A stretch of DNA of 41,394 nt, taken from Thermoproteota archaeon (GTDB lineage: Archaea > Korarchaeota > Korarchaeia > Korarchaeales > Korarchaeaceae). Numbering within the stretch: position 1 is the first letter of the stretch; every line of letters begins with the position of its first letter. Below, one piece after another: positions 1 through 41,394 of the stretch. Both the position numbers and the translations under genes were made by a program. The notes under the pieces were generated by a model. The model did no database searches. It saw nothing but the letters and a program-made list of their open reading frames with translations, and had not been told where the DNA came from. Location of the stretch: NCBI GenBank assembly GCA_027491435.1, contig JAOZFG010000005.1:1-41394 (forward strand), in the 5' to 3' direction.

Positions 1-137
1 TCCTTCAGCATTCCCGAGATACCTCCCACTTCCTTCTTCTCTCTTCTAAGGTAAGCTTCCATGAGGCCCCTCTCGTCCTGTAGGTTTATATGGAAGTAAT
101 GAGAGACCCCCGAATCTCTTGCTAATATAACGCGCAC
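1..137 (-). CDS. Partial unknown protein, running off the left edge
   Basis: An open frame runs from a GTG at 137 down to base 1 without a stop, giving about 45 codons of protein-like sequence (SGVSHYFHINLQDERGLMEA, then a basic stretch). A TAA lies directly upstream of the GTG in frame, so the start is the GTG or the ATG at 62. A TATA-like TTATATTA at about 123-131 would suit a start further downstream. I do not recognise a family. The gene diverges from the HEPN gene at 167. Reality of the gene is likely but not proven, because only its first codons are visible. Confidence 0.35.
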   Translation of the reverse strand, partial: MRVILARDSGVSHYFHINLQDERGLMEAYLRREKKEVGGISGMLK

Positions 138-145
138 TTAAAAAC
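137..145 (+). promoter_or_regulatory. TATA box for the HEPN/MNT pair
   Basis: CTTAAAAAC lies 22-30 bases before the ATG at 167. This is the usual archaeal spacing for a leaderless transcript. No Shine-Dalgarno sequence precedes this ATG, which agrees with leaderless initiation. Confidence 0.5.
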
Positions 146-166
146 TCTCAGCCGTCCATACACCCG

Positions 167-538
167 ATGGAATTCCTCAGGAGGAGGGCGGAGCAATTCG
201 AAGAGGAGGCTAAAGAGGCCTTTGAGAAGGGCAATTACAACTTCACCCTCCTGTTCGTGGAGCAGGCCCTGCAGTTATACCTCAAATATATATTGGCAAA
301 TCGTGTGGGCGACTTTCCCAAGACACATGGACTCGTTCGTTTGCTAGAAGCCCTGACATCGGTCTTAGGTGAAAGGGTAATGGTATTCCTGTCAGAGAAC
401 AGGGTTATAGTTGATCTGCTGACGGAGGCCTATGTGGGGAGCAGATACCTCGATGTAGAATATGGAAGGGAGACCGCTGAGGAGGCCCTGAAGTTCTTGG
501 AGAGGTTCAAATATGAGTTCAAAGATGAGCTTCATTGA
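167..538 (+). CDS. HEPN-domain protein (toxin half of a HEPN/MNT pair)
   Basis: This is a 123-residue all-helical protein with the pattern of HEPN proteins: an N-terminal RRRAEQFEEEAKEAFEKGNY helix, then a helix with FVEQALQLYLKYIL, then a TEAYVGSRYLDVEY segment and a last helix. HEPN proteins of this type are small ribonucleases or targets of AMPylation paired with minimal nucleotidyltransferases (MNT). I do not see a clean R-x4-6-H motif; RYLDVEY stands where it would be. It overlaps the MNT gene at 513 by 26 bases, which shows an operon. Family assignment is good, activity is inferred. Confidence 0.8.
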   Translation: MEFLRRRAEQFEEEAKEAFEKGNYNFTLLFVEQALQLYLKYILANRVGDFPKTHGLVRLLEALTSVLGERVMVFLSENRVIVDLLTEAYVGSRYLDVEYGRETAEEALKFLERFKYEFKDELH

Positions 539-902
539 GATAGTTAAGAGATCCGCTGAGACGGTCGAGAAATATAGGAAGAAACTTGAGGTTCACCTCC
601 GCACCATAAGGAAGGTGGCGGTGGAGTATTTCGGTCCGGACGTCAGGATATACCTGTTCGGGAGCGTCCTCAGGGGGAATTACGGCCCCCAAAGCGACAT
701 AGATGTGGCTGTGGTGCTGAAGAGGAGGCCCTCGGTAGAGGAGAGGGTTGCATTCAGATCCAGGATCAGGGAGGAATTGGGACTCTTCCACCCCTTCGAA
801 ATCCACATAGTGAGCGAGGATGAGTGGAGGGGGTGGTATGCGAGGTTCCTCAAGGGTGAATGGAGGGAGATTGAAGAACAGCCGACACGACGGGATATCT
901 AG
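513..902 (+). CDS. MNT-family minimal nucleotidyltransferase (antitoxin half)
   Basis: The 129-residue protein has the nucleotidyltransferase signature LFGSVLRG followed after a short gap by SDIDVAVV (GS...DxD, residues about 49-68), in the size range of MNT antitoxins. In known HEPN/MNT pairs the MNT partner AMPylates and neutralises the HEPN toxin. The ATG at 513 has GGAGAGG seven bases upstream inside the HEPN gene; a second ATG at 525 is possible. The stop at 900-902 abuts a truncated PIN-like gene on the other strand, so a rearrangement border lies here. Confidence 0.85.
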   Translation: MSSKMSFIEIVKRSAETVEKYRKKLEVHLRTIRKVAVEYFGPDVRIYLFGSVLRGNYGPQSDIDVAVVLKRRPSVEERVAFRSRIREELGLFHPFEIHIVSEDEWRGWYARFLKGEWREIEEQPTRRDI

Positions 903-1141
903 CGCAGATATTCGCGATATCTCTTTATCACGCTCGTGTCAAGGAGCGCATCCATTCGCTCACCCCTTCTATCTCTTCAGTTCTTCGGTCTCCGCGTGGC
1001 TCCTTGTCCCAAATGCTATCATCAAGATTTCAACGTTGATTTTCTTCCTCAAGAGGGATCTTATTACATCGGGGAAGCTCCTGCCTCCTGATCCTCTTCA
1101 ACTCCACGTGGGTATCATCGGATAGTTATCGTTCTGGGCAT
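899..1141 (-). pseudogene. Decayed VapBC-like pair: antitoxin remnant plus start of a PIN-domain toxin
   Basis: Read on the minus strand, three frames join into one antitoxin-like protein. It starts MPRTITIR at 1141, continues DDTHVELKRIRRQELPR, then DVIRSLLRKKINVEILMIAF, and ends EIEGVSEWMRSLTRA. The joins need three small indels. The end overlaps an ATG at 955 that opens MDALLDTSVI, the classic N-terminus of PIN-domain toxins with its first acidic residue. The PIN frame stops after 18 codons at 899-901, against the end of the MNT gene. The pair is dead: the antitoxin is frameshifted and the toxin has lost all but its first strand. Assignment rests on sequence pattern only. Confidence 0.55.
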
Positions 1142-1580
1142 GCATCCGGTGGATAAAGGTTTTGGTGTCCACACTGATGGGCCTGCACATGCGAGGGAGT
1201 TCATTGAGCTGATGGGTTCGGCGCGCGTAGGCGAAAGGCGATCACTTCGTACTGGTGAGGTTTCAGGGAGGGAAAAGATCCCCGATCCCGAATGGCGCTA
1301 GGAAGGAACCAATGCATCACTGATGTATCACTTTAAGCCGTATATCCTACTTCAGAGCTCAAGTCGGTCGCGTGTTTAGATCACTGTCTAAACTGGTAGG
1401 AAGTCCTTATCAGCACTTGGGTGAGCGATGAGATTGTAATCAAGTTATTTGGAGATAGTTGATTATGGTTGATTGAAAAACCTCCACAAGGTGTAGAGGG
1501 GAGACAGGATCCTAGGAGGATAGGAAGGAGATAAAGTACTAGATAGGACACATTGAACGAGGTTGGTTACCTAGCGGGTG
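1142..1580. other. Stretch without a recognisable gene
   Basis: About 440 bases between the VapBC remnant and the insertion sequence. All frames are broken. A perfect 7-base inverted repeat GTTTAGA/TCTAAAC lies at about 1373-1392. An open piece near 1180-1300 (GPAHAREFIELMGSARVGE...) looks weakly protein-like but I cannot assign it. This is most likely decayed DNA belonging to the same accessory patch. Confidence 0.4.
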
Positions 1581-2274
1581 GGTGCTGTCAACTTGGCTAT
1601 GGTTATAAGCAGGGTTGCTGATGTCATATGGAGATGAAAGAGAACCAATTTAACTCCGTCAGAGAGCGGACCCCCCTGCTGGTAGTAGCTTACGCCCTGC
1701 CCTTTACTTTCGGGCCTGCCAGGCGTGTCAGCCAGCTTAGCTTGCTAGGCGTCAGGAGGAGCCATGAAGGTAAGGAAGGTACAGGTTTAGGCAGGATGAG
1801 CGAGATCATGGCTGTTAAAAGCAAGGGAGTGGCTGTCGTGGACGAGACAGTCGTGAACTTCGCTGTAAGGTTTACTGGGGTGGCGCTGGACCCTAAGTAG
1901 CCTGATCTGGCTTGAGCTTACCGAAGGAAGGAGCTGGGGCGATGCCAGGGCCTTCTAAGAGGTCAAGGAGAGGGGCGTCAGGACCGTCATCACGGACGGA
2001 GGCCTTGCACAGGCGTGCTGCAGCCTCCTTAGCTAAACACGTGGTCATGAGCAGTGGCGAGAGGAGCTACGTTAGGGTCATAGACCATAAGGAGGCTCAG
2101 GGATTTCGACATCTATTCAGCGAGCGTTACCTGCTAACAGCTAGGAAGGCCAGTTCATGTCTTCCAACTTCGTCAGCTACATGACCCTCAAGAGCCAGTA
2201 CCTTGTATCAGCCTGACGACGAAAGTGCTCACGCTGGCGTTAAAGCGTGGAGGTGGCCTTAAGTTGACGGCACT
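1581..2274 (+). mobile_element. Remnant of an IS6-like insertion sequence with terminal inverted repeats
   Basis: GGTGCTGTCAACTT at 1581-1594 matches the reverse complement of AAGTTGACGGCAC at 2261-2273 at 12 of 13 positions. The two repeats bracket about 690 bp that hold a broken DDE transposase. The ends resemble IS6-family ends, which begin GG..CTGT, and the length fits that family. I see no target-site duplication. The right end lies about 20 bases from the end of the nuo operon. A second, less complete copy begins at 41270. Confidence 0.7.
1628..2230 (+). pseudogene. Broken DDE transposase (IS6-like)
   Basis: Three frames give consecutive parts of one transposase. Frame one (1628-1900) holds an N-terminal helix-turn-helix-like part (FGPARRVSQLSLLGV) and AVVDETVV with the first catalytic Asp, then stops. 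Frame two (about 1917-1990) holds LTEGRSWGDARAF, a stop, EVKERGVRTVITDGG with the second Asp. Frame three (about 2035-2115) holds HVVMSSGERSYVRVI with the final Glu region. At least two in-frame stops and two frameshifts show it is inactive. The order D, D, E and the spacing are those of IS6-type enzymes. Confidence 0.7.
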
Positions 2275-2275
2275 G

Positions 2276-2294
2276 CGAAAATTAATAAAAAGTA
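2276..2294 (-). terminator. T-rich terminator of the nuo operon
   Basis: Directly after the nuoN stop, the minus strand reads ACTTTTTATTAATTTTC. Archaeal terminators are usually such oligo-T runs without a strong hairpin. It is followed at once by the right end of the insertion-sequence remnant. Confidence 0.55.
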
Positions 2295-2295
2295 T

Positions 2296-3708
2296 TTAGG
2301 GAGAGAAGATCGTTGCTATCTTGGGGGCTATTCCCAGCCCTATTAGGACAGTTAAAACAGCAGCTGTTAAAACTACATAGAGCTCCATTTCGTCCCCTTC
2401 CTTGACGTCTGCATCGCTGGGCTCTGAGAAGTACATGTACCTTAGCACCATTGCATAATAGCCCACACTGATGCCGCTGTTAACTATGCCCAAGAAGGTC
2501 AGCCAAGGAGCCACGTCAATAACCGCATTGAACAGGTACAGGAACTTGCTCCAGAAGCCTAACAGTGGGGGCATTCCCATCAAGCTAAGTAGAAGTATTG
2601 TGAAGGCAGCTGAAGTTACGGGCAACTTCCTGCCTATGCCGCTTAGTCCTTCCAGGGTCAGGTCAAAGCCCTTCTTGGCGAAGTAAGCTAGCCCTACGAA
2701 GATCCCTATCTTAGCCAACACGTAGGTGAGGACGTGAAGCCCGATTCCCTGGAAGCCCAGCTTGTAGGGTATGCCTGAGTAGGCGAGGGCGTAGAAGCCT
2801 ATGAGTATGTAGCCGGCGTGGGCTATGCTTGAGTAGGCCATCATCCTCTGAACGTTCTTCTGTACTAAAGCGGCCAGGTTCCCATAGAACATGGTTATCA
2901 CTGAGAGTACTGCTATCCCCGTCACCCACTCAGCTCTTATCGAGGGTACTAGCGGAGTTACCACCCTTATCAGAGCGCCTATCGCTATGAGCTTTATGAC
3001 TCCAGCCACGTAGGATACCAGTAGGGGATGAACTCCTCCGTAGACGTCTGGTAGCCATCCGTGGAACGGGACAACCCCTAACTTGAAGCTGAATGAGGCC
3101 ACCAGCAGGAAAGCTCCCACTATAAGGACGTACCTGTGCCAGTCCACCACTAAGTCGGCTGTGGGCCAAGGCAGGGAGGTAGTTCCCAGAACTCCCAGAG
3201 TTAGGGCTAGCCCGTATATCAGGAATGAGGAGGATGCTATTCCCATTATTGCGTACTTAGCCGCCCCTTCCAGGGAGCGCTCGTCCTTCTTTATGCCCAC
3301 TAGCACGTAAGACGCCACCGCTACCAGGGCCCACGAAGAGATCAGGACGGTGGCATCTGCCACAAACAGTATGAAGTAGACCCCGAGTAAGGCGAGTATC
3401 ATGAGGGAATAAAGGCTCGGAGCGGTGGTCCAGTCTTTGGCCTGATCAAGGGAGGCGGCTATTACTAGAAAAGCCCCTAGGGAAGCTATGAAGGCCAAGA
3501 AAGATGAGAAGTGATCCACCCTTATCGCGCCGTTGAAAAGGGTCTGGGGCCTCATGGGTATCATGTAGGCGGTTAGCATAGTGGCCACGGCTGCGGCTGC
3601 CAGGGATAGTACAGGACTAAGTTTGGTCTTTTTGAGGTAGTCTAGGGTGGGGAGGACTAGGCCAAAGCCTCCCAGCACCAACATCAAGGCCCAAATTATG
3701 AGCTCCAT
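2296..3708 (-). CDS. nuoN: Complex I proton-pumping subunit NuoN
   Basis: This 470-residue, highly hydrophobic protein of the Mrp/NuoLMN antiporter family is the last gene of the operon. It carries about fourteen membrane segments and the family pattern FKLGVVPFHGWLPDVYGGVHPLLVSYVAG with conserved Lys, His and Pro residues, and a later MAYSSIAHAGYILIG segment. It forms one of the three proton channels in the membrane arm. I chose ATG 3708 (MELIIWALMLVLGG) over the GTG at 3720, because the ATG lies just past the nuoL stop and is preceded by GGTGTGA. The gene is followed by a T-rich terminator. Confidence 0.93.
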   Translation of the reverse strand: MELIIWALMLVLGGFGLVLPTLDYLKKTKLSPVLSLAAAAVATMLTAYMIPMRPQTLFNGAIRVDHFSSFLAFIASLGAFLVIAASLDQAKDWTTAPSLYSLMILALLGVYFILFVADATVLISSWALVAVASYVLVGIKKDERSLEGAAKYAIMGIASSSFLIYGLALTLGVLGTTSLPWPTADLVVDWHRYVLIVGAFLLVASFSFKLGVVPFHGWLPDVYGGVHPLLVSYVAGVIKLIAIGALIRVVTPLVPSIRAEWVTGIAVLSVITMFYGNLAALVQKNVQRMMAYSSIAHAGYILIGFYALAYSGIPYKLGFQGIGLHVLTYVLAKIGIFVGLAYFAKKGFDLTLEGLSGIGRKLPVTSAAFTILLLSLMGMPPLLGFWSKFLYLFNAVIDVAPWLTFLGIVNSGISVGYYAMVLRYMYFSEPSDADVKEGDEMELYVVLTAAVLTVLIGLGIAPKIATIFSP

Positions 3709-3710
3709 AA

Positions 3711-5810
3711 TCACACCCACACCAGGTAGATGAGGATCAGCACAAGCCCTAGTATGAAGATTAGCAGGTAGTGGTTGATCTTGCCGGTCTGCAACTTCCT
3801 AACCGCTGATCCCACCTTCAGGAAGAGTTTAACTATCCTGTTGTGGTAGGTCTCATCTATTATCGGGGTTTCGAACTTGGCAAACCCGAGGGTGCTTGCC
3901 CTCTCAGTTATCCAAGGTATGAACCTGTGGTAGAACCCGTCTATTATCAGGGTGTCGAAGTACTTGTATCCTAGCCTGGAAACGGCCAAGAAGCCGTTGA
4001 CTATGACCAGGTAATATATCGAGTTTATGTACCACCTGTCGTAGAGGAAATCCTGCAGGGACTTCAGCACCTTGTTCTCCTGTATTGACGTCACAACCTG
4101 TAGGCCAGACCTGGTCATGTAGAGGTACCAGGCAGTCCCCATGCCTATGGCCACCATGGTTAAGGAAGTGGCTAAGAGAGCTGGATCTAGGTGTATCTCC
4201 GGGTGGAACGCCTCCTCAATTCCCAAGACGTGGTTCACCATGGACTCCAGCAGGCCTGGCCCTATCACAGGCCAGACTACCCCTATCAGCAGAGAGGCCA
4301 GGGCCAGCGACAGGTAGGGTATCAGCATTAGTCCGGGGGCCTCGTGTAAGTGATGGTGCTCTACCAAGTGTCTCACGTTCTCGGACTCCTCAAACAGGAA
4401 GGCCTTTATGAGCATTCTGAGCGAGTAGAAAGCCGTTAGAGCTGCGGTCACAACTCCGAATAGGTAAGGAAGAAGCATGCCCGACTCCTTTGCCACCTCT
4501 ATTATGGTGTCCTTGCTCCAGAAGCCCATTAAGGGAGGAACTCCCGAAAGGCTCAGGACTGCTATGGCCATGCTCAGGAAGGTCCACTTCATGTACTTGC
4601 TTAGGCCTCCCATGTCGTCCACGTACTTGGACTCGACAGCGTGTATCATAGCCCCGGCTGCCAGGAACAGGGATGCCTTGAATATTGCATGGCTCATCAA
4701 GTGAGAGAACCCTGCCAGGAAGCCCAGCGGAAATTCGTGAATCAAGCCAGCGCTCCCTAGAGCTAAGAACATGTAGCCTAGCTGGGAAGCGGTTGAGAAG
4801 GCCAGTATTAGCTTGAGTTCCCTCGCCACTAAAGCCTGAGTGGCCATGAAGAATGCAGTGAACCCTCCTATCAAAGCTACGGTGGCGAAGAAAGCGTGTA
4901 CCTGGGGTGCGGCCGCCTCTACCTCATGGGCTGCCAACATGAATATTGGGGAGAACCTGAGCAAGAAGTAGACTCCGGCCTTGACCATGGTGGCAGCGTG
5001 TATCAGGGCGCTGACTGAAGTCGGGCCGGTCATGGCAGTCACTAACCACTCATGGAACGGGAATTGAGCGCTCTTAGCGAAGGCCCCTAGGGAGAAAGCC
5101 AGGAGAAATGGGAACAAAAGCCCTGATTTTGCTAGAGGGGCGGCCCACTCTCCCACGTGTTCGGCTATGGCGGGTATTGAAAGGGTTCCAGTGAAGTAGT
5201 AAAGCGTACCTATGCCCAATATGAAGCCCACGTCCCCTAACCTGGTGAACACCAACGCCCTAAGCCCGCTGTGGCTGGGAGTGAACCACATCGGAACTCC
5301 TAACGCCTTTCTCCCTATATCGCCGACGCACTTCTCATCCTCATCGGTGAACCAGTGTCCTATCAGAGAGTAGGATGCTAAGCCGGTGCCCTCCCATCCT
5401 AGGAACATCAGCAGCAGGTTGTCAGCTAGCACTAACAGAAGCATGCTTCCAACGAAGAAGTCGAAGAAGAACCAGTACCTGGTGAGGCCTGGGTCATGCT
5501 CCATGTACTTGAAGCTGTAAACTCCTATCAGGAAGCTCAGCCAGGCCACTATAAGGGCCATCCATCCGGCCAAGGGATCGACGTACACTCCGACGTTAAC
5601 GGTTAGGGAGGGTATCCAAGGGAAGGATTCGTGAACGACCCTCTCAGGTGAGGATAGCACCTCCATGAGTAAAGGAATGGAGGAGAATGCGGAGACTGCC
5701 AAGGCAAGTACTGCTATAACGTCTCTCACCTTTCCCAGCTTCCTCAGCAGCAGCGCCAACAGCGCTCCTATGTACGGGACTAGCCAGGTAGAGAAGGCCC
5801 AGACGTTCAT
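3711..5810 (-). CDS. nuoL: Complex I proton-pumping subunit NuoL
   Basis: The 699-residue protein is the longest antiporter-like subunit. It shows the NuoL core (GWEGTGLASYSLIGHWF near residues 139-155; PFHEWLVTAMTGPTSVSALI near 250; HAATMVKAGVYFLLRF; MSHAIFKASLFLAAG) and a long C-terminal part with amphipathic stretches ending in a last membrane helix. That extension matches the lateral helix that couples the membrane-arm channels. It sits between nuoM and nuoN with only a few bases on either side. Confidence 0.95.
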   Translation of the reverse strand: MNVWAFSTWLVPYIGALLALLLRKLGKVRDVIAVLALAVSAFSSIPLLMEVLSSPERVVHESFPWIPSLTVNVGVYVDPLAGWMALIVAWLSFLIGVYSFKYMEHDPGLTRYWFFFDFFVGSMLLLVLADNLLLMFLGWEGTGLASYSLIGHWFTDEDEKCVGDIGRKALGVPMWFTPSHSGLRALVFTRLGDVGFILGIGTLYYFTGTLSIPAIAEHVGEWAAPLAKSGLLFPFLLAFSLGAFAKSAQFPFHEWLVTAMTGPTSVSALIHAATMVKAGVYFLLRFSPIFMLAAHEVEAAAPQVHAFFATVALIGGFTAFFMATQALVARELKLILAFSTASQLGYMFLALGSAGLIHEFPLGFLAGFSHLMSHAIFKASLFLAAGAMIHAVESKYVDDMGGLSKYMKWTFLSMAIAVLSLSGVPPLMGFWSKDTIIEVAKESGMLLPYLFGVVTAALTAFYSLRMLIKAFLFEESENVRHLVEHHHLHEAPGLMLIPYLSLALASLLIGVVWPVIGPGLLESMVNHVLGIEEAFHPEIHLDPALLATSLTMVAIGMGTAWYLYMTRSGLQVVTSIQENKVLKSLQDFLYDRWYINSIYYLVIVNGFLAVSRLGYKYFDTLIIDGFYHRFIPWITERASTLGFAKFETPIIDETYHNRIVKLFLKVGSAVRKLQTGKINHYLLIFILGLVLILIYLVWV

Positions 5811-5818
5811 GTTTGCAC

Positions 5819-7345
5819 CTACCCTGCTAGAAGAGCCTTCAGAGTGGACATCATGGGCTCAATGAGCAGCTGAGGCACTAAGAACAGGATGAGCCCCACT
5901 GCGGCTATTATAACCATGGGCATCAGGAGGCTACTCCTGGCCTCCTTAGCGTGCTTAGCAGCCTCGGATTCCGGACCGTAGAACATCCTCTTCATAGTAA
6001 CGAAAGAATATGCGGTAGATAGCCCTATGCCTATCAGTAACAGTATCAATATCGGGAAGAAAGCGTTGAGCTTCACGGCGGCATTGGCAACCCCAGTGAG
6101 TATGAGGACCTCGCTCCAGAGGCCTAACGAGGGAGGTATTCCGGTTATGTGCATGAAACCTATTAACGCGAGGGCGGCAGTTATAGGCATCTTGGGAGCC
6201 AGTCCACCCATCTTGCTTATGCTCCTGAGACCGTGTAGCTCGGCTATAAGGACTCCAGCGGTGGTGAATAGCAAGGCCTTGCCCACAGCGTGAGCGGTGT
6301 AGTGAAGTAAGGCTCCAGCCATCCCTAAGGCGGTCACGGTGCTTATCCCGACCAGCAAGTAACCCATTTGGGAGACACTGGAGTAAGCCAGAAGCCTCTT
6401 GAAATCGTCCTGGGCTAAGGCCATCAGACCTCCGTAGATTATGGTTAGGAGGCCCAAGCCGAGCATGTATGGGGCTAGTGAGGAGAACTGCTCGGGGAAC
6501 AGGACGTAAGCTATTCTTATCAGAGCGTAACCAGCTATTCCTATCAGGTTAGGTGACAAGAGCGCTGAGACAGGGGTGGGCGCCTCAGCGTGAGCGTAGG
6601 GCAACCAAATGTGCACCCCGAACACGGCCATTTTCACGAATAGGCCTATGAGTATGGCCACAGCTACAGAGAGCCTCATGGCAGTAGGCAGCAGGTCTCC
6701 AAGCCCTAGGAGGGGCTTCAAGTTCACCGGGTCGTAGTAGTCAAACGTCCCCACGGTAAGTCCCAGAGCTAGAGAGCCGACTAAAAAGGCTAGAGCTCCA
6801 ACGTGTGTCCATATCAGGTAGAGTAGGGCTATCCTTTCTCTCTTTCCATAGCCGTAGAAGGCTATCAATAGGAAGCTGGGCAACAGAGACACCTCAAGGA
6901 ACAGATAGAACTCTATTAAGTTGGTGGACAGCACGGTTCCCATCATGGCGGTGGAGAACATTATGTAGAGCATGTAGTAGACTCCCCAGCCTGGAGGGTT
7001 CGTCTTTTCCTCTTCCATCTCTTGGAACCTGTGCTCCATGTAGGGTACTGAGTACCAGGCCACCATCGTAGTTACTAGCCCTATTGAAATGGCCAAAGGG
7101 GCGCTGAGTGAGTCCAAGAGCATGCTGAACTTGCCAAGTGAGGGGTCGCTGAAGAACACGGGATCAGCTATTGGTTCCCTTAGCATGGTCATGGCAGACA
7201 GCGCTACCACGACCGCAAAGGGTATAGCCAACAGCAGTATGCTGATGTACGCGGCGGTCTTTTTATCTTTTACGAAGGGAAGGGCTAATGAAATTACCAT
7301 AGGGATCACAACGCTCAGGAACAGAACAGGGATCGGTAATATCAT
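5819..7345 (-). CDS. nuoM: Complex I proton-pumping subunit NuoM
   Basis: This 508-residue membrane protein has the NuoM marks: FYLFLEVSLLPSFLLIAFYG (a conserved Glu in helix 5), VKMAVFGVHIWLPYAHAEAP and SALLSPNLIGIAGYALIRIA. It is one of three antiporter-like proton channels in the membrane arm. It starts four bases after nuoK ends, and eight bases separate it from nuoL. Length and order agree with nuoKMLN clusters; the usual order in Escherichia coli is K-L-M-N, so here L and M are swapped. Confidence 0.94.
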   Translation of the reverse strand: MILPIPVLFLSVVIPMVISLALPFVKDKKTAAYISILLLAIPFAVVVALSAMTMLREPIADPVFFSDPSLGKFSMLLDSLSAPLAISIGLVTTMVAWYSVPYMEHRFQEMEEEKTNPPGWGVYYMLYIMFSTAMMGTVLSTNLIEFYLFLEVSLLPSFLLIAFYGYGKRERIALLYLIWTHVGALAFLVGSLALGLTVGTFDYYDPVNLKPLLGLGDLLPTAMRLSVAVAILIGLFVKMAVFGVHIWLPYAHAEAPTPVSALLSPNLIGIAGYALIRIAYVLFPEQFSSLAPYMLGLGLLTIIYGGLMALAQDDFKRLLAYSSVSQMGYLLVGISTVTALGMAGALLHYTAHAVGKALLFTTAGVLIAELHGLRSISKMGGLAPKMPITAALALIGFMHITGIPPSLGLWSEVLILTGVANAAVKLNAFFPILILLLIGIGLSTAYSFVTMKRMFYGPESEAAKHAKEARSSLLMPMVIIAAVGLILFLVPQLLIEPMMSTLKALLAG

Positions 7346-7349
7346 ACGT

Positions 7350-7658
7350 TCACCCCTTGAACTCGCTCAACTCATACACATCCAGGCTCTCCTTCTTCCT
7401 GAACATGAGTATCGCTATAGAGACGATGACTCCAACCTCGGCAGCCGAGAGGGAGATCGCTATAATCACAAGAGCTCCCCCAGGAGCTGCCAGGCTAGAG
7501 CTAACTGAGGAAAGAGCTAAAAAAGCCAGCAGGGCGGCATTAAATATCACTTCAGCTGAGAGGAGCATCCTGATTATGTTTCTTCTAGTCATTAACCCGT
7601 ACGTGCCGAGGGCGAACAGGACGGCTGAAACCATCAGATAAAGGTAGATGTCGATCAT
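7350..7658 (-). CDS. nuoK: Complex I membrane subunit NuoK
   Basis: This is a 102-residue protein with three membrane helices, the usual NuoK size. Helix 2 contains MLLSAEVIFNAALLAFLAL with the conserved membrane Glu, and helix 3 contains SAAEVGVIVSIAILMF with the second. Both acidic residues belong to the central proton path of complex I. The gene overlaps nuoJ by four bases (ATGA type), so translation is probably coupled. Confidence 0.93.
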   Translation of the reverse strand: MIDIYLYLMVSAVLFALGTYGLMTRRNIIRMLLSAEVIFNAALLAFLALSSVSSSLAAPGGALVIIAISLSAAEVGVIVSIAILMFRKKESLDVYELSEFKG

Positions 7659-8155
7659 GACACCACCTCCTTCCTAGCTAGGGTTATGGCCTCTATCAGC
7701 GTGGTTACCAGGGCTATTGCAGCTATTATCAAGGCGAACCAGTACTTCTCCACCAGTAGTGCAGTTATCTCCTTGTAGGACACGTAGTATGATGAAGTCA
7801 TACCCACGTAGCCGCTGAACACGTAGAGTAGTAATATTGAGAGTAAAGCCAGGGCTATTAAGGCCAGATACCTCTCCTTTAACTCTACCATAGGTGCTTC
7901 CCTCAGCATGACCACTGAGAAGAGTATGAAGGTCACAGCCGCCCCGACGTAGACCACTAGGTGGAAAAGGGCTATGACAGGGTATCCCAGCAGAGTCATC
8001 AGGATAGCATTGCCCACGCCAAGCATGGACAGGAAGAACGCTGCGTACACTATAGACTTGTGCCAAATGACTGCTACAGCAGACACAAGCGTTAGGAAGG
8101 TGGCCGCTATGAAAGATAGGGCCACCGGGTTACCCAGAAGCTCAGACACGCTCAT
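7655..8155 (-). CDS. nuoJ: Complex I membrane subunit NuoJ
   Basis: The 166-residue protein has five predicted membrane helices. The segment FHLVVYVGAAVTFILFSVVMLREA matches the conserved helix 3 of NuoJ with its pi-bulge and Tyr. NuoJ lies between the quinone module (NuoH) and the antiporter modules. It overlaps nuoI by 14 bases and nuoK by four. Confidence 0.92.
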   Translation of the reverse strand: MSVSELLGNPVALSFIAATFLTLVSAVAVIWHKSIVYAAFFLSMLGVGNAILMTLLGYPVIALFHLVVYVGAAVTFILFSVVMLREAPMVELKERYLALIALALLSILLLYVFSGYVGMTSSYYVSYKEITALLVEKYWFALIIAAIALVTTLIEAITLARKEVVS

Positions 8156-8630
8156 ACCTCAATCCCCTCTCCTCATCAGGAATTACCCTAACCTTAACGG
8201 GCTCCTTATCGTACTGGGGCTTGGGAGGACCCTTAGCGAACTCCTCCGGCCTGAAGATCTGCTCTTCAAACGTGTAGAAGGAGACGTCGTGTATCGTGGA
8301 GTGCTGCAGGGAGAAGGTGGGACAGATGCTCACGCAAAAGCCGCAGAAGATGCACCTGGTGTAGTTTATTCCCGGATACCTCTTGGGTCTCTTCTCCCCT
8401 TCAGGCACCTCCTTGGGCAAGTACATCTTTATGGCATCAGCCGGACAGACCATGGCGCAGAGGCTGCAGCTTATGCAGGTCTCGTGATTGTAAGTTATCA
8501 TTCCTCTGTACCCTCTAGGCAAGTCCTCGACCTCATCAGGGTACATCAGGGTGAGCCTGGGCTTCAGGAACAGGTATTTAGCGCCAGTAGCTATGGCTCT
8601 AAGGTGATCGAACACCCTCTCTACGGCCAT
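8142..8630 (-). CDS. nuoI: Complex I ferredoxin-like subunit NuoI
   Basis: The 162-residue protein carries two [4Fe-4S] ferredoxin motifs, CISCSLCAMVCP and CIFCGFCVSICP, in its middle. These hold clusters N6a and N6b, which pass electrons toward NuoB. Since no NuoEFG is encoded nearby, this subunit is a likely entry point for electrons from a soluble donor such as ferredoxin; that is inference from archaeal relatives of the complex. It begins one base after nuoH ends. Confidence 0.95.
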   Translation of the reverse strand: MAVERVFDHLRAIATGAKYLFLKPRLTLMYPDEVEDLPRGYRGMITYNHETCISCSLCAMVCPADAIKMYLPKEVPEGEKRPKRYPGINYTRCIFCGFCVSICPTFSLQHSTIHDVSFYTFEEQIFRPEEFAKGPPKPQYDKEPVKVRVIPDEERGLRYERV

Positions 8631-9635
8631 TTAAACACCTCCCAAGTAAACAACCAGCAAGGATAGGAATATCGAGAGTATGGCCAAGGGAACCAGCTTG
8701 TGCCACCCTATCTGTATGGCCTGATCTATCCTGTACCTCGGGTAGATTGCCCTCATGAAGATGGCGATGAACATTATCACCAGGCCCTTTACGAACACCA
8801 TGATCCCGGCTAGAAACGGGGGGTTCTGGAGGAAGCTGGGCAGCGGGTACCACCCTCCTAGGAATATCAAGGCGTAGAGTAGGCTTAGCACATAGAGCTT
8901 AAGGTAGGAGGCGCCCATTACTAGCCCGTAGAATATGCCGCTGTACTCGGTGAAGGGACCCATTACTATCTCGCTTTCCGCCTCCGCTATCTCGAAGGGG
9001 AACTTGGAGGTGCTTATCAGTATGAGAACTAGGAACACAATAGCTGCCAGCGGGTTCAGGAAGATCCCCCAAACGTTCTTCTGAGCTTCAACCATCGCGG
9101 TTATGTCTAGGGTACCATAGAGGACGGCCATCGACAGGGCGGAGAGGAAGAGAGGTATCTCATAGGTGGTGACCAAGTAGCCCTCCCTGAGTCCTCCTAT
9201 CAGGGAGAACTTGTTGTTGCTCCCCCAGGCCAGTATCATGGTGAACACGGGAGATAGGGTCAGCAGGCCCAGCAGTATTAGCAGGCTCATTTCGCTGGAG
9301 ATTGCGGTGAACCCTGGGCCAGCTGGTAGCACTATCGTGGGCAGGTAGGAGAGGCCGAACAATATCAGGGGGGCGAATATGAAGGTCAGCTTGTCCACGT
9401 CCTTAGGTATTATGGGCTCCGCAAACAGGTACCTGAGAAGGTCCGCTATCATCTGTATAGCCCCGCCTAGCGGCTTTAGAACGTAAAGAGGACCGTATCT
9501 CATCTGCACTTTGGCCGCTATTTTCCTCTCAGCCCAGATTATGCCCAGCAATACCAGAAAGGCAGTAGTTAGGCCTGGAAATATCAGAGGAATGAATATC
9601 CAGGGCTGAAGTATCAAATCCAACAGGTCCATCAT
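8631..9635 (-). CDS. nuoH: Complex I quinone-module membrane subunit NuoH
   Basis: The 334-residue protein has about eight membrane helices and the NuoH marks ERKIAAKVQMRYGP (first loop), a KPLGGAIQMIADLLR segment, and EIAEAESEIVMGPFTEYSG with the acidic cluster of the quinone channel. It anchors the peripheral arm to the membrane and forms the quinone entry with NuoB and NuoD. The start overlaps the stop of nuoD by four bases. Confidence 0.95.
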   Translation of the reverse strand: MMDLLDLILQPWIFIPLIFPGLTTAFLVLLGIIWAERKIAAKVQMRYGPLYVLKPLGGAIQMIADLLRYLFAEPIIPKDVDKLTFIFAPLILFGLSYLPTIVLPAGPGFTAISSEMSLLILLGLLTLSPVFTMILAWGSNNKFSLIGGLREGYLVTTYEIPLFLSALSMAVLYGTLDITAMVEAQKNVWGIFLNPLAAIVFLVLILISTSKFPFEIAEAESEIVMGPFTEYSGIFYGLVMGASYLKLYVLSLLYALIFLGGWYPLPSFLQNPPFLAGIMVFVKGLVIMFIAIFMRAIYPRYRIDQAIQIGWHKLVPLAILSIFLSLLVVYLGGV

Positions 9636-10828
9636 CTATCAGCCTCCGGCGGGAAGTAATCCAAACTACCATATATTGCAGGGATGTCAGCCACCCTAAC
9701 GTTCCTAACGAGGTGCTCGAACAGCACGGCATTCCTGAAGGAAGGAGTAACTATCCTGAACCTGTAGGGGTTCATTCCTCCCTTGCTGACTATGTATATT
9801 ACCACTTCACCTCTGCCCCCCTCAACTCTAGCCACGGACTCGCCCGCGGGAGCTCTCAGGTTGGCGAAGATTCCGGGGAACTTAACCTCCTTGGTCTCCT
9901 CATAATACTTCTTCAGGTTAGGCGGGAGCATCTTGTAGTACTTCTCAGCGAATATGGGTCCATCAGGCATCTTCTTGAGGACCTGCCTGATTATCTTCAT
10001 GCTCTCCCTTATCTCACCGACCCTCACAAGGAACCTGGCCATAGCATCGCCCTCCTCTCTGGTGATCACGTTGAAGTCTATATCTGGGTAGGCGCAGTAG
10101 GGATCGGCCTTCCTGACGTCATATGGGACTCCTGAAGCCCTGAGGTTGGGCCCTGTGATCCCCAGCCTTATAGCGTCCTCCTTCTTTAGCACTCCCACCC
10201 CTTCCAGCCTGGCCCTGACCACGGGGTTCCTGACGTAGAGCTTGTCGTAGTCCTCGAGCCTCCTCTCTATGTACCTAAGCACCTTCTCCACCTTATCGGG
10301 GAAGTCGGGGGGCATGTCCCTCCTGACCCCTCCAGGTATTATGTAGGAGTAGGTTATCCTGGCCCCAGTCAGCTCTTGGGCTAGATGTATTAGGGGTTCC
10401 CTATCCCCGAAGGCCCACATGAAAGCGGTGGAAGAGCCTATCATCACTCCGTGTATCCCTATGCCGTAGAAGTGGCTGTGAATCCTGTTTATCTCAGCCA
10501 ACAAGGTCCTTAGGTACTGGGCCCTCGGGGGAGGCTCCACTCCCAAGAGCCTCTCCAAGGCCAGCACGTAAGCTAGGTTGTTGGCGGTTGTATCAGCCAG
10601 GGATGGCCTCTCCACCAACGGTATTATCTGGAGGAACTTCTTCACCTCGGCTATTTTCTCAACGGACCTGTGAACGTACCCTAGGTTGGGCCTAAGGCTT
10701 ACGACCACGTCGCCGTCAACTTCGGCTACAAGCCTCATGTGTCCGGAGGCGGGGTGTTGAGGCCCTATCAGGAGCTCCAGGAACCTCCCGTCCTCGGACC
10801 TAGAGATAGTCTCTACGAACTCGCTCAT
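9632..10828 (-). CDS. nuoD: Complex I quinone-site subunit NuoD
   Basis: The 398-residue protein matches the 49-kDa subunit. Near the N-terminus LIGPQHPASGHMRL holds the quinone-site His. LGYVHRSVEKIAE and later ITGPNLRASGVPYDVRKADPY are also typical. The Ni-binding CxxC pairs of related [NiFe] hydrogenases are absent at both ends, so this is a quinone-type subunit and not a hydrogenase. It overlaps nuoC and nuoH by four bases each. Confidence 0.96.
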   Translation of the reverse strand: MSEFVETISRSEDGRFLELLIGPQHPASGHMRLVAEVDGDVVVSLRPNLGYVHRSVEKIAEVKKFLQIIPLVERPSLADTTANNLAYVLALERLLGVEPPPRAQYLRTLLAEINRIHSHFYGIGIHGVMIGSSTAFMWAFGDREPLIHLAQELTGARITYSYIIPGGVRRDMPPDFPDKVEKVLRYIERRLEDYDKLYVRNPVVRARLEGVGVLKKEDAIRLGITGPNLRASGVPYDVRKADPYCAYPDIDFNVITREEGDAMARFLVRVGEIRESMKIIRQVLKKMPDGPIFAEKYYKMLPPNLKKYYEETKEVKFPGIFANLRAPAGESVARVEGGRGEVVIYIVSKGGMNPYRFRIVTPSFRNAVLFEHLVRNVRVADIPAIYGSLDYFPPEADR

Positions 10829-11298
10829 GCGTTAATCCCCTCCGTCTTTATCTTGAACTCCTTCCTGAGAGGAGGTATCCCCTCATAATCGTCAGGTAAC
10901 AGAAGCCTCTCCTTTCTGGGATGTCCCTCGAAGTCTATGCCCATCAGATCGTACTGCTCGTGCTCCAGGTAGAGGACGCTGGGCCATACCTCCAAGAGGC
11001 TTGGGGTCTTGGGGTCGTCGTAAGGCAAGTCAACCCTCAACACCAGGAAGAACCTGGCCAGCTCCAGGTTGGAGTAGGATGAGGCGTGATAAACCACCTC
11101 AAATCTCTCGTTGGGGTAATCTATAGCTGTAACCGACTTGACGTGGTCGAAGCCCAGCCCCTTTAACTTCCTGGCCGCCTCAATTACGTTTTCCCTGTTC
11201 ACCTTGACCTCCACGACGTTGGGTCCCTTCTCCTGCACTTCAACCTCCAAATCCGATAGAGCGTCTTTAACTCGTTGTACGACTTCCTCTAGATCCAT
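10825..11298 (-). CDS. nuoC: Complex I 30-kDa subunit NuoC
   Basis: The 157-residue protein has the 30-kDa subunit pattern: FDHVKSVTAIDYPNERFEVVYH in the middle and the hallmark YDLMGIDFEGHPRKERLLLP near the C-terminus, followed by PLRKEF. It is a structural protein of the connecting module beside NuoD. It is separate from nuoD here, with the two genes overlapping by four bases. Confidence 0.94.
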   Translation of the reverse strand: MDLEEVVQRVKDALSDLEVEVQEKGPNVVEVKVNRENVIEAARKLKGLGFDHVKSVTAIDYPNERFEVVYHASSYSNLELARFFLVLRVDLPYDDPKTPSLLEVWPSVLYLEHEQYDLMGIDFEGHPRKERLLLPDDYEGIPPLRKEFKIKTEGINA

Positions 11299-11310
11299 CT
11301 ATCATCCCCT

Positions 11311-11850
11311 CTACTTTACCACCTCCATCTCCTCGTACTTCACCAGCTCTCCCTTCCTGATCTTCTTCTGCAACATGATGATGGCCTGAGCTACAGCCTC
11401 TGGCCTGGGCGGACACCCAGGAATGAAGACGGATACAGGTAGTATGTCCATAGGCCTAACTATGTTGTAGCTGTTCCAGAAGATGCCCCCGTCTATGGCA
11501 CAAGCGCCCATAGCTATGACGAACTTGGGCTCCGGCATCTGCTCGTAAACCCAGAGGGCAGCTTTGGCCATCTTCTTAGTGAGGGTCCCCTCTATAAGGA
11601 GAAGGTTACACTGCCTAGATGCGACGAAGGGCAGGAAACCGAACCTCTCTGCGTCATACTTAGGCGCCGAGGTGGCCGCGAACTCAGCCCCACAACAGGC
11701 GGTGGTGAAGTGGACGGGCCACAGGGAGAAAGATATCCCCCAGTCCCTTATGTCCCTTATGGGCCTCTTATTTACTAGCCACACAGCCGCCTTCCTAGCC
11801 GCTTTCTCCAGGTTACCTACCCACATCATTCCTTTTAATCCGCAGACCAT
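11311..11850 (-). CDS. nuoB: Complex I Fe-S subunit NuoB
   Basis: The 179-residue protein has the four cysteines that bind cluster N2, the last electron carrier before quinone: the CC pair in HFTTACCGAEFAA, then GACAIDGG and GCPPRPE. SRQCNLLLIEGTLTKKMA is the usual link between them. The start at 11850 overlaps nuoA by 16 bases; a downstream Met pair (MMWVGN) is an alternative start. Confidence 0.96.
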   Translation of the reverse strand: MVCGLKGMMWVGNLEKAARKAAVWLVNKRPIRDIRDWGISFSLWPVHFTTACCGAEFAATSAPKYDAERFGFLPFVASRQCNLLLIEGTLTKKMAKAALWVYEQMPEPKFVIAMGACAIDGGIFWNSYNIVRPMDILPVSVFIPGCPPRPEAVAQAIIMLQKKIRKGELVKYEEMEVVK

Positions 11851-12218
11851 AACTCCAACCTCCTCGCGGAAGATAGACCGAAAATCAGAGGGGGTATCAG
11901 GACGCCCAGGATGGCAGCAAACAGGGCGGAGACGAATAGGGTATGTACGTGAGCCCCTAGGAGGAATAGGAAGCTGAAGATCATTATGGGTTCGATGGTC
12001 AGGAAGATTATCAGGTAGGGGTAGTACTGCATCATGAACCAGCCCCTGGCCCTCCCCTTAGGAGGGTTGGCGCACTCGTACCTTTCCCTCTTTTTGGGCA
12101 ATTCTTTAGACGGTGAAACCAGTTTTCCGAGTAACAGCCCTATAATTCCCAGCCCTACCCCTATGGCCAAGCCTACAACGAACGTAAGGAAAACCGTCCA
12201 GCCCGCGGTCGCCGACAT
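11835..12218 (-). CDS. nuoA: Complex I membrane subunit NuoA, first gene of the operon
   Basis: The 127-residue protein has three membrane helices and the conserved loop YECANPPKGRA, followed by MMQYYPYLIIFLTIEPIMIF in helix 2. NuoA sits near the quinone channel and takes part in conformational coupling. It is the first of eleven tightly packed genes (A-B-C-D-H-I-J-K-M-L-N), most with overlaps or gaps of less than 15 bases. The transcript probably starts from the box at 12252-12260. Confidence 0.93.
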   Translation of the reverse strand: MSATAGWTVFLTFVVGLAIGVGLGIIGLLLGKLVSPSKELPKKRERYECANPPKGRARGWFMMQYYPYLIIFLTIEPIMIFSFLFLLGAHVHTLFVSALFAAILGVLIPPLIFGLSSARRLELWSAD

Positions 12219-12251
12219 ACCTTAAAGCCCCAAGGGGACGAAAGTAGGAAT

Positions 12252-12260
12252 ACTAAAAAC
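12252..12260 (-). promoter_or_regulatory. TATA-like box of the nuo operon
   Basis: The minus strand reads GTTTTTAGT at 12260-12252, 34-42 bases before the nuoA ATG. This would give a leader of roughly ten bases. An inverted repeat GACCCT/AGGGTC at 12281-12286 and 12294-12299 lies just upstream and could be a protein-binding site. Confidence 0.45.
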
Positions 12261-12510
12261 TTTGTCAGATTAAATGGTGTGACCCTCCTATATAGGGTCT
12301 TCATGTTAACCAATAAAGGCCATCTCTTATGAAAAATTACCTAAATCACCGCAAGGTAAGCTTTGTCAAGCGTCTAAAGGAAGCCTCCTTGAAGTTAGAC
12401 CGGCCTATTTTATGTAAAAGTTATTTAGATAGAGTTCCGACAGTAGGATTCAGGAGCTCGGGGTATCCCAGACACTTACGGAAATTGAAAGTTAGTAGCC
12501 GCATAAAACA
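12261..12510. other. Intergenic region between nuoA and the YkgJ-like gene
   Basis: About 300 bases separate the divergent nuo operon and the gene at 12540. Apart from the nuo TATA box, the GACCCT/AGGGTC inverted repeat at 12281-12299 and the TATA box at 12511, I see no gene. A 67-codon open frame here has basic, low-complexity content and no ribosome-binding site, and I do not accept it. Confidence 0.5.
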
Positions 12511-12520
12511 TTTTAATGTT
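12511..12520 (+). promoter_or_regulatory. TATA box deciding the start of the YkgJ-like gene
   Basis: TTTTAATGTT lies 20-29 bases before the ATG at 12540. A longer frame would start at an ATG at 12516, but that ATG is inside this box, so the downstream ATG is the better choice. Confidence 0.6.
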
Positions 12521-12539
12521 TACGACGTTTGACTTAGGT

Positions 12540-12926
12540 ATGCCAGGGGGAAGCGTCGAGGTTCCCTGCAGGTCAAACGACCGCTTCTGTGCTAAATGCT
12601 GTCTGGATACTAAGATGCCCCTAACAAGGGAGGACATAGAGAGGATAAAGTCCAGAGGTTACCCTGAGTGGTATTTCGTGACTTGGGATGACGTACCCCG
12701 GTTGAGAAACGTGGAGGGGAGATGCGTTTTCCTGGGGGAGGACGGCTCCTGTTCTATTTATGAGGATAGGCCCTTGGGCTGCAGACTCTACCCTCTGGTG
12801 TACGATCCTGAGAGAGGGGTCATTCTAGACGACCTCTGTCCAAGGAGGGGAGAGGCTAGGTATGATGAGAGCGACGTCAAGGCCCTCATATCCCTTATCT
12901 ATGAGGTCTATGGGGGCTCCGTCTGA
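12540..12926 (+). CDS. YkgJ/UPF0153-type cysteine-cluster protein
   Basis: From ATG 12540 the protein has 128 residues. It carries the family pattern: Cys10, then FCAKCCLDTKMPLTREDI, then GRCVFLGEDGSCSIYEDRPLGC, RLYPLV and a last Cys in DDLCPRR. Proteins of this family (zinc- or iron-chelating cluster, often labelled Fe-S oxidoreductase) bind metal through these cysteines, but their role is mostly unknown. The start is set by a TATA box 20-29 bases upstream. It is a single gene, followed by tRNA-Asn. Confidence 0.85.
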   Translation: MPGGSVEVPCRSNDRFCAKCCLDTKMPLTREDIERIKSRGYPEWYFVTWDDVPRLRNVEGRCVFLGEDGSCSIYEDRPLGCRLYPLVYDPERGVILDDLCPRRGEARYDESDVKALISLIYEVYGGSV

Positions 12927-12941
12927 CCCTCGCTGAGGAAA

Positions 12942-12953
12942 ATATTTTATATT
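12942..12953 (+). promoter_or_regulatory. TATA box of tRNA-Asn
   Basis: An ATATTTTATATT stretch ends 22 bases before the first base of the tRNA, the expected distance for an archaeal promoter starting at or near the mature 5' end. Confidence 0.6.
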
Positions 12954-12974
12954 GACTTGCTAGCCTATGGTCTA

Positions 12975-13051
12975 GGCGGGGTAGCTTAGCCAGGTAGAGC
13001 GCCCGGCTGTTAACCGGGAGGTCGTGGGTTCGAATCCCACCCCCGCCGCCA
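12975..13051 (+). tRNA. tRNA-Asn (GTT), CCA encoded
   Basis: A full cloverleaf is visible. The acceptor stem is GGCGGGG with CCCCGCC, the D-arm contains AGCTTAGCCAGGTAGAGC, the anticodon stem is CCCGG/CCGGG around the loop CTGTTAA (anticodon GTT), and the T-arm is GTGGG-TTCGAAT-CCCAC. The discriminator base is G, and CCA is encoded at 13049-13051. No intron is present. Confidence 0.97.
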
Positions 13052-13091
13052 CCAGTTCTAGGTTTTTAAGGGTCAGAGGGTCAAATTATTG

Positions 13092-14288
13092 ATGCGTATG
13101 AGCAGGGCGGACAAATTCTACGTAGTTTCTGGTGAGGAGATTAAGGCTGGCAAGGTAGTTGACGTCTACTTCGAGAGGACCATGCAGATACTGAAGGCCA
13201 AGGGATTACAGGATAAAAGGGTAGTCATGGAGGTAGCCGCCAGGTCGTTGTCCAAGGGAAGCTGGGGAATACTCGCTGGGGTTGAAGAGGTCATCAGGCT
13301 TCTAGAAGGAAGGAACGTAAACGTTTACTCATTAGAGGACGGGAGCCTGTTGAGGCCAAAGATACCTGTAATGAGAATTGAAGGCCCTTACGGCGAGTTT
13401 GGGGAGCTAGAAACGTCCATTTTAGGCTTCCTTTGCAGCATGTCAGGAGTGGCGAGCATGTCCGCCAGGGTGAAGTTCGCCGCAGGCGACAAGCCCGTGG
13501 TTAACTTCGGGATAAGGAGGAACCACCCGGCAATAAGCCTGGCTATAGAGAGGGCCAGCTTGATAGGCGGCGTCGACGGCTCGTCCGGCATTCTACTCAG
13601 AGAGCTGGGATTCCAGCCGGTGGGTACCATGCCCCACGCCATGATAATAGTGTTTGGGGATCAGATCACTGCCTGGAAGGCCTACGACGAGGTCATGCCT
13701 GAGGACGTCCCCAGGATAGCCCTGGTAGATACATTCTACGACGAGAAGACAGAAGCCCTCATGGCAGCCGAGGCTTTGGGGGAGAGGCTATACGGGGTTA
13801 GGCTGGACACCCCCAAGTCCAGAAGGGGAAACATGTCCGAGATAATAAGGGAGGTCAGGTGGGAACTCGATATAAGGGGCTATAGGCACGTGAAGATATT
13901 CGTGTCCGGTGGCCTAGACGAGTACAGCGTCAAGGAGTTTTCTGAGGCCGGAGCAGACGCCTTCGGGGTCGGCACCTCAATAGTGGGAGCCAAGCCAATA
14001 GACTTCGGCATGGATATAGTTGAGGTGGAGGGCGAGCCCATAGCTAAGAGGGGGATCAAGGCTGGGGCCAAGGACCTCTACTTCTGCGAAGAGGACCTAA
14101 CTTACGAAGTTGTCCCCAAGGGGGCGAAGCCCCCCAGATGCCCTAGGTGTGGGAGGGAGATGAAGCTAGCCTACAAGAAGTTCTTGGACAAGGGCAAGAT
14201 AACGGAAGGGTTCAGGGATCTTAAGGAAATAAATGAGAGGACCAAGGCGCTCCTGAAGAAGTTGAGGGAGCTAGGAGAGGACCTCTGA
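13092..14288 (+). CDS. pncB: Nicotinate phosphoribosyltransferase (archaeal type)
   Basis: The protein has about 398 residues and links nicotinate to phosphoribosyl pyrophosphate in NAD salvage. Visible marks are NFGIRRNHPAISLAIERASLIGG (about 139-161), with the conserved RR-x-HP, a VDTFYDEKTEA segment, VRLDTPKSRRG, and KIFVSGGLDE with DAFGVGTSI (phosphate-binding barrel end). The C-terminus adds a small zinc-binding CPRCG knuckle seen in archaeal members. The ATG at 13092 is preferred over the TTG at 13089, because a GGTTTTTAAG box lies about 25 bases upstream. The end overlaps thrS by 18 bases on the opposite strand. Confidence 0.9.
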   Translation: MRMSRADKFYVVSGEEIKAGKVVDVYFERTMQILKAKGLQDKRVVMEVAARSLSKGSWGILAGVEEVIRLLEGRNVNVYSLEDGSLLRPKIPVMRIEGPYGEFGELETSILGFLCSMSGVASMSARVKFAAGDKPVVNFGIRRNHPAISLAIERASLIGGVDGSSGILLRELGFQPVGTMPHAMIIVFGDQITAWKAYDEVMPEDVPRIALVDTFYDEKTEALMAAEALGERLYGVRLDTPKSRRGNMSEIIREVRWELDIRGYRHVKIFVSGGLDEYSVKEFSEAGADAFGVGTSIVGAKPIDFGMDIVEVEGEPIAKRGIKAGAKDLYFCEEDLTYEVVPKGAKPPRCPRCGREMKLAYKKFLDKGKITEGFRDLKEINERTKALLKKLRELGEDL

Positions 14289-16202
14289 CCTCTGATCCGG
14301 GGGGAGCATTTCCTCCCAGTACCTTTTCAGAAACTCTTCCAAGGTCATGGACCCCAGGTTGCCCTTGCCCTTCTGCCTCACGGAGACCGTGCCTGAGCTC
14401 ACCTCTTTATCCCCTATTATTAGAGTTAGAGGTATCTTCTGGAGCTCGCTCTCCCTTATCCTGTACCCCAAAGTGCCGCTCTCCACGTCCAAGTCGGCCC
14501 TCACCCCCTTTCTCACCAGCTCATTCAGGACCTCTTGGGCCTTGGCAAGGTGCCTCTCTGAGACCGGGAGCACCCTAACTTGAATTGGGGCCAGCCAGAG
14601 CGGGAAGTTGCCGGCGTAATGTTCGAGGAGTATACCGAAAAACCTCTCTATTGAACCTAAAAGGGCCCTGTGTATCATAACCGCTGTTTTCTCGCTTCCA
14701 TCGGCGTCCACGTAAGTTACGTTAAACCTCTTCGGCAAGTTAAAGTCCAGCTGAATAGTGCTCAACTGCCACTCCCTGCCTATCGAGTCCACGAGCTTTA
14801 CGTCTATTTTAGGTCCATAGAATGCTGCCTCTCCCTCCATCACCTCATAACTGTACCCCCTCTTCTTTAAAGCCTCCTCTAGCGCCGATTGAGCCCTGTG
14901 CCAGTCCTCCTCGGAGCCCATGTACTCCTCAGGGTGATTCGGGTCCCAGGTCGATATCTCAACCTTGAACTCGTCGAAGCCGAAGGACTTCATCAGGTAT
15001 TCATCTAGCTCTATCACCTTGGATATCTCCTCCTCCAGCTTCTCCGGGGTTGTGAATATGTGGGCATCATCCTGTGTAAACCCTCTAGCCCTGAGAAGGC
15101 CGTGTAGTACTCCAGACCTCTCAAACCTGTACACGGTCCCCAGTTCGAAGAATCGGAGGGGCAACTCTCTGTAACTCCTCTTCTTGGACTTGTAGACGAG
15201 TATGTGAAACGGGCAGTTCATGGGCTTGACTGCATGCTCTATACCGTCCTTCTCGAAAACGTACATGAACTCTCTGTAATAGTTGAGGTGTCCTGATATC
15301 TTCCAGAGGTTCGTGTAGGCTATGTGGGGGGAATAAATTAGCTCGTATCCCCACTTAAGGTGAACCCTCACCAGGAAGTCCTCTATTATCCTCCTTATCC
15401 TCGCCCCCTTAGGGTGCCAGATCACCAGTCCTGGGCCTATAACCTCTGAGGGCATTGAGAACAAGTCAAGCTGGGGGCCTACTACCCTGTGATCTCTCTT
15501 TTTAGCCTCCTCCCTCCTCTTCAAGTACTGATCAAGCATCTCCTTCTCTGGGAAGGAGATTCCGTAGACTCTCTGCATCACAGGGTTCCTCTCGTCTCCC
15601 TTCCAGTATGAGGAAGAGGAGTAAAGTACCTTGATGTGCTTCACGTAGCCTGTAGAGGGCAGGTGAGGACCTCTGCACAGATCAACGAACTCCCCCTGCT
15701 GGTAAAGGGAAACTACGGGTTCCTGCATCTCCTGGAGGAGTTCCACCTTGTATACCTCTCCCATTTTGGAGAATAGCTCTATGGCCTCCTGCCTGCTGAC
15801 CTCCTTCCTTATTATTAGCAGGTCCTCTTTGATTATCCTCCTCATCTCATCCTCTATCCTCTGTAGATCATCCGGCGTAAACGATCTACCTTCCATGTCG
15901 AATTCGTAAAAGAACCCCTCCTCTATCGCTGGACCTATGCCCAGTTTAGCCCTTGGGAAAAGCCTCTTCACCGCCTGGGCCAGTATGTGGGAGGAGGTGT
16001 GCCAGTAGGTCTCCCTGCCCTCAGGCGAGTTAAAGTCAAGCACCTTTATCTCGGAGGCCCCTTCAGGCACCTCGCTGCTCAGGTCCACCAGCCTGCCGTC
16101 AACCTTAGCGACCAGCCCCTTTCCCCTGGGAACGTAGTCGATAATCCTTGATCCAGGCTCGACTGTGAGGACTTTTCCGTCCGGGAGAATCAGCTTTGGC
16201 AT
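14271..16202 (-). CDS. thrS: Threonyl-tRNA synthetase, bacterial-type architecture
   Basis: The enzyme charges tRNA-Thr. From ATG 16202 it has 643 residues in the bacterial order: TGS domain (KLILPDGKVLTVEPG...), N2 editing domain with YWHTSSHILAQA (HxxxH) and DLCRGPHLPSTG (CxxxH), class II core with MNCPFHILVY and FERSGVLHGLLRARGFTQDD, zinc ligands Cys and two His, and an anticodon-binding domain. Many archaea have a different N-terminal editing domain, so this suggests ancient transfer or a lineage trait. A GGAGGTGA site six bases before the ATG decides the start; a GTG at 16271 is rejected. The 3' end overlaps the NAPRTase gene. Confidence 0.93.
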   Translation of the reverse strand: MPKLILPDGKVLTVEPGSRIIDYVPRGKGLVAKVDGRLVDLSSEVPEGASEIKVLDFNSPEGRETYWHTSSHILAQAVKRLFPRAKLGIGPAIEEGFFYEFDMEGRSFTPDDLQRIEDEMRRIIKEDLLIIRKEVSRQEAIELFSKMGEVYKVELLQEMQEPVVSLYQQGEFVDLCRGPHLPSTGYVKHIKVLYSSSSYWKGDERNPVMQRVYGISFPEKEMLDQYLKRREEAKKRDHRVVGPQLDLFSMPSEVIGPGLVIWHPKGARIRRIIEDFLVRVHLKWGYELIYSPHIAYTNLWKISGHLNYYREFMYVFEKDGIEHAVKPMNCPFHILVYKSKKRSYRELPLRFFELGTVYRFERSGVLHGLLRARGFTQDDAHIFTTPEKLEEEISKVIELDEYLMKSFGFDEFKVEISTWDPNHPEEYMGSEEDWHRAQSALEEALKKRGYSYEVMEGEAAFYGPKIDVKLVDSIGREWQLSTIQLDFNLPKRFNVTYVDADGSEKTAVMIHRALLGSIERFFGILLEHYAGNFPLWLAPIQVRVLPVSERHLAKAQEVLNELVRKGVRADLDVESGTLGYRIRESELQKIPLTLIIGDKEVSSGTVSVRQKGKGNLGSMTLEEFLKRYWEEMLPPDQRSEVLS

Positions 16203-16272
16203 GGAGTCACCTCCTACAGAAGGAGGGTCACCAGAGGAGTTGGGTTTCTCGATCCCTCCTCGTGAGATCACC
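16203..16272 (-). promoter_or_regulatory. thrS leader with a possible Shine-Dalgarno-masking hairpin
   Basis: A TTATAA box at 16294-16299 predicts a start near 16270, leaving a leader of about 70 bases. In it CCTCC-TTCTGTA-GGAGG (16226-16210, minus strand) folds the ribosome-binding site into a hairpin. An upstream AGGAGGG-complement (7 bases, 16254-16260 with 16221-16227) could pair with the same blocking strand and free the site. This is a possible translational switch; purine-rich leaders form such pairs easily, so it is tentative. Confidence 0.3.
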
Positions 16273-16311
16273 CCGAGGCCTCACACCTCCTACTTATAAG
16301 GTTTGCTCGCA

Positions 16312-17277
16312 TTAAGCCTCTTTCTCAATCCTGGCGCCTTCCTCAGCCACCTTAGCGATGAAGTACCTCCCTGCCTTCCTGGAGAGAACCTCTTTTAGGG
16401 AGGAGGGATCCTCGTGCAGTATGACAGCACATCCACCCCCACCAGCCCCAGAGATCTTGGCCCCTAGGGCCCCGCTCTCCCTAGATGACCAGATTATCTC
16501 CTCGAGTTCTGGGGTGCTCACCCCTAGGGCGTAGAGGAGGCCTTGGTTGAAGTTCATTAAGGCGCCCAGCCTCTTAAGATCCCCCTCAAGCAGGGCCTTC
16601 CGCCCTTGGTAGACCAGCCCCTTTATGGCCGATATAACGTAGTTGAACTGCTCCGGGATTAGTTCCCTGAGGGTGGCCACCTTATTTATCATCTCTTTAG
16701 TCCTGCTGGGTTTATTGGTACAGGCTAAGGCCAAGGGCAGGTCCCTATAGGTTAGCCTCTGAGCGATCATCCCATCGCTGGACCACTCAACCCATATGAC
16801 GCCGCCGAAGACGGCGCAAGCGGGCCCTGTTTTGCTAGCCCTTCCGTGTATTATCCTCTCAAATATGTAAACGGCTTCCAAAAGCTCCTGGTCCGTTAGC
16901 TCGTGTCCTAGTAGGTGAGAGACTGCCTTGGAGATCGAAGCTGCCACCGAGGCGGATGACGCCATTCCACTCCCTACAGGGATCTCAGACCTTATATTGA
17001 TCCTCAGGCCCGCCTTTTCCCCCAGCATCGCTAGGAGTTCCCTTATCCCCTGGTCTATTTTCTGTAAGTCCTGATTGGGCGTTATAACCTTATCTCCCTT
17101 CCTGACGTAAGTGCCCAGCTCGGAGTTTATCTCTACGCCTTCCTCAACGAGGGTAACCTCTGAGTATGACCTCACATCTACCCCCAGGGCCAACGCTGGT
17201 GTGCCGTAGAGAACAGCATGCTCACCAAAAAGGAAGGCCTGAGAGGGGGCTGAAGCGGTTACCTTCTTCTTGCTCAT
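16312..17277 (-). CDS. Mevalonate-kinase-like GHMP protein lacking canonical catalytic residues
   Basis: The 321-residue protein has the mevalonate kinase layout: FLFGEHAVLYGTPALALGV at the N-terminus, the GHMP ATP-binding loop PVGSGMASSASVAA at 100-113 and KISGAGGGGCAV near 280. Two key positions differ. Gln13 (APSQAFLFGEH) replaces the usual Lys, and Gly151 in HGRASKTGPACAVFGG replaces the catalytic Asp of HGxPSGxD. The GPAC...GG stretch recalls diphosphomevalonate decarboxylases. It may be a kinase with altered chemistry in the isoprenoid pathway or a divergent true mevalonate kinase. A TATA box 22-33 bases upstream indicates leaderless transcription. Confidence 0.75.
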   Translation of the reverse strand: MSKKKVTASAPSQAFLFGEHAVLYGTPALALGVDVRSYSEVTLVEEGVEINSELGTYVRKGDKVITPNQDLQKIDQGIRELLAMLGEKAGLRINIRSEIPVGSGMASSASVAASISKAVSHLLGHELTDQELLEAVYIFERIIHGRASKTGPACAVFGGVIWVEWSSDGMIAQRLTYRDLPLALACTNKPSRTKEMINKVATLRELIPEQFNYVISAIKGLVYQGRKALLEGDLKRLGALMNFNQGLLYALGVSTPELEEIIWSSRESGALGAKISGAGGGGCAVILHEDPSSLKEVLSRKAGRYFIAKVAEEGARIEKEA

Positions 17278-17562
17278 CAGTTGCTCGGTACCTTAAGCAT
17301 GATATAAAATATCCCCCTGATAGCTACAGTCAAGTTAAGGTTGTCATAAGCAGCTTACGATCAAAAAGAGAAACGCTTCATAAACGGCGCCGTTCTAGGA
17401 GGCTTGTCAGAGCCTTTTTAACAAAAACTATCTTATCTAATGTGATAAACATACCTACGTAGTTGAATGCTAGGGTCCTCAAGATAGGGCCTGTGAGCTT
17501 TTATCGGTCAATGGTTGAAAAATTCTCCGATGAGCGCTAAATGCCTTATCCTGATGTTCACC
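17278..17562. other. Intergenic region before the second HEPN/MNT pair
   Basis: About 300 bases. ATATTTTATATC at about 17299-17310 is the TATA box of the mevalonate-kinase-like gene (minus strand). A perfect palindrome AACGGCGCCGTT lies at 17383-17394. Just after it, AGGCT-TGTCAG-AGCCT followed by TTTTT (about 17400-17420) looks like a hairpin terminator on the plus strand, though no gene precedes it. No protein-coding frame is convincing. Confidence 0.45.
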
Positions 17563-17578
17563 TCAAATTTTATACTAT
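17563..17578 (+). promoter_or_regulatory. TATA box of the second HEPN/MNT pair
   Basis: CAAATTTTATACTATC lies about 20-34 bases before the ATG at 17597, consistent with a leaderless archaeal transcript. Confidence 0.5.
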
Positions 17579-17596
17579 CAACTTCCGCATGGGAGG

Positions 17597-18018
17597 ATGC
17601 TTGACGAGGACGAGTACAAGAGATGGATTGCCATGGCTAAGAAGACCTTAGAGTCCGCGAGGAGGGATTTGGAAGGAGGAGATTATAACTGGGCGTGCTT
17701 CAAGTCTCAACAGTCCGCTGAGTTCGCGGTGAAGGCCATCTTGTGGGGAATAGGAGAGCCTAGATACGGACATGCTGTCTCTAACTGATCACTCACCTAG
17801 AAAATGTACCCGATTACGTAATTGAAGCGTGTAAAAGGCTGGATAAATTCTATACAGCCCCGAGATATGCGGACATGTGGAACGAAGGGTCCCCTTTCGA
17901 GTACTACTCCAAGAAGGAAGCTGAAGAAGCAATTTATTATGCCAGTATCGTTATTGAATTTGTGGAGAGTAAATGGAGATCCTTGAGAGGAGAAGAAGGG
18001 AGAGAAGAAGGAGAATAA
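17597..18018 (+). pseudogene. HEPN-domain protein with a one-base frameshift
   Basis: The first frame gives 63 residues (WIAMAKKTLESARRDLEGGDYNWACFKSQQSAEFAVKAILW...RYGHAVSN) and stops at 17786-17788. Moving back one base at 17785, the frame goes on as LITHLENVPDYVIEACKRLD...EEAIYYASIVIEFVE to a TAA at 18016. Together they form a complete HEPN protein of about 140 residues. A single lost C in an AACCTGATC context explains the break. Either the toxin has been disabled by mutation or the assembly has an error. The last bases overlap the MNT gene at 17973. Confidence 0.8.
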
Positions 18019-18365
18019 AGGTGGCCGAAGAATTTGTTAAGTCACTGAGGTTGCACCCCTTAACGGCCATTGTTATAGGATCAACTGCTAGAGGGGACTT
18101 CAACGAGTGGAGCGACATAGACGTAGTGATCATTTCAGATAGATTTCCAGAGAACCCCTTGAAGAGGTTTGAACTGCTGGAGGATCACCTAAGGCCTGGA
18201 GTGGAGCCCATACCCTTGAGAGTCAAGGATCTATTGAGGCTGATCAAGAAGAAGGCTCCGGTTGTGGAAGACATGGCCGAGGGCGTATTCTTAGTGGACG
18301 AGCTGGGGATCAGAAAGCTGTTGAGGGATGAAAGGGAAAAGTCGCTTAACCCCGGTAAATCTTAG
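17973..18365 (+). CDS. MNT-family minimal nucleotidyltransferase, partner of the broken HEPN
   Basis: The 130-residue protein begins with a very basic helix, followed by the nucleotidyltransferase signature VIGSTARGDFNEWSDIDVVI (GS...DxD). It is the antitoxin half of a HEPN/MNT pair and is intact, while its toxin partner carries a frameshift. GGAGAG lies five bases before the ATG, inside the HEPN gene. It is the same family as the protein at 513-902 but clearly diverged from it. Confidence 0.85.
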   Translation: MEILERRRRERRRRIKVAEEFVKSLRLHPLTAIVIGSTARGDFNEWSDIDVVIISDRFPENPLKRFELLEDHLRPGVEPIPLRVKDLLRLIKKKAPVVEDMAEGVFLVDELGIRKLLRDEREKSLNPGKS

Positions 18366-18686
18366 ACTAAAGTGCGGGATCGGTATTTCGACCCTAGCCT
18401 TGGGGGAGAGGGCCTTCAGGTTAGGCGACGAGCATAATGGGGTGACCCTCAATTAAACACCAGTTAATTTCTAAAAATATATTTGAATACACCCTCCATG
18501 TATGAATATAATCTAAGAAAAATTTTTAAATATGTAATGTAGTAATGAACGAAGCAAGGTTGTCGGCAATCGACTGAATAGATTTTAACGATATCATTAA
18601 TGCTTCCCAATTATTGTGTGTCATTATCAAATAAAATGTTGCGATATATCCAAAATTTGATACGTAATTTGGAATTATAGTTCTTT
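18366..18686. other. AT-rich intergenic region
   Basis: About 320 bases, clearly richer in A and T than the rest of the window. A strong TATA-like AAAAATTTTTAAATATG lies at about 18519-18535 on the plus strand but no frame follows it. A small GTCG/CGAC hairpin sits near 18560-18575. No gene is visible; a small RNA cannot be excluded. Confidence 0.4.
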
Positions 18687-18711
18687 TCTTTATATTGTAT
18701 GATTATAAAAT

Positions 18712-19839
18712 ATGCTGAGAAGAGTTGGGGGTGAGAGGTTGCCTAAGGTAAGGGTTGCCATCGCCGGTGTAGGCAATGTGGCATCCGCGTTAGTCCAGGG
18801 GGTGTTCAAGTATAAGGACGCCCCCGACGACGAGTTCGTCCCCGGAATAATGCATGTCAGGTTTGGGTCATACCACATATCAGACATAGAGTTCGTCGCC
18901 GCCTTTGACGTTGATGAGAGGAAGATAGGGCTTGACCTCTCTGAGGCAATATTCGCCAAACCGAATAACCTTCCGAAGTTCGCCGACGTCCCCAAGCTTG
19001 GGGTGGAGGTAATGAAGGGCCCGGTGCTCGACGGAGTTGCTCCCCACATGAGAGAATTCAGGTACGGTGAGGGGTTCCTCGTGGACGACAACAGGCCCAG
19101 CGTCAGCGTTGCTGATGTGCTTAGGGAAGCTGGGGCCGACGTCCTTGTCAACTTGGTCCCCGTCGGTTCCTATGAGGCCAGCAGGGCCTACGCATCAGCC
19201 GCCCTTGAGGCTGGAGTGGGATTCGTCAACGGCATACCTGAATTCATAGTGAGCGATCCAGAGTGGGGCAAGAAATTCGAGGAGAGAGGCATCCCGGCCG
19301 CTGGAGATGACTTCAAGAGCCAACTTGGGGCCACCATACTCCACAGGGCCATAGCTAGGCTGGCAGTCGAGAGGGGACTTAAGGTCCTCAACACCTACCA
19401 GCTCAACATTGGGGGGAACATGGACTTCCTTAACATGATAGAGGAGTCCAGGCTCAAGACCAAGAGAGTGAGCAAGACTGAGGCAGTCACCAGCATGGTT
19501 CCCTACGAAATCGGAGCCAGGGTGGGGCCAAGCGACTACGTACCCTTCTTGGGGGATAGAAAGGTTATGTACCTCTGGCTTGAAGCTGAGCAGTTTGGAG
19601 GGTTTAAGATATATATAGACGCCAAACTTAGCGTAATGGACTCACCTAACGCCGCAGGCGTTGCCATTGACGCTATAAGGGCCGTTAAACTTGCAATGGA
19701 CAGGGGAATAGCTGGGCCTCTTGAGGGGGTAAGCGCCTACTTCTTCAAACACCCGCCGAAGCAGTACCCCGACTACGTGGCTAGGCAGATGGTCGAGGCC
19801 TTCATAAAAGGAGAAGAAATTAAGGTGGAGTCACTCTAG
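18712..19839 (+). CDS. ino1: Archaeal myo-inositol-1-phosphate synthase
   Basis: The 375-residue NAD-dependent enzyme turns glucose-6-phosphate into inositol-1-phosphate, the precursor of archaeal inositol lipids and, in hyperthermophiles, of di-myo-inositol phosphate. The NAD-binding VRVAIAGVGNVASALVQG is near the N-terminus, FVNGIPEFIVSDPEW in the middle, and the hallmark GDDFKSQLGATILHRAI follows. YQLNIGGNMDFLNM is also typical. A TTG at 18739 is preceded by GGGGGTGA and would give the usual MPKVRVAIAG start, so it is a good alternative. The end overlaps the small gene at 19831 by nine bases. Confidence 0.93.
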   Translation: MLRRVGGERLPKVRVAIAGVGNVASALVQGVFKYKDAPDDEFVPGIMHVRFGSYHISDIEFVAAFDVDERKIGLDLSEAIFAKPNNLPKFADVPKLGVEVMKGPVLDGVAPHMREFRYGEGFLVDDNRPSVSVADVLREAGADVLVNLVPVGSYEASRAYASAALEAGVGFVNGIPEFIVSDPEWGKKFEERGIPAAGDDFKSQLGATILHRAIARLAVERGLKVLNTYQLNIGGNMDFLNMIEESRLKTKRVSKTEAVTSMVPYEIGARVGPSDYVPFLGDRKVMYLWLEAEQFGGFKIYIDAKLSVMDSPNAAGVAIDAIRAVKLAMDRGIAGPLEGVSAYFFKHPPKQYPDYVARQMVEAFIKGEEIKVESL

Positions 19840-20067
19840 GCCTGATGCCCTAACCTCCTCCAACCTTTTTAGGAGTGATGAGAGGTCCATGAACGCCCTT
19901 CCGTAAACAGACTTGTCCTCCCCCCTTATGTACATCCACATGTTCTCCTCGGGCAGTATGATGAACTTCTCGTCCCCCAAAATGGCCTCTATTCTCTTGC
20001 CGTTCTCGAGCTTCTTTATGGTGAAGCCCTTCTTCATCAACTGATTCACGGCCTCTTCCACGTACAT
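19831..20067 (-). CDS. Small protein of unknown function, last gene of the peptide transporter operon
   Basis: From ATG 20067 the protein has 78 residues with no membrane segment (MYVEEAVNQLMKKGFTIKK...). It looks like a compact alpha/beta domain: a helix, strands around EAILGDEKFIILPEENMWMY, and a C-terminal helix. GGAGGTGA five bases before the ATG decides the start; longer frames reach into oppF. It may share the transporter transcript, but I do not recognise a family. Its end overlaps ino1 on the other strand. Confidence 0.65.
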   Translation of the reverse strand: MYVEEAVNQLMKKGFTIKKLENGKRIEAILGDEKFIILPEENMWMYIRGEDKSVYGRAFMDLSSLLKRLEEVRASGLE

Positions 20068-20071
20068 ACCA

Positions 20072-21076
20072 TCACCTCCTAGCGTAGAGGTGACAGGCCA
20101 CGAAGTGACCTGGCTCAACCTCAACTAGGGGCGGCTCCTCCTTGTCGCATGGCTCGAACTTGTAGGGACACCTTGGGTGGAACCTGCAGCCCTTGGGCAC
20201 GTCAATAGCCGACGGCACTTCTCCCTTGATAGGTATCTCCCCTATCTTGTGCCTTGGGTCGGGCACAGGTATAGCGGCTATCAACGCCTTGGTGTAGGGA
20301 TGTAACGGGTTATCTATCACCTCTACAGCGTCACCCATCTCCACTATTTTGCCAAGGTACATTATCGCCAGCTTGTCAGAGATGTACTTAGCTACGGCCA
20401 AGTCATGAGTTATGAACAGGTAGGATATGCCCCTCTTGTCCCTTAAGTCCAACATCAGGTTGAGGATTGAGGCCCTTATGCTCATGTCCAACATGCTGAC
20501 GGGCTCATCTGCGACTATAAACTCTGGCTCCAGCACGAGAGCCCTAGCTATAGCAACTCTCTGTCTTTGTCCGCCAGAGAGCTCGTGGGGGTACCTAAAT
20601 ACGAATTCCTCCGGTGGGGTTAATCCCACCTCTTCCAAGTACTTGGAGACGATCTCTCTTTTCTCCTTTTTACTACTTATCAGCCCGTGAACCTCTAGAG
20701 GTTCAGCTATTATGTCCTCTATGGACATCCTAGGGCTCAGCGATTCGTAGGGATCTTGGAATATCATCTGAGCCTTCTTCCTGAGGAAGCCCCTTATCTC
20801 GTCCCTCTCCATGGTGTCAACCCTCTTGCCTAGGAAGTATATCTCGCCATCTGTGGGCTCTATCAGCCTTAGGATAGTCCTTCCGGTGGTGGTCTTGCCA
20901 CACCCTGACTCCCCTGCGAGGGAGAATATCTCCCCCTTCTTTATCTCGAAGCTCACCCCGTCGACCGCTCTCACGTATTTCCTGGGCTTTCTGGCCAGTA
21001 TATCCTTAATTCCCCTCTTTAGGGGGAACCACTTCTTCAAGTTGTTAACCTTAACGACCACGTCATTCGCCGACAT
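20072..21076 (-). CDS. oppF: Peptide ABC transporter ATP-binding protein (OppF/DppF type)
   Basis: The 334-residue ATPase drives peptide import together with OppD. It has Walker [11 protein letters not shown], the Q-loop in [14 protein letters not shown], the signature [15 protein letters not shown], Walker [13 protein letters not shown] and the switch His in [12 protein letters not shown]. The C-terminal extension holds [15 protein letters not shown], the cysteine motif of this subfamily, which in some relatives binds an Fe-S cluster. It overlaps oppD by 14 bases. Confidence 0.95.
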
Positions 21077-22064
21077 CCCATGGCACCCCCTTCAGCTCCT
21101 CAGCCCTATGACACCTCACAAAGTGACCCGGTTCGACTTCAACCAGGGGCGGGAGCTCCTCCCTACACTTGTCTATGGCGAACGGACACCTTGGGTGGAA
21201 CCTGCAGCCCTTAGGCGGGTTCAACAGGTTTGGCGGGGCCCCAGGTATTGACTTAAGCCTCCTGGGTTTGCCCTTAACGCTGGGTACTCCTGCCAGGAGC
21301 CCCTTCGTGTAGGGGTGCATCGGGTTAAGGAACACGTCCTCGGCGCTTCCATACTCTTGGAACATTCCTGCATACATTACCGCCACCTTATCACTCATCT
21401 CAGCTATAACGGAGACGTCATGTGATATTAGGACCAGAGCTATGCCAAACTTCTTCTGAAGGTCCTTTATCAGCTTGAGTATCTGCGCTTGGACTATAAC
21501 ATCCAAGGCCGTTGTAGGCTCATCGGCCAGCAACACGTCTGGGTTTAGGGCTAAGGCCATGGCTATCATCGCTCTCTGCCTCATCCCACCGCTGAACTCG
21601 AACGGGTAATGATGAGCCCTAGCCCTGTCTATCCCCACCATCTCTAAGAGGTCTTCTGCCCTCTTCCAAGCTTCTTCCTTGCTTACGTCTTCGTGTAGGG
21701 TTATGGCTTCAACTATCTGATCCCCTACCTTTATTATGGGGTGTAAGGCGTTCATAGCCCCTTGAAATATCATGGAGATCTGCTTCCACCTAACCTCTCT
21801 CCTCAGCTCCTCATCTGGCATTTCAAATATGTTCTTGCCGTTTAGCAGCACTTTTCCTCCAAAGACTTTTGCGTTCTTCGGCAGGAGATTCATCAAAGTT
21901 ATTGCCAAACTGGACTTCCCGCAACCAGATTCGCCAACTATGCCAAGCGACTCTCCCTTATCTAAGGTAAAGGATATGTCGTCAACCGCCCTGACATATC
22001 CCCTGAAGGGAATCTCGTAATACATCTTCAGATTTTGAACCTCTAGAACCGGCAACCTAATCAC
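21063..22064 (-). CDS. oppD: Peptide ABC transporter ATP-binding protein (OppD/DppD type)
   Basis: The 333-residue ATPase has Walker [11 protein letters not shown], signature [15 protein letters not shown], Walker [13 protein letters not shown], and switch His in [12 protein letters not shown]. The subfamily tail [15 protein letters not shown] is present, matching that of OppF. It begins with GTG and overlaps the small membrane-protein gene upstream by eight bases. It pairs with OppF under the two permeases. Confidence 0.95.
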
Positions 22065-22488
22065 CCTTTAACATGGCTCCCAGCACTCTCATCGAGAAGC
22101 CTATACCCACAAACAAGAGGAAAAAGGAGGGTATCGAGAGCAGGAGGAACGGATGCTCCACCCTGAGCCTGGACACGTTGAGCAGGACTACGCCGTCCTC
22201 GGGCTGCCTTATTATCAGGGTGTAATTTCCTGAGGTGAAGACCCCCTCATACGTGGTGTTTTTGCCTTTAACCCCTACTCTATCGTCCTTTATCTCGTAG
22301 GAAAAGGCCACGTTAGAGTTCAGCCTCAACACGGTGTACTTGGAGTCGAACTTTAGAGAGAGCCTTGACGGTCCCTCTATGACCCTTGAGTAGAGCGGTT
22401 CCTCCTCATACACGCTGTACATGGAGATCAGCCCCATTATTATGCTCATCACTATGATGCCCAGGCCCAGGATGGCGTACTTTTTCAC
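22057..22488 (-). CDS. Unknown protein with two membrane segments, inside the transporter operon
   Basis: The 143-residue protein has a membrane helix at each end (about 5-25 and 110-130) with a polar domain of about 85 residues between them, rich in beta-type sequence with possible N-glycosylation sites (NTT, NYT, NVS). This predicts a hairpin with an outward-facing domain. It starts with GTG after GGAGGAGGT and lies between oppC and oppD, so it is probably an accessory subunit of the peptide transporter. I know no family for it. Confidence 0.7.
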   Translation of the reverse strand: MKKYAILGLGIIVMSIIMGLISMYSVYEEEPLYSRVIEGPSRLSLKFDSKYTVLRLNSNVAFSYEIKDDRVGVKGKNTTYEGVFTSGNYTLIIRQPEDGVVLLNVSRLRVEHPFLLLSIPSFFLLFVGIGFSMRVLGAMLKGD

Positions 22489-22489
22489 T

Positions 22490-23899
22490 TTACCTCCTCC
22501 TGAGCCTCGGGTTGACTATCTCGTCGATGGCGTAGCCGATGAACACGAAGGCCATGGATACTATAGCTATGGCCAAGCCGGGGGGAATGAACCACCACCA
22601 CATGCCGCTTCCTAAAGCGCCTCCCTGTTCGGCGTCGTGAAGTATTGAACCCCAAGTGGGCAGGCTTGGGTCTCCCAGTCCTAGGAAGCTAAGCGAGGCC
22701 TCTGTGAGTATAGCATCTGGTATGCCCAAGGCTAAAGCGGCTACAGTGTAGGGAACTATGTTCGGAACTATGTGAACTCCAATTATCCTCCACCTGCTTG
22801 CCCCTATTGACCTAGCTGCCTCCACGAAGGCCAGTTCCCTGAGCTGGAGCGCCATGCTCCTGGAAACCCTTGAGATCCCCATCCAGCCGAATATTGCTAA
22901 CAAGAATACTATTGTGAAGACTGTGGGCTTGTAGACTATGGCCAGCATCAGCAGTATTGGAAGTTTAGGCATAGCCATAAGTATGTCAACGACCCTCATC
23001 ATCACCTCGTCTGTGAATCCACCTATGTAGCCGGAGGTAACCCCGTAGAACAGGCCTACCACCACAGATATTACGGAGGTGAGCACGCCTATCATTAAGG
23101 CTATTGGGGTCCCCCAGACCAATCCCTTGAAGAGGTCCCTTCCAACGTCGTCGGTTCCCAGGAGTCCATAAGCCGTGGCACTCATCAAGAACTCCAACCT
23201 CTCCAACTCAAGCTTTTTGCCCTGAGTTGCGCTCTTGAACTCTATCTTGTAGACCCCCTTCAGCGTCTTGGGGTTACCCTGCTTAAGGGATTTCATGTCA
23301 GAGAATAGAGCTACTGGAACAATCACATCATCGGCTGTAACGTTTAACCCGTTCTTTTGAAGCCAGGTTGCCACCGCTATCCTGACCTTTTTCTCCCTGT
23401 TGCAGTCTACGTTCTTCTCAAACCACCCTCCATAAGTCTCGTTGCCAGTGGACGGGTATATCGTGTCGGTGAATATGGTGACGCTCTGGCCGTCCGGCCT
23501 GTAGAGGGTGACCTGGAGGAAAGCCCCCGCCCCTCCGTGGGAGAGGTTGAAGTATATCCTAACCTGGTTGGGGAAGTCATCGTACGTGTAATTGAACTCC
23601 TTAGTGGCAACTATTAGGGGGAAGCCTCCTAACTTCCTGGCCTTCACGTCAAAGTCGCTTATTACTATTTGTGGAACCGGCGTCTTGCCGAACAGATAGG
23701 GGACCCACACGGGAGGAACTGACTTAGGGTTGTTCTCCCAGTAGGTGGGGTCCTTCCACCTCTTTAAGTCCATTGGAGCAATTACAGGGGCCATCACTGC
23801 CACGACAACTGTGAGGGTAAGCAAGAGCACTCCAACCAGACCTACTTTCTTCGTCTTAAATTCGTTCCAGAAGTCTGAAAGGGTTTCCCTTAGCCTCAC
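22490..23899 (-). CDS. oppC: Peptide ABC transporter permease (OppC type) with a large outer domain
   Basis: The 469-residue protein is much longer than the usual 280-320 residues. The first membrane helix (about 19-42) is followed by an insertion of about 200 residues before the permease core, which begins near GTDDVGRDLFKGLVWG. The core carries the coupling motif EAARSIGASRWRIIGVHIVPN (EAA loop). The insertion has beta-rich sequence with N-x-S/T sites and should lie outside the cell. The start overlaps oppB by four bases. Confidence 0.92.
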   Translation of the reverse strand: MRLRETLSDFWNEFKTKKVGLVGVLLLTLTVVVAVMAPVIAPMDLKRWKDPTYWENNPKSVPPVWVPYLFGKTPVPQIVISDFDVKARKLGGFPLIVATKEFNYTYDDFPNQVRIYFNLSHGGAGAFLQVTLYRPDGQSVTIFTDTIYPSTGNETYGGWFEKNVDCNREKKVRIAVATWLQKNGLNVTADDVIVPVALFSDMKSLKQGNPKTLKGVYKIEFKSATQGKKLELERLEFLMSATAYGLLGTDDVGRDLFKGLVWGTPIALMIGVLTSVISVVVGLFYGVTSGYIGGFTDEVMMRVVDILMAMPKLPILLMLAIVYKPTVFTIVFLLAIFGWMGISRVSRSMALQLRELAFVEAARSIGASRWRIIGVHIVPNIVPYTVAALALGIPDAILTEASLSFLGLGDPSLPTWGSILHDAEQGGALGSGMWWWFIPPGLAIAIVSMAFVFIGYAIDEIVNPRLRRR

Positions 23900-24966
23900 C
23901 TTCTAACACCCGCCCCTAACCTGACTCTCGGGTCCACCACGCCGTAAAGTATGTCAGCTACCAAGTTAGCTAGCACTATTAGAACCGTGGTGAAGTAAAC
24001 GTTGCCCATTATCACCGGTATGTCCAATGAGTTTAAGGCGTCCCAGTAAAGCAGACCCATACCAGGCCAGTTGAACACGATCTCAGTCAGCAGACCTCCG
24101 GAGAATATGCCAGCTATTGCAAGGGTCACGCCGGTGAGTATTGGAGGGGCCGCCATCTTCAGGGCGTGGTAGTATATTATCCTCCTCTCGGGCACCCCTT
24201 TAGCACGGCTGGTTAATATGTAGTCTTCAGTCATTATACCGATCATCAGGTTTCTAGTGACGTAGGCGCCACCTCCTAAAGCCACTAAGAGTATGGCAAG
24301 CACTGGCAGAGTTAGGTGCCACATGACGTCTAAGGCGTAGCCTAAAGGATCGGAGGGGGGTGGAATTGACGTCATACCACCAGTCGGGAATAATGGGATA
24401 AGGTAGGCGAACAGGTAGAGGAGGACCATCCCAACCCACCAGGTGGCGAATGCGTAGCCCAGGAGACCGGCCACGACGATCATCCTGTCGAAGAGAGTTC
24501 CGGGCTTCGCAGCTGCTCTAGCCCCTAGTAACAGTTGAAGCACGAGAATCAGTATCGTAGACGTTCCGAATAGCACCACAGTCCTGGGAATTCTCTCCAA
24601 TATGATGTCAACTACCCTTCTGGAGCCACTGTCGCTTTTCAGGAACCAACTCCTTCCCAGGTCTAGCTTGAGGGTCCTAGTTAGGTCCCCCCATATACGA
24701 TAATACCATGGTTTATCTAGCCCCAGAGATTTGATCCTCAGCTCGTACTTCTCCTGTATGACCTTCTGGACCTCCTCCGCCGATTTATATTGGCCGAACT
24801 TTCCTCCCTTTATTACTTGCTTCTTGATCTCGTCCATTATCTGTTTCCGCAGTTGCTCGTCCACCATAGGTCCAAATAGTATCAGAGTTATCATAAGGAC
24901 TGCAATTATCACTATTATCGAGTTTAGAACCCTCATAGTGATGTATCTTCCAAAACTACCGGCCAC
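23896..24966 (-). CDS. oppB: Peptide ABC transporter permease (OppB type)
   Basis: The 356-residue permease has about six membrane helices. After the first helix there is an added charged segment (DEIKKQVIKGG...) of about 50 residues. LTSRAKGVPERRIIYYHALK is the EAA-type loop that touches the ATPase, and the final VDPRVRLGAGVRR is typical of the family. It starts with GTG after GGGGGTG. The 110-base gap to the binding-protein gene holds a T-rich stop and an ACATTTTTAATTC box, so it may have its own promoter. Confidence 0.93.
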   Translation of the reverse strand: MAGSFGRYITMRVLNSIIVIIAVLMITLILFGPMVDEQLRKQIMDEIKKQVIKGGKFGQYKSAEEVQKVIQEKYELRIKSLGLDKPWYYRIWGDLTRTLKLDLGRSWFLKSDSGSRRVVDIILERIPRTVVLFGTSTILILVLQLLLGARAAAKPGTLFDRMIVVAGLLGYAFATWWVGMVLLYLFAYLIPLFPTGGMTSIPPPSDPLGYALDVMWHLTLPVLAILLVALGGGAYVTRNLMIGIMTEDYILTSRAKGVPERRIIYYHALKMAAPPILTGVTLAIAGIFSGGLLTEIVFNWPGMGLLYWDALNSLDIPVIMGNVYFTTVLIVLANLVADILYGVVDPRVRLGAGVRR

Positions 24967-25004
24967 TTAAGCACCCCCAAGTAACCAGGTAATCAGCCAG
25001 TAGA

Positions 25005-25066
25005 GAATTAAAAATGTTCTAACAATGTTGCGACATACGAAAATCAGACTAAAATGAAAAGAAAGG
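25005..25066 (-). terminator. T-rich terminator of the binding-protein gene and possible oppB promoter
   Basis: After the stop of the binding-protein gene the minus strand runs TTTCTTTTCATTTT (25064-25051), an archaeal-style terminator. About 35 bases further, ACATTTTTAATTCT at about 25018-25005 could be a TATA box for oppB. This arrangement would allow the binding protein to be made in excess over the permease. Confidence 0.45.
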
Positions 25067-25076
25067 GGGAGAGGGT

Positions 25077-28013
25077 TTAGCCGCTGGCTGTGACGGAGAT
25101 CTCGTCTATCTGGACAGCGCCGTCTCCGTTCTGGTCCACCCAGGACAGCAGGGCCCAGGTGGCTCCGGTGAGCTCATCGGCCTTCTCAGCGAGGAAGGTA
25201 GCGGCGGCCTGAGTTCCGAACCTGGTGGCTCCCTCGACAAGGACCACCTTCCTGCCGGCAGTTTCTCCTATGAGTACCACGGCTATGTCCTTCTTTCCGT
25301 AGTCAGCTCCGCTAACGGTGTCGGACTTGCCGCCGACGCTTATTGTGGTGGAGCTTCCGCTGTATTTGAACTCGACTCCAAACACCTTGTTAAGGGTCTC
25401 AGCCGCCTTGTTGGCCTTGGGACCTCCGACGACGAACAGGTTGCCCTCAGGAGCCTGTGGATAGGCAGCTATCTTGACGGGAGTGTTGAGTCCAAAGGCA
25501 GACCTCAGCATTTCAGCAGCAGCTAAGTCCTCATCGCTTCCATAGACTGGAGTTCCTCCTATCACAGCAGCCGCTGATAAGTCGAGGCTTGCCTGTCCAG
25601 TTATGAACACGTCCTTTATGGCGAAGGCCCATATAGTGCTGTACTTGCTTATGGCGCTAACCTTTATCTCAGCTGGTCCAGCTGGAGTGGCGGCCAACAT
25701 ACCAGGAGTCAACTTGATTATGAAGACCCCAGGCTCATCGCCGGGTGTAGCCTTGCCCTTAGCCACTATCTTTCCAGCGGTCAGCAGGCCTGCACTTACT
25801 ATCTTGTAGTACACCTCGGCCTCGCTGGAAGGCTTGCCTCCCACGAGCACCCTGACCTCAACCTCAGCGCCCTGGGCCTTGTCTATTATCGGGTTGACGG
25901 TTATACCGGCTATCTCAGCGAACTTAGGCTCCCTGAAGACGAGCCACTTATCAGGTGAGAACGGATAGTCCCTGTTAGCGACGAGGTGCATGTACAGGCT
26001 GGTCGGGTTGTACTCGTCCAGTATGAACGGACCGTTGCATATCACAGCGTGCTTGTGAGCCTCTATGAACTTAACAGCGTTCTCGTAGGCGGTCTTGGCC
26101 ATCTTCTCTCCAACAGGAACTGGTACTTCGGAGGCCTTGGACAGGGCGGGAGGTATGAAGCCCTCCTTGCTGAAGGACTCCAAGGCTGACTTTATGTCCA
26201 TAGCGTGAGGCTGCTGTATCGGGTCTATCTGATCGATTCCCCTAGCAGCGGAGCTGGACTCTCCGAAGGCGTACTTGCCATCGACCACCAGCTTCTCCAT
26301 GGCAGCTATCACGTACCAGGGCATGGAAGCCCAGAATGAGGCGTAGTCAGCTATCTCGTTCTTGTCGAAGTGCCAGTAGTCGACGTAGACCTCTATGGCA
26401 GTATCGTTTATTATCTTAAAGCCCTTTATGGTCTCCATGTACTGGGCAGTACCGGAGGCCACGTCAGGGTCATAGTACGGGTCGGGCTTGCCGGGCTCGC
26501 TCTCATCGCTGGACCACTCCCAGTTTATGTAGAAGCTGTACAGGATGTCGGCCATGCTCATAGGAGTTCCATCATGCCACTTGCCGAACAGGTAGTTAAG
26601 GGTCACCTTGCTCTTGGCCTTAACTCCCTTACCAACCTTGACCCACTTGTTCTGTACCGGATCCCACTTTATGGCATCCTCGGGCACATCTATGTCCTTT
26701 GGTCCCTCACCAGGCACGTAGTTGTAGTATACAGTGAAGTTAGCTCTCCAAGGCAGGACCTCACCGCTGTGTGGGTGCCTGTCCAAGGCGGGGTCGGTTA
26801 TAGCCCTCCATATCAGCACGTCGTAGTACCAGGTCAGGCCTCCTATAGGCTGCCAGGCTGAGAGGGTCAGGAACTTGGCGCCAACGTAGAGGGTCTTGCT
26901 CTTAGGCTTGTGAGCGCTCATGTAAGCCCACTTGCTGGCAGCTCCGTAACCGAAGTCTATTATTATGTCCTTAACCTCCTTCCTAGCGGCGTAGTATTCA
27001 GTGCCAACGGCCACGAATATTCTGACGGCCTCCTCTATTCCGAGGAGTATGGACTTCCTCATGAGTTCGTTCCTCTCAGTCTCGGACTTGTACTGACCGA
27101 GGTACAGCTTCTGTGAGAGTTCATCGAGCTCGTCGTTCTTGTAGTTCCAGTAAGTGGGCTCGGCCCATCCAGGCATGTAGCCGTACCAAGGTGAGTACAT
27201 CTGGGCAGGTATGTAGTCCTTGTACTTGCTTAAGCCTCCTCCCCACCCCTCAGTGTAGAGGTGCCACTCGCCCTTGGCGGGGTCGTCGAAGTACACGGTG
27301 AAGAAGGCCTTCCTAGCGTCGGCGTATATCCTGTTGACCTTGATACCGAACTCCTCTATCAGGTTGGCAAGGCTGTCGCCAAACTGGTGCCTTATTGGGT
27401 CATCTATCCTTATGAAGAAGTTAACCTCAATGGGTTTGCCGTTGTAGTACCAGAGCTTGCCTTTCTTGACGGCTCCAGCCTTTATCAGAGCGTCAGCCAT
27501 CATTCCGAAGGCCTTACCCTTGTCAAACATTATTCCGAGCTGATCTATGTCGTCGCTTATCACCTTATAGTCGTAGTCGAATGGGGTGACTGCAGCAACG
27601 GCGGGAGCTCCCTCGCCCTTGAGTATGTCGTTAACAAATCCCTTCCTGTTGACCAGGTAGTGGAAGGCGAACCTGAACTTCTTTATGGCGAAGGGATTGA
27701 ACTTACCACCGGCGTTAGGGGCAGGGTTTAGCAGCAGGCTGTACATACCTCCCAAGGGGTTCTTGAGCAACTTTATGTTGGGATCTTTCCTCATCTCGTC
27801 AAGCATGGCCGGAGGAACTCTCCAGTAGTGCCAGTCTATCTCGCCGCTCTTGACGGCGAGCATGGCCGAGGCGTCGCTGTATATCCACTTGAAGTAGATC
27901 TCGTCGCTCACTGGACCTTTCTTGGCCAAGACAGGCACGTAGGGAACGAGCAGGGCAGCGACCAGTAGGAACGCTGCCAAAATCTTCAAACTATTTCTGA
28001 TTACGGGGTTCAT
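25077..28013 (-). CDS. Very large peptide-binding protein (SBP_bac_5) with an S-layer-like C-terminal domain
   Basis: From ATG 28013 the protein has 978 residues. The N-terminus is a signal peptide (RNSLKILAAFLLVAALLVPY, cut near VLAKKGP). Residues to about 700 form a family 5 solute-binding protein, with DEIYFKWIYSDASA and later WHDGTPMSMADILYSFYINW. An Ig-like stretch follows. The last 180 residues contain NLFVVGGPKANKAAETLNKV and AAATFLAEKADELTGATWAL, which resemble archaeal S-layer domains, and the end has a calcium-loop-like DQNGDGAVQIDEI. No C-terminal membrane anchor is seen, so it may attach through the S-layer. GGGGTG nine bases before the ATG supports the start. Confidence 0.88.
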   Translation of the reverse strand: MNPVIRNSLKILAAFLLVAALLVPYVPVLAKKGPVSDEIYFKWIYSDASAMLAVKSGEIDWHYWRVPPAMLDEMRKDPNIKLLKNPLGGMYSLLLNPAPNAGGKFNPFAIKKFRFAFHYLVNRKGFVNDILKGEGAPAVAAVTPFDYDYKVISDDIDQLGIMFDKGKAFGMMADALIKAGAVKKGKLWYYNGKPIEVNFFIRIDDPIRHQFGDSLANLIEEFGIKVNRIYADARKAFFTVYFDDPAKGEWHLYTEGWGGGLSKYKDYIPAQMYSPWYGYMPGWAEPTYWNYKNDELDELSQKLYLGQYKSETERNELMRKSILLGIEEAVRIFVAVGTEYYAARKEVKDIIIDFGYGAASKWAYMSAHKPKSKTLYVGAKFLTLSAWQPIGGLTWYYDVLIWRAITDPALDRHPHSGEVLPWRANFTVYYNYVPGEGPKDIDVPEDAIKWDPVQNKWVKVGKGVKAKSKVTLNYLFGKWHDGTPMSMADILYSFYINWEWSSDESEPGKPDPYYDPDVASGTAQYMETIKGFKIINDTAIEVYVDYWHFDKNEIADYASFWASMPWYVIAAMEKLVVDGKYAFGESSSAARGIDQIDPIQQPHAMDIKSALESFSKEGFIPPALSKASEVPVPVGEKMAKTAYENAVKFIEAHKHAVICNGPFILDEYNPTSLYMHLVANRDYPFSPDKWLVFREPKFAEIAGITVNPIIDKAQGAEVEVRVLVGGKPSSEAEVYYKIVSAGLLTAGKIVAKGKATPGDEPGVFIIKLTPGMLAATPAGPAEIKVSAISKYSTIWAFAIKDVFITGQASLDLSAAAVIGGTPVYGSDEDLAAAEMLRSAFGLNTPVKIAAYPQAPEGNLFVVGGPKANKAAETLNKVFGVEFKYSGSSTTISVGGKSDTVSGADYGKKDIAVVLIGETAGRKVVLVEGATRFGTQAAATFLAEKADELTGATWALLSWVDQNGDGAVQIDEISVTASG

Positions 28014-28048
28014 ATTAAGCACACCCCTACGGATGAGCTGAGGGGAAC

Positions 28049-28057
28049 GTTTAAAAA
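28049..28057 (-). promoter_or_regulatory. TATA box of the peptide-binding-protein gene
   Basis: The minus strand reads GTTTTTAAAC at about 28058-28049, some 36-44 bases before the ATG at 28013. The leader would be 10-15 bases and carry GGGGTG, so this gene combines a TATA promoter with a ribosome-binding site. Confidence 0.5.
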
Positions 28058-28058
28058 C

Positions 28059-28376
28059 GCATAACCCAGCTTGCCTTTTTCGTCGAAATGATAAGTTGTT
28101 GCTAACATTTTATTATCGTTGAAAGGGCATTTTAGCAGGTAATCTCAATTATATTGCGGTTCTTAATAGTCCATTCCATCTCTCCGAGCACCATTGTATA
28201 ATACTCGCTAAAATAAGAAGTTAGACTGCTTTTAATCAGATAACGAAGATGTCCCGCGTTAATTCAGGTAGATTAGGATAGCTGATCCCGACTATCGGAT
28301 CAAAACAACTGGTATAACTCTTATTAGCTTAGATAGGCGTGTTTACTTAACTTTCATCGTTTTCAACGATTAACCT
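28059..28376. other. Intergenic region between the transporter and its neighbour regulator
   Basis: About 320 AT-rich bases. I see no gene. Short inverted repeats such as CGTTTTCAACG near 28358-28370 could bind a regulator, but nothing is clear. The region lies upstream of the binding-protein gene, so it would hold any operator used by the regulator at 28377. Confidence 0.4.
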
Positions 28377-29006
28377 CTACGGGCGTAACCCTCTGCTCTC
28401 TTTCATGTAGTTCAGGGCCGCTGCTAGTATAGAGCTAATTATACGAGGTTCATTTCTGCCAAAGCCCACTATCAACAGATCGCCCTCCTTTAAGCTAAAC
28501 ATCCTAATCAGTTTCTCTTCGTCAACTAGGCTATAATCTTTGAGCATATCACCTGATTCAGGGAAAATTATTCCACTAGATCCCATGTAAAGAACTAAAG
28601 CACCTTCACCACCATGTCTTACCACATCATCTCTAACCCTTATAACGTTCGTTGGGGAGGGCGCCCTCCTTATCACTACCGCATACCCCTCACCCACCAA
28701 GTTGAGCTTAACAGGAGTTGGTGGCACTAATTCATTTAGAAGTTCGTCTAGCAACTTCTGGCCTTTACTGGTTAGGTAGCATCCACCTCTATCGGCCATA
28801 ATGAGGCCCAACTTGCTGAATTTCCTTATCATACTCCTAACACTCCCTTCCCCCAGTCCCAGCAGCTTAGATAGCTTTTTCCTGCCGACTTTCTTATCTT
28901 TGATGGTAATTAACAGAAGGAGAGCGTGAGCTTCCGTGAAGTGAGGGGCTGGGCCCCTCCCCCTTTGCTCCCCCGCGACCTCCTCTAGGTAGCTTAAAAT
29001 CTCCAA
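28377..29006 (-). CDS. Winged-helix transcription regulator (DUF4443-like)
   Basis: The 209-residue protein begins with a winged helix: APHFTEAHALLLLITIKDKKVGRKKLSKLLGLGEGSVRSM then LSKLGLIMADRGGCYLT. The pattern 'GEGSVR.MI..L...GLI....GC.LT..G' matches archaeal DUF4443 and NrpR-type N-terminal domains. A ligand-sensing-like alpha/beta domain follows (YAVVIRRAPSPTNVIRVRDD, GEGALVLYMGSSGIIFPESG). It starts with TTG after GGGGGT. It lies next to the peptide transporter and may control it; this is only inference from position. Confidence 0.7.
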   Translation of the reverse strand: MEILSYLEEVAGEQRGRGPAPHFTEAHALLLLITIKDKKVGRKKLSKLLGLGEGSVRSMIRKFSKLGLIMADRGGCYLTSKGQKLLDELLNELVPPTPVKLNLVGEGYAVVIRRAPSPTNVIRVRDDVVRHGGEGALVLYMGSSGIIFPESGDMLKDYSLVDEEKLIRMFSLKEGDLLIVGFGRNEPRIISSILAAALNYMKESRGLRP

Positions 29007-29050
29007 AGTACCCCCTATGGCAGAGGGAGAAGGTAAAAATAAGTTTTCCT

Positions 29051-29785
29051 TCAGTCGTCTTCCCTTAAGAGCCCTAAGGCTTGTTGGTGCTTCTTCCCGT
29101 GGTCCCAGAATTCCTCAACTTCCTCTTTAGGCAGGCCCAGCTGGTTTGCCACGAGCTCCACTGAAGCATTTGGGTTTGCCCTCCTTATATCCTCTATTTT
29201 CTGGGCTAGGTAGTCCTCATAGCTTATCGCTTCTTCCCAAAGCCTCTCAAACCTCTCCTTGAATATGCTGGCCAAGCTCTCGGATTCTATCTTCACCCCC
29301 ACCCTAGTGGGTTGCTCCAAACCTACCTTCTCCGGGAAGCCGAGCACCACTATCTTATTGTCGACCACCATGTGCCTCAGGTCGTAGACGACGAGGCCCC
29401 CGTGGTACTTTATCTCGGCTCCGGCCTTCCTGTATAGGTGTCCGACGTAGAGCCTCTCACTTCCCTTGGGGAGCAAGTACCTAACCCTGGCCCCCCTGTT
29501 TACTGCCGCCCTTATCTCCTCTACAACCTTATCAAGAAAATCGCTTTGCCCTCTGGGCCTGCTTCCGGTGACTGATCCGAAGACCTCCTTTTTAGCGCTC
29601 CTTAAAGCTTCAAGCACTGAGTTGAAGTAAAGCGTCCTTGAGAGGAGCCTTGTCACCTCGAACATCTTCTCCAGCAGCTTTTTTCTGCCCTCTAGCTCGT
29701 GCCTGCTGAGGTAGAGCAGCACTATAGTGGCCACCAAGAGTATAAACTCGACAATCAAGAGGGCTAGAGCCAGTAGTTGCTCCAC
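29051..29785 (-). CDS. Membrane-anchored PLD-like protein with a degenerate catalytic motif
   Basis: From GTG 29785 the protein has 244 residues. An N-terminal membrane helix (about 2-26) and a coiled segment lead to a phospholipase-D-like domain (RVRYLLPKGSERL, YDLRHMVVDNKIVVLGFPEK, SIFKERFERLWEEA). In true PLD enzymes HxKxxxxD is needed; here RHMVVDNK lacks the Lys, so the domain probably senses or binds. The tail SVELVANQLGLPKEEVEEFW looks like a small helix-turn-helix. AGGTGATC before the GTG sets the start; a GTG at 29818 is less likely. It diverges from the gene at 29848. Confidence 0.7.
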   Translation of the reverse strand: MEQLLALALLIVEFILLVATIVLLYLSRHELEGRKKLLEKMFEVTRLLSRTLYFNSVLEALRSAKKEVFGSVTGSRPRGQSDFLDKVVEEIRAAVNRGARVRYLLPKGSERLYVGHLYRKAGAEIKYHGGLVVYDLRHMVVDNKIVVLGFPEKVGLEQPTRVGVKIESESLASIFKERFERLWEEAISYEDYLAQKIEDIRRANPNASVELVANQLGLPKEEVEEFWDHGKKHQQALGLLREDD

Positions 29786-29817
29786 GCGATCACCTCTCAG
29801 GCGAGTCCACGAGACCA

Positions 29818-29829
29818 CATTTTTATTCC
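29818..29829. promoter_or_regulatory. Shared TATA region between the divergent genes at 29785 and 29848
   Basis: TTTTATTCC at 29821-29829 is 20-28 bases before the plus-strand ATG at 29848. Its complement GGAATAAAAATG is about 33-43 bases before the minus-strand GTG at 29785. One box may serve both directions. Confidence 0.4.
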
Positions 29830-29847
29830 TTGTCTCGCGGTTACAAA

Positions 29848-30102
29848 ATGATGCGGATCAGGTTCAAGCTCTTGATGAAGTACAGGGACTTGGTGGGTCA
29901 ACCTGAGGTGGAAGTAGAGGTGCCGGAAGGCTCAACAGTGAGAGAGGCCCTCATCGCATTAGAGGAGAAGTACCCGCAGCTTAAAGGGGTGCACCAGGAT
30001 GAGGGACTCGTCCTTCTCAAAGGGGGCAAGGGAGTAAGCTTGGACGACGTCCTGGAGGGGAAAGAGGAGATCTCCCTGCTCCACTCGATAGGGGGAGGTT
30101 GA
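29848..30102 (+). CDS. MoaD/ThiS-like small sulfur carrier or archaeal modifier
   Basis: The protein has 84 residues with the beta-grasp fold: MMRIRFKLLMKYRDLVGQ, EVEVPEGSTVREALIALEEKYP, and the end SIGGG. The C-terminal Gly-Gly is where MoaD, ThiS and SAMP proteins are adenylated and given sulfur or joined to targets. The ATG at 29848 is preferred to the TTG at 29830, because the TATA box lies at the right distance from it. It shares a transcript with the molybdopterin-type protein that follows, which suits a role in molybdopterin synthesis; it could also serve tRNA thiolation or protein tagging. Confidence 0.85.
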   Translation: MMRIRFKLLMKYRDLVGQPEVEVEVPEGSTVREALIALEEKYPQLKGVHQDEGLVLLKGGKGVSLDDVLEGKEEISLLHSIGGG

Positions 30103-30103
30103 A

Positions 30104-30547
30104 CTGGCCTGCTTCGAGAGGGGTGGTAGGGGAAGCAGGAAAGTCGATACGAATAACTGGAAGCTGGAGGTCTCGGGAAGGGTCAGGAGGAACCTGGCAT
30201 TAACGCTAGACGATCTTATGTCCATGCCTAAGGTCGAGCTGATCACTGACTTCCTGTGTCGGTCAGGAAGGGTTGAAAAGGACGTGAGGTTCGAAGGCGT
30301 TAGGGTCAGGGACGTCCTAACGCTGGCCCATCCCCTGAAGTACAACTGTGTCAGGTTTGAGAGCCTCGACGGCTTTTACCTAAAGGTGGACAGGGAAGCA
30401 GCCACGTCAGACGAGTCCATAATAGTGCTTAGGATGAACGGTTCCTTCCTCACGCCTAGAAGGGGCTATCCAGCGAGGCTTTTCATAGCCTCGCTTCAGG
30501 GGCCTAACAGCCTAAAGTGGTTGCACAGGATAGTCCTGACCGAGTGA
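30104..30547 (+). CDS. Small sulfite-oxidase-fold (molybdopterin) protein, no standard start codon
   Basis: The domain is NWKLEVSGRVRRNLALTLDD, then LMSMPKVELITDFLC with the Cys that binds molybdenum in this family, VRFEGVRVRDVLTLAHP, DGFYLKVDRE, RRGYPARLFIASLQG and SLKWLHRIVL. ATG 30218 would cut off the first strand. Upstream the frame stays open to a TAG at 30089, but holds no ATG, GTG or TTG. GGGGGAGGT at 30091-30099 sits four bases before a CTG at 30104, which gives 147 residues. Either CTG is used or the N-terminus is lost. It directly follows the sulfur carrier gene. Confidence 0.65.
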   Translation: MACFERGGRGSRKVDTNNWKLEVSGRVRRNLALTLDDLMSMPKVELITDFLCRSGRVEKDVRFEGVRVRDVLTLAHPLKYNCVRFESLDGFYLKVDREAATSDESIIVLRMNGSFLTPRRGYPARLFIASLQGPNSLKWLHRIVLTE

Positions 30548-30559
30548 TTTAAAATATTT
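30545..30559 (+). promoter_or_regulatory. TATA box of the saccharopine dehydrogenase-like gene
   Basis: GATTTAAAATATTTG lies 18-32 bases before the ATG at 30577, overlapping the stop of the preceding gene. It fits leaderless transcription. Confidence 0.55.
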
Positions 30560-30576
30560 GAAAGGAAAGTGCCTGG

Positions 30577-31767
30577 ATGCGCATAGCGGTTCTGGGAGCT
30601 GGAATAGCTGCCTCCTCTATAACTTACGATTTAGCTGACGATGAGGTCAGCCCCGAAGTTGAAGAGGTTCTAGTAGCTGATATAGTAGAGGAGAAGGCTA
30701 GAAGGGTAGCTGAAGGGGCCAGCAAATTCACCAGTAAGAAGGAAGTGAGACACGCCAGGGTGGACGCCTCTAAAGTGGAGGAAGTCTCCTCCCTGATAAG
30801 GGGCTATGACGTGGTGATCAACGGGGTCATATACACCTACATACCTCAGGTGATGAGGGCCGCCCTTAAGGCCGGCGTGCATTACGTCGACCTGGGCAGC
30901 GATGTGGAGACGGTGTTGAAGCAATATGAGATGGACGATGACTTTAGAAGGGCCGGGCTAATAGCTGTTCCTGGCATGGGGGGAAGCCCAGGCACCATAA
31001 ACGTGGCTGGGAAATACGCTATAAGCTTGCTGGACAGGGTTGAGAGGCTCCTGTTGAGGGAGGGGTGGGTGGACCTAACTCCCTACGAGGGCCTAGGCGT
31101 ACCCTTGCCAGTGCCCTATTCCCTGGAGACTATACTCGACGAGCTGGAAGACCCAGTTGAGGTCTGGGAGGACGGTAAGATAGTCAAGGTTCCCGCCTTC
31201 TCTGGCAGGGAGGTAATGGAGTTCCCCCAGCCCATAGGGGAGGTCGAGCTTTACTACGTGGAGCACCCCGAGGTCTTCACCTTGGCCAGGCATTACCAGG
31301 AGAAGGGGCTTAAGTTCGTAGACTACAAGCTCTCCTTCCCGAGGGAGCTCTACCTCAAGTACAGGCTGCTGTACGAGCTGGGCTTGACCAAGCAAGTTAA
31401 GCCGAAGGGGTGCGAAAGGACCTTCAGGGACCTCCTCAAGGATAGGGTAGAGGCTACCCTAGAGGGAAAGGAGTTCAAAGTGATCGATTATGACGTCATG
31501 AGGGCCATAGCCGAGGGAGAGCGTTCGGGTAATAAGGCTAGGGTTGTGGTGGACGTCTTCACCGGCTGGCACATTAAGTGGGAACTCTCAGCTCAGTCCA
31601 CCTTAGTGGGAATGCCCGCCTCCATATTGGCCCAGTGGATAGCCAAGGGAGTTATAGAAGAGAAGGGCGTCAGAGACCCAGAGGAGGTCGTTGATCCTCT
31701 TCCCTTCTTCGACGAGTTGAAAAAGAGGGGCTCTAGGGTTACCGTAACCCTAGAGGAGCTAACATGA
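30577..31767 (+). CDS. Saccharopine dehydrogenase-like oxidoreductase
   Basis: The 396-residue protein has an N-terminal NAD(P)-binding fold (MRIAVLGAGIAASSITYDLA), VVINGVIYTYIPQVMRAALK, AGVHYVDLGSD, and GLIAVPGMGGSPGTINVAGK, all typical of the saccharopine dehydrogenase family. The central part is the family's substrate domain, and STLVGMPASILAQWIAKG closes the fold. The family includes the lysine-pathway saccharopine reductases and the carboxynorspermidine enzymes, and I cannot choose the substrate. It ends in a nine-base overlap with thiI on the other strand. Confidence 0.82.
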   Translation: MRIAVLGAGIAASSITYDLADDEVSPEVEEVLVADIVEEKARRVAEGASKFTSKKEVRHARVDASKVEEVSSLIRGYDVVINGVIYTYIPQVMRAALKAGVHYVDLGSDVETVLKQYEMDDDFRRAGLIAVPGMGGSPGTINVAGKYAISLLDRVERLLLREGWVDLTPYEGLGVPLPVPYSLETILDELEDPVEVWEDGKIVKVPAFSGREVMEFPQPIGEVELYYVEHPEVFTLARHYQEKGLKFVDYKLSFPRELYLKYRLLYELGLTKQVKPKGCERTFRDLLKDRVEATLEGKEFKVIDYDVMRAIAEGERSGNKARVVVDVFTGWHIKWELSAQSTLVGMPASILAQWIAKGVIEEKGVRDPEEVVDPLPFFDELKKRGSRVTVTLEELT

Positions 31768-32868
31768 ATCAAGCAGGTCGTCTATCCCAACCTTCTTGAC
31801 CACCTTCGAGAACTCCTCCCAGTTTCCCCTAGTCTTGGGCTTTAACGGTGCGAACGGGCAGCCCTCCGTCTTTCTAGCGGTGATCTCGTAGGTGCCTATC
31901 TTCCTGGCTAGGTCCATGATCTCGTCCTTGTCCATGCCTATCAACGGCCTAAGCACGTTAACTGGTAGGCACCTGGAGGTAACTGCCATGTTATGCAGGG
32001 TCTGAGATGCCACCTGTCCTAGGGAATCACCCATCACAACGGCAAGGGCTCCATGCCTCTCAGCTATTTTAGACGCCTCAACTAACATCCTCCTTTTACA
32101 GAGGAGACAGGTCCACTCCCTGGCCTCGCTGGCCTTTGAGAGGAAGTTGTAGTGATCCACGATGATAGGCTCGTGCACGTGCCCATATGAGTAGCGCCTC
32201 AAAACTTTGAGGACCTCCCTGAACCTGCGCTCTCCCTCCTCAGTTATCCTGAAGTGGACTGGTATTATCTCAGCCCCCCTCCTCATCATCAACCAAGCGG
32301 CTACGGGGCTGTCAATCCCGTCGCTTATCAGGGCGAGCACCTTACCCTGAGTCCCCACAGGAAGCCCTCCAAATCCCTCTATCCTCTCGTCAAACAGATA
32401 GGCCGCCTTCCCTATTATCTCTATGCCTATAACTTGGTCCGGATCCTTAAGGTTCACTTCCCTGCCCGTCTTCTCCTTGATATAGCCTCCAATAACTCTG
32501 GCCAGCTCTACAGAGGTTAGGGGGAACTCCTTAGTCACCCTCTGAGCTCTCACAGCGAAGCTTCCCTCCCCCTCTTTGGCCACCACCAGGGCATACTCCT
32601 TCAAAAGATCGAGCTGGGCTGGCACCTCCAGGGCCGGGCTGTATGATTTTACGCCTAACACCAACTTGGTCACATCCCTAACCTTAGGATCCGAAGAGTA
32701 CGCTACTATCCTGCTGACCCTCCTGACGACCTTTGTGAAGGAGACCCCCTCGTTCAGGTAAGTTTCCCTGACGTTGTTGATCAGCACTTCCTCGAACTCC
32801 TTCCTCACCCTGCGGGTCTTTAGCCCTATCTCCGAGTACCTGATCAGCACCGTGTTAAATTTCCTCAT
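31759..32868 (-). CDS. thiI: tRNA 4-thiouridine synthetase ThiI, without rhodanese domain
   Basis: The 369-residue enzyme adenylates U8 of tRNA before sulfur transfer. It has an N-terminal ferredoxin-like region, a THUMP domain (GEGSFAVRAQRVTKEFPLTSVELARVIG), and the PP-loop ALISDGIDSPVAAWLM, in which the usual SGG is SDG. CLLCKRRM and KTEGCPFAPLKPK supply the cysteines common in archaeal forms. The bacterial C-terminal rhodanese is absent, so sulfur should come by another route. It diverges from the polB gene and shares its TATA box. Confidence 0.92.
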   Translation of the reverse strand: MRKFNTVLIRYSEIGLKTRRVRKEFEEVLINNVRETYLNEGVSFTKVVRRVSRIVAYSSDPKVRDVTKLVLGVKSYSPALEVPAQLDLLKEYALVVAKEGEGSFAVRAQRVTKEFPLTSVELARVIGGYIKEKTGREVNLKDPDQVIGIEIIGKAAYLFDERIEGFGGLPVGTQGKVLALISDGIDSPVAAWLMMRRGAEIIPVHFRITEEGERRFREVLKVLRRYSYGHVHEPIIVDHYNFLSKASEAREWTCLLCKRRMLVEASKIAERHGALAVVMGDSLGQVASQTLHNMAVTSRCLPVNVLRPLIGMDKDEIMDLARKIGTYEITARKTEGCPFAPLKPKTRGNWEEFSKVVKKVGIDDLLDSC

Positions 32869-32896
32869 GATATCCCCGGATAGGGACTTCTAAGGG

Positions 32897-32902
32897 TTAT
32901 AA
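32897..32902. promoter_or_regulatory. Palindromic TATA box shared by thiI and polB
   Basis: TTATAA at 32897-32902 reads the same on both strands. It lies about 25 bases before the polB ATG (leaderless) and about 30 before the thiI ATG, which would have a short leader containing GGGGAT. The intergenic space is only 56 bases. Confidence 0.5.
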
Positions 32903-32924
32903 GGTATGACCGTACATATCAGGG

Positions 32925-35126
32925 ATGAAAACGTTCTACCACCTGGAGAGCAGGGACGGGCTCATAGAGATCTGGCTTTCCGGAGGAAAGCTCATCAGAA
33001 GGAAATTCAGGCCCTACTTCTTGGTCCATAGGGATAAGGAGGGGCTAGTCAGCGGCTATCTGGATAAGGAATACGTTAAGGTTAAGGTCAGGGGCATAGA
33101 TAGGGACATGGTGAAGTTCTACTTTCTGGACGATAAGAGCAGGAAGAGGGCAGCCAAGGGATTGGAGGAAGTGTTCAACCTCGAACTTAACCCGTGGGAG
33201 CAGTTCCTCCTGGACACCGGCCTAGAACCGTTCTCTGAGGTTGACGAGGGGTTGCATGTGCTGGGGGAATCTTCCCTTGACTCCCTCACCAAGTTTTACT
33301 TCTCAGGGGTTATCTACAGCGAGGACGGATTCCCAGTAGAGGGAAAGAGCCCTGTGATTGCAATAGCCTACTCCGTTGACGATGGGCCTGTCGAGGTAAT
33401 TTACGCCAGCGACATGGACGACGGTCAGGTTCTGAAGGAGTTCGTGGAGTTAGTCAAGAGGGTTGACCCAGACGTGCTCATAGGATATGGCCACGACGCA
33501 GACGAGCTGCAGCATATGTCTGCTAGGGCTAGAGTTAACGGTCTGAGGCTCTCATTGGGCAGGGAGGGAGAAGAGCCAGTTCAGACCGGCAGGTTCTTCA
33601 GGGGGATGATCCTTGTGGAGCAGAAGATTAGGGGAAGGGCAAACATCGACATGTTCCCCATAGCTTGGAGGGACTTCCCCCAGCTTCCTACAAAGACCTG
33701 GTACGAGCTGGCTGACGAAATAGGCGTTTCTAGGCCTAAAGCTCTGATGAAGTTCAGGATCCCCGACCTCTGGAGGAGGGATAAGGATCAGTTGATAGGC
33801 TATCTGAAGGAGAAGCTACAAACTATAAAAGAAATATCGAGCAAGCTCCTTCCCAATCAGGTGGAGCTATCGAGGCTCGTGCTTAGGCCTATTCATTACC
33901 TGGTTAGGTCCCCCGTGGGGGAGATAGTGGAATCCTACGTGTTCAGAGAGGCGCACTCTAAAGGTTGGGCTATCCCGGGGAAGAGCCCAGGAGGAGGAGG
34001 TTACGCGGGAGGTTATGTCTGGCTGAGGGCCCCCGGAATTTATGAGGGAGTTGGTTACTTGGACTTCGCCAGCATGTATCCCTCTATAATGGCTTCCCAC
34101 AACATAAGCGTGGAGACCGTCAATCCGCCAGAGGGCCTGTGCAGGGTCAAATCCCTATCAATTGAGGGGACGTCTGCTCTCGTGTGCGAAGATTACAGGG
34201 GGATACTTAGCGAGATAATAGACAGGCTCCTTAGAATGAGATCTGAGATAAAGGGGAAGATGAAGGCCCTCCCCGAGGGCTCGCCAGAGAGGAAGAGGCT
34301 CGACGCCATCCAGAGGGCTGTCAAGGTGATAACCAACGCTACCTATGGTTACCTCGGGTGGGAAGGGGCTTGCTTCAAGAACCCGGATGCGGCTAGGCTC
34401 GTGGCGGCCCTCGGCAGGTTCTACATAAAGAAGGTTAAGGAGATGGCTGAAAGCAGGGGGCTTAAGGCCATCTACATAGACACCGATGGGATACAGCTCA
34501 CAGGGGGGACCACTGAAGTTTATCAGGAGCTGGTGGACTATGTGAACGAAAGCCTGCCTTTAAGGATAGAGCTTGAGTACGTGGCTGAGAGGGCAATTTA
34601 CCTGACTAAGAAGAAGTACGCCCACCTGGTTAATGGGAGGCTCGTAGCCAAGGGGTTCGAGTTCGTGAGGAGAGACTACCCGAACATAGTGAAGGAGGCT
34701 CAGAGGAAGGTCGTAGAGATGCTCCTCATGGGGGAAGGCATCGAGAAAATTAAGAAGGTAGTGAGGAAGTACGTAAAGAGAATAGAGGAACTTAAGGTTG
34801 AGAAGGAGGATCTAATAATCATAGAAACCATAGGAAAAGAGGTAGAACGCTTTGAGAGGAGGACCAAAGGTTACTACGTAGCCAAGTGGCTTAAGGAGAG
34901 AAAGGGCATAGAGGTCCACAGGGGGCAGGTGCTGAGGATACTCATAGTGAGGGGAGGGGGGAGCGTAAATGAGAGGGCCAGGCCTGCTGAGTTCTTCTCG
35001 GTGGAAGACGTTGATAAGGAATATTACATTAGACTCCTTGAGCAAGTAATAGAGAGGACGCTAGAAGCTGCTAAGAACGTGATAAGGGAGGAGAGGAGAA
35101 CTGGGCTTGAGCAGTGGCTGGCTTAA
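32925..35126 (+). CDS. B-family DNA polymerase with intact polymerase but degenerate exonuclease motifs
   Basis: The 733-residue protein has the archaeal PolB layout. Polymerase motifs are intact: motif A D380-FASMYPSI, motif B K467 in KVITNATYGYLG, motif C YIDTD at 517-521, and KKKYAHL. The 3'-5' exonuclease motifs are not. Exo I, normally FDIE, reads FSGV (126-129); Exo II, normally NxxxFD, reads GHDADE (189-194); Exo III, normally YxxxD, reads YLKEK (293-297). It should copy DNA without proofreading, perhaps as a repair or bypass enzyme beside another replicative polymerase. This differs from inactivated archaeal PolB2 forms, whose polymerase site is also altered. Confidence 0.92.
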   Translation: MKTFYHLESRDGLIEIWLSGGKLIRRKFRPYFLVHRDKEGLVSGYLDKEYVKVKVRGIDRDMVKFYFLDDKSRKRAAKGLEEVFNLELNPWEQFLLDTGLEPFSEVDEGLHVLGESSLDSLTKFYFSGVIYSEDGFPVEGKSPVIAIAYSVDDGPVEVIYASDMDDGQVLKEFVELVKRVDPDVLIGYGHDADELQHMSARARVNGLRLSLGREGEEPVQTGRFFRGMILVEQKIRGRANIDMFPIAWRDFPQLPTKTWYELADEIGVSRPKALMKFRIPDLWRRDKDQLIGYLKEKLQTIKEISSKLLPNQVELSRLVLRPIHYLVRSPVGEIVESYVFREAHSKGWAIPGKSPGGGGYAGGYVWLRAPGIYEGVGYLDFASMYPSIMASHNISVETVNPPEGLCRVKSLSIEGTSALVCEDYRGILSEIIDRLLRMRSEIKGKMKALPEGSPERKRLDAIQRAVKVITNATYGYLGWEGACFKNPDAARLVAALGRFYIKKVKEMAESRGLKAIYIDTDGIQLTGGTTEVYQELVDYVNESLPLRIELEYVAERAIYLTKKKYAHLVNGRLVAKGFEFVRRDYPNIVKEAQRKVVEMLLMGEGIEKIKKVVRKYVKRIEELKVEKEDLIIIETIGKEVERFERRTKGYYVAKWLKERKGIEVHRGQVLRILIVRGGGSVNERARPAEFFSVEDVDKEYYIRLLEQVIERTLEAAKNVIREERRTGLEQWLA

Positions 35127-35134
35127 GAAAAAGT

Positions 35135-35476
35135 TTAGACCCTGAGGAACTTCAACGGGAGCTTGGACCCCTTCCTTCTCGTGTACGGCCTGTTTATTGG
35201 TATCCTTAACTTCCTCTCCTCCTCAGACCTGGGCCTTACTATGCCCAAGTAGACCGCGCAGCTTATGCAGTAGTACCTGGTCTCCAACCTCTTGGATATA
35301 TAGGTGCCCTGCCTCTCCAAGTCCTTACCCAATGAACCTCCTACCGGGGTCACCCACCTGGTGACCTTGACGGCCTTATCAGCTGGGACGGCCCGCCCAC
35401 ACTGGGCGCATTGGACTATCTTCTCGTGTCCGGAATCACCTAACTTCCTACCTCTGTTCTTCCTCTTTTTAGGCAT
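35135..35476 (-). CDS. rps26e: Ribosomal protein eS26
   Basis: This 113-residue basic protein of the small ribosomal subunit begins MPKKRKNRGR and has a zinc ribbon made of CAQCGRAV and YYCISCAVYLG, then the typical RIPINRPY tail region. eS26 is present in eukaryotes and in the TACK archaea, so it is a useful marker here. The end meets polB after eight bases. A TTTTTATTTC box at about 35503-35512 is 27-37 bases before the ATG. Confidence 0.95.
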   Translation of the reverse strand: MPKKRKNRGRKLGDSGHEKIVQCAQCGRAVPADKAVKVTRWVTPVGGSLGKDLERQGTYISKRLETRYYCISCAVYLGIVRPRSEEERKLRIPINRPYTRRKGSKLPLKFLRV

Positions 35477-35620
35477 GGTTTTCCCCGGGTTACCGGATCT
35501 CTTAGAAATAAAAACTTTCTGATGTTGGTTGGAACGGGCATCCAGAGGCTATTCCAGGCGAGTCGGGGATGAAGTGCGCTTATTAAGGGAAAAAGGAGTA
35601 TCAGGTCGTTAATTAAGCCT
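35477..35620. other. Intergenic region between eS26 and proS
   Basis: About 140 bases. Apart from the TATA box of eS26 (minus strand, about 35503-35512), I find no gene. A TTAATTAAG run at the end may stop the proS transcript. Confidence 0.4.
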
Positions 35621-37060
35621 TCAGTATGACCTAGCAATCCAAGCCCTGTGCTTGGCTTCCCTGCCACATACAATGCACTTCTTGCCGCTTCCCTCGTAAT
35701 AGCCCTCTTCGTAACCTAATAGGCCGTATCCAGCCTCTTCCTCCACCTCATGCCCGCACTCATCCAGCCCACACCACGGGAATGAGACCATCTTCTGTGT
35801 GACGTGTTCTTTAACCTCCTCTATCGATTCAGCGTGATATACCCTCTCATTGAAGTAATTCTCAGCCTGCTTCTTCATTGTGTCTTCTATGTCCTCAAAA
35901 AGCTTCTCCAGCTCCTCTTCAAGCTCTGACAGGTTTATCTTCACCCTCTCCCCAGTGTCCCTCCTGGCGACGGTGACGAACTGCTTCTCCGTCTCCTCCC
36001 TTCCAACCTCTATTCTGGCGGGCACTCCCTTCATCTCCCACCTGTAGAACTTGAACCCAGGCCTCTCGTCCTCGTCGTCCAGCACCACCCTGAACCTGGA
36101 GGAAAGCCTCTCGTGCAAAGACTTGGAGAACTCGTTCACCTTGTCCTCGTATCCCTTAGTCGGTATTGGCACTATGACCACCTGAATGGGCGCCAGCTTG
36201 GGGGGTATCTTGAGGCCCCTGTTGTCTCCGTGAATGGAGATCATGGCCGCCAAGGATCTCTCTGAGATCCCGAAGGAAGTGGTGTTGACGTACCTCTTCT
36301 CCCCATTCTGATCCATGTAAACTAGGTCGTAGGTCTTCGCGAATAGGTCCCCGAAGTTTATAGCGCTTCCTAGCTCCAGAGCCTTCCCGTCCGGCATTAT
36401 AGTGACTATATCGTAGTTGTACTTGGCCCCGGGGAAGGTGTCCCAAGGGGGCGTCTTAACTACTATGTAAGGCACCAGCAGCTCATCGTAGAACTTCTTG
36501 TAAATCTCAACTTCAAGATCAACCTGCTTCACCGCATCCTCGTAGGTGGCGTGGAAGGTGTGGCCCTCCTTGAAGAAGACTATCTCTCTAACCCTCAGCA
36601 TAGGCCTGGTGGCTTTGGTCTCGTACCTGTACACGGGCACTATCTGGTAAATCCTCAGGGGCAGGTCCTTGTAGCTGGTTATCCACCTCTTGAGGACCTC
36701 ATACATTATGGCCTCGCTGGTTGGCCTAAGAGCGAGCCTCTCCTGTATCTTCTTCCTTCCTAAAGCAGTTATCCAGAAGATAGAATCTTCAAAACCTTTT
36801 ATGAATCGGAACTCCCTCCCAAGGACGCTTTCTGGAACAACTCCGGGGAAGTAGACCCTCCTATGGCCGGTCTCCCTCAAGAGCCTCTCCATCACGTTCA
36901 TGATGTTCTCCATAAGTTGGTATCCGTAGGGAAGCCACACGTACATCCCCTTGACAGGGTATCTCTCGTCCAGTATCTCGGCCTTGAAGATCACCTCGTC
37001 GAACCACCTTGAAAATTCTACCTCCTTCGGAGTCACTTCAAAGGCCTTCCTTTCCGACAA
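35621..37060 (-). CDS. proS: Prolyl-tRNA synthetase, archaeal/eukaryotic type
   Basis: The 479-residue class II enzyme shows KGMYVWLPYGYQLMENIMN, LRPTSEAIMYEVLKRWI (motif 2 region), KATRPMLRVREIVFFKEGHTFHA, and GDNRGLKIPPKLAPIQVVIV. The C-terminal zinc-like region has PWCGLDECG and KKCIVCGREA, and the chain ends in Tyr, as is usual for the archaeal/eukaryotic form. It starts with TTG; GAGGTGAT six bases before it supports this. A TTTTTAAG box lies near 37095-37105. Confidence 0.95.
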   Translation of the reverse strand: MSERKAFEVTPKEVEFSRWFDEVIFKAEILDERYPVKGMYVWLPYGYQLMENIMNVMERLLRETGHRRVYFPGVVPESVLGREFRFIKGFEDSIFWITALGRKKIQERLALRPTSEAIMYEVLKRWITSYKDLPLRIYQIVPVYRYETKATRPMLRVREIVFFKEGHTFHATYEDAVKQVDLEVEIYKKFYDELLVPYIVVKTPPWDTFPGAKYNYDIVTIMPDGKALELGSAINFGDLFAKTYDLVYMDQNGEKRYVNTTSFGISERSLAAMISIHGDNRGLKIPPKLAPIQVVIVPIPTKGYEDKVNEFSKSLHERLSSRFRVVLDDEDERPGFKFYRWEMKGVPARIEVGREETEKQFVTVARRDTGERVKINLSELEEELEKLFEDIEDTMKKQAENYFNERVYHAESIEEVKEHVTQKMVSFPWCGLDECGHEVEEEAGYGLLGYEEGYYEGSGKKCIVCGREAKHRAWIARSY

Positions 37061-37134
37061 GCTATCACCTCAACCTCGACCTATTGTCGCCCCAACTTTT
37101 TAAGTTCTCTTTACCCCAAGGACGCAGCCCTCAG

Positions 37135-37827
37135 TTATCCTGTAAAGGTCCAGGATTCACTGCCTAACCTGTGGATTGCCTTGTAAAAGCTGTACCTCAT
37201 CCCGGGGTTTTCCTTCTCGAGCTCCCAGGCTTTAAGCAGGAAAGTGTCCACAGAGTACTCAGGAACTAGCTCCTTCTCGTAGTTTTTCACAGATAGGTGT
37301 AGGGAGAGTATCTCATCCATGGGTATCTCTGAGAAGGGGGCTACCGCCTTAGTTTCTTTCAAGCTGAGGTAGAGCCTCCCGTTTAACACCAGAATTGAGG
37401 GTCCCAGAAATATGGACCTTAGGTACAGGGCAACCACGTCATCTAAGAGGAGAGGTATCACCGCCTTCTCATACCTGAAGCTCCTTAACGCCTTGATCAG
37501 CCTATCCCACCTGTTCTCGGGACACTTTATCGACTCAGACAGGTTTAGGGGCCCTTCACATCCTTCGAACCTTACCTCCACGTCGAAGTTAGACTCTATC
37601 TCCAGAAACATGTCAGCTAACGTTGACTCGTAGGGCCAGCCCAGGCTAAGGTAGGTTAGACTGTCCACCCTCTCCAGTAACCTGTACTTGCTGATGGTCC
37701 TCCTTATCTTAGTCATCAAAGATTTCCTTAAGCAATCAGCGCAGAGGGCCTCCCCGGAATACTTCCTTATGACTAGGGCCTCCCTACCACATCTGCTACA
37801 TTTATAGCTCTGACTCATCACAAGCAT
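37135..37827 (-). CDS. Ncs6/TtuA-family paralogue that has lost its PP-loop
   Basis: The 230-residue protein has the N-terminal zinc knuckle of tRNA 2-thiolation enzymes (CSRCGREALVIRKYSGEALC...C at 10-32), then KIRRTISKYRLL, which in those enzymes leads into the ATP-binding SGGKDS loop. Here that loop reads SLGWPYEST (61-69), without the Gly-Gly-Lys-Asp. LLLDDVVALYLRSIFLG stands at the place of GHNLDDEAQ, and NPGMRYSFYKAIHRLG at the usual PGT-x-FS helix. The C-terminal zinc finger is absent. Eukaryotes have a similar inactive partner, Ncs2/Ctu2. A role as structural partner in tRNA thiolation is inference. Confidence 0.75.
   Translation of the reverse strand: MLVMSQSYKCSRCGREALVIRKYSGEALCADCLRKSLMTKIRRTISKYRLLERVDSLTYLSLGWPYESTLADMFLEIESNFDVEVRFEGCEGPLNLSESIKCPENRWDRLIKALRSFRYEKAVIPLLLDDVVALYLRSIFLGPSILVLNGRLYLSLKETKAVAPFSEIPMDEILSLHLSVKNYEKELVPEYSVDTFLLKAWELEKENPGMRYSFYKAIHRLGSESWTFTG
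37799..37807 (+). promoter_or_regulatory. TATA box of the nucleotidyltransferase gene at 37830
   Basis: CATTTATAG (TTTATA at 37801-37806) lies 23-31 bases before the ATG at 37830. It is inside the 5' end of the divergent Ncs6-like gene, whose ATG is only two bases away from that of its neighbour. Confidence 0.5.
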
Positions 37828-37829
37828 GG

Positions 37830-38543
37830 ATGGATCACCAATTGATAGGCATTTCCCCCGAGAGGGAGGTTATCTACAACAAAGAGAGGTGGAGAATACT
37901 CTCAGTTAAGAGGGACAGAGCTAGGGCATTACTGGAGCATTTGGCCTCCCACGGGATAATAGGCTTCATTTACGGTAGCGTGGCCAGGGGAGACGTTAGG
38001 GAAAAGAGCGACGTAGACGTTATTGTACTAAACCCTCCAACCCCCCTATCTCTGATAGATGAGGTGCTATCGCGATTCGAGCAACCTGTGAGGAGAGAGA
38101 TAGTACAGGCCACTCCCAGGAGCACGCCCAAGTATTACCTTCACCTCAGTCAAGAGACAGTAGTGTCCCTGCCAGTGGGCAGGCTCGGCGAAAGGGAATC
38201 TGACTTTTACAGGTTCGGAGGTATGCTTGACCTAGAAGGTGTGTTGGAAGGTAAGAGGGTCCCAGGAGTCAACAAAGAGCTCAGGCTAATTTACCCTACT
38301 GAAAGAGGTCATCTCGAGTACTCGGTGCCCGGGAACGAGGAGCTAGTGGCCAAGGTGCTTAAGGTGGCTAAGGGAATAGTTGAGGAGAGGGTGAGGGTTC
38401 TCACCAAGAGGAGGATTGTTGGCACAACTGGCCTTTACGTGGACTACGTGCTTCAGATCGACGAGTGCGTAGAGGACGCCATAAGGAGGATAGCCTACAT
38501 GAAAAAGGGGTTCAGGGAAAAAGTCAAGGAGCTTATAAGCTAG
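37830..38543 (+). CDS. Predicted archaeal nucleotidyltransferase
   Basis: The 237-residue protein has the signature FIYGSVARGDVREKSDVDVIVL (GS...DxD, about 48-68), as in MNT proteins, but is longer. The rest has conserved-looking stretches LGERESDFYRFGGMLDL, GKRVPGVNKELRLIYPTERG and GTTGLYVDYVLQIDECVEDAI. It fits an archaeal family of predicted nucleotidyltransferases of unknown substrate. It diverges from the Ncs6-like gene with two bases between the starts, and its end overlaps pelA by four bases on the opposite strand. Confidence 0.8.
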   Translation: MDHQLIGISPEREVIYNKERWRILSVKRDRARALLEHLASHGIIGFIYGSVARGDVREKSDVDVIVLNPPTPLSLIDEVLSRFEQPVRREIVQATPRSTPKYYLHLSQETVVSLPVGRLGERESDFYRFGGMLDLEGVLEGKRVPGVNKELRLIYPTERGHLEYSVPGNEELVAKVLKVAKGIVEERVRVLTKRRIVGTTGLYVDYVLQIDECVEDAIRRIAYMKKGFREKVKELIS

Positions 38544-39625
38544 AGCTCCAAGCTGTACCTCAGTATTGCAGCTATTCCCCCTATGGACTCGAGCTTCTCC
38601 CCGGGCTCGCTCCTCGAATCCACTATGTGAAATTCAGACCTGGTTTTCTCAGCCATCTCAAGTATGGAGAGGATCCTATCCCTGGTCTCCTGATTGAAAA
38701 GCAAGGAACTGCAGACAAGCACCTTCTCAGCGGCTCCCATGTTGACCGCCTGCTCGACCTCGTTAAGCCCGTAGGTGACCAGCTTGGAACCCTTAGCTAA
38801 CAGCTCGAAGACCTCATCTACCAGCTTCATGTGTTTAGTCAGGTCCAGGTCCTTGACAGCCTTGTCAACCTCTCCCCTTTTGACCAGCTCAACAACGCCG
38901 CTCATGGTGGCGTTTGAGGTTGTGGTCACCCTAATGCTCTTGGTGAGTTCTGAGTGCCTCTCCTGGACGTACTTGTAGAACTTGTCTTTCATGAAGCCAG
39001 GCCCCCCCACTATGACCACTTGAGCCCCAGACCTTCCCTTCAGGTCCTCTAGCGTCTTTGCTAGGTCGGAGAAGTACCTCCTCTCCTCACCCTCCCTGTC
39101 ACTCCTCTCCGCCCTCTTTGATGAGAGGCCTGACCTTATGTACATGACCTCGGAGAGGTTGTAATTGTCCAGCTCAGCGACGGTTGCGCCCTCGTCGTCC
39201 ATGGAGACCAGTATCGCCTTGGCCTTTGTTGAGGACTCCACAGCCCTCCTTATTATCTCAAGGTGGGACCTCCTCCAGTTCTTCTTCCAGATCTTGACGG
39301 TGGAGCCTACGTCCACGTTAAGGGTGTGGTGTTGTCCCTGTATGCCGAACTTCTCAGGCCCTATCCTAACCACCCCGGTCAACCTCAGCCTAGAGGAGTA
39401 CTCGTCCAGCTTGACCTTCTCGACTTCGACTGTCAGAGTCATGGGCAGCCTTTCTCCGCTGTCAGCTCTGCCCCCTTCCCTCTTCACCCTCCTGGTGGTC
39501 CTCATGGTTACCCAGTCTCCAGGCTCGATTATAGAGAGGAGCCAGTAGAGGTCCTCCAGCCTCTCAACTTTTAGGGCTATGAACCCCTTCTTGACGTCTT
39601 CCTCAATTACCCTCGTGGGGTTCAC
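38540..39625 (-). CDS. pelA: Pelota, ribosome rescue factor
   Basis: The 361-residue protein resembles release factor 1 without its GGQ loop. It has the Sm-like N-terminal domain (FIALKVERLEDLYWLLSIIEPGD), the central domain (KAKAILVSMDDEGATVAELD, VVIVGGPGFMKDKFYKYV) and a C-terminal domain with KLVTYGLNEVEQAVNMGAAEKVLV. With aRF1-type partners and ABCE1 it frees stalled ribosomes. The GTG start overlaps the TGA of dnaG in a GTGA, so the two are translated together. Confidence 0.95.
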   Translation of the reverse strand: MNPTRVIEEDVKKGFIALKVERLEDLYWLLSIIEPGDWVTMRTTRRVKREGGRADSGERLPMTLTVEVEKVKLDEYSSRLRLTGVVRIGPEKFGIQGQHHTLNVDVGSTVKIWKKNWRRSHLEIIRRAVESSTKAKAILVSMDDEGATVAELDNYNLSEVMYIRSGLSSKRAERSDREGEERRYFSDLAKTLEDLKGRSGAQVVIVGGPGFMKDKFYKYVQERHSELTKSIRVTTTSNATMSGVVELVKRGEVDKAVKDLDLTKHMKLVDEVFELLAKGSKLVTYGLNEVEQAVNMGAAEKVLVCSSLLFNQETRDRILSILEMAEKTRSEFHIVDSRSEPGEKLESIGGIAAILRYSLEL

Positions 39626-40827
39626 CCCACAGTCAGGACTGTAAGGCCTACAGGCTTCTTGACCACCTCGTGTTCCTTATTCGCTATTATCACCTTGACG
39701 CCTATCTCGTAAGCCTTCTCAACTATCCTCTGGGTGACTATCTTATCATAGACTATGTACCTCACCTGACCCTTCAGCTTGTCCAACACGTCGTAAAGTT
39801 CCCTAGTAGGCACCTCCTTAACGAGCTTTAGGTTCTCGTCCAACAGAAGGACTTTATCAGTGCCCGCCACTTTGAGGTAGAGTTCCCTCATCTGCTCTGG
39901 TATCCTATCCAAGTTCCTGGGGACCTTCACCTCCGGAAGGACCTGAATCCTCTCCTCCTGGTGCTTCTTGGGCGAATAGGAGATTCCCATGGATTTCCTA
40001 ACTTCATCGGCTGGTACGGCTGAGGATAGGGCCTTCCTTATCTCCTTGGCAGTGAGCTCCTCCACTACCTTGCCCTCTGGGGCCCTAGCAACGTAGTCTA
40101 TGTCGGTCTGCTCCAACAAGGTTCTAAGCACCAGCTCTCCTCCCCTATCGCCATCCACGAAGGCCGTTGCGTCTTTCATGGAAATTAGCTTGACCAACGT
40201 CTTCGGAACTTTTTCCACGGCCCCTCCCATGGCTATGACGTTGTTGTAACCGTACTTGAGGAGATTTAAGACGTCAGCCCTTCCTTCAACAACTATTATC
40301 TCGTCAGCCTCCTCAACGCCGCTACCAGCTGGAAGTCCCTCCTCTCCATAGAGAACTAGGTTCATCTTGGCGCTCTCCCTCTGGACGAACTCTAGCAACT
40401 TCCTGTAGGTGTCCTCCTTCTCTGCAGACCACTTCCTTAGAATCTCAACGGCCCTTCTAGCTATAGCGTTCCTCCTCTCGTCCCTATCGTCAAGTATCCT
40501 TATCAGCCTGAAGGTGGCCGTGTAAGGACCTACCCTGTCTACAGTTTCCATAGCTGCCGCCAGCAAAGCGGTCCTCACCTTGTCAAGCCCTGAGTAGAGC
40601 TCTACAACCCCTCTAGACCTTTCGGACTCCCTCTTTAGCCTTATGTTAATCCTTCCAATCTTTCCAGTGCGCTGCAGCTCTTTGAGCTCAAGTTCAGGTC
40701 CTAGTAGACCCTCAAGCTGGCCGAAAATAGCTCCTATCACGTCGCTAGGTTCCACAACTCCGTTAACGATTACCTCGAATCTAGCTATATACTTGTGGCT
40801 CATCCCATCTTTTCTAGAGTAATCCAT
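39622..40827 (-). CDS. dnaG: Archaeal DnaG (primase-like, exosome-associated)
   Basis: The 401-residue protein has a TOPRIM domain (EIIVVEGRADVLNLLKYGYN, then TAFVDGDRGGELVLRTLL). Its N-terminal part VEPSDVIGAIFGQLEGLLG is that of archaeal DnaG, which is part of the RNA-degrading exosome and may also make primers. The ATG at 40827 follows GGGAGG at an 11-13 base distance. A later ATG (residue 9, MSHKYIARF) is possible. A structured RNA lies directly upstream of the start. It is joined to pelA, giving an RNA quality-control operon. Confidence 0.94.
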   Translation of the reverse strand: MDYSRKDGMSHKYIARFEVIVNGVVEPSDVIGAIFGQLEGLLGPELELKELQRTGKIGRINIRLKRESERSRGVVELYSGLDKVRTALLAAAMETVDRVGPYTATFRLIRILDDRDERRNAIARRAVEILRKWSAEKEDTYRKLLEFVQRESAKMNLVLYGEEGLPAGSGVEEADEIIVVEGRADVLNLLKYGYNNVIAMGGAVEKVPKTLVKLISMKDATAFVDGDRGGELVLRTLLEQTDIDYVARAPEGKVVEELTAKEIRKALSSAVPADEVRKSMGISYSPKKHQEERIQVLPEVKVPRNLDRIPEQMRELYLKVAGTDKVLLLDENLKLVKEVPTRELYDVLDKLKGQVRYIVYDKIVTQRIVEKAYEIGVKVIIANKEHEVVKKPVGLTVLTVG

Positions 40828-40849
40828 ACGTTAATCATCCTCCCGGTTG

Positions 40850-40936
40850 AATTGTGCGCCCGCTAACTAATCCCCGCGGGTCATAGGTCAGCCCACGCTT
40901 TCCTCCCTACCCGCGAGGTCATGCAGTAGCGGGCGC
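40850..40936 (-). ncRNA. Candidate H/ACA box guide RNA
   Basis: On the minus strand, GCGCCCGCTA (40936-40927) pairs perfectly with TAGCGGGCGC (40865-40856), which is followed at once by ACA (40855-40853). Inside, 40918-40909 pairs with 40881-40872 over ten bases (one G-U). Between the stems are single strands CUGCAUGA and AUUAGU, like a pseudouridylation pocket. The distance from upper stem to ACA is 16 bases, as in H/ACA RNAs (14-16). The apical part may hold a kink-turn (AGG-GA...GA-CCU). A TATA box predicts transcription from the first base of the hairpin. It could instead be a structured dnaG leader. Confidence 0.55.
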
Positions 40937-40956
40937 TGGGATACGACGCATGACGC

Positions 40957-40966
40957 AAATATAAAC
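40957..40966 (-). promoter_or_regulatory. TATA box for the candidate guide RNA and dnaG
   Basis: The minus strand reads GTTTATATTT at 40966-40957, preceded by a purine-rich AGGAA that resembles a TFB recognition element. The expected start, about 25 bases downstream, is near 40936, exactly where the hairpin begins. Confidence 0.6.
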
Positions 40967-41269
40967 TTCCTCTAAGGTTTAGTAGGTAAATAATAGTCAG
41001 TAGGGGTTTTGATGATTTACCTTCACTTCACCTCAACGGTCCTTCTACATTCGTTTGAGGCAGAGGTTGTTGAAGCAGAATGTATGGTCTGTGGACTCAA
41101 CTGCCGTCTGTACTAATTTAAATTCTAGCAATAGCTCCCTTCACCCCCTATAATGCCCCATAGATCGTAGCTGAGACCTCTGATGAAATTTTAGTTAGTG
41201 ATAAGTGAGTTTACTCATCACTAATTAAGTATTATGTTAATCTCGAGCAATTCCTTTAATCTATCGCCC
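40967..41269. other. Intergenic region at the right edge
   Basis: About 300 bases without a convincing gene. A 34-codon frame at 41011-41115 (MIYLHFTSTVLLHSFEAE..., with CMVCGLNC) has no ribosome-binding site. A hairpin TTAGTGAT...ATCACTAA at 41195-41224, with an inner GAGT/ACTC, is the clearest structure and could be an operator or a transcript end. Confidence 0.4.
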
Positions 41270-41394
41270 GGTGCTGCCAACTTGAGCTTGATTAGGCAGA
41301 GAGCCGTTGACGCTGCGGAATTAAAGAGAACCTTAAACAGTTAGAAAGCGGGTCCCTGCCACATAGTTACACCTATTCTCACCCTTGGACCCCT
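41270..41394 (+). mobile_element. Left end of a second IS6-like copy, cut by the window edge
   Basis: GGTGCTGCCAACTT at 41270-41283 matches the left terminal repeat of the element at 1581 in 13 of 14 positions. The following sequence can be read as the start of the same transposase: AELKRTLNS, a stop, then KAGPCHIVTPILTLGP, parallel to VRERTPLLVVAYALPFTFGP in the first copy. The in-frame stop shows decay here too. Both copies have the same orientation. Confidence 0.6.

Follow-up and report, generated by a model that had tools for sequence, protein, structure and literature searches.

A conserved PP-loop-less paralogue of NcsA/TtuA in korarchaea and crenarchaea, a candidate non-catalytic subunit of archaeal tRNA thiolases

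The tRNA thiolases of archaea are described as single homodimeric enzymes, the pair of an active and an inactive subunit being assigned to eukaryotes and to a later stage (PMC10067955 and PMC12645042, the latter dealing with Urm1 of Sulfolobus acidocaldarius; papers to November 2025). NcsA is a homodimer, and a modelled Ctu2 overlays its second protomer; in eukaryotes Ctu2 appears to replace that protomer, having no Fe-S cysteines and keeping the zinc-finger sites (PMC10067955). Ncs2 is a non-catalytic partner that is thought to serve as a scaffold or in target specificity (PMC10450187), and recombinant Ctu1/Ctu2 has resisted purification (PMC10067955). In the searches, which covered open-licence papers, the passages found in a 2010 study comparing Ubl and PP-loop genes across archaea do not mention PP-loop-less paralogues.

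The window analysed here, a whole stretch of 41,394 nucleotides from a korarchaeal draft assembly, contains on its minus strand (37135..37827) an open reading frame of 230 codons with an ATG start, whose 230-aa product was originally predicted to be a paralogue of Ncs6/TtuA lacking the PP-loop. In profile searches the protein comes out as a member of the NcsA/TtuA family. Its N-terminus exceeds the cut-off of Pfam TtuA_LIM_N (PF22082; 31.4 bits, cut-off 27 bits, E 2e-7), and phmmer aligns it with MmNcsA from M. maripaludis (6scy) over two collinear stretches, residues 8-55 and 128-221 (E 1.1e-8). A profile of 22 orthologues (family A1) retrieves PhTtuA from P. horikoshii (2.7e-13) and MmNcsA (6e-13) from the PDB, and hhalign joins it to the canonical NcsA/TtuA enzymes over 204 columns (E 3.7e-27). 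The AlphaFold2 model of the protein (pLDDT 83, pTM 0.83) gives NcsA/TtuA structures as all of its top 17 matches in a PDB fold search, followed by TilS; the TM-score against NcsA is about 0.6 with a high rmsd, which is a partial fold match, and the predicted fold is related to that of NcsA/TtuA but diverged.

Two conserved elements are retained as originally proposed. The N-terminal zinc knuckle C10-x2-C13 ... C29-x2-C32 (37732..37800, minus strand; Pfam and alignment) is invariant in the family, its four Cys residues being present in all 22 aligned sequences of family A1, and it is followed by the RRTISKY helix common to canonical NcsA (residues 42-48, 37684..37704, minus strand; alignment). 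The catalytic features are a different matter, and the alignment bears out each of the substitutions that had been pointed to. SLGWPYEST (residues 61-69, 37621..37647, minus strand) stands at the site of the lost SGGKDS-type PP-loop; PLLLDD (residues 125-130, 37438..37455, minus strand) replaces GHNLDD, so that the GHN is gone and the LDD retained, as it is in most korarchaeal members; and the protein stops before the second, C-terminal zinc finger. The Asp and the final Ser of the PP-loop each occur in none of 12 korarchaeal members and in 65 of 65 canonical rows of the alignment, in which all 12 korarchaeal members have the four N-terminal Cys. Two further losses escaped the original prediction. 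One concerns the ligands of the [4Fe-4S] cluster, namely the CxxC and a third cysteine; the other takes several tens of residues out of the part that joins the PP-loop region to the LDD region. The catalytic losses are fixed throughout the family. Judging by these motifs, the protein would be unable to bind ATP in the manner of the family or to hold an Fe-S cluster. It scores only 24.1 bits with the NCBIfam NcsA equivalog against a cut-off of 500 bits, a threshold that does not discriminate since the PP-loop paralogues of korarchaeal genomes also fall below it.

Full-length orthologues are present in 22 of the 24 genomes of family f1, which we call korarchaeal from its named relative Candidatus Methanodesulfokora, a korarchaeote; the two genomes without an orthologue are 63% and 71% complete. 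Pairwise dN/dS among orthologues is mostly 0.08-0.25 where dS is usable, and a single very close pair with 0.85 (dS 0.03) has changed too little to count; the gene is under purifying selection. Its surroundings are equally stable, and the gene order holds even where the PP-loop-less protein is only about 29% identical. A divergent gene for a nucleotidyltransferase-domain protein (37830..38543, plus strand; Pfam NTP_transf_2), whose start codon lies 3 bp from that of the PP-loop-less gene in the window, adjoins it in all 19 loci examined, with pelota (aPelota; 38540..39625, minus strand; Pfam eRF1_1/2/3) beyond. On the other side, in the window 74 bp downstream and on the same strand, lies the prolyl-tRNA synthetase gene proS (35621..37060, minus strand; Pfam), found there in 18 of 19 loci, L064 being the exception; the gene for ribosomal protein eS26 (35135..35476, minus strand; Pfam PF01283, 1.4e-26) is near in every examined locus except L054, whose contig stops within proS. 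That the gene is a duplicate in decay or an artefact of assembly, as the disappearance of all catalytic motifs and a draft assembly of 43 contigs might lead one to suppose, is hardly credible: it is intact in 22 genomes, the single-contig G009 among them, at a fixed locus and under purifying selection, and we regard this explanation as refuted by the conservation and the dN/dS values.

Two other features of these regions may be recorded. A family B DNA polymerase is encoded beside the locus; compared with the one in the window, it has 54-62% identity in most other korarchaea listed and about 30-34% in L029, L063, L065 and L295, where it is possibly of a different PolB type. At 167-902 the window has two small overlapping ORFs, the second nucleotidyltransferase-like (GSVLRGNYGPQSDIDVAV), which by eye could form a HEPN/MNT pair.

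The genome of the window encodes two PP-loop paralogues, one of 323 aa that is NcsA-like and gives 199 bits with the NcsA model, the other of 300 aa; the same two-paralogue set is carried by most of the other korarchaeal genomes checked, complete ones having both. Neither of the two results named beforehand as refuting the original prediction, a placement outside the Ncs6/TtuA family or the lack of any PP-loop paralogue, was obtained. A PP-loop paralogue is present in every checked genome that has the PP-loop-less gene, with one paralogue match only in some crenarchaeal genomes. The PP-loop-less gene and ncsA are not adjacent, lying about 22-25 kb apart in several korarchaea. As for the sulfur-carrier genes, an E1-like ThiF enzyme for a ubiquitin-like sulfur carrier is found in seven of seven genomes tested, and a ThiS-family protein is encoded in the window itself (29830-30102).

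The PP-loop-less proteins are more widespread than the original prediction had it, extending beyond korarchaea to most crenarchaea searched. They occur in all 31 genomes sampled from family f76, in most f54 genomes and in members of f98, f155, f156, f157, f158, f160 and f62. In one f76 member the thermosome subunit encoded beside the PP-loop-less gene has as its closest PDB entries 3j1b and 4xcg, which we take to be Acidianus and Saccharolobus chaperonins; f76 is therefore read as Sulfolobaceae. Aeropyrum/Ignisphaera-type crenarchaea are among the carriers, f54 including an Aeropyrum-like and f156 an Ignisphaera-like genome. The crenarchaeal proteins are L124, L131, L200-L229, L230-L259 and L260-L279, except that L275 is a PP-loop protein. 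The model of a Sulfolobaceae-like member (pLDDT 91) has NcsA/TtuA as all 17 of its significant PDB matches, and no family dedicated to the PP-loop-less proteins came up in the Pfam and NCBIfam searches.

The crenarchaeal gene lies near a thermosome gene in f54, f76, f98, f156 and f160. A Lys-rich protein, in some cases with an MPRKK-type start, is encoded next to it or one gene away (L282 9112-9930, L283 9386-10258, L289 7980-8774), and the two such neighbours tested have no Pfam match. Such surroundings bear on the idea that the protein descends from a thiolase but now acts on its own, in RNA binding or regulation; it would have kept a zinc knuckle and an RNA-binding surface and given up the thiolase partnership, its korarchaeal neighbours suggesting a role in translation or ribosome quality control. 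The order with proS, eS26 and pelota conserved in korarchaea, the crenarchaeal neighbours (a thermosome gene and the gene for the uncharacterised Lys-rich protein) and, in korarchaea, the missing C-terminal zinc finger and shortened catalytic domain would all fit. However, with different contexts in korarchaea and crenarchaea, neither is much of a guide to function, and the neighbourhood was dropped as such a guide; moreover, the PP-loop-less genes are always accompanied by PP-loop paralogues in the checked genomes, although such paralogues are widespread in archaea. We consider a free-standing role unlikely, while giving it real weight.

A few genomes of Loki-like or DPANN-like type also encode paralogues with degenerate loops (SGDKNS, SGSKNS, SGCRDS, SGDVKS). 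A scan of Asgard-like genomes with the PP-loop-less profile gave, among the matches read, mostly canonical PP-loop proteins and three Loki-like NcsA paralogues (L307, L332 and L333) that have a degenerate loop (SGDKNS, SGSKNS) and no CxxC; the fragment L342 starts past the PP-loop position, so its loop state is not readable. The Asgard label is itself derived from weak profilin matches in two members and from f57 proteins similar to a named Lokiarchaeote sequence (L083). The DPANN-like L127, L128, L133 and L141 are short PP-loop-degenerate paralogues of 191-239 aa. To go by these loops, the Loki-like and DPANN-like paralogues suggest that the PP-loop was lost more than once.

Within Thermoproteota, the korarchaeal and Sulfolobaceae-like PP-loop-less profiles align over 197 columns (E 2.2e-18); the Sulfolobaceae-like profile aligns with the canonical enzymes over 83 N-terminal columns only (2.2e-9). 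In a tree with the active-site columns masked, the korarchaeal and crenarchaeal PP-loop-less proteins fall on one side of a branch with an SH-aLRT of 99, a grouping that could also arise spuriously from long branches and common relaxation. The tree and the comparisons cover archaeal sequences. The data do not reject an alternative nesting of the korarchaeal proteins with NcsA of Bathyarchaea (p-AU 0.44), for which reason a single origin is favoured and not claimed: the preferred, though unproven, history has one ancient origin in Thermoproteota and independent losses in the Loki-like and DPANN-like lineages.

Were the protein a pseudo-subunit of TtuA and not of NcsA, it would support the formation of m5s2U54 in the T-arm through the 300-aa paralogue (G000:C35:18591-19460), which scores 147.5 bits with the TtuA model and 107.3 bits with the NcsA model. 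The genome does encode both active paralogues, and the PP-loop-less N-terminus scores with NcsA and TtuA models alike. On the other hand, the best scores of the A1 profile among canonical proteins are on Bathyarchaeal NcsA-type sequences, grouping the PP-loop-less proteins with the NcsA-type subset increases the likelihood by 3.7, which is not significant, and some crenarchaeal genomes have, as noted above, a single paralogue match. We consider a partnership with TtuA improbable.

The original prediction had also described the protein as an Ncs2-like pseudoenzyme, a description that holds as an analogy. The CTU2 model PF10288 does not appear in the listed families of the window protein (E up to 10) or of 25 PP-loop-less proteins (E up to 1), and finds nothing over the cut-off in 61 archaea or in 148 Asgard-like genomes; many of its weak matches in the relatives and in these Asgard-like genomes are on frames of 300-340 aa, the size of a PP-loop NcsA. 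As PF10288 gives no match, the window protein has no second zinc finger and the comparison covers archaeal sequences, neither membership in Ncs2 nor orthology with it is claimed.

We propose, as the simplest and somewhat favoured reading and by analogy with Ncs2/Ctu2, that the protein is a pseudo-subunit of a heterodimeric archaeal 2-thiouridine tRNA thiolase with a structural, tRNA-positioning role. Duplication of an NcsA/Ncs6-type enzyme would have given rise to the PP-loop-less gene, whose product has lost the ATP-binding PP-loop and the [4Fe-4S] site, in the korarchaeal form also the C-terminal zinc finger, and has kept the N-terminal zinc knuckle and the core fold. Such a protein may take the place of one protomer of the NcsA homodimer; in the resulting heterodimer the PP-loop partner, most likely G000:C16:74578-75459, would adenylate and thiolate the uridine, and the dead subunit would position the anticodon arm of the tRNA and stabilise the complex, as is thought for Ncs2/Ctu2 with Ncs6/Ctu1. 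The protein would accordingly dimerise with NcsA, bind tRNA and be needed for s2U34. Counting against this proposal are the location of the gene apart from ncsA and, in crenarchaea, by a thermosome gene, the absence from the korarchaeal form of the second zinc finger and some of the catalytic domain, and the TM-score of 0.6; the protein could instead pair with TtuA or act alone.

The conservation of a PP-loop-less paralogue in korarchaea as well as in crenarchaea of Sulfolobaceae-like and other types puts the simple homodimer picture in doubt, and a two-part tRNA thiolase of an active and a dead subunit, known only from eukaryotes, may exist in archaea too. It is conceivable, though we put it somewhat short of an even chance, that an Ncs2-like subunit without PP-loop was ancestral in Thermoproteota (korarchaea and crenarchaea), with heterodimeric active/inactive thiolases in use; the transition from homodimer to heterodimer would then not be a eukaryotic invention, the heterodimer being either older than eukaryotes or a repeated development within archaea. 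Some of the lineages with the PP-loop-less protein are culturable and genetically tractable, which makes the inactive half of a thiolase directly testable outside eukaryotes.

The archaeal alpha2beta2 tRNA splicing endonuclease offers a precedent, a homomeric tRNA enzyme having been duplicated there to give a catalytic and a structural subunit, although the endonuclease is unrelated to the thiolases and korarchaea are said to have homomeric types (PMC4090602). With the archaeal [4Fe-4S] tRNA 2-thiolases NcsA (Ncs6) and TtuA (6scy, 5mko, 5gha) the window protein shares the zinc knuckle, the core fold and the order of elements; it differs from them in having no PP-loop, Fe-S cysteines, GHN or C-terminal zinc finger and in being shorter (230 residues, against about 310 in those enzymes). 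Ncs2/Ctu2 of eukaryotes is likewise catalytically deficient and without Fe-S cysteines, stands beside an active paralogue and keeps the N-terminal zinc finger. Ctu2 keeps both zinc-finger sites, whereas the korarchaeal rows of the alignment have the N-terminal one only; both sites are kept in all nine Sulfolobaceae-like rows and in 11 of 13 f54 rows.
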